From an uncultured Bacteroidota bacterium (GTDB taxonomy: Bacteria; Bacteroidota; Bacteroidia; Flavobacteriales; Flavobacteriaceae), in assembly GCA_902546725.1 (NCBI GenBank), contig CACCLB010000003.1, positions 62,001-126,000 on the forward strand: a stretch of DNA of 64,000 nt, given 5' to 3'. A program made the position numbers and the translations under genes. Shown in pieces: positions 1 through 64,000 of the stretch (its first letter is position 1; each line of letters begins with the position of its first letter). Under the pieces are notes generated by a model, which worked only from the letters and a program-made list of their open reading frames with translations, had not been told where the DNA came from and did not search any database.

Positions 1-121
1 ATTTTTGCTGTGCTGTTAAAAAATTAAATTGAATGAGTATTAAGAATATTAGGGCTTTAAATTGAAGTGTGCTGTAATGTGCCATGAAAACAATATTTTT
101 ACCTAAAATACGAATTAATTG

Positions 122-880
122 ATGCTTTCCTATTTATTAAAAAAAACAGTAATCCCCAAGCTTATCCTAATTGGTGTATTTCTATCACACAATAATTGCT
201 CCCAGTCTTCAATGAACTCGGAAACCCTTATTCAAAAAAGTATCGCAGCACATGGTGGATTGGATTTGCTCAAGACAATCAAATCCATTCAATACAGTAA
301 ATCAACCTCCCTTTACACTAAATCTGGAGAATTAGAAAAAACAGTTGATCAATATATCACCCACCAGTGGAATCCAGACCAGACCTCAATTGCTTGGAAA
401 AATAAAGAGAGTGCATTTTTTGCTGAAAAAAAATCTAATAAAGTGAGTTTATTTAAAGATGGAGAAATGGTAAAGGACTCCTTAGAACTAATTCGAGCAG
501 CTACAAATTTAGATGCGGCACTTTATGTTTTTTGGCAGCCTTTTAAGCTCACTGATCCTTCAGCAAAAAAAGTCTATTTGGGGAAGCAAACAATTCTAGA
601 TTCTATTGAGGTTTTAACTTTAAAAGTCTCATACACTGATGACCCTGAAGCTGATCTTTGGTTTTATTACTTCCATCCAAAGAATTATAAGATTAGAGCT
701 GTAAAAGTAATACACAGCAGGCGTACGAGTTTGATTTTAAACGACAGCTATGAAACTCAAACAGGCTTATCTTTGAACAAAACCAGAAGAAGTTTTTTCT
801 TAGATACACTCGGCCATATCGACTACTTAAAAGCTGCCTATCGATATGGGATCGAATCAATAGAGTTAAATCAGAAATGA
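122..880 (+). CDS. putative secreted/lipoprotein of the DUF6503 type
   Basis: Protein of about 252 residues with a hydrophobic N-terminus (roughly residues 9-22) ending near an Asn-Asn-Cys, so it is exported and possibly a lipoprotein, although the lipobox is not canonical. The body resembles the Bacteroidota family of unknown function that opens with a helix like 'SIAAHGGLDLL' followed by beta-rich sequence; DUF6503 is my best guess at the family. A TTG lies immediately before the ATG; I chose the ATG at 122. The 3' end overlaps the convergent NagB gene by ten bases. A second protein with the same layout lies at 5165-5908 on the other strand. Function is unknown; a role as an outer-membrane or periplasmic lipid-binding protein would be a guess only. 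Confidence 0.7.
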   Translation: MLSYLLKKTVIPKLILIGVFLSHNNCSQSSMNSETLIQKSIAAHGGLDLLKTIKSIQYSKSTSLYTKSGELEKTVDQYITHQWNPDQTSIAWKNKESAFFAEKKSNKVSLFKDGEMVKDSLELIRAATNLDAALYVFWQPFKLTDPSAKKVYLGKQTILDSIEVLTLKVSYTDDPEADLWFYYFHPKNYKIRAVKVIHSRRTSLILNDSYETQTGLSLNKTRRSFFLDTLGHIDYLKAAYRYGIESIELNQK

Positions 881-2799
881 TAACGTTTAAAGGCTTCTAT
901 TGCGGCATATTCTGAAAGTCCCATGTCTTTGTATTTTTTTGCAGTGTCTGCATTTCGATCTTCAGCACGAATCCAAAATTCTCGATGATCATTGCCTTGA
1001 AACATGACTCCATCTTTTTGTGATTGGTGATAAAAAATAGCCTTCCGTTTTCTTAAAACTTGATCTGGACTCATAGGAACAGCCATTTCAATTTCGTGAA
1101 TTTCCCATTCATGCCAAGCTCCTCGATAAAGCCATACCCAACAGTCTTTCATAAAAGACTTGGCTTTTAAAGCTTTTAAAGCGGCAAAAATAATATCCAA
1201 ACAAACCCTATGTGTTCCATGGGGATCAGCTAAATCTCCAGCTGCGTATATTTGATGCGGTTTTAATTCCTCTATCAACGCTTTGGTCTGATCTATGTCT
1301 TTATCAGACATGGGGTTTTTATCGATTAAACCCGTTTCATAAAAAGGTAAATTCATAAAATGAACCTGACTGTCAGCTATACCTATAAAGCGTGTTGCCC
1401 CGAGAGATTCCCTTTTCCGAATACTCCCTTTTAACTCACAAATTCCTCTTGGTGTAGGGTGTTGAGGATTCATTTCGTTAAACTCCTGTTTTAGGTTCTC
1501 TACCTTTTTACTTTTATCAGATTGTAACAAGTCTTGAGTTACTTCTAAAAATCGAATGGCGTCTTCATTTGAAACCGCAATATTCCCAGAAGTTTGATAG
1601 GCAACATGCACTTCATGACCTTGGGCTACCAAACGATCAAAGGTACCTCCCATGGAGATGACATCATCATCAGGATGAGGACTGAATATTAAAACCCTTT
1701 TCTTTTTGGGCAATGCGCGTTCTGGACGGTAGGTATTGTCAGCATCTGGCTTTCCTCCTGGCCAACCGGTAATGGATCGCTGTAATCTGTTAAACATCTC
1801 GATATTTAAATCGTATGCCGAACCGTGAGAGGCTAATAGGTCTGACATCCCATATTGATTGTAATCTTCATCGGTCAGTTTTAAAATTGATTTTGCAGTA
1901 GTAGAACAAAGCCATGCAATTGCTTTAGAGCGTAAGGCCTCATCCCATTTACAGTGACTTACTAGCCAAGGAGTTTTTATTCTAGTGAGTTCTGAGGCTG
2001 CTTCATGATCAAGAACAAGGGTCATGTTTTTATGCAATTGAAGATAGGTAGTAGGTATCATGGGCGATATCGCTCCTTCTATTGCTTTTTGAATAATCTC
2101 CGCCTTATTCGTCCCCCATGCCATGAGCAAAACTCTTTTGGCTGAAAGTATGGTTTGAATTCCCATAGTAATCGCCTTACGAGGAACGTATTCTATACCT
2201 TGAAAAGATGGTGCTGCGTCATAACGCGTAAGATGATCTAAGGTAATTGTTCGTGTCCGTGAATTCCTGTGCGACCCTGGCTCATTAAAACCAATATGTC
2301 CTGTTCTACCAATTCCCAGAATTTGAAGATCAATCCCTCCTACTTCCTGAATTTTTTCCTCGTAGCCTATACATAAATTCCTGACCTCATCCATTGGTAT
2401 TTCACCATTTGGAATATTGATATTCTCAGGTTTAATATCAACATAATTAAATAAATGAGTATGCATAAAGTAGTGATAACTCTGGACGTCTTCTTTAGAA
2501 AGCGGATAATATTCGTCTAGGTTAAAGCTGATCACATTTTTAAAACTCAAGCCTTCTTCTTGGTGCATCCGAACCAATTCTCTATAAACACTTATAGGGC
2601 TGGAACCTGTGGCCAAACCCAAAACACACATTTTGTTTTGCTTCTGTTTTTCGGTGATCAAATAAGCTATTTCCTGGGCAATTAATTTTGAGCCTTCGTT
2701 GGGACTTTCGCAGATTACATTGTGAAGTTTTTCGTAACGAGTTTCCTCAAAACTACCTGGTGCTTTATAAACTAAGCGCTTGGTATTTGATGATTGCAT
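871..2799 (-). CDS. nagB: bifunctional glucosamine-6-phosphate deaminase / PIG-L (LmbE) deacetylase
   Basis: 642 residues, more than twice the length of a plain NagB. Residues about 25-290 are the NagB isomerase/deaminase domain: the catalytic Asp-Glu lies in 'LDEYYPL' near residue 95 and the catalytic His in 'GHIGFNEPGS' near residue 168. Residues about 365-640 form a PIG-L/LmbE zinc deacetylase domain with the metal motif HPDDD at 375-379. The fusion would let one polypeptide deacetylate GlcNAc-6-P (or a related amide) and then deaminate glucosamine-6-P to fructose-6-P plus ammonia. This domain pairing is known in Bacteroidota, where the PIG-L half is usually described only by homology. It is a single gene with its own start, convergent with the upstream lipoprotein gene. 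Confidence 0.93.
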   Translation of the reverse strand: MQSSNTKRLVYKAPGSFEETRYEKLHNVICESPNEGSKLIAQEIAYLITEKQKQNKMCVLGLATGSSPISVYRELVRMHQEEGLSFKNVISFNLDEYYPLSKEDVQSYHYFMHTHLFNYVDIKPENINIPNGEIPMDEVRNLCIGYEEKIQEVGGIDLQILGIGRTGHIGFNEPGSHRNSRTRTITLDHLTRYDAAPSFQGIEYVPRKAITMGIQTILSAKRVLLMAWGTNKAEIIQKAIEGAISPMIPTTYLQLHKNMTLVLDHEAASELTRIKTPWLVSHCKWDEALRSKAIAWLCSTTAKSILKLTDEDYNQYGMSDLLASHGSAYDLNIEMFNRLQRSITGWPGGKPDADNTYRPERALPKKKRVLIFSPHPDDDVISMGGTFDRLVAQGHEVHVAYQTSGNIAVSNEDAIRFLEVTQDLLQSDKSKKVENLKQEFNEMNPQHPTPRGICELKGSIRKRESLGATRFIGIADSQVHFMNLPFYETGLIDKNPMSDKDIDQTKALIEELKPHQIYAAGDLADPHGTHRVCLDIIFAALKALKAKSFMKDCWVWLYRGAWHEWEIHEIEMAVPMSPDQVLRKRKAIFYHQSQKDGVMFQGNDHREFWIRAEDRNADTAKKYKDMGLSEYAAIEAFKRYHF

Positions 2800-2912
2800 G
2801 ATATGTAACTATTGCAGTGAATTTCAAATTTAAGATTTCTAGTTAACAATAGTTTTTCTTTTTTGACTTTTTTTGAATATTAAAATTCTTATTTTTAGTT
2901 CAAATTAGCCCC

Positions 2913-3197
2913 ATGAAAAAAAGTGTAGTTTTAATTCTACTTTTTAAAATTTGCCTAGGAATAGTTGCCCCTACTATCGTTGCCCTAAACGATCATTCAC
3001 TTGAAGAGGGTGTTGTTCTGGTTAATATTGAAAAAGATATTGAAATGGAAGAGGAAGAACTGGATGAGACTGTTTTTTTCTTTGAGCCTCAATTAAAGGA
3101 AGGTAAAAAAAACACTCTCTTTAGTCTCACATTTAGGTTTAATCATCACTATCAAGACATTTATCTAAAGGGGGCACTCCCCCTCCCCAAAATGTAG
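2913..3197 (+). CDS. small exported protein upstream of SulP, unknown function
   Basis: 94 residues. The N-terminal 25 residues are a signal peptide or membrane anchor ('VLILLFKICLGIVAPTIVAL'). The middle is strongly acidic (EMEEEELDE, about residues 45-52). It lies 68 bases before the SulP start on the same strand, so cotranscription is likely. I do not recognise a domain. Small acidic exported proteins sometimes precede anion transporters in Bacteroidota, but a functional link here is inference from position only. The start is the ATG preceded by an AT-rich stretch with no clear Shine-Dalgarno. Confidence 0.6.
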   Translation: MKKSVVLILLFKICLGIVAPTIVALNDHSLEEGVVLVNIEKDIEMEEEELDETVFFFEPQLKEGKKNTLFSLTFRFNHHYQDIYLKGALPLPKM

Positions 3198-3265
3198 TTT
3201 AGTCCCTCATAATCTTAAAAAATCTTTCTCATTTCCCCTAATGGGAAAGCAAAAACCTACTTCAA

Positions 3266-5103
3266 TTGAAAAATCTATTTACACATATTAAAGGAGATGT
3301 TCTAGGCGGTTTAACCGCTGGCATCGTTGCGCTTCCACTGGCTTTGGCCTTTGGAGTAAGCTCAGGATTAGGACCTAGTGCTGGTCTTTACGGAGCAATC
3401 TTTTTAAGTTTCTTTGCCGCTTTGTTTGGTGGAACACCAACTCAAATTTCAGGACCAACTGCCCCGATGACGGCTGTTAGTATGGTCGTTATCGCTTCTA
3501 TTTTAGGTGCTCATAATGGATCTCTTGAACAAGCACTTCCCTATATACTAGGAGTGTTTTTACTCAGTGGTCTCTTTCAAATTGCACTTGGTGTTTTGGG
3601 CGTTGGAAAATACATTAAGTACATTCCCTATCCTGTAGTTTCTGGATTTATGACAGCCATAGGTGTCATTATTCTAATTACCCAAATTCTACCTGTTTTA
3701 GGTTATGATGTAAAGAATGATACGGAATATATAGAGCAGTTCAAACCTCTAGCTGAGGAACGCATACTAGAAAAAATTCTAGTTGATGAATCTAAGGAAG
3801 GGCTTTTGGTTTTAGAAGATTTCGAAGAAACGATTCGTAGAGCTGGAGAGGTAAATGAAAACTCTATTCACGAGGAGGCTGTAAATCTTGCAAAAAATAA
3901 TTCGTCAGGAGTTGTGGGAACAATTAAAACTTTACCGAGAGCTTTGGGAGGAATCAATTGGATCGAAGTAATCATAGCGATCAGTACCATTATTATTATT
4001 TACGGATTTAAAAAAATCACTACCGCCATCCCGAGTACTTTAGTAGCACTTTTAATTGTATCAGCCGCTGCGATTGGCTTTGGGGTAAACTATATCTCCA
4101 TTCAGCAAATTCCAGATGGCTTCCCCAAAATACAATGGACCATTTTTACTGAATTTAGTTTTTTACACTTAATTCCCTATATCCTTACAGCTTTGACCTT
4201 GTCTTTACTTGGAGCGATTGACTCTTTACTTACATCCATCGTCGCTGACAACCTAACCAAAACAAGACACCTTCCTAATAAAGAACTGATCGGGCAGGGA
4301 ATTGGGAATTCTATAGGTGCCATTTTTGGAGGAATTCCTGGAGCAGGCGCTACAATACGAACTGTAGTCAACATCCACTCTGGAGGGAAAACACGAGTCT
4401 CAGGTATGGTCGCATCCCTGGTACTATTAATAATTTTATTAGCGGTAAGTCCACTTGCTTCTCAAATTCCGGCAGCTGTATTGGCAGGGATTTTAGTTAC
4501 AGTAGTATAGGCGTCATGGACTATAAAGGACTGAATACACTTTCCAAAATACCTCGTACTGAGGTAACCGTTATGGTTGTTGTTTTGATACTATCTGTTT
4601 TTTGGAATTTGGTCTATGCTGTAGGTATCGGACTTGTTTTAGCTTCGCTTTTCTTTATGAAAAAGATGGGGGATATCTCAAAAGATGATGCGAGGGTTTC
4701 CACAATTTCAAAGGAAAAAGCCTGGAAGGACGAAACCAAGCTGAGCGATTCTTTTAAAGAAAATGATTTTATCAAACATCTAAGCGGTCCATTATTTTTT
4801 GGATTTACCTCAGAATTTGTAAAAATTTCCAAACAAATACCTAAAACAGCCAGTATTTTAATTATCAGAATGGATAAGGTTCCCTTTATTGACCAGTCTG
4901 GTCTTTTTGCTCTGGAAGATGTCCTCCTAGATCTATATCAAAAAGAAATTGAAATTCTAATGGTAGGTATCCAATCACAACCAAAATATTTGATGAAAAT
5001 GATTGGAATCATAGCAGAGCCTATTCCTGAGGAGAGAATCTTTGATCGCTTTGCAGATTGTAGAGAATTTATAATTGACGAACAGGCTAAAATCACAGCC
5101 TAA
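3266..5103 (+). pseudogene. SulP family anion permease interrupted by a single-base frameshift
   Basis: Residues 1-413 encode the SulP transmembrane domain, starting at a TTG with 'MKNLFTHIKGDVLGGLTAG'. The frame then hits TAG at 4508-4510. The continuation 'MDYKGL...' resumes at 4516 in another frame and includes the last helix and a STAS domain (about 4750-5090, 'MDKVPFIDQSGLFALEDVL'). SulP proteins normally read through this point with a Gly-Ile-Gly-Val-Met-Asp-like stretch. Restoring one base in 'GTAGTATAGGCGTC' (for example GTAGGTATAGGC) rejoins the frames to give about 612 residues. So the gene has lost one base, either genuinely or through a sequencing/assembly error. If real, the transporter lacks its final helix and STAS domain. 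SulP proteins carry sulfate, bicarbonate or other anions; the substrate cannot be told here. Confidence 0.85.
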
Positions 5104-5124
5104 TCCAAGCTGGCATCATTCAAC

Positions 5125-5154
5125 ACCCCCTTTTACATAAATCAAAAAGGGGGT
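5125..5154. terminator. hairpin between convergent genes
   Basis: Perfect 10-bp stem ACCCCCTTTT / AAAAGGGGGT with a 10-base loop, placed between the convergent SulP and lipoprotein genes. It lacks a strong U tract on either strand, so it is a likely but not textbook bidirectional terminator. Confidence 0.55.
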
Positions 5155-5164
5155 ATTGGAAAAT

Positions 5165-5908
5165 TTAAGGGTGCTTCACCTTAATTTTCTTGTTTTCAAT
5201 TTGGGATAACTCTTTGAGTTTTCCTTGCTCAAAAAATAAGGGAAGGCTATCCAAGGGTGTGAATTTTGAATCTGGCTTGTAATTGACATAATCTTGAAAT
5301 AAAAATCCTTCCAGCATTCTTTTATTTTTGGCTTTTCTAAATCGAGTCCCTCCACTATCGGTAAGATAGTTGTATGCCAAAAAATCAATTTGATAATTTT
5401 TTTTACTAAACCAATACCTGAATTCATCTTGAAAATCCTCACCTCCACCTTCTTGATCGAAAGTTATTTTTAAAGTCCAATAGGGATTCCCTTCAATTAC
5501 AACTGAATTTAATAGTTCGGCGTTTACGGCAGGATCTTGAAGTGGTCTTGGCAGCTGAAAAAAATACATTACGGAATTCAATGAATTGGAATACAGCTTT
5601 CGAATAGTGTCCTGCAGAACAATCAAACTATCATTTTCAAAGCGCTTTAATTTATCAACAGTAGTCATGAGGTCAACAATTTTCTTTTCTTCCTTAAACG
5701 TTTGTCTGGAATACGAATAAAACCCCTGGCTTCGCTCTAGTGAATAATGATAATCTCTAAAGTCAAAGTCAATTTGATAAGCTTGATTATCAAAGCCGTA
5801 AACTGCATTTGATTGTTTGATTATTTCTTCTACTGTATTTGATTTGGGGGGTTGGCAGGCAGTGAATAGCAAAAGGAAAAAGAGCAAATTTTTGGGCAAA
5901 GAAATCAT
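5165..5908 (-). CDS. DUF6503-like lipoprotein
   Basis: 247 residues when started at the ATG at 5908. A longer reading begins at a TTG at 5950 but would bury the signal peptide. From the ATG the sequence is a clear lipoprotein signal: hydrophobic 'LLFFLLLFTAC' with the lipobox Cys at about residue 18. The mature part begins with a helix ('EEIIKQSNAVYG') and continues beta-rich, like the protein at 122-880, so the two are probably distant paralogues. Function is unknown. It is convergent with SulP and divergent from trxB. Confidence 0.7.
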   Translation of the reverse strand: MISLPKNLLFFLLLFTACQPPKSNTVEEIIKQSNAVYGFDNQAYQIDFDFRDYHYSLERSQGFYSYSRQTFKEEKKIVDLMTTVDKLKRFENDSLIVLQDTIRKLYSNSLNSVMYFFQLPRPLQDPAVNAELLNSVVIEGNPYWTLKITFDQEGGGEDFQDEFRYWFSKKNYQIDFLAYNYLTDSGGTRFRKAKNKRMLEGFLFQDYVNYKPDSKFTPLDSLPLFFEQGKLKELSQIENKKIKVKHP

Positions 5909-5965
5909 TGATAAGTTTATTAATAATTCTAATCTAAAACGAAGATACAACTAAAAGATATGCTT

Positions 5966-5973
5966 TATTTTTG
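5966..5973 (+). promoter_or_regulatory. -7 promoter element before trxB
   Basis: TATTTTTG matches the Bacteroidota -7 consensus TAnnTTTG and sits 17 bases before the trxB ATG. No good TTTG is seen at the -33 position, so this is moderate evidence only. Confidence 0.4.
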
Positions 5974-5990
5974 ATGCAAACAAAAACCTC

Positions 5991-6929
5991 ATGGAAGTAC
6001 TCAAAACATTAATTATTGGAAGCGGACCAGCTGGTTATACGGCGGCAATTTATGCAGCAAGGGCAGATTTAAAACCTGTGCTTTACACTGGTATGGAACC
6101 TGGTGGTCAATTGACGACTACCACAGAAGTTGATAATTTTCCTGGTTATCCCGAAGGTGTTGACGGACCAACCATGATGGTTCAATTGCAACAGCAGGCA
6201 GAACGGTTTGGGACTGAGGTTCGAATTGAGATGATTGAAAGAGTAGAACTGGCCACATCAACAGGAGGAATCCACAAAGCCTTTACCGCTGGAGGAACTG
6301 AAATCCACGCGCAGACAATAATAATCAGTACAGGAGCTACTGCAAAATATTTAGGCCTTCCCAGTGAACAACGACTTCGAGGCGGTGGAGTTTCTGCCTG
6401 TGCTGTTTGTGATGGATTTTTCTATAAAGGCCAAGATGTTGCGATTGTTGGAGGTGGAGATACTGCTGCAGAAGAAGCAACCTATCTCGCCAAGATTTGT
6501 TCTAAAGTCACCATGCTCGTTCGTAAAGACAAAATGCGTGCTTCCAAGGCCATGCAACATCGAGTGACTAATACATCCAATATTGACCTGAGATACAATA
6601 CTGAAATTGATGAAGTACTCGGTAATCAAGTAGTCGAGGGACTGCGAATGAAAAATAATCAAACGCAAGAAACTGAAGAGATTGCGATCACAGGACTCTT
6701 TATAGCAATCGGTCATAAACCAAATACGGAGATTTTTAAAGGTCAGCTTGATATGGACGAAGCAGGCTATTTGATTACTCAAGGAAAAACAACCAAAACA
6801 AACCTTCCAGGTGTTTTTGCATCAGGTGATGTACAAGACAAAGAATACCGGCAGGCTGTTACCGCTGCAGGTACTGGGTGTATGGCAGCATTAGATGCAG
6901 AACGCTACCTTCAAGAGATAGAAAGTTAA
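5991..6929 (+). CDS. trxB: thioredoxin-disulfide reductase
   Basis: 312 residues, standard length. It reduces thioredoxin using NADPH through FAD and a redox disulfide. The FAD motif 'GSGPAGYTAAIYAA' is at residues 10-23, the active-site CAVC at 137-140 and the NADPH motif 'GGGDTAAEEA' near 155. The C-terminal FAD motif 'GVFASGDV' is near 278. It acts in the cytoplasm and feeds disulfide reduction and peroxide defence. The stop codon overlaps the stop of the convergent ABC-F gene by four bases, so transcription from both sides must end inside the opposite coding region. Confidence 0.96.
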   Translation: MEVLKTLIIGSGPAGYTAAIYAARADLKPVLYTGMEPGGQLTTTTEVDNFPGYPEGVDGPTMMVQLQQQAERFGTEVRIEMIERVELATSTGGIHKAFTAGGTEIHAQTIIISTGATAKYLGLPSEQRLRGGGVSACAVCDGFFYKGQDVAIVGGGDTAAEEATYLAKICSKVTMLVRKDKMRASKAMQHRVTNTSNIDLRYNTEIDEVLGNQVVEGLRMKNNQTQETEEIAITGLFIAIGHKPNTEIFKGQLDMDEAGYLITQGKTTKTNLPGVFASGDVQDKEYRQAVTAAGTGCMAALDAERYLQEIES

Positions 6930-8815
6930 ACTTGTAGGTCCTCCCATTCTTGCATCAAACGCTCTAGGTCTTGTTTCTTCTGCTGATAGGAATCAAAGAA
7001 ATTGGGTTGTGCTATGGTTTGCTCATAATTGATCTCTAACTCAAAATCAATCTCTTTGATTTGTTTTTCTAAGCGGCTAATTTGCTTTTCAACTTTAATA
7101 ATTTTTTGCTCGTTTGAGCGCGCCTTTTTTTGCTTTTTGTAATCTCCACCAGTTGATTTTGAAGAAGACTTGCCTTGCTCTGGTCCTTTTTCTAGCTCCT
7201 TTAATGAGGCCAGTTGCTTGTCCTCCAAATAGGCATTAATGTCTGCCAAAAACGGCTTAACCTCTTGATTTCTAAATGAAATAACTTTTTCGCACAGCCC
7301 TTGAACAAAATCTCGATCGTGTGAAACTAAAATTAAGGTTCCTTTAAATTTTAGTAGGGCTTCTTTTAAAACATTTTTTGAGGCAATGTCTAAATGGTTG
7401 GTAGGCTCATCCATAATCAACACATTAAACGGCTGTAATAAAAGTTTACAGAGTGCAAGACGATTTCGTTCTCCCCCTGATAGAACCTTAACCTTTTTAT
7501 CTACCGCCTCACCGGGAAAGAGAAAAGCGCCCAATAAATCTCTTACTTTGGTTCGGTTTTCAGGAGTAGCTGAATCTTCAGCAGATTCAAGTACGGTTTG
7601 ATCTCCATTGAGGTAGGTCGATTGGTTTTGAGCAAAATAACCCAATTGAACATTATGTCCTAATTTGACTTCTCCTTGGTATTGAATTTCAGAAACTATG
7701 ATTTTCGCTAGAGTAGATTTACCCTGTCCATTCTGCCCTACAAAAGCAATTTTTTCACCCCGTTCAATCTCGAGATTAACATCACTAAGGACTTGCTTAT
7801 CCTCATAAGCCTTTGAAACATTATGGGTTTGTAGGATGATTTTACCTGGCTGATGTGAAATAGCAAACTCAAATTTTATTCTTTTATTTTCTTCTGGATC
7901 AATTTCTATACGGTCAATCTTGTCCAGCTTTTTAATTAATGATTGCGCCATACTCGCTTTTGATGCTTTTGCTCGAAAACGCTCAATTAATTTTTCAGTT
8001 TGCTGAATTTCTTTTTCTTGATTTTTTTGAGCAGCCAACTGTTGAGTTCTCAACTCCTCTCTAAAAATCATGTATTTAGAATATGACTTTTTAAAGTCAA
8101 AAATCCGTTGTTGGACAATTTCAATGGTGCGATTGGTAACCTGATCTAAAAACATTCTATCGTGAGAAACTAAAACCAAGGCGCCTTTAAATTTCTTTAA
8201 AAATTGTTCCAACCAAATAATGGATTCAATGTCAAGGTGATTGGTTGGTTCGTCCAAAAGCAATATATCGTTGTCTCTAAGGAGTAATTTTGCTAACTCA
8301 ATACGCATCCTCCACCCTCCAGAAAAGGTGTCTGTAGGAGCGTTTAAATCGCGCATACTAAACCCTAAACCCAATAATATTTTTTCTGTTTGTGCTTGAT
8401 AATGATAACCCCCGATCATTTCATAGCGTGTATTAAGCTCATTCAATTCATCTAATTGATCAAAATAGGATTGACTTTCAAAATCCTGAGTTGTTTCCAT
8501 AAATTGATGAATCGCTTCTTGTCGTTGCTCAATGGATTTGATCTCCTCAAAAGCGAGATAGGCTTCTTCTAAAACTGTTCTGCCATGTTCAAAGTCTAAG
8601 TCTTGGGGTAAATAACCAATTTTGCAGTTTTTCTCAAAAGCAAAGGTTCCTGAGGTCGGTGTGTTTTCTTGTGACATCAATCGCAACAATGTGGATTTTC
8701 CTGCCCCATTTTTCCCGATCAGTCCAACTCGATCTCCTTTACCAAGACGAAAAGAAATGCCATCGAAGAGGGTTTCTCCTCCAAAACTAACTGTAATTTG
8801 ATGAGCGTTGAGCAT
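6926..8815 (-). CDS. ABC-F family ATP-binding protein (ribosome-associated ATPase type)
   Basis: 629 residues with two ABC ATPase domains and no membrane segments, the ABC-F layout. The first Walker A is 'GKNGAGKSTLL' near residue 36, with signature 'FSGGWRMRIELAKLL' and 'LLLDEPTNHLD'. The second is 'GQNGQGKSTLAK' near 363, with 'LSGGERNRLALCKLL' and 'IMDEPTNHLD'. The linker between them (about 240-300) is charged and helical, as in the P-site tRNA interaction motif, and the C-terminus is a Lys/Glu-rich coiled coil (about 560-629) of the Uup/YdiF type. Members act on translating ribosomes or, in Uup, affect DNA stability; which applies cannot be decided here. It lies 3 bases downstream of the FAD oxidoreductase. 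Confidence 0.92.
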   Translation of the reverse strand: MLNAHQITVSFGGETLFDGISFRLGKGDRVGLIGKNGAGKSTLLRLMSQENTPTSGTFAFEKNCKIGYLPQDLDFEHGRTVLEEAYLAFEEIKSIEQRQEAIHQFMETTQDFESQSYFDQLDELNELNTRYEMIGGYHYQAQTEKILLGLGFSMRDLNAPTDTFSGGWRMRIELAKLLLRDNDILLLDEPTNHLDIESIIWLEQFLKKFKGALVLVSHDRMFLDQVTNRTIEIVQQRIFDFKKSYSKYMIFREELRTQQLAAQKNQEKEIQQTEKLIERFRAKASKASMAQSLIKKLDKIDRIEIDPEENKRIKFEFAISHQPGKIILQTHNVSKAYEDKQVLSDVNLEIERGEKIAFVGQNGQGKSTLAKIIVSEIQYQGEVKLGHNVQLGYFAQNQSTYLNGDQTVLESAEDSATPENRTKVRDLLGAFLFPGEAVDKKVKVLSGGERNRLALCKLLLQPFNVLIMDEPTNHLDIASKNVLKEALLKFKGTLILVSHDRDFVQGLCEKVISFRNQEVKPFLADINAYLEDKQLASLKELEKGPEQGKSSSKSTGGDYKKQKKARSNEQKIIKVEKQISRLEKQIKEIDFELEINYEQTIAQPNFFDSYQQKKQDLERLMQEWEDLQV

Positions 8816-8818
8816 GTT

Positions 8819-9877
8819 TTATTTTGGATTGCTAAAATAGCTTTCAAAACGGTTAATTGCTACTTCATTTGGGATTTGTTTTCCCTCATCTATATATTTC
8901 ATTAGCCATTTGGACAGTAGTGGAGCCATAAGCACACCTCTTGTTCCTAGTCCATTTAAAATGAACATATTGGAATGTAAAGGATGAACTCCCAAGAGAG
9001 GCTTTCGACCAATAACTGTGGGTCTTACGGCTGCCTCATGTTTAACAATTTCATGAGGAGTGTTTAGCAAGGTATTAAGCTTTTCGACCAGCCAAGAATT
9101 CCCTTCAACTGTAGGTGTATTTGTTTTATCATTCCTAGAAAAACTAGCACCTACCCAAAACAAATCTTTGCCCATAGGCGATATAAAAACAGACCCTTTG
9201 ATGATTTGGTTTCTAGACAATTTTGGAGCCTTGATAATTAAATATTCTCCCTTTGAACCTACCAAGGGCAAGTAATCGAACCAAGGGTTTTGTTTTAAAC
9301 CGAAACCTTCACAAAAAATAATTCTTTTAGCAATAATGCCTTTGTACTCTATGCTGTTCTTTGAAATTATAAGGGCTGAATGATCAAAGGATTCATTCAA
9401 AAATTGATTGGGATCTCGAGTTTCTTTATAACGTTTTAGGAGGGTATTTATTTCCAATTTACCAAGCCCCTCCACGATACCATATCCTGCTTTATTTTTT
9501 AGAGTTGTTGTTGTTTTGCGAACTAGTTCGGACTTTAAAAAGGAAGTCAAACCCTCTCTTTGTGAGGCAACGATCCAGTCGTTATGTTCTACCTCTTTGT
9601 AAAAAATACGATGAATAGGCAGTGGATAAAAAAACTGATTGTCAAGCTCAGGCTCAATGTTTTTGTAATAAGCTTTTGCATAATTGAGAAAATCAATCCC
9701 ATTCCATGCCATCGTATACCTTTTGAGAACAGTAGGGTTACAAACTCCTGCTGCGTTGGTGCTTGCGCCTTTAAAGGTAGGGTCTGAAATAATCAAAAAT
9801 TCTTTTTGATGCTGACTCATTTGCCAAGCAATATTGAAGCCTGCTAAACCGTATCCTACTATAATAGAGTCAATCAT
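8819..9877 (-). CDS. FAD-dependent oxidoreductase (DAO fold)
   Basis: 352 residues from the ATG at 9877; a TTG at 9895 is also in frame but lies inside the preceding terminator hairpin. The N-terminal dinucleotide motif is 'IIVGYGLAGFNIAWQM'. The 'GSKGEYLIIKAPKL' and 'NGLGTRGVLMAPLLSKWL' segments near the end are typical of DAO-type amine/amino acid oxidases and resemble the oxidase half of MnmC. The substrate is not identifiable. In flavobacteria this gene commonly sits between gldN and an ABC-F gene, as here, but no link to gliding is established. The terminator at 9894-9927 separates it from the gld operon. Confidence 0.85.
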   Translation of the reverse strand: MIDSIIVGYGLAGFNIAWQMSQHQKEFLIISDPTFKGASTNAAGVCNPTVLKRYTMAWNGIDFLNYAKAYYKNIEPELDNQFFYPLPIHRIFYKEVEHNDWIVASQREGLTSFLKSELVRKTTTTLKNKAGYGIVEGLGKLEINTLLKRYKETRDPNQFLNESFDHSALIISKNSIEYKGIIAKRIIFCEGFGLKQNPWFDYLPLVGSKGEYLIIKAPKLSRNQIIKGSVFISPMGKDLFWVGASFSRNDKTNTPTVEGNSWLVEKLNTLLNTPHEIVKHEAAVRPTVIGRKPLLGVHPLHSNMFILNGLGTRGVLMAPLLSKWLMKYIDEGKQIPNEVAINRFESYFSNPK

Positions 9878-9893
9878 AATTTCAAAAGTACCC

Positions 9894-9927
9894 AAAAAAA
9901 AACGCTACTGTTTCCAATAGCGTTTTT
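9894..9927 (-). terminator. rho-independent terminator of the gldKLMN operon
   Basis: Stem AAAACGCTA / TAGCGTTTT (about 10 bp, loop about 10) just after the gldN stop. On the minus strand it is followed by a run of T (the A run at 9894-9902 on the plus strand), so it ends transcription coming from gldN. Confidence 0.8.
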
Positions 9928-9944
9928 CATTTGTTTTATGCTTT

Positions 9945-10841
9945 TTAGTTACTCCACATATCTTGCTCAAAATCTCTAATCTCAGACTTGATCCGTTCTG
10001 ACTCTAGAAGCTGACGTAAAGCATCCTCGTATATATATTCATTTACTTTGCGGTCTTCATATATATTTTCCTCTCTGTAAATAGTGGCGTTAAAGCGTCG
10101 AGAGTTTAACATATGGTCGTAAGTAATCGGTTGGGAAGAATTTCTAGTATTGAATACACCGTTATTTGCAAGAGCTTCTCGTGCATCTGGAAACCAAATC
10201 CAGAACAAAGGCACTAAAGCATTTTTCATTGCCTCTGGCCCCTGGCTTAGAGTAGAAACATCTGGTGCTACAGGTGCAATACCTAAAAGTCTGTACTTTA
10301 ATTCCCCTAAACGCTTGTTAAAAAACCAAGTTCCTTTAATACGATATTGAACTATTTTATCTGATTCGATTTTATACGTATCGTAATCGTCTTCTGTGAC
10401 TTGCTCGCCTGCATTAGACTTTGAGATTCCTTCTGGAGATAAACTTCTAGAAACCAAAATATCTGTCAAATCTTCAAAAGTCAATTTTTCGCCTTCAATA
10501 AAATAAGAGGTAGAATAAATTTCTGTAATATCACCAGAAGCAATATTGTCGTATAAAATTCTGAACAAGGACTTTCGATTGTTAGACAACAGCCCGTTAT
10601 TGATTGTTGGGTAGTAGTAGGGAAAATTAATTCGCTCATTGAGATCGATAATTTCCCATATGGTTTTTGACCATAAAACATCACGGTCATCTATATAACC
10701 GTATGCAATAGGACTTTGATCCTCTACTACTTGCATACCTACTTCCTGAGGTACTTTAGCATTGAGTAGGTTTGCTTGAGACCAACTGGAGTTGGAATGC
10801 AACGCAATTACCAAGAGTAAAATAAAAATTCCTTTTTTCAT
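9945..10841 (-). CDS. gldN: gliding motility / type IX secretion protein GldN
   Basis: 298 residues with an N-terminal signal peptide (residues 1-21, 'LLVIALHSNSSWSQA'). It matches GldN (PorN) in length, in position after gldM, and in sequence such as 'YGYIDDRDVLWSKTIWEIIDLNERINFPYYYP'. GldN is a periplasmic component that works with the lipoprotein GldK in the ring at the outer membrane of the type IX secretion system. Last gene of the gldK-L-M-N run, 11 bases after gldM and followed by a strong terminator. Confidence 0.95.
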   Translation of the reverse strand: MKKGIFILLLVIALHSNSSWSQANLLNAKVPQEVGMQVVEDQSPIAYGYIDDRDVLWSKTIWEIIDLNERINFPYYYPTINNGLLSNNRKSLFRILYDNIASGDITEIYSTSYFIEGEKLTFEDLTDILVSRSLSPEGISKSNAGEQVTEDDYDTYKIESDKIVQYRIKGTWFFNKRLGELKYRLLGIAPVAPDVSTLSQGPEAMKNALVPLFWIWFPDAREALANNGVFNTRNSSQPITYDHMLNSRRFNATIYREENIYEDRKVNEYIYEDALRQLLESERIKSEIRDFEQDMWSN

Positions 10842-10852
10842 CTTCGGGTTGA

Positions 10853-12430
10853 TTAATTTATCGTAATCGAAATTGGCGACGTTTGTTTCAACTTATAACT
10901 CGGGTTTGAAGGAATTATTACTTCAATATCAGAAATAATTACCGTCTGACCATTTTTGATACGACTTAAGCTGTTAATTGCTTTTCTGTCTAATTTGTTT
11001 CCTTGGATAACCATACTCGGTTGCCCTGGAGCTCTAAATCTAAAAGATTTGGTTTCTAAAGGCAAATCAAAATCAAAATCTTCTAAACGTGCTTCAACTG
11101 AACCTCGCTCTAAACTTGACTTTGGAAGCGTAAAAGAACCAGACTGACCTCTAAAATAACCTGCTGGTTTGGGTATGTCTTTTATTCGAAATGTCGAAAC
11201 AGAAGAGACATTATTACCATCAGGTAGGGTTCCTGAGACATTGATTTTAACTTCTCTTCCTTTACCTGGAAATAAATTGTATTTACTCCCTCTTACACGT
11301 TTAAGTCCTGGAGCTGAAGCTCTTACTTTCTCATCCTGAATACCCGGTATAGAAATCGTTATGGGATTTTGAACCCCGCGGTAAACCACGTTCATTTTAT
11401 CCGCTGAAATAACTGCAGAATTTGGTTTAGAAATAACTGAATACATCTGCTCTACTTTTATTCTAGATTCTTCACCTTCATTCAAAAACACAAGATCTCC
11501 TGCTATGGTATGATCACCTGGGTTTCCAGCACTAATTTTAAGTTTTATCCCCCCAGGTATAAGGTCGTAATCGTTTTCTGTAAGTTTTCGTCCATCGATT
11601 GTCAATTCTACTGAATTGGGATTCTGAGCACCACCCTTTCTTCCGAGGATTACACTTCCATCAAAAGTCTCCCCTTGATAATAAGCACCTTTTTCTGTAA
11701 GTAATAAACTGGTGTAGTTGTTGGAATTTACCTTAGACGACATTTTCAACTCTTTACCCATCAATGTAGTGAGTACATCGTGTTCCGTTTGACGAATATC
11801 ATTCTGCATCATGGTGAGTTTTGCAAGCGAAGAAATAAGTGGAAAACCCTTAAAACTTGAATCCAACCAAGGCTCGTCAACATTATCTCTGTTTTTTACA
11901 TTGTTGTTCATATCACCAGTAAAAAATCGAGCCTCAACCATTTCGATATATTCTGGATACTGACTTCCAAATACCTGTATGACACGACCTCTATAGTTCT
12001 GAATCATATCGATAAAATCGGTTTTAGCTTTATCCGAACCCTCTTTAAACCAGAGTACGTCTAATGCTTCACCTTTATCCATTTGAGCATACTCCTTTAA
12101 GTCAGGATCTTTTTCTTTTTGCTTTTCAGTGATTGTAGACTTAATTTTTTCTATTTCATTAAAAAACGCATCAGACTCTTTTTTGATTTCATCAGCAGTT
12201 CTTTTATGACCGATCCACTTCCCTCCTTTTTCAGTAGCATTTACGGCTATGTTTTCAAGAAGTAGATTATTACTTTCAGATATACGCTCATTGGCGTCGC
12301 TTATCTTGACAAACATCTGACCAAATCCATCGAGTACCTCTTTACTCACATTTAATGCGAGCATGGTAATGAATACCAAGTACATCAGACTGATCAGTTT
12401 CTGCCTGGGGGTTTCTTTTGCTCCAGCCAT
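10853..12430 (-). CDS. gldM: gliding motility / type IX secretion motor protein GldM
   Basis: 525 residues, normal length. One N-terminal membrane helix (residues about 13-30, 'LISLMYLVFITMLALNVSKEVL') is followed by a long periplasmic region of several beta domains. GldM pairs with GldL to form the proton-driven rotary motor of T9SS and gliding. Its start follows the stop of gldL by six bases. The opening 'MAGAKETPRQKLISLMYLVF' is the hallmark of the family. Confidence 0.97.
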   Translation of the reverse strand: MAGAKETPRQKLISLMYLVFITMLALNVSKEVLDGFGQMFVKISDANERISESNNLLLENIAVNATEKGGKWIGHKRTADEIKKESDAFFNEIEKIKSTITEKQKEKDPDLKEYAQMDKGEALDVLWFKEGSDKAKTDFIDMIQNYRGRVIQVFGSQYPEYIEMVEARFFTGDMNNNVKNRDNVDEPWLDSSFKGFPLISSLAKLTMMQNDIRQTEHDVLTTLMGKELKMSSKVNSNNYTSLLLTEKGAYYQGETFDGSVILGRKGGAQNPNSVELTIDGRKLTENDYDLIPGGIKLKISAGNPGDHTIAGDLVFLNEGEESRIKVEQMYSVISKPNSAVISADKMNVVYRGVQNPITISIPGIQDEKVRASAPGLKRVRGSKYNLFPGKGREVKINVSGTLPDGNNVSSVSTFRIKDIPKPAGYFRGQSGSFTLPKSSLERGSVEARLEDFDFDLPLETKSFRFRAPGQPSMVIQGNKLDRKAINSLSRIKNGQTVIISDIEVIIPSNPSYKLKQTSPISITIN

Positions 12431-12436
12431 GCTTGC

Positions 12437-13084
12437 CTATTTTTTAGTCATTGCGTTCAGCATACCACCGTAAACATTGTTCAGGGCTGCTAAATTTGCA
12501 GATAAACTCTCCATTTGAGCTCTAAGTTGTTCTGCGTTTTGATTCACTTTGTCGTTAAACTCTGCATTGCCTTCAGCATCTTGGATTTGCTTTTGATAAT
12601 TCGCGTTCAATTGCTCAAGCTGAGTGGCAGCTTTAGCCAGTTCTTGACTGTAGTTTTGTGAAGCCGATACCGCCTCTGATGCAGGTGATAATGCTTTTGC
12701 TGAGTTTTCTAAATCTTTAATACTACTTGCCAAAGAGTTCATTAAGCTTACATCTATTTTCGCTTCCTGCATTAAGGCATCAATTTTTGAAGAAAGTCCT
12801 TCTTCTCCGCCTCCTGATGCAGCTTTCTTAGGAGCTCCTTTAACTTTCTTTACATAGTCTTGATGCTCTTCCTTTATTTCACCCGTATTCAATGCTGAAA
12901 CTGTAAAAATTAGTGCTTCAGTTCCAAGACCAAGTCCAAGAACCAAGCCTCCTGTAATTGGTCCAATTTCTAAATGTAGAATTTTAAAAAGTGCACCTAC
13001 AATTACAACTGCACCTCCCAATCCGAAGAGCATGTGCATTGCTACTTTACTTCTTAACCGTTTGTTTAAAGCTTTATCTGTCAT
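12437..13084 (-). CDS. gldL: gliding motility / type IX secretion motor protein GldL
   Basis: 215 residues. Two membrane helices near the N-terminus (about 16-34 and 41-62) are followed by a cytoplasmic, Ala/Gln-rich coiled-coil tail (about 95-215). The second helix region contains the Glu of 'GLGTEALIFTVSAL', the kind of buried acidic residue implicated in proton flow through the motor. It is the stator-like partner of GldM. The gene is 51 bases after gldK. Confidence 0.96.
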   Translation of the reverse strand: MTDKALNKRLRSKVAMHMLFGLGGAVVIVGALFKILHLEIGPITGGLVLGLGLGTEALIFTVSALNTGEIKEEHQDYVKKVKGAPKKAASGGGEEGLSSKIDALMQEAKIDVSLMNSLASSIKDLENSAKALSPASEAVSASQNYSQELAKAATQLEQLNANYQKQIQDAEGNAEFNDKVNQNAEQLRAQMESLSANLAALNNVYGGMLNAMTKK

Positions 13085-13135
13085 TTTGTTTGATTTTTAT
13101 TTACTAAATATATGATGTTTTGAATTAACAATCAA

Positions 13136-14509
13136 TTATTTAATCTTAACCTTTTGTGAACCTAAATAATCTTGAACGGTTCTAAATCCAATATAACTTC
13201 TAGCAGTATCCGAGTATTCGTAATCTCTTGAACTTACCCTTAGATAGTATGCAACATCTTTCCATGAACCTCCACGAACAACCTTCTTCGGTTCATCAGG
13301 AAAGGACATATTTGGATTGAGTGAGGATACGTATTCGTATGAAGCACTGTTGTAAGAGGAGTTCGTCCATTCAGCTACATTTCCAGCCATGTTGTACAGA
13401 TTGTAGTCATTGGGTAAATATGATTTTGCCTCTACAGTATATACTGCTTGGTCAACCGCATAATCACCTCTTAAAGGTTTAAAATTGGCTAGGAAACACG
13501 CTCGATCATTCAATAAATAAGGTGACCCCCAAGGGTAGGTTCCAGAAGGGATTCCTCCTCTAGCAGCGTATTCCCATTCTCCTTCATTAGGTAATCTGAA
13601 ACGGCTTACATTTGGATCTCCTTTGTCTCTTTGATAGCCATTTTTAAAATTGGTTCTCCAGTTACAAAAAGCAACAGCTTGATTCCAAGAAACTCCTACT
13701 ACTGGATAATCTTGGTAAGCAGGATGCGAAAAATAATCATTGTGCATGGGCTCATTGTAAGAGTACACAAAGTCTTTAATCCAAACGGTAGTATCAGGAT
13801 AAATTTGAACCTCTTCCTTCTTGATGAATGGAGTTCTATCTATAAATTGTCGCTTTGTTCTTTTGGATTCTGCGGCAGCGGCTTCTGCATCGAACCAAGT
13901 ATAAGCATAAACCAGTTTTGCAACATCGAGTTTAATCTCCCCGTTGTACCACTGTTCTGGAGGTAGATATAAAGAATCCATTACTTCAGCATAATTCTGA
14001 TCTACGTAATCCTCTGTATCCCATGTCAAGTCTGCATCCCAATTTAAAGCTCTACCTGCATATAAATCTTCACTTACATCGTAGTAGTTAGAACGCATAT
14101 ATTTTTGGAATTCATTGAGGTCAGTAGTATCGGCATCCTGAAATGCAAATTCTCCAATTCCATCGCCATCTTCTCCTAGCTCTAATTCATCAGCCTTTCT
14201 AGCTAGCATGGCAAGTGCAATTGAATCTTTAACCCAATAGACAAATTGGCGATATTCACTGTTAGTGATTTCAGTTTCATCCATGTAAAATGATGGAACG
14301 GTAACTGTTCGTGCGGGTGCGTTTTGGAGTTGAGCGATGTCCTCATCGGATTTACCCATGATGTATGCACCACCTTCAACGAGTGTCATTCCGTAAGGCT
14401 TCTCACCGAACCACTTCTTTTGTTTGACACCGATAAGTTCTCCCCTATTATTACTCCCGCATGAAGCTACGATCAGGAAAAGCGTCAACAGAACTAAATG
14501 TCTTTTCAT
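13136..14509 (-). CDS. gldK: gliding motility / type IX secretion lipoprotein GldK
   Basis: 457 residues with a lipoprotein signal, 'FLIVASC', Cys at 17. The mature protein has the formylglycine-generating-enzyme/sulfatase-modifying fold, visible as 'MVEGG' type start 'GMTLVEGGAYIMGKSDED' near 38, 'YPVVGVSWNQAVAFCNW' near 275, 'RFRLPNEGEWEYAARGG' and 'VVRGGSWKD' near 415. In this family the fold is structural rather than catalytic: GldK (PorK) forms the outer-membrane-attached periplasmic ring with GldN. First gene of the gldKLMN run. No clear promoter was found in the 124 bases before it, so it may depend on read-through from topA and the arginase-like gene. Confidence 0.96.
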   Translation of the reverse strand: MKRHLVLLTLFLIVASCGSNNRGELIGVKQKKWFGEKPYGMTLVEGGAYIMGKSDEDIAQLQNAPARTVTVPSFYMDETEITNSEYRQFVYWVKDSIALAMLARKADELELGEDGDGIGEFAFQDADTTDLNEFQKYMRSNYYDVSEDLYAGRALNWDADLTWDTEDYVDQNYAEVMDSLYLPPEQWYNGEIKLDVAKLVYAYTWFDAEAAAAESKRTKRQFIDRTPFIKKEEVQIYPDTTVWIKDFVYSYNEPMHNDYFSHPAYQDYPVVGVSWNQAVAFCNWRTNFKNGYQRDKGDPNVSRFRLPNEGEWEYAARGGIPSGTYPWGSPYLLNDRACFLANFKPLRGDYAVDQAVYTVEAKSYLPNDYNLYNMAGNVAEWTNSSYNSASYEYVSSLNPNMSFPDEPKKVVRGGSWKDVAYYLRVSSRDYEYSDTARSYIGFRTVQDYLGSQKVKIK

Positions 14510-14633
14510 TAATATTTTAATTAGAACCAGTGCTTATGTCTAATGGGATATAAAACTAGTTATTTTTTCACTATATATAAAACATCTCTGCCTTTACTAT
14601 ACTATTTATTAAAAAAACGCGAATCTACAGCAT

Positions 14634-15785
14634 TTAATTCATTCTTCTTACTGCATTATACCACCTTTCAGGGATGTGATCATGTAAAGCAGACTCGTAA
14701 TCTTTTTCTGTGCATGCTAATAACGCAGCTTTTTTTGTTTTATTATTCAAATGTGAATCATTTGTTAATTCTAGCCACCAACGTTGGCTTTTTTCACTTT
14801 TATAAAAAACCATAGTTTGATCTGACAACTGAACACTGTATTTGATAAACCCTTGATTGACGGCTATTGGATATTCGTCAAAACGCAAAGAATACCCTTC
14901 AATAAAATACCAAACCATCTGGGCGAGTAATTGGTCCATCATGGGTGTGGAAGGCAATTCATGTATTCCCAAAAAACTAACACGATCACTTATCCCTGCA
15001 TATCTAGTGAGGGCACAAATGACTCTTGAATCAATTCCATTAGGATTCCCTTTTAAAGGATCAGCTGTGGCTCGCCAAGACAAGCATTTCATGTCCATAC
15101 TGACTATGTCCGCATCTCTTAAAACAGGCTCTGAAATGGAAACCGAATCCAAAACTTCACCTAAGCGAACGCTGTCAAAAAACAACTTGCTCATCAAATC
15201 TTTTTCTTCGGTTGCACAATAATAATTTTGAAACCCTAAGTTGGTATAATTAAAAAGCACATTGGGTTTATCCATTATAATTCTACTCATATAGGATCGC
15301 CCTGAGATCAACTCGTCCTCCTGAGAAAAATCAAAAGAGCGATCAACTGATACCATATTGACCAATTGATTAAAATCTTGAAAGATCTGATAAAGCGGAA
15401 AAATCATATCGTGACTACCGCCAATAAAGATTGGGATAATATTCATTTGCTTCAAATGGTAACCTATTTCCTTAATCGCAAAATAGGTGTCTTCAACATT
15501 TGAACCGTTAGGCAAGTCTCCTAAGTCAGCTATATTCAATGACCAATTGCCAGGATATAGACCGTAAAATTCTTTTCTAAAGGCATTGAGCTCGTACTGG
15601 GTATTTGCAAAAAAACTATTGCGGTATTCATGCAATCCGACGATCGCAATGTTTAAGCCCTGCAATTCGGGCAATCCAGACGATTCAGTATGTAATTTGA
15701 TGCTTTTACCTAAAACCTGTTTTGGCAAAAGGGTCATTCCAATTAAGGCTTCGTTTTCTATCGGAACAAGTAGCTCAAGACTCAT
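14634..15785 (-). CDS. arginase/formimidoylglutamase-fold protein with degenerate metal site
   Basis: 383 residues of the ureohydrolase (arginase/agmatinase/formimidoylglutamase) fold. Of the six usual Mn ligands, four have counterparts: His125 in 'IGGSHDM', Asp148 and Asp152 in 'VDRSFDF', and Asp231 in 'SMDMKCL'. The expected His of DAHxD is Ser150, and the second Asp of SFDxD is Lys233. The protein is therefore unlikely to be a normal binuclear manganese hydrolase, even though databases tend to name this neighbour of gldK formimidoylglutamase. It overlaps the topA stop by four bases (ATGA), so it is cotranscribed with topA, and lies 124 bases before gldK. A structural or regulatory role is possible but unproven. 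Confidence 0.85.
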   Translation of the reverse strand: MSLELLVPIENEALIGMTLLPKQVLGKSIKLHTESSGLPELQGLNIAIVGLHEYRNSFFANTQYELNAFRKEFYGLYPGNWSLNIADLGDLPNGSNVEDTYFAIKEIGYHLKQMNIIPIFIGGSHDMIFPLYQIFQDFNQLVNMVSVDRSFDFSQEDELISGRSYMSRIIMDKPNVLFNYTNLGFQNYYCATEEKDLMSKLFFDSVRLGEVLDSVSISEPVLRDADIVSMDMKCLSWRATADPLKGNPNGIDSRVICALTRYAGISDRVSFLGIHELPSTPMMDQLLAQMVWYFIEGYSLRFDEYPIAVNQGFIKYSVQLSDQTMVFYKSEKSQRWWLELTNDSHLNNKTKKAALLACTEKDYESALHDHIPERWYNAVRRMN

Positions 15786-18259
15786 CGTTTTTTAGCGGCT
15801 TTCTTTTTAGCCTTGGCTTTTGGTTTTCCCAGATATTTCTCAGCATCTTCAAGGCTGAGCTTGAGGGCATCTACCTCCTTGCCAATTTCAACTTTTTGCT
15901 TTCCCCGTATGATATGGTGCCTTCCCCAACGTGCTTTTTCAACACGGATTCCTGCGTCACTCCAATCGTGTATGACCTTGTCTTTTTCTTTTTGGATTTT
16001 TTCCTCTATTAGGGTGACGATGTCTGTATCACTTAAATTGTCAAAATCGTATTTTTTGTTGACATTGATAAACATTCCACTCCATTTGAGAAAAGGTCCA
16101 AATCGGCCAACCCCTTTGGTAACCGGTAATTCATTATACACAAATATCGGGGCATCTGCGATTTGCTTTTCTTTAATTAGCTCAATTGCAGTGGGTAAGT
16201 CTGCCTCAGTAGGAAGCATTCCTTTCGGAAGTGAAATAAAAATGCTGTTGTGTTTGATATAAGGCCCGAAGCGGCCGTTGTTTACAACAATTTCTTCATC
16301 TTCAAAAGATCCTAAAGTTTTGGGCATTTCAAAAAGCTGCATCACTTCCTCAAAACTGATATTTTCGAGTTGTTGATTGGGGCCTAGACTTGCATAAACA
16401 GGCTTTTCTTCTTCTTCGGTATCTCCTATTTGAGCCATAGGACCGAATTTTCCCAAACGAACTTTTACGGGTCTGCCTGATTTAGGATCAACACCTAAAA
16501 CGCGTTCGCCAGACTCTCGCTGTGCATTTTCTTTGACATGTTCAACTGTTGAGTGAAATTGGTTGTAAAAACGCTTGAGCATATCAGTCCAATCTTTTCC
16601 TCCTTTAGCAATATCGTCGAAACTCTGCTCAACCTCAGCAGTAAAGTTAAAATCCAAGATATTCTGAAAATTTTCTACAAGAAAATCATTCACAATCATT
16701 CCAATATCCGTTGGAATAAGTTTACCCTTATCCGCTCCAACTTTTTCAGAGAGTTCTTTTTTGGCTATGCTGTTCTCTGCAAGGATGAGTTGTTCGTATT
16801 TTCTTAGTTCCCCTTCAGATGCGCCTTTTTCTACGTATTTTCTGTTCTGAATCGTTGATATAGTAGGTGCATAAGTAGACGGTCTTCCAATCCCTAATTC
16901 TTCCATTTTCTTGACTAAAGAAGCTTCCGAATAGCGGTAAGGGGGTCTAGAAAAACGCTGTGTAGTGATCATTTGTTGAAGTGTCAAAAGATCACCGACA
17001 CTAACCTTTGGAAGCATTCCGCTTTCTTCCTCTTCTTGGTCGTCCATTCCCTCTAAATACAGTTTTAAAAACCCATCAAATGTCACTACCTCACCTTTGG
17101 CAATAAAAGACTCTCCGTGTGCGGGGGTTCCAATATGAATTTGGGTTCTTTCCAATTGTGCTTCACTCATTTGAGAGGCTACTGTCCTCCTCCATATCAA
17201 ATCGTAGAGACGGCTTTGGTCTCTGTCAATATCAAGCCTTGTATTTGAAAAATTTGTTGGGCGAATGGCTTCGTGAGCCTCTTGAGCTCCTTTATTCTTG
17301 GTCTTAAAGTTTCTTACTTGTAGGTATTCCTCGCCGTAATTTGTTTTAATTTGAGAAGCTATTTGCTTTTGAGCCTCAGCTGAGAGGTTTACACTGTCAG
17401 TTCTCATATAGGTGATGTGACCCGCCTCATACAATCTTTGCGCTAGTGTCATGGTTTTAGAAACCGAGAAAAATAATTTTCTGGATGCTTCCTGCTGCAA
17501 AGTAGAAGTTGTAAAAGGTGCTGTTGGACTCTTTTTTGCTGGTTTCTTACTCACCTCCTGAACACTAAACTCCGCATTGATATTTCGGGATAAAAAGTCT
17601 TGAGCTGCGTCACTTTCAGGATAAGTCTTTTGAAGTTGGGAGGGTATCGATTTTTCTCCAGTAGTCAAAAAAGTTGCTTGGGTCTTGTAACTTTGCGCAG
17701 GAGTAAAATTCCTAATCGCTCGCTCTCGCTCTACAATCAATCGGACAGCTACAGATTGAACTCTACCCGCAGATAACCCCCCTTTTACTTTCCTCCACAA
17801 AACAGGAGATAATTCGTATCCAACAAGGCGATCTAAAATTCTCCTTGCCTGTTGCGCGTTCACTAAATTATAGTCGATGGAACGAGGTTTTTCTATCGCC
17901 TTAAGAATGGCGTTTTTCGTGATCTCTGAAAAAACAATTCGCTTTGAGTTGTTTTCATTCAATTCTAATGTATTTGCTAAGTGCCAAGCTATGGCTTCTC
18001 CTTCACGGTCTTCATCACTTGCTAGCCAAACTGTTTCTGATTTTTTAGCCAAGCTCTTAAGTTCGCTAACCAATTTCTTTTTGTCACTACTGACAATATA
18101 TTTCGCAGAAAAATCCCCCTCAACATCAACTCCTAATTCTTTGGAAGGAAGATCAGCAATATGACCAAAACTCGACGCAACTTTAAAATCCTTACCCAAA
18201 AATTTTTCTATAGTCTTTGCTTTTGCGGGTGATTCTACGATAACTAAATTCTGAGCCAT
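15782..18259 (-). CDS. topA: DNA topoisomerase I
   Basis: 825 residues from the ATG at 18259. A longer in-frame reading to 18373 is rejected because the family begins at 'MAQNLVIVESPAKAKTIEKFLG' and a consensus promoter lies at 18278-18310, inside that extension. The toprim domain occupies about 1-115, and the catalytic Tyr is in 'AGHITYMRTDSVNLS'. The C-terminus carries topoisomerase-associated repeats ('GRFGPYIKHN', 'GRFGPFLKWSGMF') and a Lys/Ala-rich tail that probably binds DNA. It relaxes negative supercoils. First gene of a run topA, arginase-like, gldK-L-M-N. Confidence 0.96.
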   Translation of the reverse strand: MAQNLVIVESPAKAKTIEKFLGKDFKVASSFGHIADLPSKELGVDVEGDFSAKYIVSSDKKKLVSELKSLAKKSETVWLASDEDREGEAIAWHLANTLELNENNSKRIVFSEITKNAILKAIEKPRSIDYNLVNAQQARRILDRLVGYELSPVLWRKVKGGLSAGRVQSVAVRLIVERERAIRNFTPAQSYKTQATFLTTGEKSIPSQLQKTYPESDAAQDFLSRNINAEFSVQEVSKKPAKKSPTAPFTTSTLQQEASRKLFFSVSKTMTLAQRLYEAGHITYMRTDSVNLSAEAQKQIASQIKTNYGEEYLQVRNFKTKNKGAQEAHEAIRPTNFSNTRLDIDRDQSRLYDLIWRRTVASQMSEAQLERTQIHIGTPAHGESFIAKGEVVTFDGFLKLYLEGMDDQEEEESGMLPKVSVGDLLTLQQMITTQRFSRPPYRYSEASLVKKMEELGIGRPSTYAPTISTIQNRKYVEKGASEGELRKYEQLILAENSIAKKELSEKVGADKGKLIPTDIGMIVNDFLVENFQNILDFNFTAEVEQSFDDIAKGGKDWTDMLKRFYNQFHSTVEHVKENAQRESGERVLGVDPKSGRPVKVRLGKFGPMAQIGDTEEEEKPVYASLGPNQQLENISFEEVMQLFEMPKTLGSFEDEEIVVNNGRFGPYIKHNSIFISLPKGMLPTEADLPTAIELIKEKQIADAPIFVYNELPVTKGVGRFGPFLKWSGMFINVNKKYDFDNLSDTDIVTLIEEKIQKEKDKVIHDWSDAGIRVEKARWGRHHIIRGKQKVEIGKEVDALKLSLEDAEKYLGKPKAKAKKKAAKKR

Positions 18260-18277
18260 AAGGTTATGATTAGGTTG

Positions 18278-18310
18278 CAAAAGTAGGTAAGTTTTTTTGG
18301 AACTTTCAAA
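18278..18310 (-). promoter_or_regulatory. promoter of the topA operon
   Basis: On the minus strand TTTG (18307-18310), 21 bases, TACTTTTG (18278-18285). Both elements match the Bacteroidota housekeeping consensus, and the -7 element ends 18 bases before the topA ATG. This fixes the topA start at 18259. Confidence 0.75.
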
Positions 18311-18399
18311 TTTTAAAGTGAGCTTCTCTGTTTTAAAAATATAAATCCCTAATTTGGAACAACTATTTTTCAACTAAAAATTCACCTAAACTCAAGTTT

Positions 18400-19032
18400 T
18401 TGATCAACGAGGAAAACATTCAACCCATACAGTTTCTTTTTGAAAAAGAATTGCTTGAAGAGATTCAAAAAGTAAGTACAGTCAAACAAGTCCCCAAAGG
18501 GGAAATCATGATTGATCTAGGTGAGCATGTCAAATTCATACCTCTGCTGTTAGAAGGTGCCATTAAAGTTGTTCGCGAAGACGATTCTGGCGAAGAACTG
18601 CTCTTGTATTTTGTAGAATTTGGCAGTACCTGTGCAATGACTTTGAATTGTTGTTTAGAAGACACCTCTAGTGAAATCAGAGCAATTTGCGAATCCGATA
18701 CTACTTTGATTATGGTTCCTGTAGCCTATATGGACGAATGGCTCACTCAATACAGATCATGGAGGAATTTTATTTTTGAAAACTATCAAAATCGATTAAA
18801 TGAAATGCTCAAAGCTATTGATGCACTTACTTTTTTAAAGTTAGATGAACGTTTAGAAAAATATTTAAAAGATAAAAGTAAAGTGACCAAGAGCAAGTCG
18901 ATAAAAATTACACATCTTGAAATTGCAATGGACTTAAATTCCTCAAGAGTGGTCATTTCAAGACTGCTCAAAAAAATGGAAAATCAAGAAAAAGTCCGTT
19001 TGGGTAGAAACACAATTTCAATCAATTATTAA
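18400..19032 (+). CDS. Crp/Fnr family transcriptional regulator
   Basis: 210 residues from a TTG; no ATG is available before the cyclic-nucleotide-binding-like fold. Residues about 15-130 form the cupin sensor domain and about 155-210 a winged helix with recognition-helix sequence 'HLEIAMDLNSSRVVISRLLKKM'. It contains Cys residues in 'GSTCAMTLNCCLEDTSSEIRAICES' (about 77-98), so a thiol or persulfide signal is conceivable, but no FeS motif of the Fnr type is seen. It is divergent from topA and directly upstream of a sulfur gene set. Two dyads of Crp type precede the next two transcription units (19051 and 20838), so it is the obvious candidate activator. Confidence 0.88.
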   Translation: MINEENIQPIQFLFEKELLEEIQKVSTVKQVPKGEIMIDLGEHVKFIPLLLEGAIKVVREDDSGEELLLYFVEFGSTCAMTLNCCLEDTSSEIRAICESDTTLIMVPVAYMDEWLTQYRSWRNFIFENYQNRLNEMLKAIDALTFLKLDERLEKYLKDKSKVTKSKSIKITHLEIAMDLNSSRVVISRLLKKMENQEKVRLGRNTISINY

Positions 19033-19050
19033 TTAAAATTAGCGGTCTGA

Positions 19051-19066
19051 TGTAACTTCAGTTACA
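19051..19066. promoter_or_regulatory. Crp/Fnr-type operator upstream of sulP
   Basis: TGTAACTTCAGTTACA: 7-base arms, 2-base centre, perfect dyad. It lies 18 bases after the regulator gene. Its centre is 35.5 bases before the last base of the -7 element at 19087-19094, which puts it at about -41 relative to a start near 19100, the class II activator position. Its right half occupies the slot where the -33 TTTG should be. Confidence 0.65.
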
Positions 19067-19086
19067 CCTATTCTATTCATCTGTAT

Positions 19087-19094
19087 TACATTTG
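19087..19094 (+). promoter_or_regulatory. -7 element of the sulP promoter
   Basis: TACATTTG matches TAnnTTTG and ends 14 bases before the GTG start of sulP. There is no TTTG at -33, consistent with activator dependence. Confidence 0.55.
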
Positions 19095-19107
19095 ATGAAA
19101 ATTACAG

Positions 19108-20832
19108 GTGCTGAAAAAATATTTTCCTTTTTTAGAATGGATCTCGAACTACCGTTCGGATTACTTTAAACGCGACTTGTTAGCAGGTATTACTGTGGCT
19201 GTATTACTGATTCCACAGGGAATGGCATATGCGCTAATTGCTGGACTCCCCCCCATTTATGGTTTGTATGCTGCACTGACTCCACAAATTGTATATGCTT
19301 TTTTGGGGACTTCCAGACAACTGGCTGTAGGCCCTGTAGCCATGGACTCCTTATTAGTAGCTGCAGGATTGAGCGCCCTTGCAATAGTTGAGCCTTCACA
19401 ATACATACAAATGGCCATCCTTTTGGCCCTGCTTATGGGTGCTATTCAACTACTTTTGGGCTTGTTTCGTATGGGGTTTATTGTCTCCTTTTTGTCTAAA
19501 CCTGTGATCAGTGGTTTTACCTCAGCAGCTGCAATTATTATATACTTTAGTCAATTAAAGCATTTATTAGGAATTCAACTCTCTCAAAGCAACCAACTCC
19601 ACATTGTTATTGAATCCATTCTCCAATCTAATGTACCGGTCCATTTCGCAACCTTAATCATTGGTGTACTGAGTGCTGTTCTGATTCTTGTGATTAAAAA
19701 TTGGAATCGTAAAATCCCCTCAGCTTTAATTGCTGTAGTATTGGGAATCTCGTGGGTATATTTTAACGGGTTAGATAAACAAGGTGTGGCTGTAGTTGGT
19801 TTAATACCGCAAGGATTACCCTCATTTCAAACCCCAGTTTTCGAAATTGATACTATTAAACAACTCTTCCCAACAGCCCTTACCTTGGCTTTAGTTGCAT
19901 TTATGGAAGCTATTTCCGTAGCAAAGGCCATAGAAGAAAAACACAAAGAGTATACGGTAGATCCCAACCAAGAACTTATTGCCTTGGGGAGTTCGAATAT
20001 CGTGGGTTCCTTTTTTCAGTCTTATCCTGCCACAGGAGGATTTTCCAGGACTGCTGTAAATGATCAAGCAGGAGCTAAAACTGGGATGGCAGCATTGATT
20101 ACTGCTCTTATGGTTGGCTTAACCTTAATGTTTTTTACCCACTGGTTTTATTATTTGCCAAAAGCAGTGCTAGCATCCATCATCATAGTTGCTGTAGTGA
20201 ATTTAATCGATCTTAAATTTGCTATTCGCCTCTACAAAAAGAGAAAAGATGAATTCGCTATACTGGTTGTAACATTTTTGGCTACCCTATTTTTAGGAAT
20301 TACTGAAGGTATCGTATTGGGTATAGTCATCTCTCTTTTATTGTTAGTTTACAGAGCTTCAAAACCACATCACGCATTTTTAGGAAGAATTGGAACAACC
20401 AATTATTTTAAAAATATCAATCGTTTCCCAGATGAAGTGGTTCAACGAAATGATCTTGTCATACTTCGCTTTGACGCGCAACTCTTTTTTGGTAATATTC
20501 AATATTTTAAAGAACTCGTTTCTAAGGCTATTGAAGAAAAAGAAAATACGGTTAAAGGTTTTATTATTAATGCTCGTGCGATAAATTACATAGACAGTAC
20601 TGCTTCGGAACAACTTTATGAATTGATTCTCAGTCTTCAACAAAAAGGAATCCGAGTGATGGTAGTAGGAGCTATAGGTCCAGCAAGAGATTTATTAATT
20701 AAAAGTAAAATCATCCAAATCTTAAAAAAACAAAATTTATTCATTACCTCAGGTGATGCCACTGATGACTTTGATGGAGTTGCCAAAAAAACCGCCTTGC
20801 AAAAAAAACTCAGCCGTCAGAGTAATCCATAG
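19108..20832 (+). CDS. SulP family anion permease with STAS domain
   Basis: 574 residues beginning at GTG; the nearby ATG at 19095 is out of frame. SulP transmembrane domain about residues 10-400 ('GITVAVLLIPQGMAYALIAGLPPIYGLYAAL' near 30, 'ATGGFSRTAVNDQAGAKTG' near 310), then a STAS domain about 425-555. The domain is intact, in contrast to the broken SulP gene at 3266-5103, and the sequences are clearly different subfamilies. Placed between a Crp/Fnr regulator and persulfide-handling genes, it most likely moves sulfate, sulfite or another sulfur oxyanion, but bicarbonate transport cannot be excluded. Confidence 0.93.
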   Translation: MLKKYFPFLEWISNYRSDYFKRDLLAGITVAVLLIPQGMAYALIAGLPPIYGLYAALTPQIVYAFLGTSRQLAVGPVAMDSLLVAAGLSALAIVEPSQYIQMAILLALLMGAIQLLLGLFRMGFIVSFLSKPVISGFTSAAAIIIYFSQLKHLLGIQLSQSNQLHIVIESILQSNVPVHFATLIIGVLSAVLILVIKNWNRKIPSALIAVVLGISWVYFNGLDKQGVAVVGLIPQGLPSFQTPVFEIDTIKQLFPTALTLALVAFMEAISVAKAIEEKHKEYTVDPNQELIALGSSNIVGSFFQSYPATGGFSRTAVNDQAGAKTGMAALITALMVGLTLMFFTHWFYYLPKAVLASIIIVAVVNLIDLKFAIRLYKKRKDEFAILVVTFLATLFLGITEGIVLGIVISLLLLVYRASKPHHAFLGRIGTTNYFKNINRFPDEVVQRNDLVILRFDAQLFFGNIQYFKELVSKAIEEKENTVKGFIINARAINYIDSTASEQLYELILSLQQKGIRVMVVGAIGPARDLLIKSKIIQILKKQNLFITSGDATDDFDGVAKKTALQKKLSRQSNP

Positions 20833-20837
20833 AACTA

Positions 20838-20853
20838 TGTAACTCAAATAACA
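20838..20853. promoter_or_regulatory. second Crp/Fnr-type operator, upstream of the persulfide dioxygenase gene
   Basis: TGTAACTCAAATAACA: the left half is identical to that of the dyad at 19051, the right half matches it at 4 of 6 positions. Its centre is again 35.5 bases before the end of a TAnnTTTG element (TAATTTTG, 20874-20881). The same spacing at two promoters argues for one activator controlling both. Confidence 0.55.
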
Positions 20854-20873
20854 CTAGACTATCAGAACTTTAT

Positions 20874-20881
20874 TAATTTTG
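20874..20881 (+). promoter_or_regulatory. -7 element of the MBL/rhodanese-yeeE operon
   Basis: TAATTTTG matches TAnnTTTG, 20 bases before the ATG at 20902. No -33 TTTG; the operator half site lies there instead. Confidence 0.5.
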
Positions 20882-20901
20882 AACTATATAAAAATTATCA
20901 A

Positions 20902-22311
20902 ATGAAAATTGAACAAATCTATACTGGATGCTTGTCTCAGGGCGCCTATTATATTGAAAGCAATGGAGAAGCTGCCATTATCGATCCTTTAAGAGAGGTT
21001 GCCCCCTATATTGAAAAAGCTAAAAAAAACAATGCTTCCATAAAATATATATTTGAGACTCACTTTCATGCAGACTTTGTTAGTGGTCATGTAACCTTAG
21101 CTAAAGAAACTGGAGCAACTATTGTTTATGGACCTCAAGCAACCACAGGATTTGATGCACTTATAGCAAAAGATCAACAGGAATTTAAAATTGGAGCGAT
21201 AAGCCTTACTGTTCTTCACACTCCGGGGCACACTATGGAAAGTACAACCTATTTGCTCCGAGATGAAAACGAAAAAGACATCGCTATTTTTAGTGGTGAC
21301 ACCCTTTTCTTAGGGGATGTTGGCCGTCCAGATTTGGCTCAAAAAGCGGCAGACCTCACCCAAGAAGATTTGGCTGGAATACTGTATGAAAGTCTTAGAA
21401 AAAAAATCATGCCCTTGGCAGATGATGTACTTGTATATCCTGCCCATGGAGCTGGTTCTGCTTGTGGTAAAAACTTGAGCAAGGAAACTGTTGGTCCATT
21501 AGGCGAGCAAAAAAAAACAAATTATGCTTTAAGAGCGGATATGACAAAGGAAGAATTCATCAAGGAAGTCACTGATGGTCTTCTTCCGCCTCCTCAATAT
21601 TTCCCTTTAAATGTAAAAATGAATAAAGAAGGATATGAGGATATTCAAACTGTTTTAGAATCTGGAACAAAACCGCTTTCTGCAGAGGCCTTTGAAGTTG
21701 CTGCCAACGAAACAGCTGCCATAGTTCTAGATGTAAGACACCAAGACGATTTCGCAAAAGGTCATATACCCCAATCTATTTTTATCGGAATTGATGGTGG
21801 ATTTGCTCCTTGGGTAGGTGCTATGGTTGGAAATGTAGCTCAACCCATTTTATTAGTCACACCTGAAGGAAGAGAAGAGGAAACCGTGACCCGTTTAGCG
21901 CGGGTTGGATTTGACAATACTCTAGGCTTTTTAAAAGGTGGAATTGAGGCTTGGAAAAATGCAGATAAGCAAGTTGATGTTGTTGAAGGAATCGATGCTG
22001 ATGAACTTAAGAACATCATTGAAAAAAATAAAATTGAAATTTTCGATGTTCGAAAACCAGGGGAATACCTTTCAGAGCACATAACTGAAGCCGATAACAC
22101 CCCACTTGATTTTATAAACGATCACATGAGCGAATTCCCATCAAATAAACCCTTTTATATACACTGTGCAGGTGGCTATCGCAGTATGATAGCAGCGTCC
22201 ATTCTCAAGAGTAGAGGAATTCACAATTTAATCGATGTCAAAGGAGGTTTTGGGAAAATAAAGGAGTCTGGTATTGAAATTTCAGATTACGTTTGCCCTT
22301 CAACACTATAA
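20902..22311 (+). CDS. MBL-fold persulfide dioxygenase with two rhodanese domains (CstB-like)
   Basis: 469 residues in three parts. Residues 1-240 are a metallo-beta-lactamase fold with 'THFHADFVSGH' (His54, His56), His110 in 'HTPGHTMES' and Asp133 in 'FSGDTLFLGD'. His54, His110 and Asp133 fit the mononuclear iron site of persulfide dioxygenases. Residues about 255-355 are a rhodanese domain with no Cys in the active loop ('LVTPEGRE'). Residues about 365-465 are a second rhodanese with the catalytic Cys422 in 'HCAGGYRS'. This order (dioxygenase, dead rhodanese, live rhodanese) is that of CstB, which turns persulfides into thiosulfate/sulfite. The enzyme is cytoplasmic and probably heads an operon with the two YeeE genes. 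Confidence 0.9.
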   Translation: MKIEQIYTGCLSQGAYYIESNGEAAIIDPLREVAPYIEKAKKNNASIKYIFETHFHADFVSGHVTLAKETGATIVYGPQATTGFDALIAKDQQEFKIGAISLTVLHTPGHTMESTTYLLRDENEKDIAIFSGDTLFLGDVGRPDLAQKAADLTQEDLAGILYESLRKKIMPLADDVLVYPAHGAGSACGKNLSKETVGPLGEQKKTNYALRADMTKEEFIKEVTDGLLPPPQYFPLNVKMNKEGYEDIQTVLESGTKPLSAEAFEVAANETAAIVLDVRHQDDFAKGHIPQSIFIGIDGGFAPWVGAMVGNVAQPILLVTPEGREEETVTRLARVGFDNTLGFLKGGIEAWKNADKQVDVVEGIDADELKNIIEKNKIEIFDVRKPGEYLSEHITEADNTPLDFINDHMSEFPSNKPFYIHCAGGYRSMIAASILKSRGIHNLIDVKGGFGKIKESGIEISDYVCPSTL

Positions 22312-22331
22312 TTATTTAATATTACAACAAT

Positions 22332-22889
22332 ATGGAATGGATTTTTAACCCTTGGCCTTGGTATATCGGTGGTCCCATGATTGCCCTAATCATGTTTTTA
22401 CTACTCTATTTTGTTAAAAATTTTGGAATGTCTTCAACTTTAAGAACGTTTTGTACCATCTGTGGTGCGGGAAAATCAAATGAATTCTTCAATTTCGATT
22501 GGAAAACTCAACAATGGAATTTGATGGTCTCAGCAGGAGCAATAATTGGAGGTGCACTTGCTGCCCATTTCCTAAGTACTGATTCCAGTGTAGCCATCCA
22601 TCCTGATACTATCACTAAACTTCAGGACTTAAATATTAACAGTGCGGGTGTGTCCTATCTTCCTGAAGAACTTTTCAGTATGCAAGCTTTAATGCAACCT
22701 AAGGTACTCCTCATCTTGTCAATTGGAGGTTTTTTAGTTGGCTTTGGAGCTCGCTATGCGGGAGGTTGTACTTCTGGACATGCTATTTCTGGTCTGAGCA
22801 ATCTTCAATTGGTTTCTCTTTATGCAGTCATCGGTTTCTTTATCGGAGGCCTTTTTATGAATCACCTATTACTTCCCTATATACTTTAA
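22332..22889 (+). CDS. YeeE/YedE family sulfur transporter, first half
   Basis: 185 residues with four or more membrane helices. The family signature with its conserved Cys lies in 'RYAGGCTSGHAISG' (Cys146). YeeE/YedE proteins import thiosulfate (TsuA) or polysulfide-type sulfur (PmpA/PmpB). Here the family is split into two short proteins as in PmpA/PmpB. The gene follows the CstB-like gene by 20 bases and precedes its partner by 2 bases, so they are certainly cotranscribed and probably form one transporter. Confidence 0.88.
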   Translation: MEWIFNPWPWYIGGPMIALIMFLLLYFVKNFGMSSTLRTFCTICGAGKSNEFFNFDWKTQQWNLMVSAGAIIGGALAAHFLSTDSSVAIHPDTITKLQDLNINSAGVSYLPEELFSMQALMQPKVLLILSIGGFLVGFGARYAGGCTSGHAISGLSNLQLVSLYAVIGFFIGGLFMNHLLLPYIL

Positions 22890-22891
22890 GC

Positions 22892-23305
22892 ATGAGACTA
22901 TTTATATTTTTTTTAACCGGAATTCTATTTGGAATAACCATGTTTAAGTCAGAAGCTGCATCCTGGTTTCGTATCTATGAGATGTTTCAATTTAATTCGT
23001 TTCACATGTATGGTATCATTGGATCTGCTTTAGCTTTAGGGGTACTAATGATTCAAATAATCAAACGCTATAAGATAAAATCGGCCTACGGAGAACCTAT
23101 TGTAATTCCTGATAAAGCTATGAGCTTTTCAAGATACGCCTATGGTGGGATTATCTTTGGTTTAGGTTGGGGATTAGCTGGGGCTTGCCCTGGACCAATA
23201 TTTACTCTTATTGGAGCAGGCTTTTACCCCATACTGGTCGTTTTGGTTTTTGCAATATTGGGAACTTGGGTGTATGGATTAATTGCCAAGAAACTTCCTC
23301 ATTGA
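22892..23305 (+). CDS. YeeE/YedE family sulfur transporter, second half (DUF6691 type)
   Basis: 137 residues with about four membrane helices. I chose the ATG at 22892, two bases after the stop of the first half; reading further upstream would overlap that gene by about 120 bases in another frame. The conserved family motif is 'GLAGACPGPIFTLIG' with Cys99. Together with the preceding gene it gives the two signature Cys segments needed for sulfur passage. Partner of the CstB-like enzyme in handling thiosulfate or persulfide. Confidence 0.88.
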   Translation: MRLFIFFLTGILFGITMFKSEAASWFRIYEMFQFNSFHMYGIIGSALALGVLMIQIIKRYKIKSAYGEPIVIPDKAMSFSRYAYGGIIFGLGWGLAGACPGPIFTLIGAGFYPILVVLVFAILGTWVYGLIAKKLPH

Positions 23306-23391
23306 TTCCCAAAAAATAAACTTAGTTCTTGTTTAATACCTAAATAAACCACACGAGACTGACAAAATGGCAATATCCATTGGATTTTTTG

Positions 23392-23399
23392 TAATTTTG
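23392..23399 (+). promoter_or_regulatory. -7 promoter element before miaB
   Basis: TAATTTTG, a match to TAnnTTTG, 34 bases before the miaB ATG. No convincing -33 TTTG. Confidence 0.4.
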
Positions 23400-23433
23400 C
23401 ATTGCATTACAACTAAAATCTAGCGTTTACTCT

Positions 23434-24897
23434 ATGCCCGTCAAAGAAATTGAAAAAAATCCGAGCCTTCACAATGGAACACTGACTGAAGCTTCGCAAA
23501 CAAAGCAATCGTCAAGTCCAAAGCTTGCTTATATCGAAAGCTATGGATGTCAGATGAACTTTGCCGATAGCGAGGTGGTTGCCTCAATATTGACAGATGA
23601 AGGGTATCAAATTACCCAAAGCTTAAATGATGCATCTTTAGTTTTAGTCAATACGTGTTCTATAAGGGAAAAAGCAGAGCAAACCGTTAGAAAGCGTTTG
23701 GAGTATTTTAACTCCATAAAAAAAGATAAAACTGAGATGACGGTAGGAGTATTAGGCTGCATGGCAGAGCGCTTAAAACACCAGTTTTTAGAAGAAGAAA
23801 AAATTGTGGATTTAGTCGTAGGTCCTGATGCCTACAAAGACATCCCAAACCTCCTTGAGGAAGTGGCACAAGACAGAGAAGCAGTTAATGTCCTCTTGTC
23901 AAAAGAAGAGACTTATGGAGATATTGCTCCCATTCGATTAAATTCAAATGGAGTTTCAGCATTTGTGTCCATTACAAGAGGATGCGATAATATGTGTACA
24001 TTTTGTGTAGTTCCCTTTACTCGGGGAAGGGAGCGTAGCAGAGATCCTAAAAGTATATTGGAAGAGGTCAACGATTTGGCGCAAAAGGGCTATAAAGAAA
24101 TTACCTTACTCGGTCAAAATGTAGACAGTTACCTCTGGTATGGAGGAGGGCTTAAAAAAGACTTTATAAAAGCCACTGCACTTCAACAAAAAACAGCCTT
24201 ACGCTTTGAAAATCTTCTAGCTTTAGTTGCAGATGCTCAGCCTGGAATCAGAATTCGATTTTCGACTTCCAATCCACAAGACATGTCCGTGGACGTATTG
24301 AAGGTAATGAAGCGGTATGACAATATTTGCAAGTACATCCACCTACCTGTCCAATCTGGTAGTAACGCAATCTTGAAGAAAATGAACCGCCAGCATACCC
24401 GAGAGGAATATATGGCGCTTATCGATACCATTCGTCAGCTGATTCCTAACTGTGGTATTTCACATGATATGATCGCTGGTTTCCCTTCGGAAAATGAGCG
24501 AGATCATCAAGACACTCTGGATCTAATGGATTACGTACAATACGATTTTGGATTTATGTTTGCCTATTCTGAAAGACCAGGAACCTTGGCTGCGCGAAAA
24601 ATAGAAGATGATGTCCCTGATGAAATCAAGAAAAGACGTTTGAGTCAAATTATTGAAAAACAACAAGCCCACTCTAAGATCCGTACTCAAGCCTTCCTTG
24701 GCCAAACGGTTTGTGTGTTGATTGAAAAAGAATCCAAACGTTCTAAAGAACAATGGAGCGGAAGAACCACTCAAAACACCGTGGTTGTCTTTCCGAAAAA
24801 AGAATTTAAAGTAGGAGATTTTGTAGAAGTGAAAATTACTGATTGTACATCTGCCACATTAATTGGAGAAGCAGTAGAACTTTCTAAAAGAGTTTAA
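23434..24897 (+). CDS. miaB: tRNA-2-methylthio-N6-dimethylallyladenosine synthase
   Basis: 487 residues. MiaB adds the methylthio group at A37 of tRNAs reading UNN codons. N-terminal UPF0004 domain with three cluster Cys ('YGCQMNFADSE', 'NTCSIREKA', 'GVLGCMAERL'), the radical-SAM triad in 'GCDNMCTFCVVPFTRG' near residue 187, and a C-terminal TRAM domain ('GQTVCVLIEKESKRS...'). It requires two 4Fe-4S clusters, both of whose ligands are present. First gene of a run with the sigma-54 activator (2-base gap) and lptE. Confidence 0.96.
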   Translation: MPVKEIEKNPSLHNGTLTEASQTKQSSSPKLAYIESYGCQMNFADSEVVASILTDEGYQITQSLNDASLVLVNTCSIREKAEQTVRKRLEYFNSIKKDKTEMTVGVLGCMAERLKHQFLEEEKIVDLVVGPDAYKDIPNLLEEVAQDREAVNVLLSKEETYGDIAPIRLNSNGVSAFVSITRGCDNMCTFCVVPFTRGRERSRDPKSILEEVNDLAQKGYKEITLLGQNVDSYLWYGGGLKKDFIKATALQQKTALRFENLLALVADAQPGIRIRFSTSNPQDMSVDVLKVMKRYDNICKYIHLPVQSGSNAILKKMNRQHTREEYMALIDTIRQLIPNCGISHDMIAGFPSENERDHQDTLDLMDYVQYDFGFMFAYSERPGTLAARKIEDDVPDEIKKRRLSQIIEKQQAHSKIRTQAFLGQTVCVLIEKESKRSKEQWSGRTTQNTVVVFPKKEFKVGDFVEVKITDCTSATLIGEAVELSKRV

Positions 24898-24899
24898 TT

Positions 24900-26177
24900 A
24901 TGGATTCATTACAAAGTGTCAAACAACGTTTCGGTATAATTGGAAACAACATTGGTTTAAACAGAGCATTAGAAAAAGCCCTGCAAGTTGCAAGTACCGA
25001 TATTTCAGTATTAGTTATAGGTGAAAGTGGCGTTGGAAAAGAAAATATTCCCAAAATTATCCATCAGTTTTCTCATCGAAAGCACTCAAAATATATTGCA
25101 GTTAATTGCGGAGCCATACCAGAAGGAACGATCGACAGTGAACTATTTGGCCATGAAAAAGGAGCCTTTACTGGAGCGACTCAAACTCGTTCTGGTTATT
25201 TTGAAGTTGCTGATGGTGGGACTATCTTCCTCGATGAAGTTGGAGAACTTCCGCTTCCAACCCAAGTCCGATTGCTCCGTGTATTGGAAACGGGTGAATT
25301 TATTAAAGTTGGATCTTCTAAAGTGCAAAAAACCAATGCCCGTATTGTAGCTGCTACCAATGTAAATATGTTGGAAGCTATCGAAAAGGGAAAGTTTAGA
25401 GAAGATTTATACTACCGTCTAAGTACTGTAGAAATAACCCTACCTCCTCTACGGGAAAGAAAAGAAGATATCGTCTTACTTTTTAGAAAGTTTGCTTCGG
25501 ATTTTGCTCAAAAGTACCATATGCCTCCATTGCAATTAGACGAACATGCACAAGCATTACTTACTGAATACCGTTGGAGTGGAAATATACGGCAACTTCG
25601 CAATGTGGCAGAACAATTATCTGTTTTAGAGAAAGAGAGGAAGATAAATGCAGCGACAATGAGGACTTACCTTCCCGATAGAGGAAAACAGCTTCCAGCC
25701 GTTGTAGGTAAAAAAGAAAAAGAGAGTGATTTTTCATCGGAACGAGAGATTTTATACAAGGTTCTTTTCGATATGAAAAATGATTTAAACGATCTAAAAA
25801 AACTAACCTTAGACTTGATGAATAATGGAACTTCCGAAGGTGTCCAAGAAAAAAATCAAGGGCTGATTGAAAAGATTTATGGGAAGGAGTCTAGCGATGC
25901 TCCTGAAAGCGAAACTGAGGCATTAAGCATGGCAACCTATGAACCTGAAGTTCCACAAATAACTAAAGCAGAGCCCGTTGATAAATACGCTTATGCTGAA
26001 ACCATAGAGGAAGAAGAACCGCTCTCACTTCAAGCTAAAGAATTGGAGATGATTAAACAAGCTTTGATAAGATGCAACGGGAAACGAAAGCTGGCTGCAA
26101 AAGAATTGGGCATTTCAGAGCGAACCTTGTACAGAAAAATTAAACAATACGATCTCCATGAAGTCGAATCAAAATAA
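24900..26177 (+). CDS. sigma-54-dependent transcriptional activator without receiver domain
   Basis: 425 residues. The AAA+ domain occupies about 10-245 with Walker A 'GESGVGKE' (41-48), the sigma-54 contact loop GAFTGA (88-93) and Walker B 'GGTIFLDEVGEL' (106-117). A low-complexity linker (about 275-375, rich in Glu/Lys) leads to a Fis-type helix-turn-helix at the end ('NGKRKLAAKELGISERTLYRKIKQY'). There is no N-terminal sensor or receiver, so activity must be controlled by level, by partner protein or not at all. It overlaps lptE by 20 bases. This miaB/activator/lptE order recurs in Bacteroidota. Its target promoters are not in evidence here. Confidence 0.93.
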   Translation: MDSLQSVKQRFGIIGNNIGLNRALEKALQVASTDISVLVIGESGVGKENIPKIIHQFSHRKHSKYIAVNCGAIPEGTIDSELFGHEKGAFTGATQTRSGYFEVADGGTIFLDEVGELPLPTQVRLLRVLETGEFIKVGSSKVQKTNARIVAATNVNMLEAIEKGKFREDLYYRLSTVEITLPPLRERKEDIVLLFRKFASDFAQKYHMPPLQLDEHAQALLTEYRWSGNIRQLRNVAEQLSVLEKERKINAATMRTYLPDRGKQLPAVVGKKEKESDFSSEREILYKVLFDMKNDLNDLKKLTLDLMNNGTSEGVQEKNQGLIEKIYGKESSDAPESETEALSMATYEPEVPQITKAEPVDKYAYAETIEEEEPLSLQAKELEMIKQALIRCNGKRKLAAKELGISERTLYRKIKQYDLHEVESK

Positions 26178-26688
26178 GTTTTTCAATTGGATTTTTGCTT
26201 TGAGCATCTTTGTTTTTCAAGGCTGTGGGATCTATTCGTTTACAGGTGCCTCCATACCCCCTGGTGTGACTACTTTCCAGGTAAACTTTTTTGAAAATCA
26301 AGCAGGAAATAGACCCGGTTCAACCGTAGAACCAGGATTGGATAATGAATTTACTAATGCACTTCAAGATCTTATTATGAATCAAACCAACCTTGATTTA
26401 GTAACCTCTGACGGGCAGTTGATATACGAAGGTGAAATTACAGAATACAGTGTTACACCCATGTCTGCAACAGCAGAGATTACTGCAGCTCAAAACAGAT
26501 TAAAAATGTCTGTTGCCTTTCGGTTTGTCAATACTAAATTGGAGGAAGATGACTTTTCAAAAACCTATTCATTTTTTTATGATTTCCCGGCAGAGCTTCA
26601 AGTTTACGATGTAAAAGATGCTGCACACAAGGAGATTTTTGATAGAATTACTCAAGACATATTTAATGATACTTTAGCAAAATGGTAA
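26158..26688 (+). CDS. lptE: LptE-family LPS assembly lipoprotein
   Basis: 176 residues. A signal peptide is followed by a lipobox Cys ('IFVFQGCGIYSFTGASIPPGV', Cys at about 22). The sequence after it matches the Bacteroidota LptE family, the plug lipoprotein that sits inside LptD in the outer membrane and completes LPS export. LptC is also in this window (57143-57718). The start overlaps the end of the activator gene, and the stop overlaps the start of the next gene by seven bases. Confidence 0.88.
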   Translation: MKSNQNKFFNWIFALSIFVFQGCGIYSFTGASIPPGVTTFQVNFFENQAGNRPGSTVEPGLDNEFTNALQDLIMNQTNLDLVTSDGQLIYEGEITEYSVTPMSATAEITAAQNRLKMSVAFRFVNTKLEEDDFSKTYSFFYDFPAELQVYDVKDAAHKEIFDRITQDIFNDTLAKW

Positions 26689-27401
26689 TTGACAATGCTT
26701 CTCGTTTGATTTCATTTTTAGAGGAGTTTGATTCCTCTGAAAAAAATCATCATAAAATCTTAAGCGATCTTGTTGAACAGTACCCTCATTTTCATTTGAT
26801 AAAGCCCTACTTTTTAAAAGGAGTTGAACAAAATCAGCCGGAACGCTATGACGAAATATTGTCTCATACAGCAATAGCTACTTTTGATCGGCAAGTTCTT
26901 TATGAATTTTTAGAAACCCAGAAAAGCGAGCCGCTACCTAAAACAACCATTGAAGAACCCAAAGTAAAAGTTGTACAAGAAAAAGGGAAAAAGAAGAGAA
27001 AAAAGAAACCGACTACTCTTGAAAAAAAGAGCTCGAATTTAAAAAAACTCCCTAAAGAGCTTTCCTTCTCTGATTGGGCAACTTACTTAAGAAACTCCAA
27101 TACAGCCGATCAACCCGTTAAAATAGAAGATAAGTTTGAATTATTTGACAGCTTTTTAGAGAAGAAAAGAAAGCTCAAACCCCAAAAAGACTCCGTAAAT
27201 AAAGACGATTTAAGTGTAAAAAGTTTGGCATCCACTGACGAATTAATGACTGAAACTTTAGCCAAGGTATTTGTCAAACAGAAAAAGTTTGAGAATGCCC
27301 TTCAAGCCTATCAAATTTTGAGTTTGAAATATCCAGAAAAAAATAGTTTCTTTGCAGACCAAATTAAAGAGATAAAACGATTACAAAAACTGAAAGAATA
27401 A
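26682..27401 (+). CDS. hypothetical protein with C-terminal TPR-like helices
   Basis: 239 residues, no signal or membrane segment. N-terminal about 80 residues are helical; a Lys-rich stretch ('EKGKKKRKKKPTT', about 102-114) and a second charged linker follow. The last about 50 residues ('MTETLAKVFVKQKKFENALQAYQILSLKYPEKNSFF') look like a single tetratricopeptide repeat. It is translationally coupled to lptE and 4 bases before secG. This gene is a regular neighbour of lptE/secG in flavobacteria. Function unknown. Confidence 0.75.
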   Translation: MVIDNASRLISFLEEFDSSEKNHHKILSDLVEQYPHFHLIKPYFLKGVEQNQPERYDEILSHTAIATFDRQVLYEFLETQKSEPLPKTTIEEPKVKVVQEKGKKKRKKKPTTLEKKSSNLKKLPKELSFSDWATYLRNSNTADQPVKIEDKFELFDSFLEKKRKLKPQKDSVNKDDLSVKSLASTDELMTETLAKVFVKQKKFENALQAYQILSLKYPEKNSFFADQIKEIKRLQKLKE

Positions 27402-27405
27402 ACGC

Positions 27406-27777
27406 ATGAGTACATTTTCAATTTTTATTGCCCTTATTATAGTAGTGTGTTTCTTACTCGTTTTAGTTGTTATGGTTCAGAATCCTAAAGGTGGAGGCTT
27501 GTCTTCTTCTTTCGGAGGTGGATCACAGCAAGTTGGTGGAGTTCAAAAAACTTCTGACTTTTTAGATCGAAGCACGTGGATTCTAGCAAGTTTGTTGTTA
27601 ATCTTAATCTTAATCTCCAACGTGACCCTAACTCCAGGAAGTACTTCTCAAGATTCTAAATTACTTCAAGAGGGGGCTACCCAGCAAACAATTCCAGAAA
27701 CTATTCCTGAGAGTCAAGAAGTAATTCCAGAGGAAATCCCTGAGATACCAGAGATTCCATTTTCTGAAGAGAATTAA
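27406..27777 (+). CDS. secG: preprotein translocase subunit SecG
   Basis: 123 residues. Two membrane helices (about 4-23 and 53-72) flank the conserved cytoplasmic loop 'VMVQNPKGGGLSSSFGGGSQQVGGVQKTSDFLDRSTW', the SecG hallmark. The C-terminal tail is a Pro/Glu-rich run ('ETIPESQEVIPEEIPEIPEIP') that is longer than in enterobacteria but common in Bacteroidota. It supports protein export through SecYEG. Last gene of the miaB-lptE run; groES has its own promoter. Confidence 0.95.
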   Translation: MSTFSIFIALIIVVCFLLVLVVMVQNPKGGGLSSSFGGGSQQVGGVQKTSDFLDRSTWILASLLLILILISNVTLTPGSTSQDSKLLQEGATQQTIPETIPESQEVIPEEIPEIPEIPFSEEN

Positions 27778-27806
27778 AGTCATTATTGCCGAGCATACGA
27801 CTGACA

Positions 27807-27824
27807 TGCTGACATTTATCAGCA
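27807..27824. promoter_or_regulatory. inverted repeat upstream of groES
   Basis: TGCTGA-CATTTA-TCAGCA, a perfect 6-base dyad with a 6-base centre. It overlaps a direct repeat CTGACAT-G-CTGACAT (27801-27815) and the place where a -33 element would lie. It is not the CIRCE element. A regulator of heat-shock expression could bind here; this is inference. Confidence 0.45.
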
Positions 27825-27837
27825 CAAGTTGTCATGG

Positions 27838-27845
27838 TAATTTTG
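27838..27845 (+). promoter_or_regulatory. -7 element of the groES-groEL promoter
   Basis: TAATTTTG matches TAnnTTTG; TTTA lies 19 bases upstream as a weak -33. The start codon follows after 46 bases. Confidence 0.5.
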
Positions 27846-27891
27846 TATGGCATGATTTCTGAAAATACGTTTACAAAATAAAAAATCAATC

Positions 27892-28170
27892 ATGAGTAAA
27901 ATAAGTATCAAGCCTTTAGCAGATCGCGTTCTAGTTGAACCTGCTGCTGCCGAGACCAAAACTTCATCTGGAATCATAATTCCAGACACAGCCAAAGAAA
28001 AACCTCAAAAAGGAACTGTAGTTGCTGTCGGAAAGGGAACTAAGGATAATCCTATCACAGTTGCTGTAGGAGATAGTGTTTTGTATGGAAAATACGCTGG
28101 CACTGAATTACAGCACGAAGGAAAAGACTACCTGATCATGAAAGAAAGTGATATACTCGCAATTGTTTAA
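27892..28170 (+). CDS. groS: co-chaperonin GroES
   Basis: 92 residues, normal length. '[36 protein letters not shown]' is the beta-barrel start plus the mobile loop that docks on GroEL. Caps the chaperonin chamber in the cytoplasm. 21 bases before groEL in a two-gene operon. Confidence 0.97.
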
Positions 28171-28191
28171 ATCCACTTAAATTAAATCACA

Positions 28192-29826
28192 ATGGCAAAA
28201 AAAATAGAATTTGATATAGAAGCAAGAGATGGCATCAAACGCGGTGTTGATGCACTTGCAAACGCTGTAAAAGTAACCTTGGGTCCTAAAGGGCGCAATG
28301 TGATCATCGGTAAAGCTTTTGGAGCTCCACAAGTGACCAAGGATGGGGTAACTGTAGCTAAAGAAATTGAACTAGAAGATGCCCTAGAAAATATGGGAGC
28401 ACAAATGGTTAAAGAAGTAGCTTCTAAAACCAACGATTTAGCAGGAGACGGGACAACTACCGCAACAATACTTGCTCAAGCCATCGTAAAAGAAGGCTTG
28501 AAAAATGTTGCTGCGGGTGCAAATCCACTAGACCTGAAAAGAGGAATTGACAAAGCTGTTGAAGCGATTGTTGAGACTTTGGGCAAACAAACTGTTGCCG
28601 TTGGAGACTCATCTGAAAAAATCAATCAAGTCGCTAGTATCTCGGCAAATAACGATGCAACGATCGGTGCCTTGATCACAGAGGCATTCGAAAAAGTTGG
28701 AAAAGAAGGTGTTATTACCGTGGAAGAAGCAAAAGGAACTGACACCTATGTGGATGTCGTTGAAGGGATGCAATTTGATCGTGGATACCTTTCTCCTTAT
28801 TTTGTGACAGACTCTGAAAAAATGGAAGCTGATCTTGAAACTCCTTACATTCTATTATACGATAAAAAAATATCGACTATGAAGGATTTACTTCCCGTTT
28901 TAGAGCCTGTAGCTCAAACAGGAAAACCATTAGTAATTATCGCAGAAGATGTCGATGGTGAAGCTTTAGCAACTTTGGTGGTAAATAAACTCCGAGGTGC
29001 ATTGAAAATTGCTGCGGTAAAAGCACCAGGATTTGGTGATCGTAGAAAAGCCATGCTAGAAGATATCGCCATATTGACTGGAGGTACTGTAATTTCCGAA
29101 GAACGCGGATTTACACTTGAAAATACAACAATTGAAATGTTAGGTACAGCTGAAAAAGTTACCATCGACAAAGACAATACTACTGTTGTAAACGGAAACG
29201 GATCAAGTGACGATATCCAAGCAAGAGTAAATCAAATCAAAGCTCAGATAGAATCAACTACTTCTGACTACGATAAAGAAAAACTACAAGAACGTCTTGC
29301 AAAACTCTCTGGAGGTGTGGCTGTTTTATACGTGGGAGCTCCTTCTGAAGTTGAAATGAAAGAAAAGAAAGATCGCGTAGATGACGCACTGCATGCAACT
29401 CGAGCTGCTGTTGAAGAAGGAATCGTTGCTGGAGGTGGCGTTGCATTGTTAAATGCCAAAAAAGCTCTAGACAAAATCAAATCAGAAAATGCTGATGAAG
29501 CTACTGGAATTCAAATCATCAACAAGGCTGTTGAAGCACCACTGAGAATTATAGTAGAAAACTCTGGAGGAGAAGGATCTGTAGTAGTCTCTAAAGTGGA
29601 TGAAGGTAAAGACAACTTTGGCTATAATGCCAAAGAAGGCACTTACGTTGACATGCTCAAAGAGGGAATCATTGACCCTAAAAAAGTAACACGCGTAGCA
29701 CTTGAAAATGCTGCCTCTGTTTCTGGAATGATACTCACTACAGAATGTGCACTTGTTGACATTAAAGAAGAGGCCCCTGCAGGATCACCTATGGGTGGAG
29801 GCGGTGTAATGCCCGGAATGATGTAA
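28192..29826 (+). CDS. groL: chaperonin GroEL
   Basis: 544 residues. Type I chaperonin with the ATP motif '[15 protein letters not shown]' near 86 and the catalytic Asp in 'NDATIGALI' region through '[15 protein letters not shown]' near 405. The C-terminus ends in a Gly/Met-rich tail '[10 protein letters not shown]'. Folds cytoplasmic proteins with GroES. Ends at a strong terminator (29850-29877). Confidence 0.98.
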
Positions 29827-29849
29827 GGTTTAAACCCTTTTTTATTTGC

Positions 29850-29877
29850 AAAGGCTGCCCAATGGACAGCCTTTTTT
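29850..29877 (+). terminator. rho-independent terminator of groES-groEL
   Basis: Stem AAAGGCTG.CC / GG.CAGCCTTT with one internal mismatch and a 3-base loop, followed by a T run. It lies 23 bases after the groEL stop. Confidence 0.85.
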
Positions 29878-29924
29878 GATATAATTAAAATTTAATACCT
29901 TTAAGTGAACCAAATCTTTATATC

Positions 29925-30293
29925 ATGACAAAAAAAATTTTACTTTCAGGTATTGTGGGTACAGTTGTCTATTATCTTTTAGGATGGCTGGTTTATGGAC
30001 TGATCCTAACAGACAAATCTACAGGTGAGGAATCCATGTTGTTTATCTTCTTAGGATGTTTGTTTTTTGCATTTTTACTAGCCTATATCTATTGCAAGTT
30101 GGGTCAAATTTCAAGCTTTAAAACCGGATTTAGTTCGGGTATAGTTATCGGTATTCTCTATGCCTTGACTTGGTATTTTTTCGTTTCCAATGAATTTATT
30201 CTTAGGGGCTTAGTGGAAGAAATAGTAATCGGGGGATTAATGACTGGTATTACTGGAGGCTTTATCGCTTATGTGAATGGAAAAATTGGATGA
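29925..30293 (+). CDS. four-helix membrane protein, unknown function
   Basis: 122 residues, almost entirely four hydrophobic segments (about 5-27, 38-58, 67-88, 100-118). I recognise no family. Preceded by TACCTTTA, a near match to the -7 consensus, and followed immediately by a strong terminator, so it is probably a monocistronic unit. No functional clue from neighbours. Confidence 0.65.
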   Translation: MTKKILLSGIVGTVVYYLLGWLVYGLILTDKSTGEESMLFIFLGCLFFAFLLAYIYCKLGQISSFKTGFSSGIVIGILYALTWYFFVSNEFILRGLVEEIVIGGLMTGITGGFIAYVNGKIG

Positions 30294-30333
30294 AAAAATA
30301 AGGTCGGTTTCTGGTGAAACCGACCTTATTTTT
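30294..30333. terminator. bidirectional terminator between convergent genes
   Basis: Perfect 18-bp stem (core GGTCGGTTTC / GAAACCGACC) with loop TGGT, T runs on both strands. It begins at the base after the upstream stop codon and serves both the membrane protein and the HMA protein gene at 30369. Confidence 0.9.
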
Positions 30334-30368
30334 ATTAAATCTTTTTTAGATTTTCACTGAGGCCTTAT

Positions 30369-31085
30369 TTAGAGTATAAAACCTAGAATCATAATACAAG
30401 ACATCACTATCATGATTCCATTCTCTATGAGAGTGGCTTCGGTCATAGGGAGGTTTAAGGCTGTTCCTAAACACGCACATTGAATTGCAGTTTTACTTAA
30501 GATCGTTTGCATTACACCATAGGTTGTGATGGATAAAAGCACCAAAGTCAATCCTAAGGCTACTGGTATTTGCCAAGACAAAAGAAAAGCAACCCCTAAA
30601 ACAGTTTCAATAAAGGGGTATAGTTTGGCATAAAAAAGACTCTTTTTTGCCAAAGGATCATAACGTGCAAAAGAAGGAGGAAAACCTTGGTAATCCAAAA
30701 ACTTAAAAAAGCTAAATGTGATAAAAAACAAACCCATAAAATAGAGCATGGCTTGATTTACATCTCCTTCAGTTAGATAAGTCAGGAAGACAGTTGCTGC
30801 AATCATGTATCCAAAAATGAGAAATAGTGGAAATAATGCTTTTAACTTAGACTCTGATTCTTCTTGAAATACAGCAGTCATTTTATCTTTGATTGCTGTG
30901 TATTTTTCCCCTAAAACTCCCTCAATTTTACTTAAAGCAACTTCTTCTTTCGTTTCAAAAACTGCTTTGCCTGTTTCTAATGAAACTTCAACTTCAGTAA
31001 TCCCGGGGATGGAACTCATTTTTTCTGTAACTCCCTTCCTGCAGTTATCGCAGGTCATTCCTTGAATATAAATTTGCTGCTTCAT
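30369..31085 (-). CDS. heavy-metal-associated (HMA) domain fused to MauE/DoxX-like membrane domain
   Basis: 238 residues. Residues 1-68 are an HMA fold with the metal-binding CDNC at 12-15. Residues about 85-238 have four membrane helices of the MauE/DoxX redox-associated type, with a Cys-Ala-Cys in 'AIQCACLGTALNLP' near 200. The arrangement suggests metal (mercury or copper) capture and transfer or a thiol-redox step across the inner membrane. Such fusions are frequent in flavobacteria but are not functionally proven. Single gene. Confidence 0.8.
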   Translation of the reverse strand: MKQQIYIQGMTCDNCRKGVTEKMSSIPGITEVEVSLETGKAVFETKEEVALSKIEGVLGEKYTAIKDKMTAVFQEESESKLKALFPLFLIFGYMIAATVFLTYLTEGDVNQAMLYFMGLFFITFSFFKFLDYQGFPPSFARYDPLAKKSLFYAKLYPFIETVLGVAFLLSWQIPVALGLTLVLLSITTYGVMQTILSKTAIQCACLGTALNLPMTEATLIENGIMIVMSCIMILGFIL

Positions 31086-31220
31086 TTTTTTTACAAAAAT
31101 CTTAAAATAATTTTAGTTTAGAAGACCTACTTCGTTAAATGTTAGTTAAACGCTTATCTACAATAGAAATCTAAAACAAATTCCTCAATTTGAGCGATTT
31201 AATACTTACTTTTGTGGGCT

Positions 31221-31706
31221 ATGATGACACCCAATCACATGATGGTTATGCAGCAAGTCAAACAGCAGTTAAACATGGAAGATTTATCTGTTGTTGAAGG
31301 CTTAAATGCCGTATGCGAAACACTCAACAAAAAACTAGAGGCTTATCATTGGGTAGGGTTTTATTTTTCTGATTTTAAAGATAAAATGCTTCATCTGAAA
31401 GCCTATTCAGGAACTCCGACTGAACACACTTCAATTCCTTTTGGAAAAGGAATTTGTGGGCAAGTTGCCTTGTCAAATGAAAATTTTTTAGTCCCTGATG
31501 TAACATCTCAAGACAACTATATTGCTTGTAGTGTAGACGTTCGCTCTGAGCTGGTAGTGCCCCTCTTTTTAGATGGTGAAAATATCGGACAAATTGATAT
31601 CGATTCTAAAACCCTAAATCCATTCACAAAAGAAGATGAGGCCTTCTTAACTGAACTGTGTTCACTTGTGTCTTCAACCTACGGCAAATCATTAAAACAA
31701 CTTTAA
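31221..31706 (+). CDS. GAF-domain protein, free methionine-(R)-sulfoxide reductase type
   Basis: 161 residues from the ATG at 31221. A TTG nine bases earlier is part of the -7-like element TACTTTTG (31207-31214), so it is not used. Single GAF domain. The two Cys expected for the fRMsr catalytic pair are present in 'GKGICGQVA' (about residue 79) and 'NYIACSVDVRSELVVPL' (about 103). fRMsr reduces free Met-R-sulfoxide in oxidative-stress repair. Three bases before purH, so probably cotranscribed. Confidence 0.83.
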   Translation: MMTPNHMMVMQQVKQQLNMEDLSVVEGLNAVCETLNKKLEAYHWVGFYFSDFKDKMLHLKAYSGTPTEHTSIPFGKGICGQVALSNENFLVPDVTSQDNYIACSVDVRSELVVPLFLDGENIGQIDIDSKTLNPFTKEDEAFLTELCSLVSSTYGKSLKQL

Positions 31707-31709
31707 GCT

Positions 31710-33233
31710 ATGAGTCAAAAGAAAATAAAATCGGCATTGATCTCTGTCTTTGACAAAACTGGATTAGAACCTTTGATCAATCTTTTGGTGGATCAAGGTG
31801 TTGAACTCTACTCTACGGGTGGAACAGAAACCTTTATTCGGAACTTAGGACACGAGGTGAATGCTGTTGAAGATTTAACAGGTTATCCTTCAATACTTGG
31901 AGGACGAGTAAAAACCTTACATCCTAAAGTTTTTGGAGGTATCCTAAATCGAAGTCAGCTCCCAAGTGATCAAACTGAATTGGAAACTTATGAAATTCCA
32001 GCTTTAGACTTAATCGTGGTTGACCTTTATCCTTTTGAAAAAACTGTAGCTGACAATGCTTCTGAAAGTGAAATAATTGAGAAGATTGACATTGGAGGTA
32101 TCGCATTGATTCGTGCAGCAGCTAAAAATTTTAACGATGTTTTTTGTATTTCAAACAAAGAAGATTATGCTTCTTTTATAGAAATTTTTAAATCATTTAA
32201 TGGAGCACCAGACCTAGAGACTAGGAAAGAATTTGCTGTAAAAGCCTTTCACACTTCCTCACACTATGATTCGGCAATTTTCAATCATTTCGATAATAAA
32301 AACGATCGTTTAAAACTAAGCGTAGGGGAATCTCAAATTTTACGCTATGGTGAAAACCCTCATCAAAACGGGCGTTTCTTTGGTGTTTTAGAGGATTTAT
32401 TAGAGCAAGTACATGGTAAGGCGATTTCATATAACAACTTATTGGATATAGATGCATCTGTGAACTTAATGCTTGAGTTTTACGATGGAAAACCAGCATT
32501 TGGTATTTTAAAACACAACAATGCTTGTGGCTTTGCTGTACGAGATAAATTGTCTAAGGCTTATGCAGATGCACTTGCAGCAGACCCTGTATCTGCTTTT
32601 GGAGGGGTGTTGATTTCCAATAAACCTTTAGACCTGGAAACCGCCCAAGCTGTTCATGAGTTATTCTGTGAAGTTGTAATTGCTCCTGAATTTGAAACTG
32701 AGGCTCTTGAATTATTAAAACAAAAGAAAAACAGAATCCTCCTCATCCAAAAAGAGACCGCTATGTCAAGTCAAACCATTCGAACTTGTCTAAACGGATA
32801 TCTCGTTCAAGACAAAGACACTAAAACAGATCAAAAAGAAGACTTGACAAAGGTTACTATAGTGGAGCCTACTTTCTCTGAGGTCGATGATTTAATTTTT
32901 GCTTCAAAAATCTGTAAACACACCAAATCTAACACTATCATTTTAGCTAAAGGACAGCAGTTACTCGCATCGGGCACTGGACAAACATCAAGAGTAGATG
33001 CCTTGCATCAATCAATCAATAAGGCCAAAAGCTTTGGTTTTAATTTGGATGGGGCTGTAATGGCAAGCGATGCTTTTTTCCCTTTTCCTGACTGTGTAGA
33101 AATTGCTGATAAAGAAGGTATTAAAGCAGTGATTCAACCGGGGGGGTCCATTAAAGATAAAGACTCGATTTCCTATTGTGACGAACACAAAATGGCAATG
33201 GTTTTCACAGGAACACGCCACTTTAAACATTAA
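31710..33233 (+). CDS. purH: bifunctional AICAR transformylase / IMP cyclohydrolase
   Basis: 507 residues. N-terminal MGS-like IMP cyclohydrolase domain (1-~185, 'SALISVFDKTGLEPLINLL', 'GGRVKTLHPKVFGGIL') and AICAR transformylase domain (~190-507, with 'ILKHNNACGFAV' and 'ADPVSAFGGVL'). It makes the last two steps of purine synthesis to IMP. Just upstream of mreB with a 31-base gap. Confidence 0.97.
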   Translation: MSQKKIKSALISVFDKTGLEPLINLLVDQGVELYSTGGTETFIRNLGHEVNAVEDLTGYPSILGGRVKTLHPKVFGGILNRSQLPSDQTELETYEIPALDLIVVDLYPFEKTVADNASESEIIEKIDIGGIALIRAAAKNFNDVFCISNKEDYASFIEIFKSFNGAPDLETRKEFAVKAFHTSSHYDSAIFNHFDNKNDRLKLSVGESQILRYGENPHQNGRFFGVLEDLLEQVHGKAISYNNLLDIDASVNLMLEFYDGKPAFGILKHNNACGFAVRDKLSKAYADALAADPVSAFGGVLISNKPLDLETAQAVHELFCEVVIAPEFETEALELLKQKKNRILLIQKETAMSSQTIRTCLNGYLVQDKDTKTDQKEDLTKVTIVEPTFSEVDDLIFASKICKHTKSNTIILAKGQQLLASGTGQTSRVDALHQSINKAKSFGFNLDGAVMASDAFFPFPDCVEIADKEGIKAVIQPGGSIKDKDSISYCDEHKMAMVFTGTRHFKH

Positions 33234-33264
33234 TTCATAATTTTATAAAATACTTTAAGGATAA

Positions 33265-34284
33265 ATGGGATTTTTTACAGACGAAATTGCTATTGATTTA
33301 GGCACAGCAAACACCCTTATCATTCATAACGGCAAAGTGGTTGTGAACAGTCCTTCCATTGTTGCAATTGACCGAACAACCAATAAAGTAATTGCTATTG
33401 GTCAAGAAGCAAATATGATGCAAGGAAAAACCCACGAAAATATTCGTACTGTAAGACCCTTAAAAGACGGAGTAATTGCAGATTTTAATGCTTCAGAGCA
33501 AATGATCAATCGTTTGATCAAAAGCATACCCAGCTTAAACCGGAAGTTTTTTTCTCCTTCTCTTCGAATGGTCATCTGTATACCTTCAGGGATTACAGAA
33601 GTAGAAATGCGCGCTGTAAAAGAATCTGCCGAGAGAGTAAACGGTAAAGAAGTCTATCTCATTCACGAACCCATGGCTGCGGCTATTGGAATTGGAATTG
33701 ACATCATGCAACCCAAAGGAAATATGATCGTTGATATCGGTGGTGGAACTACAGAAATTGCAATTATTGCACTATCAGGTATTGTATGTGATAAGTCAAT
33801 CAAAATTGCTGGTGATGTTTTTACCAGCGATATCATTAACTATATGCGTAGCAAGCACAATCTTTACGTAGGTGAGCGAACTGCTGAAAAAATTAAAATT
33901 ATCATTGGTAGTGTCATTGAAGACCTAGATAACCCACCAGAAGAAATGTCCGTCCAAGGAAGGGATCTTTTGTCCGGTAAACCTAAACAAGTTGTAATTA
34001 ACCATGCAGAGATTGCAAAGGCTTTGGATAAGTCTATTTTACGCATAGAGGATGCCATTATGGAAGCCCTCTCACAAACTCCTCCTGAATTAGCTGCTGA
34101 CATTTACAACACAGGGATTTACCTAGCTGGAGGAGGAGCACTCTTAAGAGGATTAGACAAACGTCTATCTCAAAAAACAGATCTGCCCATCTACGTTGCT
34201 GAAGATCCTCTTCAAGCAGTAGTTAGAGGTACTGGAATTGCATTAAAAAATATTGAGCGATTTAAAACCGTTTTGATCAAATAA
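33265..34284 (+). CDS. mreB: rod shape-determining protein MreB
   Basis: 339 residues, actin-fold ATPase. 'DLGTANTLIIHNGKVVVNSPSIVAID' (phosphate 1), 'IVDIGGGTTEIAII' (phosphate 2) and 'YLAGGGALLRGLDKRL' (adenosine motif) are in place. It forms membrane-associated filaments that guide lateral wall synthesis. First gene of the mreB-mreC-mreD-mrdA-rodA operon. Confidence 0.97.
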   Translation: MGFFTDEIAIDLGTANTLIIHNGKVVVNSPSIVAIDRTTNKVIAIGQEANMMQGKTHENIRTVRPLKDGVIADFNASEQMINRLIKSIPSLNRKFFSPSLRMVICIPSGITEVEMRAVKESAERVNGKEVYLIHEPMAAAIGIGIDIMQPKGNMIVDIGGGTTEIAIIALSGIVCDKSIKIAGDVFTSDIINYMRSKHNLYVGERTAEKIKIIIGSVIEDLDNPPEEMSVQGRDLLSGKPKQVVINHAEIAKALDKSILRIEDAIMEALSQTPPELAADIYNTGIYLAGGGALLRGLDKRLSQKTDLPIYVAEDPLQAVVRGTGIALKNIERFKTVLIK

Positions 34285-34291
34285 GTTTGGT

Positions 34292-35113
34292 ATGCAGCGA
34301 ATTCTCAATGCGCTTCTCCAATTTAGAAATCCCATCCTCTATTTTTTCCTACTCGGCCTTGCGATTTCATTTGCCTATAATCGTAGTCCTTTTCATGAAT
34401 ACAATATCGAAAAATATGGCTTTTTCTTTTCCTCAAAGCTCTACGCTGTCAGAGATGGAATAAGTCAATATTTTAAGCTGAGGCAAGTAAATCAACAGTT
34501 GCTCGAAGAAAATGAACGACTTAAAGTTGATGAATTGATTTCGAGCGAAATCCCACTATATCCAGACGCATTAAAAAAACCCAAGCGTTTCCCTTTTAGA
34601 GTAAAAAAAGCTCATGTTCTTAAAAACAGTTTTCAAAATCAGCGTAACTATTTGACCATAGATATCGGTTCAATAGATGGTGTTGAGCCTGAAATGGGTG
34701 TTATTTCTAACAGCGGAATTGTTGGAGTTGTGCATTCAGTAACTGACCATTATGCCAATGTAATTTCCATATTACATCAGGACTTGAAAATCAATGTAAG
34801 AGCAACTAAAAGTCCCGCTTTTGGATCATTAGTATGGTCTGGAAAAAAACCACAAGAATTTAGAGTTGAAGATGTTGTTTCAAATGCCAATATCAAAATT
34901 GGCGACACTCTAATTACAGGTGGAATGTCCTCTTATTTCCCATTGGGTATTCCCGTAGGAAAAATTACCAAACTCGATAAAATTGAAGGGAGTGGCTACT
35001 ATTCAATTAATGCTGAGCTTTTTGACGATCCTTCTCAAATCTATTATGTGTATGTCTTAGAAAATATTGATTTTCAGGAATTACAATCCCTTCAAAAGAA
35101 ACTGCCTCAATGA
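34292..35113 (+). CDS. mreC: rod shape-determining protein MreC
   Basis: 273 residues. One membrane helix (about 13-30), a coiled coil ('YFKLRQVNQQLLEENERLKVDEL', about 60-85) and a periplasmic double beta-barrel. Scaffolds the elongasome and activates PBP2. Follows mreB by seven bases and overlaps mreD by four (ATGA). Confidence 0.94.
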   Translation: MQRILNALLQFRNPILYFFLLGLAISFAYNRSPFHEYNIEKYGFFFSSKLYAVRDGISQYFKLRQVNQQLLEENERLKVDELISSEIPLYPDALKKPKRFPFRVKKAHVLKNSFQNQRNYLTIDIGSIDGVEPEMGVISNSGIVGVVHSVTDHYANVISILHQDLKINVRATKSPAFGSLVWSGKKPQEFRVEDVVSNANIKIGDTLITGGMSSYFPLGIPVGKITKLDKIEGSGYYSINAELFDDPSQIYYVYVLENIDFQELQSLQKKLPQ

Positions 35114-35613
35114 AAACAATTTCTTTAGTTCCGGCTCTTTCTTTTATCCTTCTAGTTTTAGCTCAAGTTATGGTTTTTAATCACCTTCACATTTTGGGGG
35201 GGATTAATCCAATGCTCTATTTACTTTTTTTCTTTGTTTACCGATTCGAAAGCAATCAAACTGTACTCATTGTCCTAGCTTTTCTACTTGGTTTTTCCAT
35301 CGATTTTCTGTCTCAATCTGGGGGTGCACATGCAATTGCTACCTTAACCATAGGGTTTTTAAGACCACTAATTATTCGTTATGCGTTTGGAGTCACTATG
35401 GAAACTCCTCAAAGCTATTTTAGCGATACTAGAACTCTTAACAAGCTGATATACCTTCTGCTTTTAGTTTTACTTCACCACGGCTTGTATTTCACTTTGG
35501 TATATTTTAGTTGGGAAGCCCTTTTCCTTATTGCTAAAAACACCATACTTACTTCGATATTTTCATTAATTTTAATAGGTATAACTTTAAGCTTTTACCC
35601 AAATAAAAAATGA
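35110..35613 (+). CDS. mreD: rod shape-determining protein MreD
   Basis: 167 residues, about five membrane helices. Conserved region 'FFFVYRFESNQTVLIVLAFLLGFSIDFLSQSGGAHAIATL' is typical of MreD. Inner-membrane partner of MreC. Overlaps both mreC and mrdA by four bases, so translation is coupled. Confidence 0.92.
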   Translation: MKTISLVPALSFILLVLAQVMVFNHLHILGGINPMLYLLFFFVYRFESNQTVLIVLAFLLGFSIDFLSQSGGAHAIATLTIGFLRPLIIRYAFGVTMETPQSYFSDTRTLNKLIYLLLLVLLHHGLYFTLVYFSWEALFLIAKNTILTSIFSLILIGITLSFYPNKK

Positions 35614-37472
35614 TCAGAAAATTCGTTTTATTGAGTTTTACTTTAGGGAGTTCTTTGTTGTTCCTTATTCAATTGGTCTCTTTGCAAATTTTCAATCAAA
35701 ATTACAGTGAACTTTCACTCAACAACGCCTTAGAAAAAAGACCTGTTTATCCAACCCGAGGACTCATTTACGACAGGAATGGAACCCTTCTGGTCGCCAA
35801 TCAACCAGTATATGATTTGATGGTAATTCCCGAAAATACCATTTCTTTTGATACGCTAGAATTGATTTCTTTTTTAGAAATTTCCAAAGAAGAACTTATC
35901 GGCAGTTTGTATAAGGCCAGACGCTTTTCCTCTAAAAGACCTTCGGTAGTTTCCCGTCAAATAAGTAAAGAGAAGCAGGCTTTGTTTAAAGAGAAAATTT
36001 GGAAATACACAGGCTTCTATTTTCAGAAAAAAACGATTCGAGATTATTCATTCCCTATCGCATCAAATATTTTAGGATATACTAGTGAGATAAATCCAAC
36101 TGAATTAAAAAATAAAACAGATTATGATTTAGGTGAAATGATTGGTCGGCAAGGAATTGAAAAAGCTTATGAGGATGTGCTTAGAGGGAGAAAAGGGTTT
36201 CAGTTTTTTCAAAAAGATCGTTTTAACAGAATCATTGGATCGTATGAAGAGGGGTCATTTGATACTGCCCCTGAGGCTGCTAACAACCTGACTTTAACCA
36301 TTGATGCCGAGCTTCAAAGTTATGGCGCCTCTCTTATGCAAAATAAAAGAGGAGGGATAGTTGCCATTGAACCCTCCAGTGGTGAAGTATTGGCACTGGT
36401 AACAGCACCTAGTTATGACCCTAATTTACTGCTTGGTAGTGGGCGGTCTGAAAACTTTAGAGCCTTAGCCAATGATACTCTGGCAAAACCATTATTCGAC
36501 AGGGGTTTGCAGGCAGAATATTCTCCAGGATCTCCCTTTAAAACACTTAATGCACTCATCGCTCTTCAAGAAAATGTGATTTCTCCTTCTACACAATTTT
36601 CCTGTAACCAAGGACACTTTTATGCTAGAGGGGCATTTATGAAGTGTCATTGTCCAATAGGTACCTCTAACAATTTACTCAAAGGAATCTATAATTCATG
36701 TAATAGTTTTTTCGCCAAAACTTACAGGAGAATTATTGAGAAAGACTCTGCTGCTGCTGCTGGACTAGACCGCTGGAGAACCCATTTGGAAAAATTTGGT
36801 TTGGGAAATTATCTCGGCTATGATTTACCAATAGGCAAAAGAGGCTTTATCCCAAGTAGCTCCTATTACGATCGGTGGTATTCGAAAGGGAATTGGGGTC
36901 CAACTACGGTAATTTCCAATGCAATTGGGCAAGGTGAGATTCTGACCACACCGATTCAAATGGCAAACTTTACAGCTGCAATTGCAAACAGAGGATTTTA
37001 TGTAAAACCCCATTTTACCATATCCAAAGATCAAGCTATTAAAGATTCTTTATATACCAAAAATTACACTTTAATTGAAGCGCGTCATTTCGAAACAGTC
37101 ATCGAAGGAATGCATCAGGTGGTGGAAAGAGGAACGGCTAGGATAGCAAAAATTCCAGGAATAGAAGTCTGTGGAAAAACGGGTACTGCAGAAAACTTTA
37201 TTCGACTCAATGGTGAAAAAACCCAACTCACCGACCATTCTATTTTTGTCGCCTTTGCTCCAAAGGAAAACCCAAAAATTGCCCTTGCTGTATTTGTAGA
37301 AAATGGCTATTGGGGTGGACGCTGGGCTGCACCTATCGCCAGTTTAATGATTGAAAAGTATTTAAAAGGAAAGGTTAAAAGAACTTGGCTTGAAAACAGA
37401 ATGCTTAAAGGCAGTTTACAAAACGAGTACTTAAAACCCTTATCCGGTAAGCCTTTCGAGATCAATGAATAA
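35610..37472 (+). CDS. mrdA: penicillin-binding protein 2
   Basis: 620 residues. N-terminal membrane anchor (5-25), a dimerisation/pedestal region, then the transpeptidase domain with the Ser308-Pro-Phe-Lys311 motif ('SPGSPFK'), Ser-Cys-Asn near 363-365 and Lys-Thr-Gly in 'VCGKTGTAENF'. Cross-links peptidoglycan during elongation with the RodA polymerase encoded next (8-base overlap). Confidence 0.96.
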   Translation: MIRKFVLLSFTLGSSLLFLIQLVSLQIFNQNYSELSLNNALEKRPVYPTRGLIYDRNGTLLVANQPVYDLMVIPENTISFDTLELISFLEISKEELIGSLYKARRFSSKRPSVVSRQISKEKQALFKEKIWKYTGFYFQKKTIRDYSFPIASNILGYTSEINPTELKNKTDYDLGEMIGRQGIEKAYEDVLRGRKGFQFFQKDRFNRIIGSYEEGSFDTAPEAANNLTLTIDAELQSYGASLMQNKRGGIVAIEPSSGEVLALVTAPSYDPNLLLGSGRSENFRALANDTLAKPLFDRGLQAEYSPGSPFKTLNALIALQENVISPSTQFSCNQGHFYARGAFMKCHCPIGTSNNLLKGIYNSCNSFFAKTYRRIIEKDSAAAAGLDRWRTHLEKFGLGNYLGYDLPIGKRGFIPSSSYYDRWYSKGNWGPTTVISNAIGQGEILTTPIQMANFTAAIANRGFYVKPHFTISKDQAIKDSLYTKNYTLIEARHFETVIEGMHQVVERGTARIAKIPGIEVCGKTGTAENFIRLNGEKTQLTDHSIFVAFAPKENPKIALAVFVENGYWGGRWAAPIASLMIEKYLKGKVKRTWLENRMLKGSLQNEYLKPLSGKPFEINE

Positions 37473-38712
37473 CAGTCTTCTTTTTCGGCTAGATTGGTTG
37501 AGTTTACTGACCTATATCGCTTTGGTAAGCTTTGGCATAATCAACATCTACTCCACTACTTTTAGTGATAGTGCATTAAGCATCTGGAATCCTGCCAGTA
37601 TTTCGGGTAAACAATTCTGGATTTTTGGAGCCTGCCTAATTGCTATGCCCTTTATCCTCTATATCAAATCAAATTTTTTTGAACATTTTTCCTATATTTT
37701 TTATGGGCTGTCAATTTTGAGTTTGATTGGGTTATTTATTTTTGGACAAACAATTTCAGGAGCTACATCATGGTATAGTATCGGTGGATTCAATTTGCAA
37801 CCTGCTGAATTCACTAAAATTACAACCGCTCTAGTAGTTGCAGAGTTTTTAAATGGTATCCAAAGAGATATTAGAAAAAGAAATGACCTTATAATAGCTT
37901 TACTTTTTATCTTGATTCCTGTAGTGTTAATTATCCTTCAACCAGATGCAGGATCTGCCTTAGTATTTTTTGGGCTTTTCTTTGTATTTATCCGAGAAGG
38001 ACTGGATATGCGTTGGTTGTTTTTTAGTCTTGGACTGATTGTTGTTTTTATTGCTACTTTAATTTTCAAACCATTAATTGTAAGCATAGGTATTGCGCTA
38101 GTTACCCTAATTGTATTTGGTTCATTTAAAAAATCGAATATCAAACTAAATCCATTTTTATATACCCTTGGTGTCTTCATAGTCTTCTCGTATTCTGTTG
38201 ACTTCATTTTTAATTCTGTTTTCGAACAACGTCATCGTGATCGTTTCAACATCATTTTAGGTTTGGAAACTGATACTCGGGGGATTGGGTATAATATTAA
38301 TCAATCAAAGATTGCTATTGGTTCAGGAGGCTTTTCAGGAAAGGGCTATTTAAACGGAACTCAGACCAAGGGTGATTTTGTTCCCGCACAACATACCGAT
38401 TATATTTTCAGTACAGTTGGTGAGGAATGGGGATTTTTGGGCAGTAGTTTTATAATTTTACTTTTTACACTTCTAATTTTTCGGATTATTTACCGTGCTG
38501 AAAAGCAAAGTAGTGCTTTTAGAAGAATGTTTTCTTATGCCTTTGCGAGTATACTGTTTGTTCATTTTTTTGTCAATATCGGAATGACTTTAGGTCTGGT
38601 TCCTACTGTAGGCATTCCTTTGCCGTTTATCAGCTATGGGGGATCCAGTTTAATGGCATTTAGTCTAATGCTCTTTATCTACCTCAATTTCGATTATAAC
38701 CGCTTGTCCTAA
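37465..38712 (+). CDS. rodA: rod shape-determining glycosyltransferase RodA
   Basis: 415 residues with about ten membrane helices, SEDS family. Motifs 'FNLQPAEFTKI' near 113, 'LQPDAGSALVF' near 155 and 'PAQHTDYIFSTVGEEWGF' near 310 contain the residues conserved in SEDS glycan polymerases, including the Asp/Glu thought to be catalytic. Last gene of the mre operon; its stop is almost adjacent to the end of the convergent ABC permease. Confidence 0.96.
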   Translation: MNNSLLFRLDWLSLLTYIALVSFGIINIYSTTFSDSALSIWNPASISGKQFWIFGACLIAMPFILYIKSNFFEHFSYIFYGLSILSLIGLFIFGQTISGATSWYSIGGFNLQPAEFTKITTALVVAEFLNGIQRDIRKRNDLIIALLFILIPVVLIILQPDAGSALVFFGLFFVFIREGLDMRWLFFSLGLIVVFIATLIFKPLIVSIGIALVTLIVFGSFKKSNIKLNPFLYTLGVFIVFSYSVDFIFNSVFEQRHRDRFNIILGLETDTRGIGYNINQSKIAIGSGGFSGKGYLNGTQTKGDFVPAQHTDYIFSTVGEEWGFLGSSFIILLFTLLIFRIIYRAEKQSSAFRRMFSYAFASILFVHFFVNIGMTLGLVPTVGIPLPFISYGGSSLMAFSLMLFIYLNFDYNRLS

Positions 38713-38713
38713 G

Positions 38714-39790
38714 CTAGTTCCTTACATCCAGGATATCTCTTAAACTATTACCAAGTGTCATAAAAGCAAGCACTAAACTCATAATCGCCAGACCCGGAAG
38801 AAGCGCTAGATAAGGCTTGCCCAAAAGTAAATATCTAAAATGATCCTTTACCATACCTCCCCAGCTTGGCATTGGTGGCTGTGCACCTATACCTAAAAAA
38901 CTCAATCCACTCTCCATCAATATTGCACTGGCAAAATTAGCTGCAGATATGACAATTAATGGGGCCACAACCATGGGTAAAATATGTCCTATTAATATCC
39001 TTGTTTTAGAAAACCCTAAGGCATTACTTGCCTGGATGTAAAGTTCTTCTTTTATAGACTTTACTTGACCTCTTACCAAGCGCGCTACCTCAACCCACAT
39101 GGTTAGCCCTACTGCTACAAAAACCTGCCAATATCCTCTGCCAAGGGCTAAGGTAATAGCGATTACCATCAACAAAGTCGGAATAGACCAAACCACATTG
39201 ATCAGCCATAAAATTAAACGATCTATCCAACCTCCAAAGTAGCCTGCTATTGCACCAAAAAATACTCCAACTACCAAAGAAATAAAGACCACTACAAAAC
39301 CAATGGATATTGAAATACGTGATCCCACAAGTAGTCTGCTTAACAGATCCCGCCCGTACTTATCAGTCCCTAATAAAAAACGTTTTTCACTCAGATACCT
39401 TTCTGCTATTTCGTTTTTATTTGATGAGCCTTGAAACTGATCAAATGAAATCTTTTCAAAATAGTTGGTTGCATTTCCATACCTCTTGTATTCAAGGCTA
39501 GAGTCTGACCAACGAATTTCACTTACAGGAATTTCTTCATTTGCATTAATCTTACCGTAAAAAACTGAGGATTGACTATCTTGACTCGACCTGGGGATCA
39601 CTAGCATTAGGCAGGAAAATCCAGGAGGTTTGGAATGAATAGACAAATGCATTTGATTTGCAAATTTTGTTTTGTCCGGTGCCAAAACATAGGCAAAAAT
39701 TGCACAAAAGGATATCAAAAGTATAAAGAGTGTACTTCCTACCGCCCAACCATCGCTTTTAAAACCCTCTAAAAAGCGTTTGATTTCCAA
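38714..39790 (-). CDS. ABC transporter permease, DppC/OppC type
   Basis: 358 residues. First helix about 18-36, then a periplasmic domain of about 100 residues, then the BPD_transp_1 domain (about 155-350) with the EAA loop 'ASNALGFSKTRILIGHILP'. Start of the core is 'LLGTDKYGRDLLSRLLVGSRIS'. Partner permease, ATPases and binding protein are not encoded next to it, as is common in flavobacteria. It probably transports oligopeptides or an unknown solute. Twelve bases downstream of the protease gene and likely in its operon. Confidence 0.9.
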   Translation of the reverse strand: MEIKRFLEGFKSDGWAVGSTLFILLISFCAIFAYVLAPDKTKFANQMHLSIHSKPPGFSCLMLVIPRSSQDSQSSVFYGKINANEEIPVSEIRWSDSSLEYKRYGNATNYFEKISFDQFQGSSNKNEIAERYLSEKRFLLGTDKYGRDLLSRLLVGSRISISIGFVVVFISLVVGVFFGAIAGYFGGWIDRLILWLINVVWSIPTLLMVIAITLALGRGYWQVFVAVGLTMWVEVARLVRGQVKSIKEELYIQASNALGFSKTRILIGHILPMVVAPLIVISAANFASAILMESGLSFLGIGAQPPMPSWGGMVKDHFRYLLLGKPYLALLPGLAIMSLVLAFMTLGNSLRDILDVRN

Positions 39791-39801
39791 AGCAGCTGAT
39801 A

Positions 39802-41946
39802 TTAATCTTTTACCTGGGCTATGGGCTTACCAGTATTGATTGTATTGGACAGGTCCTTGAGAATCTCAACCGCTTCGGAAATGTAAAGGTCTTTCTTAAG
39901 CGATTTTTGCCAGCGTTCTCTTTTTTCAATCAAATCCTCATTTGGACTCTGAGCTGAAGCAGCTTCAGGTAACCACTGAAATTCAAGATTTGATTCAAAT
40001 TCTGAGATCTTCTTAAAACGATCAGAATAATTTTTATCAGACTGCCTTTCATTCTCATAAGAATCGTAATCTAAATAATAGTGTGAATCATCTTGTTGCT
40101 CTTTAATCCAAGCTGCCTGATCCTCAATTAAGGTAACAAATGGATTTTCCTCTAGTCTTTGTTTACTCCGTTCTACAGAAAAGTCGTAATTATTAAATTC
40201 AGGAAGTGGGTTGAAGGAAGCTGGTGTAATCCTATCCCATGATAATGGATTGTCTTGATCTTTTTCTCCCATATTAACTTGAGCAAATCGATCAGGAAAT
40301 ACGATATCACTTTTTACCCCTTCGAGTTGAGTTGATAATCCACTAATTCTGTAAAACTTATCTGTCGTCACCTTCAGCGCACCTAGGTCTCCATAAGTCC
40401 CTCCAGATATCATCCTGTTGAGGTCGATAATATTTTGAACAGTTCCTTTTCCAAAAGTTTGTTGACTACCCAAAACGATTGCTCGGTTATAATCCTGTAA
40501 TGCTGCTGCTAAAATTTCAGAAGCTGAAGCCGAAAACTCATTCACTAGAATTACTAAGGGTCCGTCCCAAACAACACTAGGATCAGTATCTTTCAATACT
40601 TCTTTTCTTCCTCCTGTACTTTTTACTTGAACTACGGGACCTTCTTCAATAAAATAACCCGTCATATCAACTACTGTTTTTAACGAGCCCCCTCCATTGT
40701 TTCTTAGGTCTAGTATAATCCCTTTTACATTGTTCTCCTTGAGTTGTTCCAATTCTTTCTTTACATCCTTAGCTGCATTTCGTTCGTTGTAATCTTGAAA
40801 ATTGATATAAAATTTTGGAAGTTCAATCAAACCGTAAGTCCCTGTTGAATCTTTGATTAATGACGATCGCGCATATGTTTCCTCAAGAACTACTACATCG
40901 CGAGTAACCGGAACAACTTCAACGGTCCCATCTACTCTCTTCACTGTCAAATACACTTTTGTTCCCTTGGGACCTTTAATAAGTTTTACCGCATCATTTA
41001 ACACCATCCCTGAGATATCAACTGGCTCTTCGCCCTCTTGACCAACCTTCAGTATAACATCTCCAACCTCAATAAGTTCATCTCTCCATACGGGTCCTCC
41101 AGAAATAATTTCAACGATTTTAACCTGCTGATTTCTTTTGCTTAAACGCGCACCTATTCCTTCAAATTTTCCAGACATACTGGTGTCAAATCGATCTTTA
41201 TCACTAGGAGCCAAATAAGATGTATGTGGATCAAACTGGACTACTATAGAATTTACATAGATTGAAAACCAATCTTTTCTTTTTAGTTCAGCATAGTTTT
41301 CAAATAAAAAACCAATATTCTCTTTGATGTCCTCTCTAGCTTGAATTTCGAGTTCTGCATCAGTAGAAACTGTGAAGGTGGAGTCTTTTTCCGCTCGTTT
41401 GCTTTCGTCTTCTTTTTTGGAAGTAAAGTTTTGCAGTGCATTGAGTTTAAACCGCTTTCTCCAAAGTTTTTTTAAATCGGAAATATTTGAAGCATAGGGT
41501 GCTGTTTCAAAATCTAAATCAATTTCTTCCTTTTGAGTAAAATCAAAAGGCTTTTCTAAAATTTCTTTGTAGAAACCCTGCACTTGATTCACTCTCTCAA
41601 TGAATTTTTTAAAAGTCAAATCAAAAAAGGTGAGCTCGGTATTTTTTATTTGATCATCAATTTTATACTTGTAGGATTCAAAAGAATTAATGTCTGATTG
41701 AAGAAAAAAACGATGCTGTCCATCAAGATTGTTCAAATAATCCATAAAGACATTTTCTGAAAAAGCATCATTTATTTCTTTGGGACTGTAATGCCCTCGT
41801 TCGAGTACATAAGAAATGATTTCTAGTAAAAGTTTGTCTTTATTGGGGTCTTCATTTTTTAAATTAAACCCAAAAAGGAATCCGCTGACCAGTATAAGCG
41901 TAAAAAGCCAGATAAAAGATCTCATAGGTGTTTGTATTAATTTCAT
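39802..41946 (-). CDS. prc: carboxy-terminal processing (tail-specific) protease, S41
   Basis: 714 residues. Signal/anchor (9-27), N-terminal helical domain (about 35-240), PDZ (about 245-345), S41 protease core with the Ser/Lys dyad Ser474 in 'FSASASEI' and Lys500 in 'TFGKGTVQ', then a C-terminal helical domain of the Tsp type (about 560-714). Cleaves periplasmic proteins from the C-terminus; in E. coli it controls cell-wall hydrolases. Close in length to E. coli Prc. First gene of a unit with the ABC permease. Confidence 0.95.
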   Translation of the reverse strand: MKLIQTPMRSFIWLFTLILVSGFLFGFNLKNEDPNKDKLLLEIISYVLERGHYSPKEINDAFSENVFMDYLNNLDGQHRFFLQSDINSFESYKYKIDDQIKNTELTFFDLTFKKFIERVNQVQGFYKEILEKPFDFTQKEEIDLDFETAPYASNISDLKKLWRKRFKLNALQNFTSKKEDESKRAEKDSTFTVSTDAELEIQAREDIKENIGFLFENYAELKRKDWFSIYVNSIVVQFDPHTSYLAPSDKDRFDTSMSGKFEGIGARLSKRNQQVKIVEIISGGPVWRDELIEVGDVILKVGQEGEEPVDISGMVLNDAVKLIKGPKGTKVYLTVKRVDGTVEVVPVTRDVVVLEETYARSSLIKDSTGTYGLIELPKFYINFQDYNERNAAKDVKKELEQLKENNVKGIILDLRNNGGGSLKTVVDMTGYFIEEGPVVQVKSTGGRKEVLKDTDPSVVWDGPLVILVNEFSASASEILAAALQDYNRAIVLGSQQTFGKGTVQNIIDLNRMISGGTYGDLGALKVTTDKFYRISGLSTQLEGVKSDIVFPDRFAQVNMGEKDQDNPLSWDRITPASFNPLPEFNNYDFSVERSKQRLEENPFVTLIEDQAAWIKEQQDDSHYYLDYDSYENERQSDKNYSDRFKKISEFESNLEFQWLPEAASAQSPNEDLIEKRERWQKSLKKDLYISEAVEILKDLSNTINTGKPIAQVKD

Positions 41947-42100
41947 AGCCCCTAAATATAATCATAATTGAAATTAGTTATGTTAATATTCTTTTAAAAC
42001 CAAAAGAAATGAGTCTCCTTAGTATTTGAATCATTTTTAAATCGACAATATCACAGTACTAAATGCGTTTAGAAAATGAAGGTCATTTACTTCAAATGTT

Positions 42101-42280
42101 ATGAAAAAGCCCCTTTTCTCAGCACTTATTTTAGTATTATTTATTACTGGTATAATCGTATACAATATCTGTCGAGGAGATCCATTCGCTCAACCTGTCT
42201 TTGTCACAAGTAATGTTGAAAATGGACATGGAATATTTGCGGGTTATTCAAATACTTGGGAATGTATTCCATTAAATTAA
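42101..42280 (+). CDS. very small membrane-anchored protein (59 residues)
   Basis: ATG at 42101, TAA at 42278. The product starts 'MKKPLFSALILVLFITGIIV', a single membrane segment (about 5-24) with two Lys before it, followed by about 35 polar residues with two Cys (Cys24 and Cys55). It lies in a 410-base gap between prc and surE that otherwise has no gene. No family is recognised. Support is the clean signal-like N-terminus and codon use like the neighbours; it could still be chance. Confidence 0.45.
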   Translation: MKKPLFSALILVLFITGIIVYNICRGDPFAQPVFVTSNVENGHGIFAGYSNTWECIPLN

Positions 42281-42337
42281 AAAGGGCGTAAAATCTTGCT
42301 GTAGCAATTAAATGGACAGGCTGAAAAGATTCCTTAC

Positions 42338-42351
42338 CTTAGCATGCTAAG
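42338..42351. promoter_or_regulatory. palindrome just before surE
   Basis: CTTAGCATGCTAAG is a perfect 14-base palindrome ending 6 bases before the surE ATG. It overlaps TACCTTAG (42335-42342), a one-mismatch -7 element, so a protein bound here would block the promoter. Could be chance. Confidence 0.3.
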
Positions 42352-42357
42352 ACGCGT

Positions 42358-43128
42358 ATGGAAAAAAGAGCTTTAATTTTAGTAACCAATGACGACGGTA
42401 TAACAGCCCCAGGGATTCGCTCCTTGATTGAGATTATGAATGAAATTGGAGAGGTGGTTGTAGTAGCACCAGACAGCCCGCAATCTGCCATGGGACATGC
42501 CATTACTATAAATTCTACCCTTCATTGTGAAAAAATTACCGTTACCGATGGCCCTCAGTTAGAGTACAGTTGTTCGGGAACTCCTGCCGATTGCGTAAAA
42601 TTAGCGGTAAACGAAATCTTAGGCCGGAAACCAGACCTTTGTGTTTCTGGTATTAACCACGGCTCCAATTCTTCCATTAATGTTATTTATTCGGGAACCA
42701 TGAGTGCTGCCATGGAGGCTGGCATTGAGGGTATTCCCGCTATTGGCTTTTCACTTTTGGATTATAATTGGAATGCAGACTTTAGCCCTATAAAAAAGTT
42801 TATAAAACAAATAACTACCGAAGCCCTAACAAATGGAATCCCTAAAGATGTAGTATTGAATGTCAATTTCCCAAAACTCAAAGAAGAAGAAATTAAAGGA
42901 ATTAAAATTTGCAGACAAGCCAAGGCCAACTGGGTTGAGAAATTTGATAAAAGAACCAATCCTATGGGTAGAGAATACTATTGGCTGACAGGTTCATTTG
43001 TCAATGAAGACAAAGGAGAAGATACAGATGAGTGGGCATTAAAAGAGGGATATGTGTCCATAGTACCCACCCAATTTGATTTAACTGCTCATCACAGCAT
43101 TCAGCAACTGAACACATGGAATTTATAA
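42358..43128 (+). CDS. surE: 5'/3'-nucleotidase SurE
   Basis: 256 residues. 'ILVTNDDGITAPGI' at 7-20 carries the metal-binding Asp-Asp, and 'VSGINHGSNSS' near 99 the phosphate-binding site. Removes phosphate from nucleoside monophosphates in the cytoplasm, part of the stationary-phase survival set. Overlaps the next small membrane protein by 13 bases. Confidence 0.95.
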   Translation: MEKRALILVTNDDGITAPGIRSLIEIMNEIGEVVVVAPDSPQSAMGHAITINSTLHCEKITVTDGPQLEYSCSGTPADCVKLAVNEILGRKPDLCVSGINHGSNSSINVIYSGTMSAAMEAGIEGIPAIGFSLLDYNWNADFSPIKKFIKQITTEALTNGIPKDVVLNVNFPKLKEEEIKGIKICRQAKANWVEKFDKRTNPMGREYYWLTGSFVNEDKGEDTDEWALKEGYVSIVPTQFDLTAHHSIQQLNTWNL

Positions 43129-43406
43129 AAGATAAGTACTTCTTTTGGGGCATTTTAACTGGCTTATTATGGACCAGTTTTGGTGTCATCATGCTGATTT
43201 TTTTCCTGTCTGACGCTTCATTGGAAGATTCTTTCATCTATTTATATGAACAAAAAAGGCTGGGTGGCTTGATTTCAATTGCCGCTTTAATCAACCTTCC
43301 TTTATTCTTTATTGCTTTAAGGAAAAACAAGGCCCCCTTTGCTGCTGGGATAGTTGCTATATCGATGCTGACTGTTCTTTTTATAGCGCTTTTAAAAATT
43401 AATTAA
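43116..43406 (+). CDS. small membrane protein between surE and lpxB
   Basis: 96 residues with three hydrophobic segments (about 8-30, 49-66, 73-92). It begins inside surE and is followed 12 bases later by lpxB, so it is part of that operon. Recurs between surE and lpxB in flavobacteria as an unnamed protein. No function known to me. Confidence 0.7.
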   Translation: MEFIKDKYFFWGILTGLLWTSFGVIMLIFFLSDASLEDSFIYLYEQKRLGGLISIAALINLPLFFIALRKNKAPFAAGIVAISMLTVLFIALLKIN

Positions 43407-43418
43407 TCTTTTTTACTC

Positions 43419-44525
43419 GTGAAATACTACCTTATTTCTGGGGAAGCATCTGGTGATTTGCACGGTTCTTATCTTATTGCTGCATTAAAAAAGCTAGATC
43501 CAAAAGCTGAATTTAGAGCCTGGGGTGGAGACCTAATGGAAAAAGAAGGTGCTATGTTAGTCAAGCATTTTAAAGATTTGGCCTTTATGGGTTTTTGGGA
43601 AGTTGTTCGACACCTACCCACAATATTAAATAATATACGCTACTGTAAACAAGATATTCTTCTATTCCAACCAGACGTCATCATTTATATTGACTATCCA
43701 GGATTTAATTTGCGTATTGCAGAATGGGCAAAGACTCAAAATTTTAAAAACCACTACTACATCAGTCCACAAGTTTGGGCATGGAAGGAAAACAGAGTTC
43801 AAAAAATAAAGCAATGCATTGATGCTCTCTACGTGATACTCCCCTTTGAAAAGCCATTTTTTGAGGAAAAGCATCAGTTTAAGGTTGACTATGTAGGTCA
43901 CCCTTTGATGGATTATATCCCAAATCACCCCAAAAAGAAAGACTTTATTTCATCTCATCATTTAGAAGAAAATAAGCCCATAATCGCCTTACTCCCTGGT
44001 AGTCGTGTCCAGGAAATCAGGAAAATGCTTCCTCTATATGTCCAATTAGCCGCCAAGTTTAAAGACTATCAGTTTGCTATAGCTGCTGCTCCGAGTATTT
44101 CACCAGCTTACTATAAACTATTTACAGAAAATACAACGGTAAAAATTGTATATGATGCAACTTATGATTTACTGCAACACAGCTCAGCAGCATTAGTCAC
44201 AAGTGGTACTGCCACTCTAGAAACTGCACTGTTTCAAGTTCCCCAACTCGTTTGCTACAAGAGTAGTTACCTCAGTTACTGGATTGCAAGGAAAATACTC
44301 AAATTAAAGTACATCTCTCTGGTCAATCTAATCTTAGATCGTGAAGTTGTATTGGAGTTGATCCAAGGGCAATGCAATCTAAACAGACTTGAAAAAGAAC
44401 TGAATCATTTATTGAATTCAAAAGATAGTTCTCAACAAGAACAATATCAGCAATTGGCTTCTTTATTAGGAAGTGGAGGGGTAAGTGATAAAACAGCTGC
44501 TCTCATTCACAAAGCCATCCGTTAA
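43419..44525 (+). CDS. lpxB: lipid-A-disaccharide synthase
   Basis: 368 residues starting at GTG ('MKYYLISGEASGDLHG', the family's typical start). Glycosyltransferase GT19 making the beta-1,6 disaccharide of lipid A from UDP-2,3-diacylglucosamine and lipid X at the inner membrane. 'LLPGSRVQEIRKMLPLY' near 192 and 'ALVTSGTATLETAL' near 262 are family motifs. Follows surE, as in many flavobacteria. Confidence 0.96.
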   Translation: MKYYLISGEASGDLHGSYLIAALKKLDPKAEFRAWGGDLMEKEGAMLVKHFKDLAFMGFWEVVRHLPTILNNIRYCKQDILLFQPDVIIYIDYPGFNLRIAEWAKTQNFKNHYYISPQVWAWKENRVQKIKQCIDALYVILPFEKPFFEEKHQFKVDYVGHPLMDYIPNHPKKKDFISSHHLEENKPIIALLPGSRVQEIRKMLPLYVQLAAKFKDYQFAIAAAPSISPAYYKLFTENTTVKIVYDATYDLLQHSSAALVTSGTATLETALFQVPQLVCYKSSYLSYWIARKILKLKYISLVNLILDREVVLELIQGQCNLNRLEKELNHLLNSKDSSQQEQYQQLASLLGSGGVSDKTAALIHKAIR

Positions 44526-44569
44526 AAAAATACCTTTTACTTTTTGCAGATTCCTTGTAAGTTTAGGTC

Positions 44570-46580
44570 ATGAAACTGCCTCAATCTCCACTATTCATAC
44601 CTATAACTCTATTTACCTTTGGGGGTGTCCTATCTTTTATTCTCCCATTTTCATTTCAAAAAAGTCTAAAATTGGGCTTGGTTTTTCTAATACTCACACT
44701 TCTAATACAATTAGTAGAGAACCTCAAACCTATCAAAACTGCTTTTTTATATAGCTGCTTTCTTTTTTTGGGACTGATTTATTTTAAAGGATATTATACT
44801 CCAGCTCAAAATCATTTTCTTCATTTAAAAAAGAATGCTCATGACTTAAAGCAAGTTGAAATTCAATCGCTATTAGGTAGCTATACTTTTTCAAATAATT
44901 ACAGAGGGAAAATTATCAGTTGGGGGAATCATAAAACAACAGGAAGTATTCTCATTCGACAAGACAAAGACAGTACCACAAAAGTTTGGTCGTCAGGTCA
45001 GAAAATTCTTACAAATAAAATAATAGTACCGATTAAAAAATCGCTGAATCCAGGACAGTTTTCTTATAAGGATTACCTCGCCAATAAAAAAATAACTCAT
45101 CAATTGAATCTCAATTCAACGAACTGCATTGTACTTTCCAGTAAATCAAAAACACTCCGTTCATACTGTGAAAATTTAGAGCGAAAAGCTTTTGAAAAAA
45201 TTGAACAGACGTCACTTTCTTCCTCAAGTCAAGGGATGTTAAAAGCACTCTTATTTGCAGATAGAAATGCACTTGATGAGAAGATCAAAAACGACTATGC
45301 TAAGGCTGGGGTCATTCATCTACTCGCTCTTTCAGGACTCCATATTGGCTTAATTGTCGTATTACTATTGATTGTTTTAAAACCCTTAGAAAAACTCAAA
45401 TATGGATATTTATTACGATCAATTAGTGTGATTTTATTTTTATGGTTGTTTGCCTTTTTTATAGGTTTCCCTCCCTCTGTAACACGTGCTGTATGCATGT
45501 TCAGTTTTATTGTCATAGGTCGTGCTTTACACTTTGGAAAATCAACTTTTCACTATACACTACTCTCTTTTTTTGTTTTGTTACTCTTCCATCCGCCTTA
45601 CCTAAAACCGATTGGATTTCAACTGAGTTATTTGGCGGTATTTGGAATACTTTTGATTCATCCTCTACTTCAAAGATTGTGGAATCCACAAAATTTGTTC
45701 CTAAAAAGGTATTGGGAATGGACTACTGTCTGCTTGGCAGCCCAAACGGCGGTAAGTCCAGTCAGTATTCATTATTTTCATCAATTCCCCAGTCTTTTTC
45801 TAGTTAGCAATCTATTAATCATTCCTTTTTTTGGACTGTTTTTAATCTTTTGTATGCTTGTTTTTTTTTATATTTCTTTTCGCCCCCATTCCAATGATTG
45901 TAGTTAACGTTTTTGAAGAAACTGTGAGGCTCCTCAATAAAAGTGTAGGTTGGGTCGCTCAACAAGAAGCCTTTCTTTTTGAGGGAATGTTCCACAGTAT
46001 TACGACAACCTTATTACTCTATTGCTTACTGGTTTGCTTGGTTCTATGGGGATATCGGAAAAAGCTATTGATGTTAATTCCTATAGGTCTTACATTGGCT
46101 GGACTATTTTTTAACCTCACTCATGAGCGGAAAATCACTTCCTCTGAAAATTCATTTTGGGTTTTTCACCGTTATAATGCAAGCTTGATCGGGCACCTAA
46201 AAAATTCATACTTTTACTACTGTTCTTCAGACTCTGAAACTACCCATTCGCTACTTACAGATTTTTCAAATTCTAGACCACTTACAAAAATGATCCCAGT
46301 TGAATTGAGTAATATTTATATCCAAGATGACTTAAGGTTACTGATTATCGATAGCGATGCTCCTTTTGATTTACCTGATTTTGATCCCAATTACATTCTC
46401 CTTAGAGCGAATCCTAAAGTGAATATCGAAAGGCTTTTAAACCGTTACAAACCCGCTAAACTCATTGCTGATGGAAGTAATGGACAGTGGAATTTAGCAC
46501 TATGGGAAAAAACTTGCACTGAACAGGGTGTAGAATTTTACAATACAAGAGAAAAAGGCGCTTTGCGAATTAGCCTCTGA
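44570..46580 (+). pseudogene. comEC: ComEC/Rec2-family DNA uptake channel, frameshifted in a T9 run
   Basis: The first frame gives 445 residues with an N-terminal membrane/OB-like part and the Competence domain ('GVIHLLALSGLHIGLIVVLL', 'FPPSVTRAVCMFSF'). It then leaves the family sequence after a run of nine T (45861-45869). The second frame picks up from the same run and continues to 46580 with more helices and a C-terminal segment related to, but lacking the metal motif of, the beta-lactamase-like domain of ComEC. With eight T the gene reads through as about 669 residues, the usual flavobacterial length. So it is a +1 event in a homopolymer: a sequencing error, a phase-variable tract or a true inactivation. 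ComEC passes single-stranded DNA through the inner membrane. Confidence 0.85.
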
Positions 46581-47115
46581 ATTTTGGTCTAAATGTCTTT
46601 CTGTAGTTTTCGAAATCTTCCGGTTTGGAAAATACCTGATAATCCCCTTGTTTGATCATTTTTAAAAACAATTCTAGTTGTTGTGGTTTTTGATAACCCA
46701 CGACAGGCATGATGGGATCTCCATTTTCGCTAAAGAATACCATGGTAGGATAACCCTTGACTCCCAGAAATTGGGTGAATTGATGGGTTGCGTTTCTGCC
46801 TTTGCGATTTGGATCATAATTGGGATTTGTAAAAGTTTGATCAAAAAAATTGATTTCTTCCTGCCCTTCTGCATTGAACTTTACTGCGTAATAATGTTCA
46901 CTTATATAGTTGGATACATCTGGATTTTGAAAGGTGTTTTTATCCAATAATTTACAAGGACCGCACCAGTCGGTATAAACATCCATAAAGATTTTCTTGG
47001 GCTCTGCCTTTTGAGCTTCCATAGCTTCCGCTAAGGTCATCCACTCAATTTTTTGAGCCTGGACAAGATTGAAACTTGCAAGAAATATGAGTAATAAGAA
47101 AAATGATTTTTTCAT
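46570..47115 (-). CDS. periplasmic thioredoxin-fold protein
   Basis: 181 residues. Signal peptide (1-20, 'FFLLLIFLASFNLVQAQ'), then a thioredoxin fold with Cys51-Gly-Pro-Cys54 in 'YTDWCGPCKLLDKNTF'. 'GVKGYPTMVFFSENG' contains the cis-Pro. A thioredoxin-like oxidoreductase of the DUF255/DsbD-tail sort acting in the periplasm. Its stop lies inside the end of the convergent comEC gene (11-base overlap). Confidence 0.87.
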   Translation of the reverse strand: MKKSFFLLLIFLASFNLVQAQKIEWMTLAEAMEAQKAEPKKIFMDVYTDWCGPCKLLDKNTFQNPDVSNYISEHYYAVKFNAEGQEEINFFDQTFTNPNYDPNRKGRNATHQFTQFLGVKGYPTMVFFSENGDPIMPVVGYQKPQQLELFLKMIKQGDYQVFSKPEDFENYRKTFRPKFRG

Positions 47116-47158
47116 AAGCTTTATCTCTGGGGTAAAAGTTTTTTTACAAAATTACGTT

Positions 47159-48508
47159 TTATTTTACTTCTACTAAATCTTCTGCTCCGTGGGCTAATCG
47201 TTTTAATGGTTTCAGCAAAAGCAATACCAAAACTCCAACTACTGTGCAAAAAATAAAAATTCCTGTAAAAATCTGTTTTTCTCCTGCTGTTTCTGCAAAG
47301 CCTCCTATGCTTGCTGCCAGTTTATTTCCAAGTCCTGTAGCGGCCCAATAAAGTCCCATGATGGAAGCAGCATATTTGACTGGCGCCAGTTTGGTAATAT
47401 AAGAAAGTGAAACTGGTGAAGCACATAATTCGCCTATGGTATGAAATAAATAAGCCAAGACCAGCCAGTACATTGCAGATTTACCAAAGAGCTCGTAGTC
47501 AGCAGCTGCAAATCGCATAAAGAGGAATCCCCAACCCATAATGAGAATACCTATGGCGATCTTGTATAAAGAAGAGGCCTCTTTTCCTTTTAGTTTCATT
47601 TTCATCCAAAAAGCACCTACCCCTACTGCGAGGGTTATAATAAAAAAGGAATTTAGAGATTGAAACCATGAAGCTGGTATTTCGATCCCCATCAACATTC
47701 GATCTGTTTTTTGCTTAGCATATAAATTCATCAATCCTCCTGCTTGTTCAAATGCTCCCCAAAAAACAATAATCAATAAAAATGAAATCAACAGTACCTT
47801 GACCCGATCCTTTTCAATTGCAGTTAGCTTTCTAGTACGAAGTTCATTTTCGGGATGGGAAGCCTTTCCTATAAAATCACCTACACCAACCAAGTACTTT
47901 TGTCCATACATATAGGTGATTTGACCAATTAACATTCCAATGGCAGCAAGTCCAAATCCGTAATGCCAATTGTAGGTTTCACCTATCCATCCACAAAGTA
48001 AGGGTGCAGTAAAACCACCAATATTGATTCCCATATAAAAAATATAAAACCCTAAATCTCTGCGTTCATCGCCTGCTGGGTAGAGCCCTCCAACCATAGA
48101 AGAAATGTTGGGTTTTAGTCCTCCAACTCCGAGAATAACAAAAAAACAACCCAGATAAAAACTAAATTCAGTGTCAAAAGCCAAAATGGTATGACCGATA
48201 CACAGCAATGCCCCTCCTAAGAGCACTGTTTTCTTCTGTCCTAAAATATTATCTGCAATCCATCCCCCTGGAACAGATGCCAAATAAACAAGCATAGTAT
48301 ACCATCCATACAGTGCAATAGCCTCTGTGTTGGTCCAGCCAAATCCGGGATTATCTCCTTGGGTTTTAGCAACTAGAAAAAGAGTAAATAAAGCACGCAT
48401 TCCGTAATATGAAAAGCGTTCCCATAATTCTGTAAAAAAAAGTACGTACAGCCCTGGGGGGTGACCGAAAATTGTTTTTGTTTCTGAGTGAACGTTGGGC
48501 TGTGTCAT
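47159..48508 (-). CDS. proton-dependent oligopeptide transporter (POT/PTR family)
   Basis: 449 residues, about 12-14 membrane helices. N-terminal 'PPGLYVLFFTELWERFSYYGMRALFTLFLV' contains the ExxERFxYY proton-coupling motif of the family. 'YMGINIGGFTAPLLCGWIGE' is another family segment. Imports di- and tripeptides with protons. It sits 3 bases downstream of the DPP-IV gene, so secreted peptidase and importer form a peptide-use unit. Confidence 0.95.
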   Translation of the reverse strand: MTQPNVHSETKTIFGHPPGLYVLFFTELWERFSYYGMRALFTLFLVAKTQGDNPGFGWTNTEAIALYGWYTMLVYLASVPGGWIADNILGQKKTVLLGGALLCIGHTILAFDTEFSFYLGCFFVILGVGGLKPNISSMVGGLYPAGDERRDLGFYIFYMGINIGGFTAPLLCGWIGETYNWHYGFGLAAIGMLIGQITYMYGQKYLVGVGDFIGKASHPENELRTRKLTAIEKDRVKVLLISFLLIIVFWGAFEQAGGLMNLYAKQKTDRMLMGIEIPASWFQSLNSFFIITLAVGVGAFWMKMKLKGKEASSLYKIAIGILIMGWGFLFMRFAAADYELFGKSAMYWLVLAYLFHTIGELCASPVSLSYITKLAPVKYAASIMGLYWAATGLGNKLAASIGGFAETAGEKQIFTGIFIFCTVVGVLVLLLLKPLKRLAHGAEDLVEVK

Positions 48509-48511
48509 AAA

Positions 48512-50734
48512 TTAAAGATTGTTGTAAATAAAATTAGTCATCTTGGTATAGAGATGTTTTCGTGTATTCCCACCAAAAATTCCGTGATTTTTATCTGGAT
48601 AAATCATCCATTCAAATTGTTTATCTGCTTGAATTAAAGCCTCTACCATTCGCATGGTATTTTGAACATGAACATTGTCATCTGCAGATCCGTGTATGAT
48701 TAAAAACTTTCCTTGGAGTTGATCCGCATAATTTAAAGGAGAGTTTAAATCATAGCCTTCAGGGTTTTCTTGTGGTGTACGCATAAAACGTTCGGTGTAA
48801 ATAGTGTCGTAAAAACGCCAGTTGGTCACTGGTGCCAAAGCAATTGCCATTGAAAAAACATCATTCCCTGTAAGCAAACAATGCGCTGCCATATGACCAC
48901 CAAAACTCCATCCCCATATCCCAATCCTATCTTTATCTACAAAGGATAGATTCCCAAAGTATTGAGCCGCAGCTATTTGGTCCAAGGACTCGTATTTTAC
49001 TAAATTTAGATAGGTCACTTTTTTAAATGCTGCTCCCTTGAATCCTGTTCCTCGTCCATCAACACAAGCGACAATATATCCTTGATTTGCAAGCATTTTG
49101 TGCCATAGCAAACGTTGATCTCCCCATCTGTTTGCCACTTGCTGTGAACCGGGTCCTGAATATTGAAAAAGTAAAAGAGGGTATTCTTTTGAAGGGTCAA
49201 AGTCTGCAGGTTTGATCATCCACGTATTAAGTTGTTCGCCGTTAATAGTAACTGTAGAAAATTCACGGTCTGAAAATCCAAATTCGTCGATTTTATCTTT
49301 TAAACCTTTATTGTCTAAAATCAAATTCAAAAGTCGGTTATTCTTTGTTTGGTAGAGGCTAAATTCTGGTGGGGTTTGCTCGTCTGAAAAGGAATGTATA
49401 TAATAACTCCCATCAGCGCTAAATGAGGCCCCATTGGTTCCTTTGGCCCCTTGAATGAGGCGTTTGCCTTTTCCGTTTAATTTAACCGCGTAAACCCTCC
49501 TTTCTGTACTTCCGCCCTCAACCGATTGATAATACAATTCTTTTTGTTTTAGATTCACTAGGTAGAGAGAAGTTACTTCCCATGGGCCTTTGGTCAATTG
49601 ACGGATTAACTTTCCATTTTGCTCATAGTGATAAATATGGTTAAAGCCGTCTCGTTCGCTCGTCCATAAAAAACTATTGTCCTCTAAAAATTTGAGGTTG
49701 TCGTGTATGCTGACATAAGCATCGTCTGTCTCTTCTAATACCAATTGAAGAGATTTCTTTTGGGTATCCCAACGCCACAGTTTCAGATGATTTTGATGTC
49801 GGTTAATGGTCTGAATAATCAATGAATTCTGTCCTCCTCCAAATTTAATTCTTGGAATGTAAACAGGCTTTTCATCTCCAAACAGAACTTTACTTTTTTG
49901 GTTGGTATCCAAGTTGACTACAAATAACTCAATAGTTGAATTTTCTTCACCTGCCTTTGGATATCGAAACATATAAGGAAACTGATATAGATCAGAGCCG
50001 TAAATGTCCATTGAAAAAATTGGGACCTTAGATTCGTCAAAACGCATAAAAACGAGTTGTTTTGAGTCCAGACTCCAATCAAAGGCTCTTACAAAACCAA
50101 ACTCCTCTTCATACACCCAGTCTGTTATTCCGTTAAGCGTTTCATAATTTCCGTCAAAGGTGAGTTGTTTAGTTCGTTCATTGATTAAATCTTTGATGTA
50201 AATATTTCTTTGAAAAACATAAGCAACTTTTTTTCCATCAGGAGAAAGTAGTGGCTCTTGAATTTTTTGTTCACTAACCCTTTGTAGCTTCTTGGTCAAT
50301 CTGTCAAAAACCCAATAATCAGCAATTTTAGATCTTCGGTAAATGGGTAGGTCATCAGACTCTAATAGTATTTTCTCTTCATTTTTAGAAAAGCTGTAGT
50401 CTGTAAACCTTTCAATCTGCTCATAATCTCTGGAGTCAATTAAAACCAATACTTCCTTGGGCTTTTTATAATAAGACTGAACCAACTGGTTTGCTTGCTC
50501 ATTTTCAGTGTCTTTTAAAAGGGTATAGGAGGTACCGTCTTTCATGGAGCGAATGGACTCCATTCGACTCGCATCATAGGCTCCATTCCAAAGACTATCT
50601 AGAGATAAAGTTTTTTGAGCTTTCAGAGGAAAGCATCCGAGTAGGAGAAAAAGCACAGACCAAATGCGATTTTTTTGAAGGGCTAAAGCCGAAAAAAAGT
50701 ACCGGTAAATTTGGGGGTGTTTATAATGTTTCAA
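48512..50734 (-). CDS. dipeptidyl peptidase IV (S9B)
   Basis: 740 residues. N-terminal signal or anchor (about 24-40), an eight-bladed beta-propeller (about 50-480) and a C-terminal alpha/beta hydrolase. The active-site Ser is in 'GIWGWSFGGHMAAH', the Asp in 'HGSADDNVHVQN' and the His in 'YPDKNHGIFG'. 'ITDWVYEEEF' carries the double Glu that grips the substrate N-terminus. Releases X-Pro or X-Ala dipeptides outside the inner membrane; the next gene imports them. Confidence 0.95.
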   Translation of the reverse strand: MKHYKHPQIYRYFFSALALQKNRIWSVLFLLLGCFPLKAQKTLSLDSLWNGAYDASRMESIRSMKDGTSYTLLKDTENEQANQLVQSYYKKPKEVLVLIDSRDYEQIERFTDYSFSKNEEKILLESDDLPIYRRSKIADYWVFDRLTKKLQRVSEQKIQEPLLSPDGKKVAYVFQRNIYIKDLINERTKQLTFDGNYETLNGITDWVYEEEFGFVRAFDWSLDSKQLVFMRFDESKVPIFSMDIYGSDLYQFPYMFRYPKAGEENSTIELFVVNLDTNQKSKVLFGDEKPVYIPRIKFGGGQNSLIIQTINRHQNHLKLWRWDTQKKSLQLVLEETDDAYVSIHDNLKFLEDNSFLWTSERDGFNHIYHYEQNGKLIRQLTKGPWEVTSLYLVNLKQKELYYQSVEGGSTERRVYAVKLNGKGKRLIQGAKGTNGASFSADGSYYIHSFSDEQTPPEFSLYQTKNNRLLNLILDNKGLKDKIDEFGFSDREFSTVTINGEQLNTWMIKPADFDPSKEYPLLLFQYSGPGSQQVANRWGDQRLLWHKMLANQGYIVACVDGRGTGFKGAAFKKVTYLNLVKYESLDQIAAAQYFGNLSFVDKDRIGIWGWSFGGHMAAHCLLTGNDVFSMAIALAPVTNWRFYDTIYTERFMRTPQENPEGYDLNSPLNYADQLQGKFLIIHGSADDNVHVQNTMRMVEALIQADKQFEWMIYPDKNHGIFGGNTRKHLYTKMTNFIYNNL

Positions 50735-50829
50735 AGTGTTAAGCTTGGATTAAACGGCAATTTATAAAAAAATGCAAGGATTCATCATTTTTATGGGGTT
50801 TCAAAATCAGTATCTTTATAAAAAAAAGA

Positions 50830-52143
50830 ATGGACAAAAGGATTGAAGGCTTTTCCAAATTAACAAAAGCTGAAAAGATAGATTGGATTACCCAAGCTCA
50901 TTTTAAAAATCCAACCACTGCAGAATCTCAATTATCCGATTATTGGAACTCCGATTCGGATCTGCAAAATAAGCACGATGAGTTTATAGAAAACACCCTC
51001 ACCAATTTTTATATGCCATTAGGGGTAGCGCCTAATTTTTTAATTAATGGAGAATCCTACACCCTGCCCATGGTCATTGAGGAAAGTTCTGTAGTAGCCG
51101 CTGCGGGAAATGCTGCGAAATTCTGGCAAACACGCGGAGGTTTTAAAGCCGAGGTATTGGACACTATTAAAGTTGGACAAATACATTTCTCATATAGTGG
51201 CGATGTACAACTACTTCATTCGTTTTTTAATAAAAATAAAACTCAACTTCTTGAGTCGACTGCACCACTATCTAAAAATATGAAAGCTCGAGGTGGAGGA
51301 ATTCAATCCATGGAACTGGTGGATAAAAGTGATTTGATTCCTGATTATTTTCAATTGCATTTACGTTTTAAAACAGCCGATGCAATGGGGGCAAATTATA
51401 TTAACTCCTGTCTCGAATGCATTGCAACCGAACTTGAAAAACTTGCTCAAAATGAGTTTAAAGCTAATGACGGTGTTCAACTTGAGGTTGTCATGAGTAT
51501 ACTTTCCAATTATGTCCCTGAATGCTTAGTTCGTGCTTCAGTTAAATGTCCAGTGTCAAAACTCTCACCTTCAAAAGATTGGCCTGGGGAGACCTTTGCA
51601 AAAAAAATGGTCCAAGCGGTTGAAATTGCCAAACGGGAACCCTATAGAGCAGTCACTCATAATAAAGGCATTATGAATGGTGTTGATGCCTTGGTGGTAG
51701 CAACTGGAAATGATTTTAGAGCTATAGAAGCTGGAGTTCATGCCTATGCTTCAAAAGATGGACATTATACCTCCTTGAGCAATGCCTACATTAAAGAAGA
51801 AGTGTTTTATATGGAACTTACCCTTCCCCTGGCTTTAGGAACAGTAGGTGGTTTAACAAAATTGCATCCCATGGTTCAATGGAGTATGGAACTTTTGGGT
51901 AATCCTGATGCAAAAACCTTAATGAAAATTGTTGCTGCGGCAGGACTAGCACAAAATTTTGCTGCCTTGCGTTCTTTAGTCACCTCAGGTATTCAAAAAG
52001 GTCATATGCAAATGCATCTACTGAATATACTTAATCAAATGGGGGCTACACAAATCCAAAAAGAAAAGGCCATAACTCATTTTAAAAATCATACGGTAAG
52101 TGTTAAAGCCGTGGCTCAGTTTTTACAAAATAACAATTCATAA
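50830..52143 (+). CDS. hydroxymethylglutaryl-CoA reductase, class II
   Basis: 437 residues. 'LPMVIEESSVVAAAGNAAKFW' near 76-96 and 'GIMNGVDALVVATGNDFRAIEAGVHAYAS' near 282-310 hold the substrate-binding Glu, the cofactor loop and the catalytic Asp of class II HMG-CoA reductases. Reduces HMG-CoA to mevalonate with NAD(P)H for isoprenoid synthesis. The TAA is followed directly by the ATG of the GHMP kinase gene, and the pair is an operon. Flavobacteria use the mevalonate rather than the MEP route, and this supports the assignment. Confidence 0.94.
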   Translation: MDKRIEGFSKLTKAEKIDWITQAHFKNPTTAESQLSDYWNSDSDLQNKHDEFIENTLTNFYMPLGVAPNFLINGESYTLPMVIEESSVVAAAGNAAKFWQTRGGFKAEVLDTIKVGQIHFSYSGDVQLLHSFFNKNKTQLLESTAPLSKNMKARGGGIQSMELVDKSDLIPDYFQLHLRFKTADAMGANYINSCLECIATELEKLAQNEFKANDGVQLEVVMSILSNYVPECLVRASVKCPVSKLSPSKDWPGETFAKKMVQAVEIAKREPYRAVTHNKGIMNGVDALVVATGNDFRAIEAGVHAYASKDGHYTSLSNAYIKEEVFYMELTLPLALGTVGGLTKLHPMVQWSMELLGNPDAKTLMKIVAAAGLAQNFAALRSLVTSGIQKGHMQMHLLNILNQMGATQIQKEKAITHFKNHTVSVKAVAQFLQNNNS

Positions 52144-53040
52144 ATGGTCTCCTTTCGCACTAATGGAAAACTTCTAATCACAGGCGAATACGCAGTTCTC
52201 AAAAATGCAAAAGCATTAGCAGTTCCCTGTAAAATGGGACAAAGTTTGACTTACTTGCCAAGTGAAAGAGCTGTACTAAACTGGGAGAGTTTTGATTCAA
52301 AAAAGAATGCTTGGTTTGAAGCAGAATTCAATGTCAATACTCTAAAACTCGTTTCATCCTCAGATGTTGAGATTGGTATAAGGCTTCAAAAACTTCTTGC
52401 TACAACTAAAAAAATGAACCCAAGCTTTTTAAGCAAGGGAGGCGAGGTAAAATGTCATTTAGAGTTTGATCGCAGTTGGGGTCTGGGCAGCTCCTCCACC
52501 TTAGTGGCAAATATCGCCCTATGGGCAAATTGCAATCCCTATCAGTTGTTAGAGAACAGCTTTGGAGGAAGCGGTTATGATATCGGCTGTGCTCAAGCTG
52601 AAGGTCCGATCACCTTCATTAGAAATCAATACAATCCAATAATTCAAACTGCTGAATTGTCTTATCCTTTTGAAGCTAATCTATTTTTTGTCCATCTCAA
52701 CAAAAAAAGAAACAGTCAAGACGCTGTAGCAGCCTTTGACCTCAATAAGGTCAATCAATCAAGTATAGATGCCATAAGTAAACTAACGGATCGCATCATC
52801 GCCTGCACAGACCAGAACAGTTTTGACTCCTGCTTAAAAGAGCATGAAGCTTTAATTGGAAGCCTGTTAAATCAACTGAATGTACAAGACACTTATTTCT
52901 CAGATTTTAAGGGTATTGTAAAAAGCTTAGGCGCATGGGGTGGAGACTTTGTCTTAGTCTCTGGTGACCGACATAGCCCAAATTATTTTAGGGCAAAAGG
53001 TTATGAAACAATAATTCCCTTTAGGGAAATGATCTTGTAA
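52144..53040 (+). CDS. GHMP kinase of the GYDI(A) family, mevalonate pathway
   Basis: 298 residues. ATP-binding 'GLGSSST' at 113-119 is preceded by 'FDRSW'. The family motif reads GYDIG at 144-148 instead of the usual GYDIA. N-terminal 'GKLLITGEYAVL' is also typical. Located right behind HMG-CoA reductase, it most likely phosphorylates mevalonate or phosphomevalonate; which step is not decided by sequence alone. Confidence 0.88.
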   Translation: MVSFRTNGKLLITGEYAVLKNAKALAVPCKMGQSLTYLPSERAVLNWESFDSKKNAWFEAEFNVNTLKLVSSSDVEIGIRLQKLLATTKKMNPSFLSKGGEVKCHLEFDRSWGLGSSSTLVANIALWANCNPYQLLENSFGGSGYDIGCAQAEGPITFIRNQYNPIIQTAELSYPFEANLFFVHLNKKRNSQDAVAAFDLNKVNQSSIDAISKLTDRIIACTDQNSFDSCLKEHEALIGSLLNQLNVQDTYFSDFKGIVKSLGAWGGDFVLVSGDRHSPNYFRAKGYETIIPFREMIL

Positions 53041-53047
53041 TGAATCT

Positions 53048-53362
53048 TTAAGATGAACGTAAAAAATTCATTGTCTGACCGTCAATTACTGCTGCTATTT
53101 TACTTTTAGAATATACAGCTACAAATAAATCATCTTCTTTATGAAACTTTAAGAGATTTTTTTCCTTTTCAAAAGAAGCAGAAAAAACATTGACTTCATC
53201 CTCTTGGTCAATATATTTTACCCAACCCTCTACAGTGTTTTTTGTGGTAAATCGAAGTTTGTAAAAAGAGGCCGAAACATCTCCCGTAGCTTCACAGATC
53301 CATTCAGAATTTGTCAATTCTTTATTGGACTTTGATTTTGAACTACTTTGGAAAAATCTCAT
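53048..53362 (-). CDS. small soluble protein, unknown function
   Basis: 104 residues with no signal or membrane helix, beta-rich ('SASFYKLRFTTKNTVEGWVKYI'), Ser/Lys-rich start. Convergent with the GHMP kinase gene. No family recognised. Confidence 0.55.
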   Translation of the reverse strand: MRFFQSSSKSKSNKELTNSEWICEATGDVSASFYKLRFTTKNTVEGWVKYIDQEDEVNVFSASFEKEKNLLKFHKEDDLFVAVYSKSKIAAVIDGQTMNFLRSS

Positions 53363-53409
53363 TTTTAGCTTTTTTCCTTAAAATTTAAACAAAATTCGTG
53401 CCAAAACAA

Positions 53410-53436
53410 AAAACCCCTTGAAAATCAAGAGGTTTT
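53410..53436 (-). terminator. rho-independent terminator of the PpiD-like gene
   Basis: Stem about 12 bp (AAAACC.CTTGA / TCAAG.GGTTTT, one mismatch, loop of 3). On the minus strand a T run follows (the A run at 53404-53413 on the plus strand). It is just downstream of the foldase stop at 53459. Confidence 0.8.
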
Positions 53437-53458
53437 AGGGTAAATTTATTGAAAGTGT

Positions 53459-55576
53459 TTAATAATACAAAGATCTATTGTCATCTATATCTGCATAAGA
53501 TTCCAAGGCAAGAAAAACATTTTCGGGTAACGTAAAGCTAGCATCTCGTAAATATTCCTTACTGTATTGTTGATAGTCATCTAGTGTTTCTTCTGTATTT
53601 TTTTTCAAAAGCTTAACCTTGTAGAGGCCGAGTTCACCTTGAATCAACTCTGAAACTGCTCCCTCTTCCATAGCAAATGCTGCTCCTACTACGTAAGGCT
53701 CATTTCCCGCACCTACTAAGGTTGGATTCTTTTGGTTGATCGCAGAGGCCGTCTCTAAAGTAAGATCTTCATTTTCTGCTAGTGTTTCCAAGCTATCAAT
53801 ATCCTGGAATTGTTTTTTAATTAAGGCCGCCTTTTTATCTTGGATGATTTTTCTTCTTACTTGAAAACCAACTTCATCTACAGTTGCCAAACCTTTTTGA
53901 TTGACCGCAGTAAGTTGAACCACGGCATATCCGCCCCCAGCTGTCAATGAAAATCTTTTGATATCACCCACCTTGGTGTCGTCATCAAAAGCCCAACGTA
54001 CGATTTGACGTTGATTAAATAAGCCTGGCATATTTTCTTCGAGTTCAGTCACTTGCTTGACAGGTCGAACTTCATAATTGTTTTTTTCTGCTACAGCGAT
54101 AAAATCGTTCAAATCGTTGCTTTCCATTTCAAATTTAGTAGCGCTTCTAAAAACTTCATTTGCAGTTTGGTCAGAGGCTATGGCTTCATTTGCAACATCT
54201 GCGATCAGAGCTAAATCATCTTTATCAGTGACCTTAATGATATGGAATCCAAATTCAGTTTCAACTAATCCTATTCTTCCTACTCTATTTTTATCTACGA
54301 AATTAAATAACTCGGTTGCCATCTGTCCTTCTTGGAAAAAGCCTAAATCACCCCCTCTATTTTTGGTTGGTCCATCTGAATACTCTCTGGCAAGCTCCTC
54401 AAAATTATCATTTCCTCTCCTCGCTAAACGCAATACGCGATTGGCCTCTCTTCGGGCTTCTTCTTTAGCTCTGGTTACCGTTGCCGGTGCCCTTGTTGCA
54501 CCTTCAAAAGCAATTAAGATATGACTTGCTCTAAGTGATGCGTTCTCTTTACGATCAAGTAATCTTGAAATTTTAAAAAATCTTCCGTCTCTGTAGGGAC
54601 CAAAAACTTCTCCTACATCCAATCCAAAAAGAATGTCTGCATATTCGTTGTTGTATTCTCCTCTAGGTCGGTAAACAGAATCAAAAGGGATCTCAGAGTA
54701 ACGGTCCACAAAATCAATGATGTTTTTAGTCATTCTAAACCCTTCAATAGTATCCGTAAGTTTAGACACATCATTGTAAGCAATACGCTCATCTTTTAGA
54801 CCCTCTAGTCGGAGTCTGATGGCAGCTAAGTCATCTTCAGTTGGAGCTTCATTAAATGAAACATATTGCAAATTGCGACTGGCAGCTCTTTCGTATTCTT
54901 GCTCGTGATTTTTGATGTACTGCTTGACCTCAGCATCAGTCACAGTAACAAGGCTGTCAGGGATGATATCAAAAGGAACTTGAACGTATTCAATATTGAT
55001 ATTGTCATATTCAAAATGGTATAAAGCCTTGGCTTCTGCCTCTGTCATTCCTCCACTTGCCTTGATAAGGTCTAAATAAATTCGCTGTTTTGCTACCCCA
55101 ATAATACTTTGCTCCTGAGCTTTCCAGTTTTCATATGCTGCAGGTTCTTGAACGCGCATTTGTGCTATATAATCTGTAAATATTCCAAAATCAAAAAATC
55201 CGGCTTCGTTTTGAAAATTTGGATTATTGATGACAGCTTCATCGGAGGAAATGATTTGTTCCAACTGATCTTTACCAGCATCAATTCCCAGTTTTTTAAA
55301 CTCTTGATCAAATATTGTATTCCGAAGTGCCTGATTCCACACAAGATTTACCGATTGTAAAGTAGAATATTTATAGGCTCTTTCGGTTTGCTCGACCATT
55401 TGGCGAAAGAACGTAACGTCAATTTCTTCATCATTCACAACAGCGATTGGATCTGTAGGTCCAGCATTGGATGAACTTCCATCGAATACTCCAGAAATTA
55501 CAAATGCAAAAAGCGCCATCCCGATTACTAAAATCAAGAAGATGGAACGCTGTCTAATTTTTCCTAAAACGGCCAT
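53459..55576 (-). CDS. membrane-anchored peptidyl-prolyl isomerase (PpiD/SurA-like)
   Basis: 705 residues. N-terminal membrane helix (about 12-30, 'FLILVIGMALFAFVISGVF'), a long SurA-type chaperone region (about 40-330), one parvulin PPIase domain about 345-455 ('RASHILIAFEGATR...', 'GGDLGFFQEGQM', 'TEFGFHIIKVTD') and a C-terminal helical region. Layout is that of PpiD: a foldase tethered to the inner membrane helping exported proteins near the Sec exit. Preceded by the envelope operon running from coaX to the CNNM protein. Confidence 0.92.
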   Translation of the reverse strand: MAVLGKIRQRSIFLILVIGMALFAFVISGVFDGSSSNAGPTDPIAVVNDEEIDVTFFRQMVEQTERAYKYSTLQSVNLVWNQALRNTIFDQEFKKLGIDAGKDQLEQIISSDEAVINNPNFQNEAGFFDFGIFTDYIAQMRVQEPAAYENWKAQEQSIIGVAKQRIYLDLIKASGGMTEAEAKALYHFEYDNINIEYVQVPFDIIPDSLVTVTDAEVKQYIKNHEQEYERAASRNLQYVSFNEAPTEDDLAAIRLRLEGLKDERIAYNDVSKLTDTIEGFRMTKNIIDFVDRYSEIPFDSVYRPRGEYNNEYADILFGLDVGEVFGPYRDGRFFKISRLLDRKENASLRASHILIAFEGATRAPATVTRAKEEARREANRVLRLARRGNDNFEELAREYSDGPTKNRGGDLGFFQEGQMATELFNFVDKNRVGRIGLVETEFGFHIIKVTDKDDLALIADVANEAIASDQTANEVFRSATKFEMESNDLNDFIAVAEKNNYEVRPVKQVTELEENMPGLFNQRQIVRWAFDDDTKVGDIKRFSLTAGGGYAVVQLTAVNQKGLATVDEVGFQVRRKIIQDKKAALIKKQFQDIDSLETLAENEDLTLETASAINQKNPTLVGAGNEPYVVGAAFAMEEGAVSELIQGELGLYKVKLLKKNTEETLDDYQQYSKEYLRDASFTLPENVFLALESYADIDDNRSLYY

Positions 55577-55677
55577 AATTGCTATTTTTTGATAGTCTGC
55601 GAAAATAAGCTATTCCTGCGAATTAAGAAAGTCTCTTACCCTTAAATGTACACAGATCAATAGCTAGAACTTCCTTG

Positions 55678-56952
55678 TCAGTTATTTTCTGATTTTGAAA
55701 GTATGATTTGTTCAATTTTTGTTGCCGATACTTTTTTGATTTTTAAAATATAAGGGCTCAGTTCAATTTCCTCTCCTTGCTCGGGTATTTCCCCAATAGT
55801 ATAGGCAATCATCCCTCCAAGGGTTTCATAGTATTCACTTTCAGGCAAACTCAAGTTGTATTTTTGGTTGAGATAATCTACTTCTAAACGAGCCGAAAAC
55901 TCATAAACCTCTTCTTTCAACTGCCGCTCCACGTGTTCCAGAGTATCGTATTCATCCTCTATCTCGCCAAAGAGTTCTTCTACTATGTCTTCTACTGTAA
56001 CTATTCCTGAGGTTCCTCCGTACTCGTCAATTACAACGGCAATACTTTTGTGTTGTCGGGTTAAAAGTTTGAGTACGTCATTGACCAGCATGGTCTCAGG
56101 TACATAGGCAACAGGCATTAAAATAGTGTTTATCCCTTCAGGCTTTTTCATCATTTCAAAGGCGTGCACATATCCCAATATCTGATCAATATTTTTCCTG
56201 TAAACGGGTATTTTAGAAAGTCCTGTAGATATAAATAAAGAGGTGATTTCTTCTAAAGATGTAGATTCTTCCACAGCGATTACCTCAGCTCGGGGAACCA
56301 TAGCTTCCCTTGTTTTTACTTCAGAAAATTCCAAAGCATTTTGAAAAATCTGAATCTCAGAATCTAACTCTTCTTTGTCTTTAGCTGATTCAAGCTGTTC
56401 TTCTATATAATTCCCCAACTCAATTTTAGAAAATGAAAGTTGAACCTGATCCGTTTCAGTATTGAGAAATCTTTTGAGAATTAAATCCGTCAATTCAATA
56501 ATTAAAAAGGTAATAGGGTAGAAAACATAATAAAATAAAGCGACTGGTACTGCAAAGATTTTGATGAATGTATTGGCGTAAAGTTGAAAAAAAACTTTTG
56601 GCAAAAATTCTGCAGTAAGAAGTATGATAGCTGTTGATATCAGAGTTTGATAAAAAACTATGGTCAAGCTAGGCTCACCCGAAAGAAGTGTGTTAGGATA
56701 AAATACTTCGAGTATTCTATCTCCCATAAATATACCGTAAACTACTAAGGCAATATTATTTCCTAGGAGCATGGTCGCAATAAATCGTGAGGGATTTTGA
56801 GTAATGTTTTTTAGAACAGTTGATGTTAAACCTTGCTGGAGTTTTTCTATTTCAAGGTAAATTCGGTTGGATGATACAAAAGCAATCTCCATACCCGAAA
56901 AAAAGGCGGACAAGAGCAGACAAATAAGGATAACCAGGTCGGTTGGGTTCAT
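55678..56952 (-). CDS. CNNM/CBS-domain membrane protein (hemolysin C / CorC family)
   Basis: 424 residues. DUF21/CNNM membrane domain (about 1-185), a CBS pair (about 200-330, 'MVPRAEVIAVEESTSLEEI', 'SIAVVIDEYGGTSGIVTVEDIVEELFGEI') and a C-terminal transporter-associated domain (about 345-420). The family includes Mg/Co efflux CNNM proteins and, in gliding bacteria, GldE. Without a neighbouring gldD I do not call this GldE. Overlaps the small membrane gene by four bases. Confidence 0.88.
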   Translation of the reverse strand: MNPTDLVILICLLLSAFFSGMEIAFVSSNRIYLEIEKLQQGLTSTVLKNITQNPSRFIATMLLGNNIALVVYGIFMGDRILEVFYPNTLLSGEPSLTIVFYQTLISTAIILLTAEFLPKVFFQLYANTFIKIFAVPVALFYYVFYPITFLIIELTDLILKRFLNTETDQVQLSFSKIELGNYIEEQLESAKDKEELDSEIQIFQNALEFSEVKTREAMVPRAEVIAVEESTSLEEITSLFISTGLSKIPVYRKNIDQILGYVHAFEMMKKPEGINTILMPVAYVPETMLVNDVLKLLTRQHKSIAVVIDEYGGTSGIVTVEDIVEELFGEIEDEYDTLEHVERQLKEEVYEFSARLEVDYLNQKYNLSLPESEYYETLGGMIAYTIGEIPEQGEEIELSPYILKIKKVSATKIEQIILSKSENN

Positions 56953-57146
56953 TCTGAAGAATTTGAGCGTTTATCGAATTTTTTTCGATAATGCCTTCTA
57001 AAAAGAGCCATAAAAATTGACAACGCACAAAATCCAGCAAATAATAGCGCGCGATCACGATTAATTTCCCAGCGTGCAAACGCCTCGTAAGCTGAAATCA
57101 CAGCAATTACCCAATATAAAATTTCTGAAATTCTAAGGTTTTTCAT
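56949..57146 (-). CDS. small membrane protein
   Basis: 65 residues with two hydrophobic segments (about 7-22 and 35-50) and a basic C-terminus. Overlaps lptC and the CNNM gene by four bases each, so it is certainly translated as part of the operon. No function known. Confidence 0.75.
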   Translation of the reverse strand: MKNLRISEILYWVIAVISAYEAFARWEINRDRALLFAGFCALSIFMALFRRHYRKKFDKRSNSSE

Positions 57147-57718
57147 TCTTGGTTAAGGGAATCTTTTTCTTCCGAAACTGTTACTGTTCCTATCAGACTT
57201 CCTGTTTGAAATTTAGTAAATTCCTTGTTGGTATCCAATCTTAAGGCATCAAAATTATAGTCGTTGTCTTCAAACTTAAAAGGCTGTTCGGTAAAAAGCC
57301 ACTCGGATTCTGCATCCCAAAAAAGTTGGCTTGTTGTAAGAACGGAACCATCGTGTGATTGCAATCGCACATTCCCCTTCAGGTCTATTAATTTGGTGTC
57401 ATTGTATAAAATACCGTAATCAGCTACGACTTCATTCTCTCGTTCTAAATCATCGAAGAAAATCACTTTTAAGCCCTCTGGAAATTCCGCATAGCGAAAG
57501 CTGAGATTGGTATAATCTACGTGTTTAGGGGCAGTTAAAATGGCTTGAATTTTTATGGAATCGGTATATACCATTCTGATATTAGAAGCCGTTCCTAAGG
57601 GCTCCTGTAAATCTGCGTTGATTTCCATTAAAGCCTGAGAGCTGTCGCCACAAGAAATAAAAAGGGCCATGGTTACAACCAAAAGCCCTTTTATCTTTTT
57701 TGTGAAATCTATTTCCAT
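57143..57718 (-). CDS. lptC: LPS export periplasmic protein LptC
   Basis: 191 residues. Signal peptide ending at a lipobox Cys ('VVTMALFISCGDSSQ', Cys at 23), then the beta-jellyroll sequence of LptC ('NADLQEPLGTASNIRMVYTDSIKIQAILTAPK', 'VVADYGILYNDTKLIDLKGNVRLQSHDG'). LptC bridges the inner-membrane ABC transporter to the periplasmic LPS bridge. Here it looks like a lipoprotein rather than a helix-anchored protein, as is common in Bacteroidota. One base after the TPR protein gene. Confidence 0.9.
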   Translation of the reverse strand: MEIDFTKKIKGLLVVTMALFISCGDSSQALMEINADLQEPLGTASNIRMVYTDSIKIQAILTAPKHVDYTNLSFRYAEFPEGLKVIFFDDLERENEVVADYGILYNDTKLIDLKGNVRLQSHDGSVLTTSQLFWDAESEWLFTEQPFKFEDNDYNFDALRLDTNKEFTKFQTGSLIGTVTVSEEKDSLNQE

Positions 57719-59110
57719 TTACAAACTAGGAACAGTCACGCTTCTATTGATCCAACAATCAAATTTGATCACTGTCCCAGCGTTTCCTTCAGTAAAAATA
57801 TCTGTTTTACTCGGTGCTCTTCCAGTATAACTCTCTACTGTTCTGCTTGCTACTCTTTTTAATGAAGCATCGACCTGACCAGCCTTTTTGGCCATATCTG
57901 CCGCTAGCCAGTAAACTGCACGTTTGTTGAATTGAGAATCTCCGCACTGGTTTGCACTATCAGCATACATGTTTGCAATTAGCAAATAAGCACGCCCCAA
58001 AGAAGGTTGAAAACCTAGTGCTTTGTTAGCATAACTTCTTGCTGAAGATTTTCTTCCAGCAGCCTTAAATTTATTGGCAATTTTTAAAAGTATTTTAGCC
58101 TTCTTGTAGTTGTCCGTCTCTAAAGCTATGGATTCTTCGTAGTATTTTAAAGCCTCTTCAGTATTACCACTCTTATCATTTAACAGTCCCAAGTAATAGG
58201 CTGAATCCGCTGAAGGTTCTAGAGCGTGAAGCGCCTCCACTAGCGTAACAAAAAGCGGATCATCTGAACATTCTTTACTGTCCATCCTACTCGCTGCCCG
58301 CTTGATCCATAAAGCGTCTGTTTTGTTTGCTTCAAAGTTTCTTTGATAAAGTGGAATCAAGTTCTCACAAGTAGCTTCTTTGGCAATAATCGCATCTAAA
58401 TTGGATAAAAATGTTCCAATTGCATTTGAATTTACATTATATATACGCTTGCTACGAGACTCTCTGCTTGTCAGTGCTGTTCCAGACTCCTCTTTTTTAA
58501 GGATAGCATCTAGTTTTTTAGCGAGTTCTGTACTTTCAAACTCAAATTTTTCAGAAACTTCTTCGTATTTGTTGAACAACAATTCCATAGTAATCTCATT
58601 ATCGCCCGCTTTGTAACGATCGTATAGTGTTTTGAAGTAATTGTATAAAAGCTTTGGATTGGTAAAGCTGGCGGCATCTTGTTTATAAGCTTGATCAAAG
58701 GTGTTGTAAATAACTTTTAAGTCAGCAAGTTTATAATCCAATAAAGCCTGGGCTTTCTTACTGATAATATCCCCTATAACTGATTTATTCCGTTTTTTAG
58801 GAAAATTTTCAACCCACTCATCATAGAGTTTAATTAAGTCCTCTTTGGATGCTTCCTGCTCTTCAGGAGTTCCGTTTTTAATGTAATCCTTTAAGATTCG
58901 TTCCCCATAAGAATAGATTGCAACATTTATTGATGGGCAATCTTTTCTCACGCGCATCCAAGGCTCAAAAGCGGCTTTGTAGTTTTTTACTTTTGCAGAC
59001 TCTGCAAATATTGATAGGTCTTGCATACAGACGTTAATGTCTTGAGCAAGAACAGGAGCTTGGTAAAAGCCCATAAGAACTAGGGCTAGAATACAAAGTT
59101 TTCTCATCAT
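57719..59110 (-). CDS. exported TPR-repeat protein
   Basis: 463 residues. Signal peptide (1-22, ending 'VLAQDI'), a helical N-terminal half and TPR repeats near the C-terminus ('SAYYLGLLNDKSGNTEEALKYYEESIALE', 'ARSYANKALGFQPSLGRAYLLIANMYADSA', about 300-410). Typical Bacteroidota periplasmic protein of this operon; function unknown, perhaps in envelope assembly given its place between lptC and an outer-membrane protein. Confidence 0.85.
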   Translation of the reverse strand: MMRKLCILALVLMGFYQAPVLAQDINVCMQDLSIFAESAKVKNYKAAFEPWMRVRKDCPSINVAIYSYGERILKDYIKNGTPEEQEASKEDLIKLYDEWVENFPKKRNKSVIGDIISKKAQALLDYKLADLKVIYNTFDQAYKQDAASFTNPKLLYNYFKTLYDRYKAGDNEITMELLFNKYEEVSEKFEFESTELAKKLDAILKKEESGTALTSRESRSKRIYNVNSNAIGTFLSNLDAIIAKEATCENLIPLYQRNFEANKTDALWIKRAASRMDSKECSDDPLFVTLVEALHALEPSADSAYYLGLLNDKSGNTEEALKYYEESIALETDNYKKAKILLKIANKFKAAGRKSSARSYANKALGFQPSLGRAYLLIANMYADSANQCGDSQFNKRAVYWLAADMAKKAGQVDASLKRVASRTVESYTGRAPSKTDIFTEGNAGTVIKFDCWINRSVTVPSL

Positions 59111-59118
59111 TTCAAATT

Positions 59119-60381
59119 TTAATTATACTTTCTCTTTATAAACCAAATATCATTTAAGGACAATCCAATTCGCATTGCGACCAATGTTTCTTGGATTAAA
59201 CCTGATTTTTTCTCACCTCGGCGACTTATTTCAAATCCAACATTTGCGTTGGAAAGGCTTCCTAATGGTAAACCTACACCAAAAGATATGCCAGTTTCTG
59301 TTAAAGGAACGTTATTTACAATGAGACTCATTTGTTCAGATCGGAATCCGAAGCGGTAAACAACCCTGCTCCAAAAACTTGTAAACGAGGCGTAGTTGGG
59401 GATAAAAAACCCACCAACAGACCATTGTTTGGCGTCTTTGTAGTCAATATTACTACGGCTAAAAAAATCGTTGCTAAAGTTAGCAGATTTTATGAAATTT
59501 CTTTGAATACCTAAAAACCATTTTTTGTTTTCACCGAAACCCATGCCAAATTTCGTGGTTGCAGAGGCTTCAAGTGCTGTTTCATCAAGCCCTTGTGTAG
59601 CCAAATCAATTTCTTGAAAATCCACAATCGTTTCGTTAGAAATAGATTGAGTATAAAAAATTCGATCATTTTGGGATTTCAAAGAGGCCTCAGGCTGAAA
59701 TGAAAACATCCCTTGAAGTAAGTATTTTTTTTGTACTGGAATATTCGCTTGAGCTGAAAACTGATAATTAAATCCAGAAACACTGGATTGATTGGTTAAA
59801 AAAGTACCGTTGTCAATTCCTTCAACAAATTGACCTGTTCTGTAAAATAAATTTCCAAAGTTGTACTGTGCACTTGCTCCGATAGATAAAAATGAAGTTA
59901 AGGGTACGCCCACAGAGAAATATGTTTGGTTGATTCCCCCCTGTCCTTCATAACGATTAAATAAATCTAATCCTCCTTCTGTATTTGAACTGATTGCTTC
60001 AATCTTGTAGCCAACAGAAGAATAGGGTATAATTCCAAAACCAAAACCAAATTTTCCTGCTGGAATACTGACTGCTAAATAATCTAGTGAGGCATCGTCA
60101 GCATCTCGGTTTTCGGAAAGAGAAGCGAGGTTGGTGTTTCTGTAATGGATACCAACTGAATAGGTGGTCACTTTTAAAAATCCATAACTTGCTGGATTGT
60201 TGAGGTTGGCGTGAATGGAATCAGTAAACACATCAAGGCCTCCCATATGCCTGGTGGCTTGAGTTCCATTAAAATTTCGTTCGCCTAGACCTGCAGAAGA
60301 GTAAGGAGAAGCAGAACCACTTTGCGCAATAGCCTGATGGACGAAGAAAAAGATTAAAAAGCTTGTAATGATTCGTGTCAT
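59119..60381 (-). CDS. outer-membrane beta-barrel protein
   Basis: 420 residues. Signal peptide (1-19), then 'GSASPYSSAGLGERNFNGTQATRHMGGL', a start like that of FadL/PorV-type Bacteroidota outer-membrane proteins, and alternating hydrophobic strands to the end. Likely a beta-barrel; substrate unknown. Eight bases before the TPR gene and overlapping coaX by four. Confidence 0.82.
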   Translation of the reverse strand: MTRIITSFLIFFFVHQAIAQSGSASPYSSAGLGERNFNGTQATRHMGGLDVFTDSIHANLNNPASYGFLKVTTYSVGIHYRNTNLASLSENRDADDASLDYLAVSIPAGKFGFGFGIIPYSSVGYKIEAISSNTEGGLDLFNRYEGQGGINQTYFSVGVPLTSFLSIGASAQYNFGNLFYRTGQFVEGIDNGTFLTNQSSVSGFNYQFSAQANIPVQKKYLLQGMFSFQPEASLKSQNDRIFYTQSISNETIVDFQEIDLATQGLDETALEASATTKFGMGFGENKKWFLGIQRNFIKSANFSNDFFSRSNIDYKDAKQWSVGGFFIPNYASFTSFWSRVVYRFGFRSEQMSLIVNNVPLTETGISFGVGLPLGSLSNANVGFEISRRGEKKSGLIQETLVAMRIGLSLNDIWFIKRKYN

Positions 60382-61109
60382 GAATTTGTATTCAATGCTA
60401 AGATGTGGTTCAAACCTTTAGCTAAAAAATTCGAATGGGCAAATATGCCATTTTTAAATGGTTTTGGCAACCTTTCTGCATCGCCACCTGTTAAAATAAC
60501 CGTTAAATTTTCAATTTCAGCCTCATACCATTTTATCATTCCTTCAACTTCGTGTACTATACCAAAATAAACTCCCGTATGCATAGCCTCTTCAGTAGAT
60601 TTCCCCATGGGAGTCTCCACATCATGAAAATCTAAAGCGGGAAGGGTTCCAGAATATGAATTCATGGCCCTGTAACGCAACCCAAATCCAGGACTAATTG
60701 ATCCTCCGTGATGAACACCATCTGCACTCATCAAATCATAGGTTATACAACTGCCCAAGTCAATTACCAATACATTTGTCTTTGGATAGAATAAGCAGCA
60801 AGCCGCCAATAAAGCAATACGATCTGATCCAAGTGGAGTGTTGGAATCGTAAAGCGATTTAAAAGGTAATTTCAAAGCCATGGAGCAATGAAGCGTTTTA
60901 ATCTTTCCCAAAAAGACTTTTAATTCTGTAGAAAATGATCTATTCACATCAGCGACCATTGCCATTTTTATTTGAGCATGCCGCTTGAGCATCTCTTTTA
61001 GGGAAGATTTCCATTCAGTAATTGGCTCGGCGGCGAAATCAATCTGTTGATCCTCTTCAAATACATAAGATTTGATTAGGGTATTACCGATATCAATGAC
61101 GAGTTGCAT
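60378..61109 (-). CDS. coaX: type III pantothenate kinase
   Basis: 243 residues. 'LVIDIGNTLIKSYVF' at 3-17 (phosphate loop), 'LGSDRIALLAACCLFYPKTNVLVIDLGSCITYDLM' near 93-127 and 'GGSISPGFGLRYRAM' near 134 are the family motifs. It makes 4'-phosphopantothenate, first step of CoA synthesis. First gene of the coaX/OMP/TPR/lptC/CNNM operon. Confidence 0.95.
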   Translation of the reverse strand: MQLVIDIGNTLIKSYVFEEDQQIDFAAEPITEWKSSLKEMLKRHAQIKMAMVADVNRSFSTELKVFLGKIKTLHCSMALKLPFKSLYDSNTPLGSDRIALLAACCLFYPKTNVLVIDLGSCITYDLMSADGVHHGGSISPGFGLRYRAMNSYSGTLPALDFHDVETPMGKSTEEAMHTGVYFGIVHEVEGMIKWYEAEIENLTVILTGGDAERLPKPFKNGIFAHSNFLAKGLNHILALNTNS

Positions 61110-61160
61110 CTACATTAATTGTTGAAGGTGTAAAATTACAAAGAAAATAGTTGAATTCTT

Positions 61161-61191
61161 TTTGAAGGGAAGCAAAAGCCCATTATATTTG
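61161..61191 (+). promoter_or_regulatory. promoter of the tRNA-Phe gene
   Basis: TTTG (61161-61164), 19 bases, TATATTTG (61184-61191). Both elements match consensus; the tRNA starts 17 bases later. Confidence 0.8.
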
Positions 61192-61208
61192 CACTTGCTT
61201 AAAAGCGG

Positions 61209-61282
61209 GGTACCTTAGCTCAGTTGGTAGAGCAAAGGACTGAAAATCCTTGTGTCCCTGGTTCGATTCCTGGAGGTACCAC
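61209..61282 (+). tRNA. tRNA-Phe (GAA)
   Basis: Acceptor stem GGTACCT / AGGTACC with discriminator A. D arm 'TTAGCTCAGTTGGTAGAG', anticodon loop CTGAAAA in stem AAGGA/TCCTT giving anticodon GAA, T arm 'CCTGGTTCGATTCCTGG'. The CCA end is not encoded. Its 3' part is duplicated downstream (62605-62626). Confidence 0.97.
61261..61282 (+). repeat. direct repeat, tRNA-proximal copy (attachment-site-like)
   Basis: The last 22 bases of tRNA-Phe (GGTTCGATTC through GGTACCA). They match the copy at 62605-62626 at 20 of 22 positions, the last 17 without interruption. Such a repeat is what a tRNA-targeting integrase leaves. Confidence 0.65.
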
Positions 61283-61285
61283 TTG

Positions 61286-61325
61286 ACCCTAACTGTTGAA
61301 TTTTCAATTAGTTAGGGTCTTTTTA
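61286..61325 (+). terminator. rho-independent terminator after tRNA-Phe
   Basis: GACCCTAACT / AGTTAGGGTC stem, with an inner TTGAA/TTCAA extension, followed by TTTTT. Confidence 0.85.
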
Positions 61326-61367
61326 TTTTAAGGATTTTTATGATTTTAGGGAATCGAATCAAAAATT

Positions 61368-61392
61368 TAAGTATTTGATTTATAAATACTTA
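61368..61392 (-). terminator. probable terminator of the Xre cassette
   Basis: Perfect 9-bp stem TAAGTATTT / AAATACTTA with a 7-base loop; on the minus strand AATTTTT follows. About 75 bases after the Xre stop. The rest of 61326-61465 holds no gene. Confidence 0.5.
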
Positions 61393-61465
61393 TAGAAATT
61401 ACGAGTAGACACATATAAATGATGGTTCAAAACCGCATGTATGGTCTAGATTTTATTTGTGATTT

Positions 61466-61657
61466 CTATTCTAAACTGAATAGATCATCAACAGTACATT
61501 CAAGTATTTTTGAAAGTTTTAATCCTAATTCTAGGGATGGAAAGTACTTGTTATTTTCGATTGAATTGATGGTTTGTCTTGATACTCCCAACTTAGTTGA
61601 CAAATCTTCTTGGGTGAGATTAAATTTACCTCTATGCATTCTAATGTTGTTCTTCAT
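61466..61657 (-). CDS. Xre-family helix-turn-helix regulator
   Basis: 63 residues, a single HTH domain of the short YgzD/YozG-like type ('LTQEDLSTKLGVSRQTINSIENNKYFPSLELGLKLSKIL', about 14-52). Last gene of a three-gene cassette; starts 2 bases after the membrane protein stop. Likely the repressor for the three dyads upstream of the cassette, though such regulators are inferred rather than proven here. Confidence 0.85.
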   Translation of the reverse strand: MKNNIRMHRGKFNLTQEDLSTKLGVSRQTINSIENNKYFPSLELGLKLSKILECTVDDLFSLE

Positions 61658-61659
61658 AA

Positions 61660-62142
61660 CTATGATTTGTAGTGAATGCTGAGTCTATACCTAAAAATCA
61701 GATTGAATAGAATTAGAATGGTAAATATATGAAATACCATTACATAGAAGTAGGAAAGTTCATAAACAAAAAAGTTAAAGAAAAGAAGAACACCATAATT
61801 GATGTATAGAGACATGACTAAACTGTCCATTCTAATCTTCGAGATAAGTTCATCTTCAACCTTTTCCTTACAAAAGGAATGAATGATACCTGAAACAATG
61901 ATAACGAAGGTTAATATCTCATCCAAGAATCCATTCTCAATCCATCTAAAACCTATTGAACCAAGAATGTTTTCTGTTTGAGGAGTTGTAATAATCTTCT
62001 CATAAGAAAACAATGAGAATACCTTTATTCTCATTAAATCTTCAAAACTATCGGTAAAAAGAAGATACATCCCAATTGGGATAGATAAATAGAATATCCA
62101 TCCCGATAATCCTTTCCATTTGTTGTGAAATAAGTACTTCAT
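61660..62142 (-). CDS. membrane protein of the Xre cassette
   Basis: 160 residues from the ATG at 62142. A TTG at 62169 is also in frame, but it would overlap the preceding lipoprotein stop. About four membrane helices (approximately 13-32, 72-90, 105-125, 128-150). Membrane proteins of this sort are often paired with short Xre regulators. I do not recognise the family by name. AT-rich like the rest of the cassette. Confidence 0.65.
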   Translation of the reverse strand: MKYLFHNKWKGLSGWIFYLSIPIGMYLLFTDSFEDLMRIKVFSLFSYEKIITTPQTENILGSIGFRWIENGFLDEILTFVIIVSGIIHSFCKEKVEDELISKIRMDSLVMSLYINYGVLLFFNFFVYELSYFYVMVFHIFTILILFNLIFRYRLSIHYKS

Positions 62143-62155
62143 TTTGTTTTTTATT

Positions 62156-62299
62156 TTATTGTCCAACAATGTTTTCAGTTAGAAGATTTTCATTCATATC
62201 ATAAACTCTGATGATTCTATCTGATTCTGATAAAACATTTGAATTTTCCTGGATAGAACAAGAAAATAAAAGAATTGTAAATAATGTTATTGTTTTCAT
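62156..62299 (-). CDS. very small lipoprotein (47 residues)
   Basis: ATG at 62299, stop at 62156. Begins 'MKTITLFTILLFSCS', a short signal with a lipobox-like Cys at 14, then 33 polar, acidic residues ending 'TENIVGQ'. Immediately behind a consensus promoter overlapped by three dyads (62302-62360), which makes translation likely. 13 bases before the membrane protein. Function unknown. Confidence 0.6.
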   Translation of the reverse strand: MKTITLFTILLFSCSIQENSNVLSESDRIIRVYDMNENLLTENIVGQ

Positions 62300-62301
62300 A
62301 A

Positions 62302-62360
62302 TGTAAAGTATTTTTTACAAATGTATAATATTTTTTACATTTTGACAAAAATATTTTACA
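62302..62360. promoter_or_regulatory. three phased operator dyads
   Basis: TGTAAA-N6-TTTACA at 62302-62319 (perfect), TGTATA-N6-TTTACA at 62322-62339 (one mismatch) and TGACAA-N6-TTTACA at 62343-62360 (two mismatches), placed 20 and 21 bases apart, about two helical turns. They cover both promoter elements, so a bound regulator would repress. Confidence 0.65.
62318..62349 (-). promoter_or_regulatory. promoter of the lipoprotein/membrane/Xre cassette
   Basis: On the minus strand TTTG (62346-62349), 20 bases, TACATTTG (62318-62325): an exact match to the Bacteroidota consensus. The ATG follows 18 bases later. Confidence 0.75.
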
Positions 62361-62604
62361 AATTCAAGTTTATTCAGGATATACAATAAATCGAGATCCG
62401 ATCTTTCTTCTAAAACTTATCTGATTTCAAACAATTTTTTTTGAACTAACAATTCTCTCAATAATTAAATAAAACCAACCTCGACAATCTCTTGTTTAAT
62501 GATTAAAATTTATGGGACAACTAACTCAGGATTGAAGTATAAACCTTACATAATGTGTAAAGTTGTATTTTCTATATATTTAATTATAAATCGATTAACC
62601 TAAT
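62361..62604. other. AT-rich non-coding stretch
   Basis: No coding region of any length and no RNA gene that I can see between the operator array and the second repeat copy. It has one imperfect dyad-like patch, TTACATAATGTGTAA near 62547-62561. Very AT-rich, consistent with the end of an inserted segment. Confidence 0.5.
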
Positions 62605-62626
62605 GGTCTGATTCCTGGAGGTACCA
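62605..62626 (+). repeat. direct repeat, distal copy of the tRNA-Phe 3' end
   Basis: Twenty of 22 bases identical to 61261-61282; the 17 bases GATTCCTGGAGGTACCA are identical. No other part of a tRNA gene is present here, so it is a fragment, as expected for the far end of an inserted segment of about 1.34 kb. Confidence 0.65.
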
Positions 62627-62645
62627 TCACCTAAACCCGTAATGA

Positions 62646-62672
62646 CGCAATGATGGCTCTTGCGAGTTTTTT
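62646..62672 (+). terminator. possible terminator downstream of the distal repeat
   Basis: CGCAA / TTGCG short stem with a 9-base loop, then AG and a TTTTTT run. If the repeat marks an insertion, this may be the original tRNA-Phe terminator. Confidence 0.4.
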
Positions 62673-62685
62673 ATATAATATAACC

Positions 62686-64000
62686 CTAAAACGTATTAAT
62701 TTTACTATCCATCCAAATTAGTCTATTGGAAATCCAATCTTTTAAATAATTTATTTCTTCAGGATATGAGCCGCCAATAAATTCGTTTGGCCACACATAC
62801 TCTCCCAAAATTTGCCATCTCCTAAAATTAGCTTCACCACTACCAGAGGATTCAAAAAGACTAACATAATTATCAATCTTGGAAAGAATAATATTTTCAC
62901 TCAATTCATTATTCCTCAAGGTATTCCACCTTTGTTGTAATAAACTTTTAAAATTGGGATCCTCCATAAATCGATTCCACCAAAATGGAATTTGCAAAAA
63001 GTCATCAGAACATCTTTCATTAAATTTATAAGCCCATACATCATATCTTCCCCCTCCACAATAATTTGCATTTCCAAAGGCTAAATTAAAATCCCAAATT
63101 GGACCTATTGATAGTAATTCATTCTTATCCTTTACCAACCATGTGCTCAAACGATATCCATCCACATTATTTGACAATTCATTCAATATGAAAAAATCTA
63201 CAAAACTATCTACATCAATATATTTTGAATATCCATTTTCAGTATCTGAAAATTGATTTGAATTCAATACAGTCTCAAATGAGTTTATATATGATTTTAT
63301 ATAATTTCTTTGTTCGTCTGTAATATCTTCTTCGTCTGGAGTGTCAAAAACAAAACTAATTTGCTGATTATTGGTCGAATTTGGTGGGGGTATAGATGAA
63401 GTAAAGGAATTTAATTGATCATATGAATCTTCTTTATCAAGTTTTAGGATGTATCCACCAGTTAAATCTTCTCCTTCATTTTCACTTGATTTAAGTTTAT
63501 TGATGTCTATTCGATATTTGTCTCTTTTAAGTTTTTCCATTAGGATATAAAGACCATCATATATATTGTTTAAAATAAGTTCGACAAATACTAATCTTGA
63601 AGAATACCTTCCCATATCACGTGAAAGATCGTAGATTAATGCATTTCGAATCAGACTTTTATCACTGTAAGGTGCGTGTAAAATCCAATCTTCTTCTTCC
63701 GGTAATCCCAATAAGGAGACATCTAAATCTTCATTTTCTGAATCACGTGTTTCAAACCCGTATTGCTTTTTTGGAAACATTTGTGAAGATTGTCCTCTAA
63801 TTTCAATTCCAATAAAACCTTCATAAGTCAACTCTCCTTTATTTTCAATTGACATTTCAGCTATAATTTTTGGCTCATCAGGAATTTCTTGACCGTTAGT
63901 ATTGACGAAAACTTGAGGCAATTTATCCGCTACCGGTATCTCAACTATTTGAACTGCTGTTGTGTCAACTGTATCTTCGGAATCCGAACATGAACCTAAT
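62686..64000 (-). CDS. CotH-kinase-family lipoprotein, 5' end beyond the window
   Basis: Open to the right edge, about 437 residues in view. At the edge the sequence reads Leu-Gly-Ser-Cys-Ser-Asp, a lipobox, so only the signal peptide is missing. The CotH domain covers most of the rest: 'GRYSSRLVFVELILNNIYDGLYILMEKLKRDKYRI', 'GGYILKLDKED', and 'IGPIWDFNLAFGNANYCGG' with the conserved Asp-Phe. The family phosphorylates spore-coat proteins in Bacillus and occurs in secreted form in many Bacteroidota with unknown targets. It probably sits on the outer face of the cell. Confidence 0.88.
   Translation of the reverse strand, partial: LGSCSDSEDTVDTTAVQIVEIPVADKLPQVFVNTNGQEIPDEPKIIAEMSIENKGELTYEGFIGIEIRGQSSQMFPKKQYGFETRDSENEDLDVSLLGLPEEEDWILHAPYSDKSLIRNALIYDLSRDMGRYSSRLVFVELILNNIYDGLYILMEKLKRDKYRIDINKLKSSENEGEDLTGGYILKLDKEDSYDQLNSFTSSIPPPNSTNNQQISFVFDTPDEEDITDEQRNYIKSYINSFETVLNSNQFSDTENGYSKYIDVDSFVDFFILNELSNNVDGYRLSTWLVKDKNELLSIGPIWDFNLAFGNANYCGGGRYDVWAYKFNERCSDDFLQIPFWWNRFMEDPNFKSLLQQRWNTLRNNELSENIILSKIDNYVSLFESSGSGEANFRRWQILGEYVWPNEFIGGSYPEEINYLKDWISNRLIWMDSKINTF

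Follow-up and report, generated by a model that had tools for sequence, protein, structure and literature searches.

What do two inverted repeats do that lie at the same distance ahead of two promoter-like elements, in a set of sulfur genes next to the gene of a putative regulator? The window analyzed is a 64,000-nucleotide stretch of a contig from an uncultured marine Flavobacteriaceae bacterium. Its forward strand carries crp, encoding a Crp/Fnr-family regulator (18400-19032, TTG start as listed), followed by sulP (19108-20832, GTG start), which encodes a sulfate-permease-family transporter with a STAS domain (TIGR00815, 491.5 bits against a cut-off of 380.45; PF00916 and PF01740). Next come a persulfide dioxygenase-like gene (PDO, 20902-22311) and two YeeE-type genes, the first of the Sulf_transp type (22332-22889; PF04143, 63 bits), the second of the DUF6691/Sulf_transp type (22892-23305; PF20398, 45 bits; PF04143, 33.2 bits). 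The PDO protein features a metallo-beta-lactamase fold (PF00753) and two rhodanese stretches (PF00581). Its best solved relatives are 3tp9 (2.9e-65) and 3r2u (1.3e-55), ETHE1 (4chl) matching at 6.1e-15; 3r2u, labelled merely 'metallo-beta-lactamase family protein' by the structure search, is presumably CstB. A Crp/Fnr gene directly upstream and sulfur gene neighbors had been claimed in an earlier note on this DNA, and reading frames and profile matches agree with it.

Operator 1 (TGTAACTTCAGTTACA, 19051-19066, forward strand, centre 19058.5) is a perfect dyad located 18 bp past the crp stop codon; the putative -7 element of sulP (TACATTTG, 19087-19094, inferred to cover -12 to -5) follows after 20 bp. 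Operator 2 (TGTAACTCAAATAACA, 20838-20853, same strand, centre 20845.5) is an imperfect dyad, matching at 10/12 residues, and the same 20 bp separate it from TAATTTTG (20874-20881), the predicted -7 element of the PDO operon promoter. The two dyads and the two TAnnTTTG elements lie where the earlier note placed them, each centre being 35.5 bases ahead of the last base of its element, and each intergenic region holds one TAnnTTTG only. The lack of a -33 element is likewise confirmed, as no TTG occurs 17-24 bases upstream of either TAnnTTTG, and the operator fills that place. According to PMC9723704, TAnnTTTG spans -12 to -5 in Flavobacterium psychrophilum. By this numbering, operator centres fall at -40.5 when the gap is 20 bp, as in the genus under study, and at -41.5 when it is 21 bp, the commonest arrangement in relatives; transcription would start near 19099 (sulP) and 20886 (PDO). 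The class II geometry near -41 that had been proposed is supported by these positions and by the fixed distance from dyad to element.

The perfect dyad occurs once in 1.70 Mb of the genome of origin. Dyads with up to two mismatches are found 4 times in the window against 2.42 expected, and 54 times across the genome, where the backward control gives 104. Site 2, which has two mismatches, is by itself at chance level when judged as a dyad, and since two-mismatch dyads are below the control no wider regulon is claimed for this genome. The composite of relaxed dyad, 20 bp and TAnnTTTG, a pattern drawn up after both sites were known, has two occurrences in the window, whereas 0.00 are expected from 100 shuffles.

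Site 1 was monitored in the genus. A search of 36 other genomes gave a crp orthologue in 17 (58-93% identity), always with sulP as the next gene; the window makes 18 crp-positive genomes. All 18 retain site 1, as a 12/12 dyad in 10 and an 11/12 dyad in 8. The gap to TAnnTTTG is exactly 20 bp in 17 of them, the remaining locus (L048) having TAnnTTTA at 21. Column conservation is 0.963 in the dyad, 0.528 in the loop, 0.633 in the spacer and 0.463 upstream, and none of 10,000 draws of 12 non-dyad columns was as conserved as the dyad.

In 80 named crp loci, four of which belong to already-counted genomes of the genus, 135 dyads matching at 11/12 residues or more were found against 4 in the backward control, perfect dyads numbering 16 against none. 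TAnnTTT lies 19-23 bp off at least one side of 104 of the 135. Lack of conservation of dyad and spacing in relatives had been named in advance as evidence against the proposal; both are conserved in the genus and in 58 of the 80 loci, and the proposal survived. Offsets to TAnnTTTG, counting both strands of the named loci, are 21 bp in 65 cases, 20 bp in 5, 22 bp in 2 and other values in 5. The gap of 20 bp in the genus (19067-19086 in the window) and of 21 bp in most relatives (L140-L219) denotes a one-base shift. A G is present at -33 in 43 of the 65 promoters with a gap of 21; it may be what is left of TTG, with the final base of that triplet merged into the proximal half site GTTAC(T)G. The other 22 loci have no dyad of at least 11/12 plus promoter. 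Upon re-examination of 24 such or dyad-sparse loci, Winogradskyella included, 15 revealed a dyad of at least 9/12 located 19-21 bp ahead of TAnnTTT, as TGTGACAAATGTCACA ahead of PDO in Winogradskyella loci L197 and L209.

A strict composite search of 395 Flavobacteriales genomes gave 81 hits, spread over 52 genomes, while the control gave 2; 27 of the 81 reside within 10 kb of crp. Where crp has a strong match, 34 of 62 genomes have composite sites; where it has none, 18 of 333 do. Phylogeny inflates this contrast, and the latter 18 suggest that such sites may also serve other members of the family. In two places (G308:C2:71763-71835 and G359:C1:1076499-1076572) a single dyad is correctly spaced from two divergent TAnnTTTG elements. 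Among 12 crp loci of other families (L049-L060, 34-51% identity), a dyad of at least 11/12 is present in 5 and absent from 7. No dyad of this quality precedes any of 14 PDO genes in 13 other-family loci, one of which (L131) has a 9/12 dyad at 21 bp. Given how sparse dyads are in other families, the arrangement does not appear to be order-wide; in the loci surveyed it thins out outside close relatives.

Genes downstream of the sites were listed for 96 dyad-promoters, lying no more than about 7 kb from crp and followed by a readable gene, names being assigned by Pfam for some and by inspection for the remainder. PDO-type genes (23) and TauE/SafE genes (20) are the most abundant, followed by SulP (11), rhodaneses without a PDO part (9), DUF983-like (9), crp-like (5), peroxiredoxin-like (4) and CydA-like (3) genes; the 23 PDO-type genes and the 9 rhodaneses fall into one cluster of 32. 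YeeE, cytochrome c-like and fatty-acid-hydroxylase-like genes were found twice each, and rarer ones include an SQR-like gene and a molybdopterin oxidoreductase gene, once each. The 29 readable genes at genome-wide composite sites comprise 7 PDO, 2 TauE, 1 YeeE and 1 SulP (that of the window); by inspection, 6 more look like single rhodaneses and 4 are TolC-like, the rest being mixed. By their annotation, the candidate targets mainly serve sulfide, persulfide and sulfite handling, and the position of operators ahead of such genes supports a putative role of the regulator in sulfide and persulfide detoxification. The 5 crp-like genes noted above are preceded by dyad-promoters in the named loci; no sign of autoregulation was seen in the window, the best dyad match upstream of crp being 7/12 only.

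Site 2 varied among the 18 genomes. It matches at 10/12 residues or more in 9 and at 9/12, in register, in 2; it is decayed in 3 (L032, from the closest relative, G021; L034; L046), and finds no room in 4 (L039, L040, L042, L045), in which sulP and PDO are 25-30 bp apart. Site 1 being kept in 18/18 and site 2 patchy, alignments indicate that the former is the core element, the latter a lineage-variable second entry point. The claim that one activator turns on sulP and the PDO/YeeE operon separately is thus supported for site 1, and in part for site 2, which is imperfect and lineage-variable and could not be found in 7 of the 18 genomes. Site 2 could be a relic or a chance match, the PDO operon being read through from the sulP promoter. 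This is unlikely, though a reading to be reckoned with: two-mismatch dyads are at chance level, and site 2 is decayed in three genomes and has no room in four. Yet 11 of the 18 genomes have a dyad of 9-11/12 in register, 20-21 bp ahead of TAnnTTT[GA]; dyad columns are 0.926 alike vs. 0.53 for the loop, albeit among nine genomes chosen for matching; and the PDO-type genes make up 23 of the 96 genes at named-locus dyad-promoters. Operator 1, in turn, might act in crp RNA, as a hairpin or terminator, or be bound by a repressor. Its RNA can pair (six pairs, -3.6 kcal/mol), it sits 18 bp past the crp stop, and repression is compatible with the sequence. Still, no T-run follows operator 1, the 16 bases of site 2 do not fold (0.0), and similar dyads precede many genes elsewhere, so a terminator or hairpin role for site 1 was rejected. 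The fixed 20/21 bp spacing and the missing -33 TTG fit activation, and this whole group of explanations is very improbable. Binding of the regulator to the dyads, and activation instead of repression, are what we infer from the arrangement.

Whether the dyads belong to the neighboring regulator can be judged from genomes in which it is missing. Of 19 genus genomes without a crp orthologue, 15 provided a sulP locus, 14 of them readable upstream; most are incomplete (54-91%), yet the sulP-PDO locus itself is present in the readable ones. No dyad of at least 10/12 was found within 600 bp of sulP in 13 of the 14. In the exception, G001 (L112, 3842), TGTGACAAAAGTTACA resides ahead of sulP at the 20 bp spacing, an altered operator that some other member of the family may have adopted. 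On a tree of PDO proteins (17 crp-positive, 11 crp-negative genomes), crp changed at least 4 times on well-supported branches, most simply by loss. Over four independent pairs, an average of 3.8 have the operator tracking the regulator and none shows the reverse (p 0.125, four pairs being too few for significance). A relaxed composite search of 38 genus genomes (40 hits against 8 in the control) led to an unlinked candidate target, a gene of the fatty-acid-hydroxylase family (PF04116) found in 18 genus genomes. It is preceded by a dyad of 9-11/12 in 11 of 11 crp-positive genomes, with TAnnTTTR 20-21 bp further on in 10 of these, vs. 0 of 5 crp-negative ones. Leaving out the 7 crp-positive genomes that led to the gene, the count is 4/4 vs. 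0/5 (exact p 0.008, ignoring shared ancestry). The dyad is present in G005, whose regulator status is unreadable, and partial (8/12) in G027, 54% complete and of unknown status; the gene was not found in the genome of origin, which is 75% complete. As it is not adjacent to crp, the association of operator and regulator argues for action in trans.

The upstream regions of this gene (L279-L283, L286-L292, on unlinked contigs) carry the operator at the promoter distance seen for sulP and PDO; the reason for a fatty-acid-hydroxylase-family enzyme in a sulfur regulon is unexplained. Dyads with promoter spacing were also seen 131 and 201 bases before sulfatase-like genes, so named by inspection, in G032 and G033 (L263 1488, L270 1501).

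A different Crp/Fnr protein, for instance a more global regulator, might bind the dyads, the adjacent gene being a bystander. A paralogue 37% identical to the regulator is encoded on contig C4 of the same genome, and the 18 genomes with composite sites that lack a strong crp match would be in line with this. Against it, the operator is missing where the adjacent regulator is missing, both at sulP and at the unlinked gene; G020, which has the paralogue only and no crp orthologue, features the dyad at neither place; and some paralogues have a different dyad past their own stop (TGTGACTAAAGTCACA in L066). Involvement of another protein is hence improbable, and the assignment to the neighboring Crp/Fnr protein made in the earlier note is supported by the joint absence of operator and regulator at two loci. 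The dyads are, very probably, operators of the adjacent regulator, which would activate sulP and, from the weaker site 2, PDO-yeeE-yeeE in class II fashion.

The regulator is, by profile, a divergent member of the Crp/Fnr superfamily. PF00027 (cNMP_binding) scores 28.0 bits against a cut-off of 27.5, HTH_Crp_2 25.6, just under 27, and the family profile matches 3dv8, NtcA and CRP chains at 6e-23 to 5e-14 across both domains. The recognition helix reads SSRVVISRLLK. Features of cAMP-type CRP were not found: PRK11753 scores 47.7 bits against a cut-off of 266, and in the alignment to CRP 4bh9 the residues Glu72 and Arg82, which we take to be those binding the cAMP phosphate in CRP, face a gap and a Ser of the profile, respectively, and are not kept. 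FNR oxygen sensors hold a [4Fe-4S] cluster by an N-terminal group of cysteines and one later Cys; the regulator has no N-terminal cysteines. Its cysteines are at 78, 84, 85 and 97 only. Cys78 and Cys84 are present in 81/81 sequences and Cys85 in 80/81; in a more distant set the figures are 27/27 (C78), 25/27 (C84) and 23/27 (C85), and Cys97 is found in few sequences outside the genus. The conserved cysteines fall in the segment that binds the cAMP phosphate in CRP. Since Cys78 and Cys84 never vary among the 81 sequences, a thiol or persulfide signal is plausible, and a thiol switch sensing reactive sulfur is the leading guess, for which the chances look even. The fuller model is more tentative: a flavobacterial Crp/Fnr subfamily, in which Cys-x5-Cys-Cys replaces the cAMP-type cassette, may sense persulfide directly and act as class II activator of a sulfur-detoxification regulon and of the fatty-acid-hydroxylase-family gene. 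If true, this would make it the first member of the superfamily known to us to sense reactive sulfur by thiols. The solved Crp/Fnr protein 3dv8 has Cys-x5-Cys at the same alignment place, and the motif may extend beyond this group. Glu-type paralogues have dyads of their own directly past their stop (TGTGACTAAAGTCACA, L066:5424; TGTGATTTAAGTCACA, L064). The code that they suggested (Val184 for TGTAAC, Glu184 for TGTGAC) is not clean, being contradicted by Glu-type L063, with TGTAACAAAAGATACA past the stop, and by Val-type L197 and L209, with TGTGACAAATGTCACA, and was not used as evidence. In PMC8510549 a Flavobacteriales homologue is hypothesized to be MalR-like and carbon-sensing, a different proposal.

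In the mechanism proposed, a regulator dimer would bind TGTAAC-N4-GTTACA at about -41, with its promoter-proximal half site where a -33 TTG would otherwise lie, and bring RNA polymerase to the -7 element TAnnTTTG. The strong site 1 would switch on sulP, the weaker site 2 PDO-yeeE-yeeE from its own promoter in this and some related species, and in many other flavobacteria related regulators would serve a wider sulfur regulon (PDO, TauE, SulP, YeeE, rhodaneses and others). The signal, putatively reactive sulfur, would be sensed via Cys78, Cys84 and Cys85. Searches of the open-licence literature found no description of a Crp/Fnr protein that regulates persulfide dioxygenase in Bacteroidota, nor any account of how marine flavobacteria switch on sulfide and persulfide handling. 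A regulator-operator pair at an exact position provides a testable model for activator-dependent transcription from an unusual Bacteroidota promoter, and the dyad followed after 20-21 bp by TAnnTTTG a read-out for candidate reactive-sulfur regulons in genomes.

As a mechanism, class II Crp/Fnr activation would be nothing new, while regulator, operator and regulon seem undescribed. In class II CRP and FNR promoters of E. coli the dyad lies near -41.5 over the upstream promoter element, and a -10-type element is kept. Dyad position, overlap with the upstream element and retention of the downstream one are alike here; TAnnTTTG in place of TATAAT, the operator TGTAAC-N4-GTTACA, and the cAMP and [4Fe-4S] features, not found in the window regulator, set the two apart. 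Cyanobacterial NtcA binds GTA-N8-TAC, a pattern that the window operator fits, and R-V-x-x-x-R is common to both recognition helices in the alignment; targets and phylum are different, as probably is the signal, judging by the Cys-rich cassette. The cst operon of Staphylococcus aureus (CstR/CstB) places TauE and a fusion of persulfide dioxygenase and rhodanese in the same regulon, as flavobacterial loci appear to do, under a CsoR-family repressor rather than a putative Crp/Fnr activator. In Acinetobacter baumannii, according to PMC7315123, BigR controls yeeE-yedE-pdo2 and FisR activates a sulfide operon. Persulfide dioxygenase and YeeE-type transporters are placed there, too, under a dedicated reactive-sulfur regulator; yet BigR is a repressor and FisR a sigma-54 activator, neither of the Crp/Fnr type, and in the flavobacterial arrangement SulP would be the first target.
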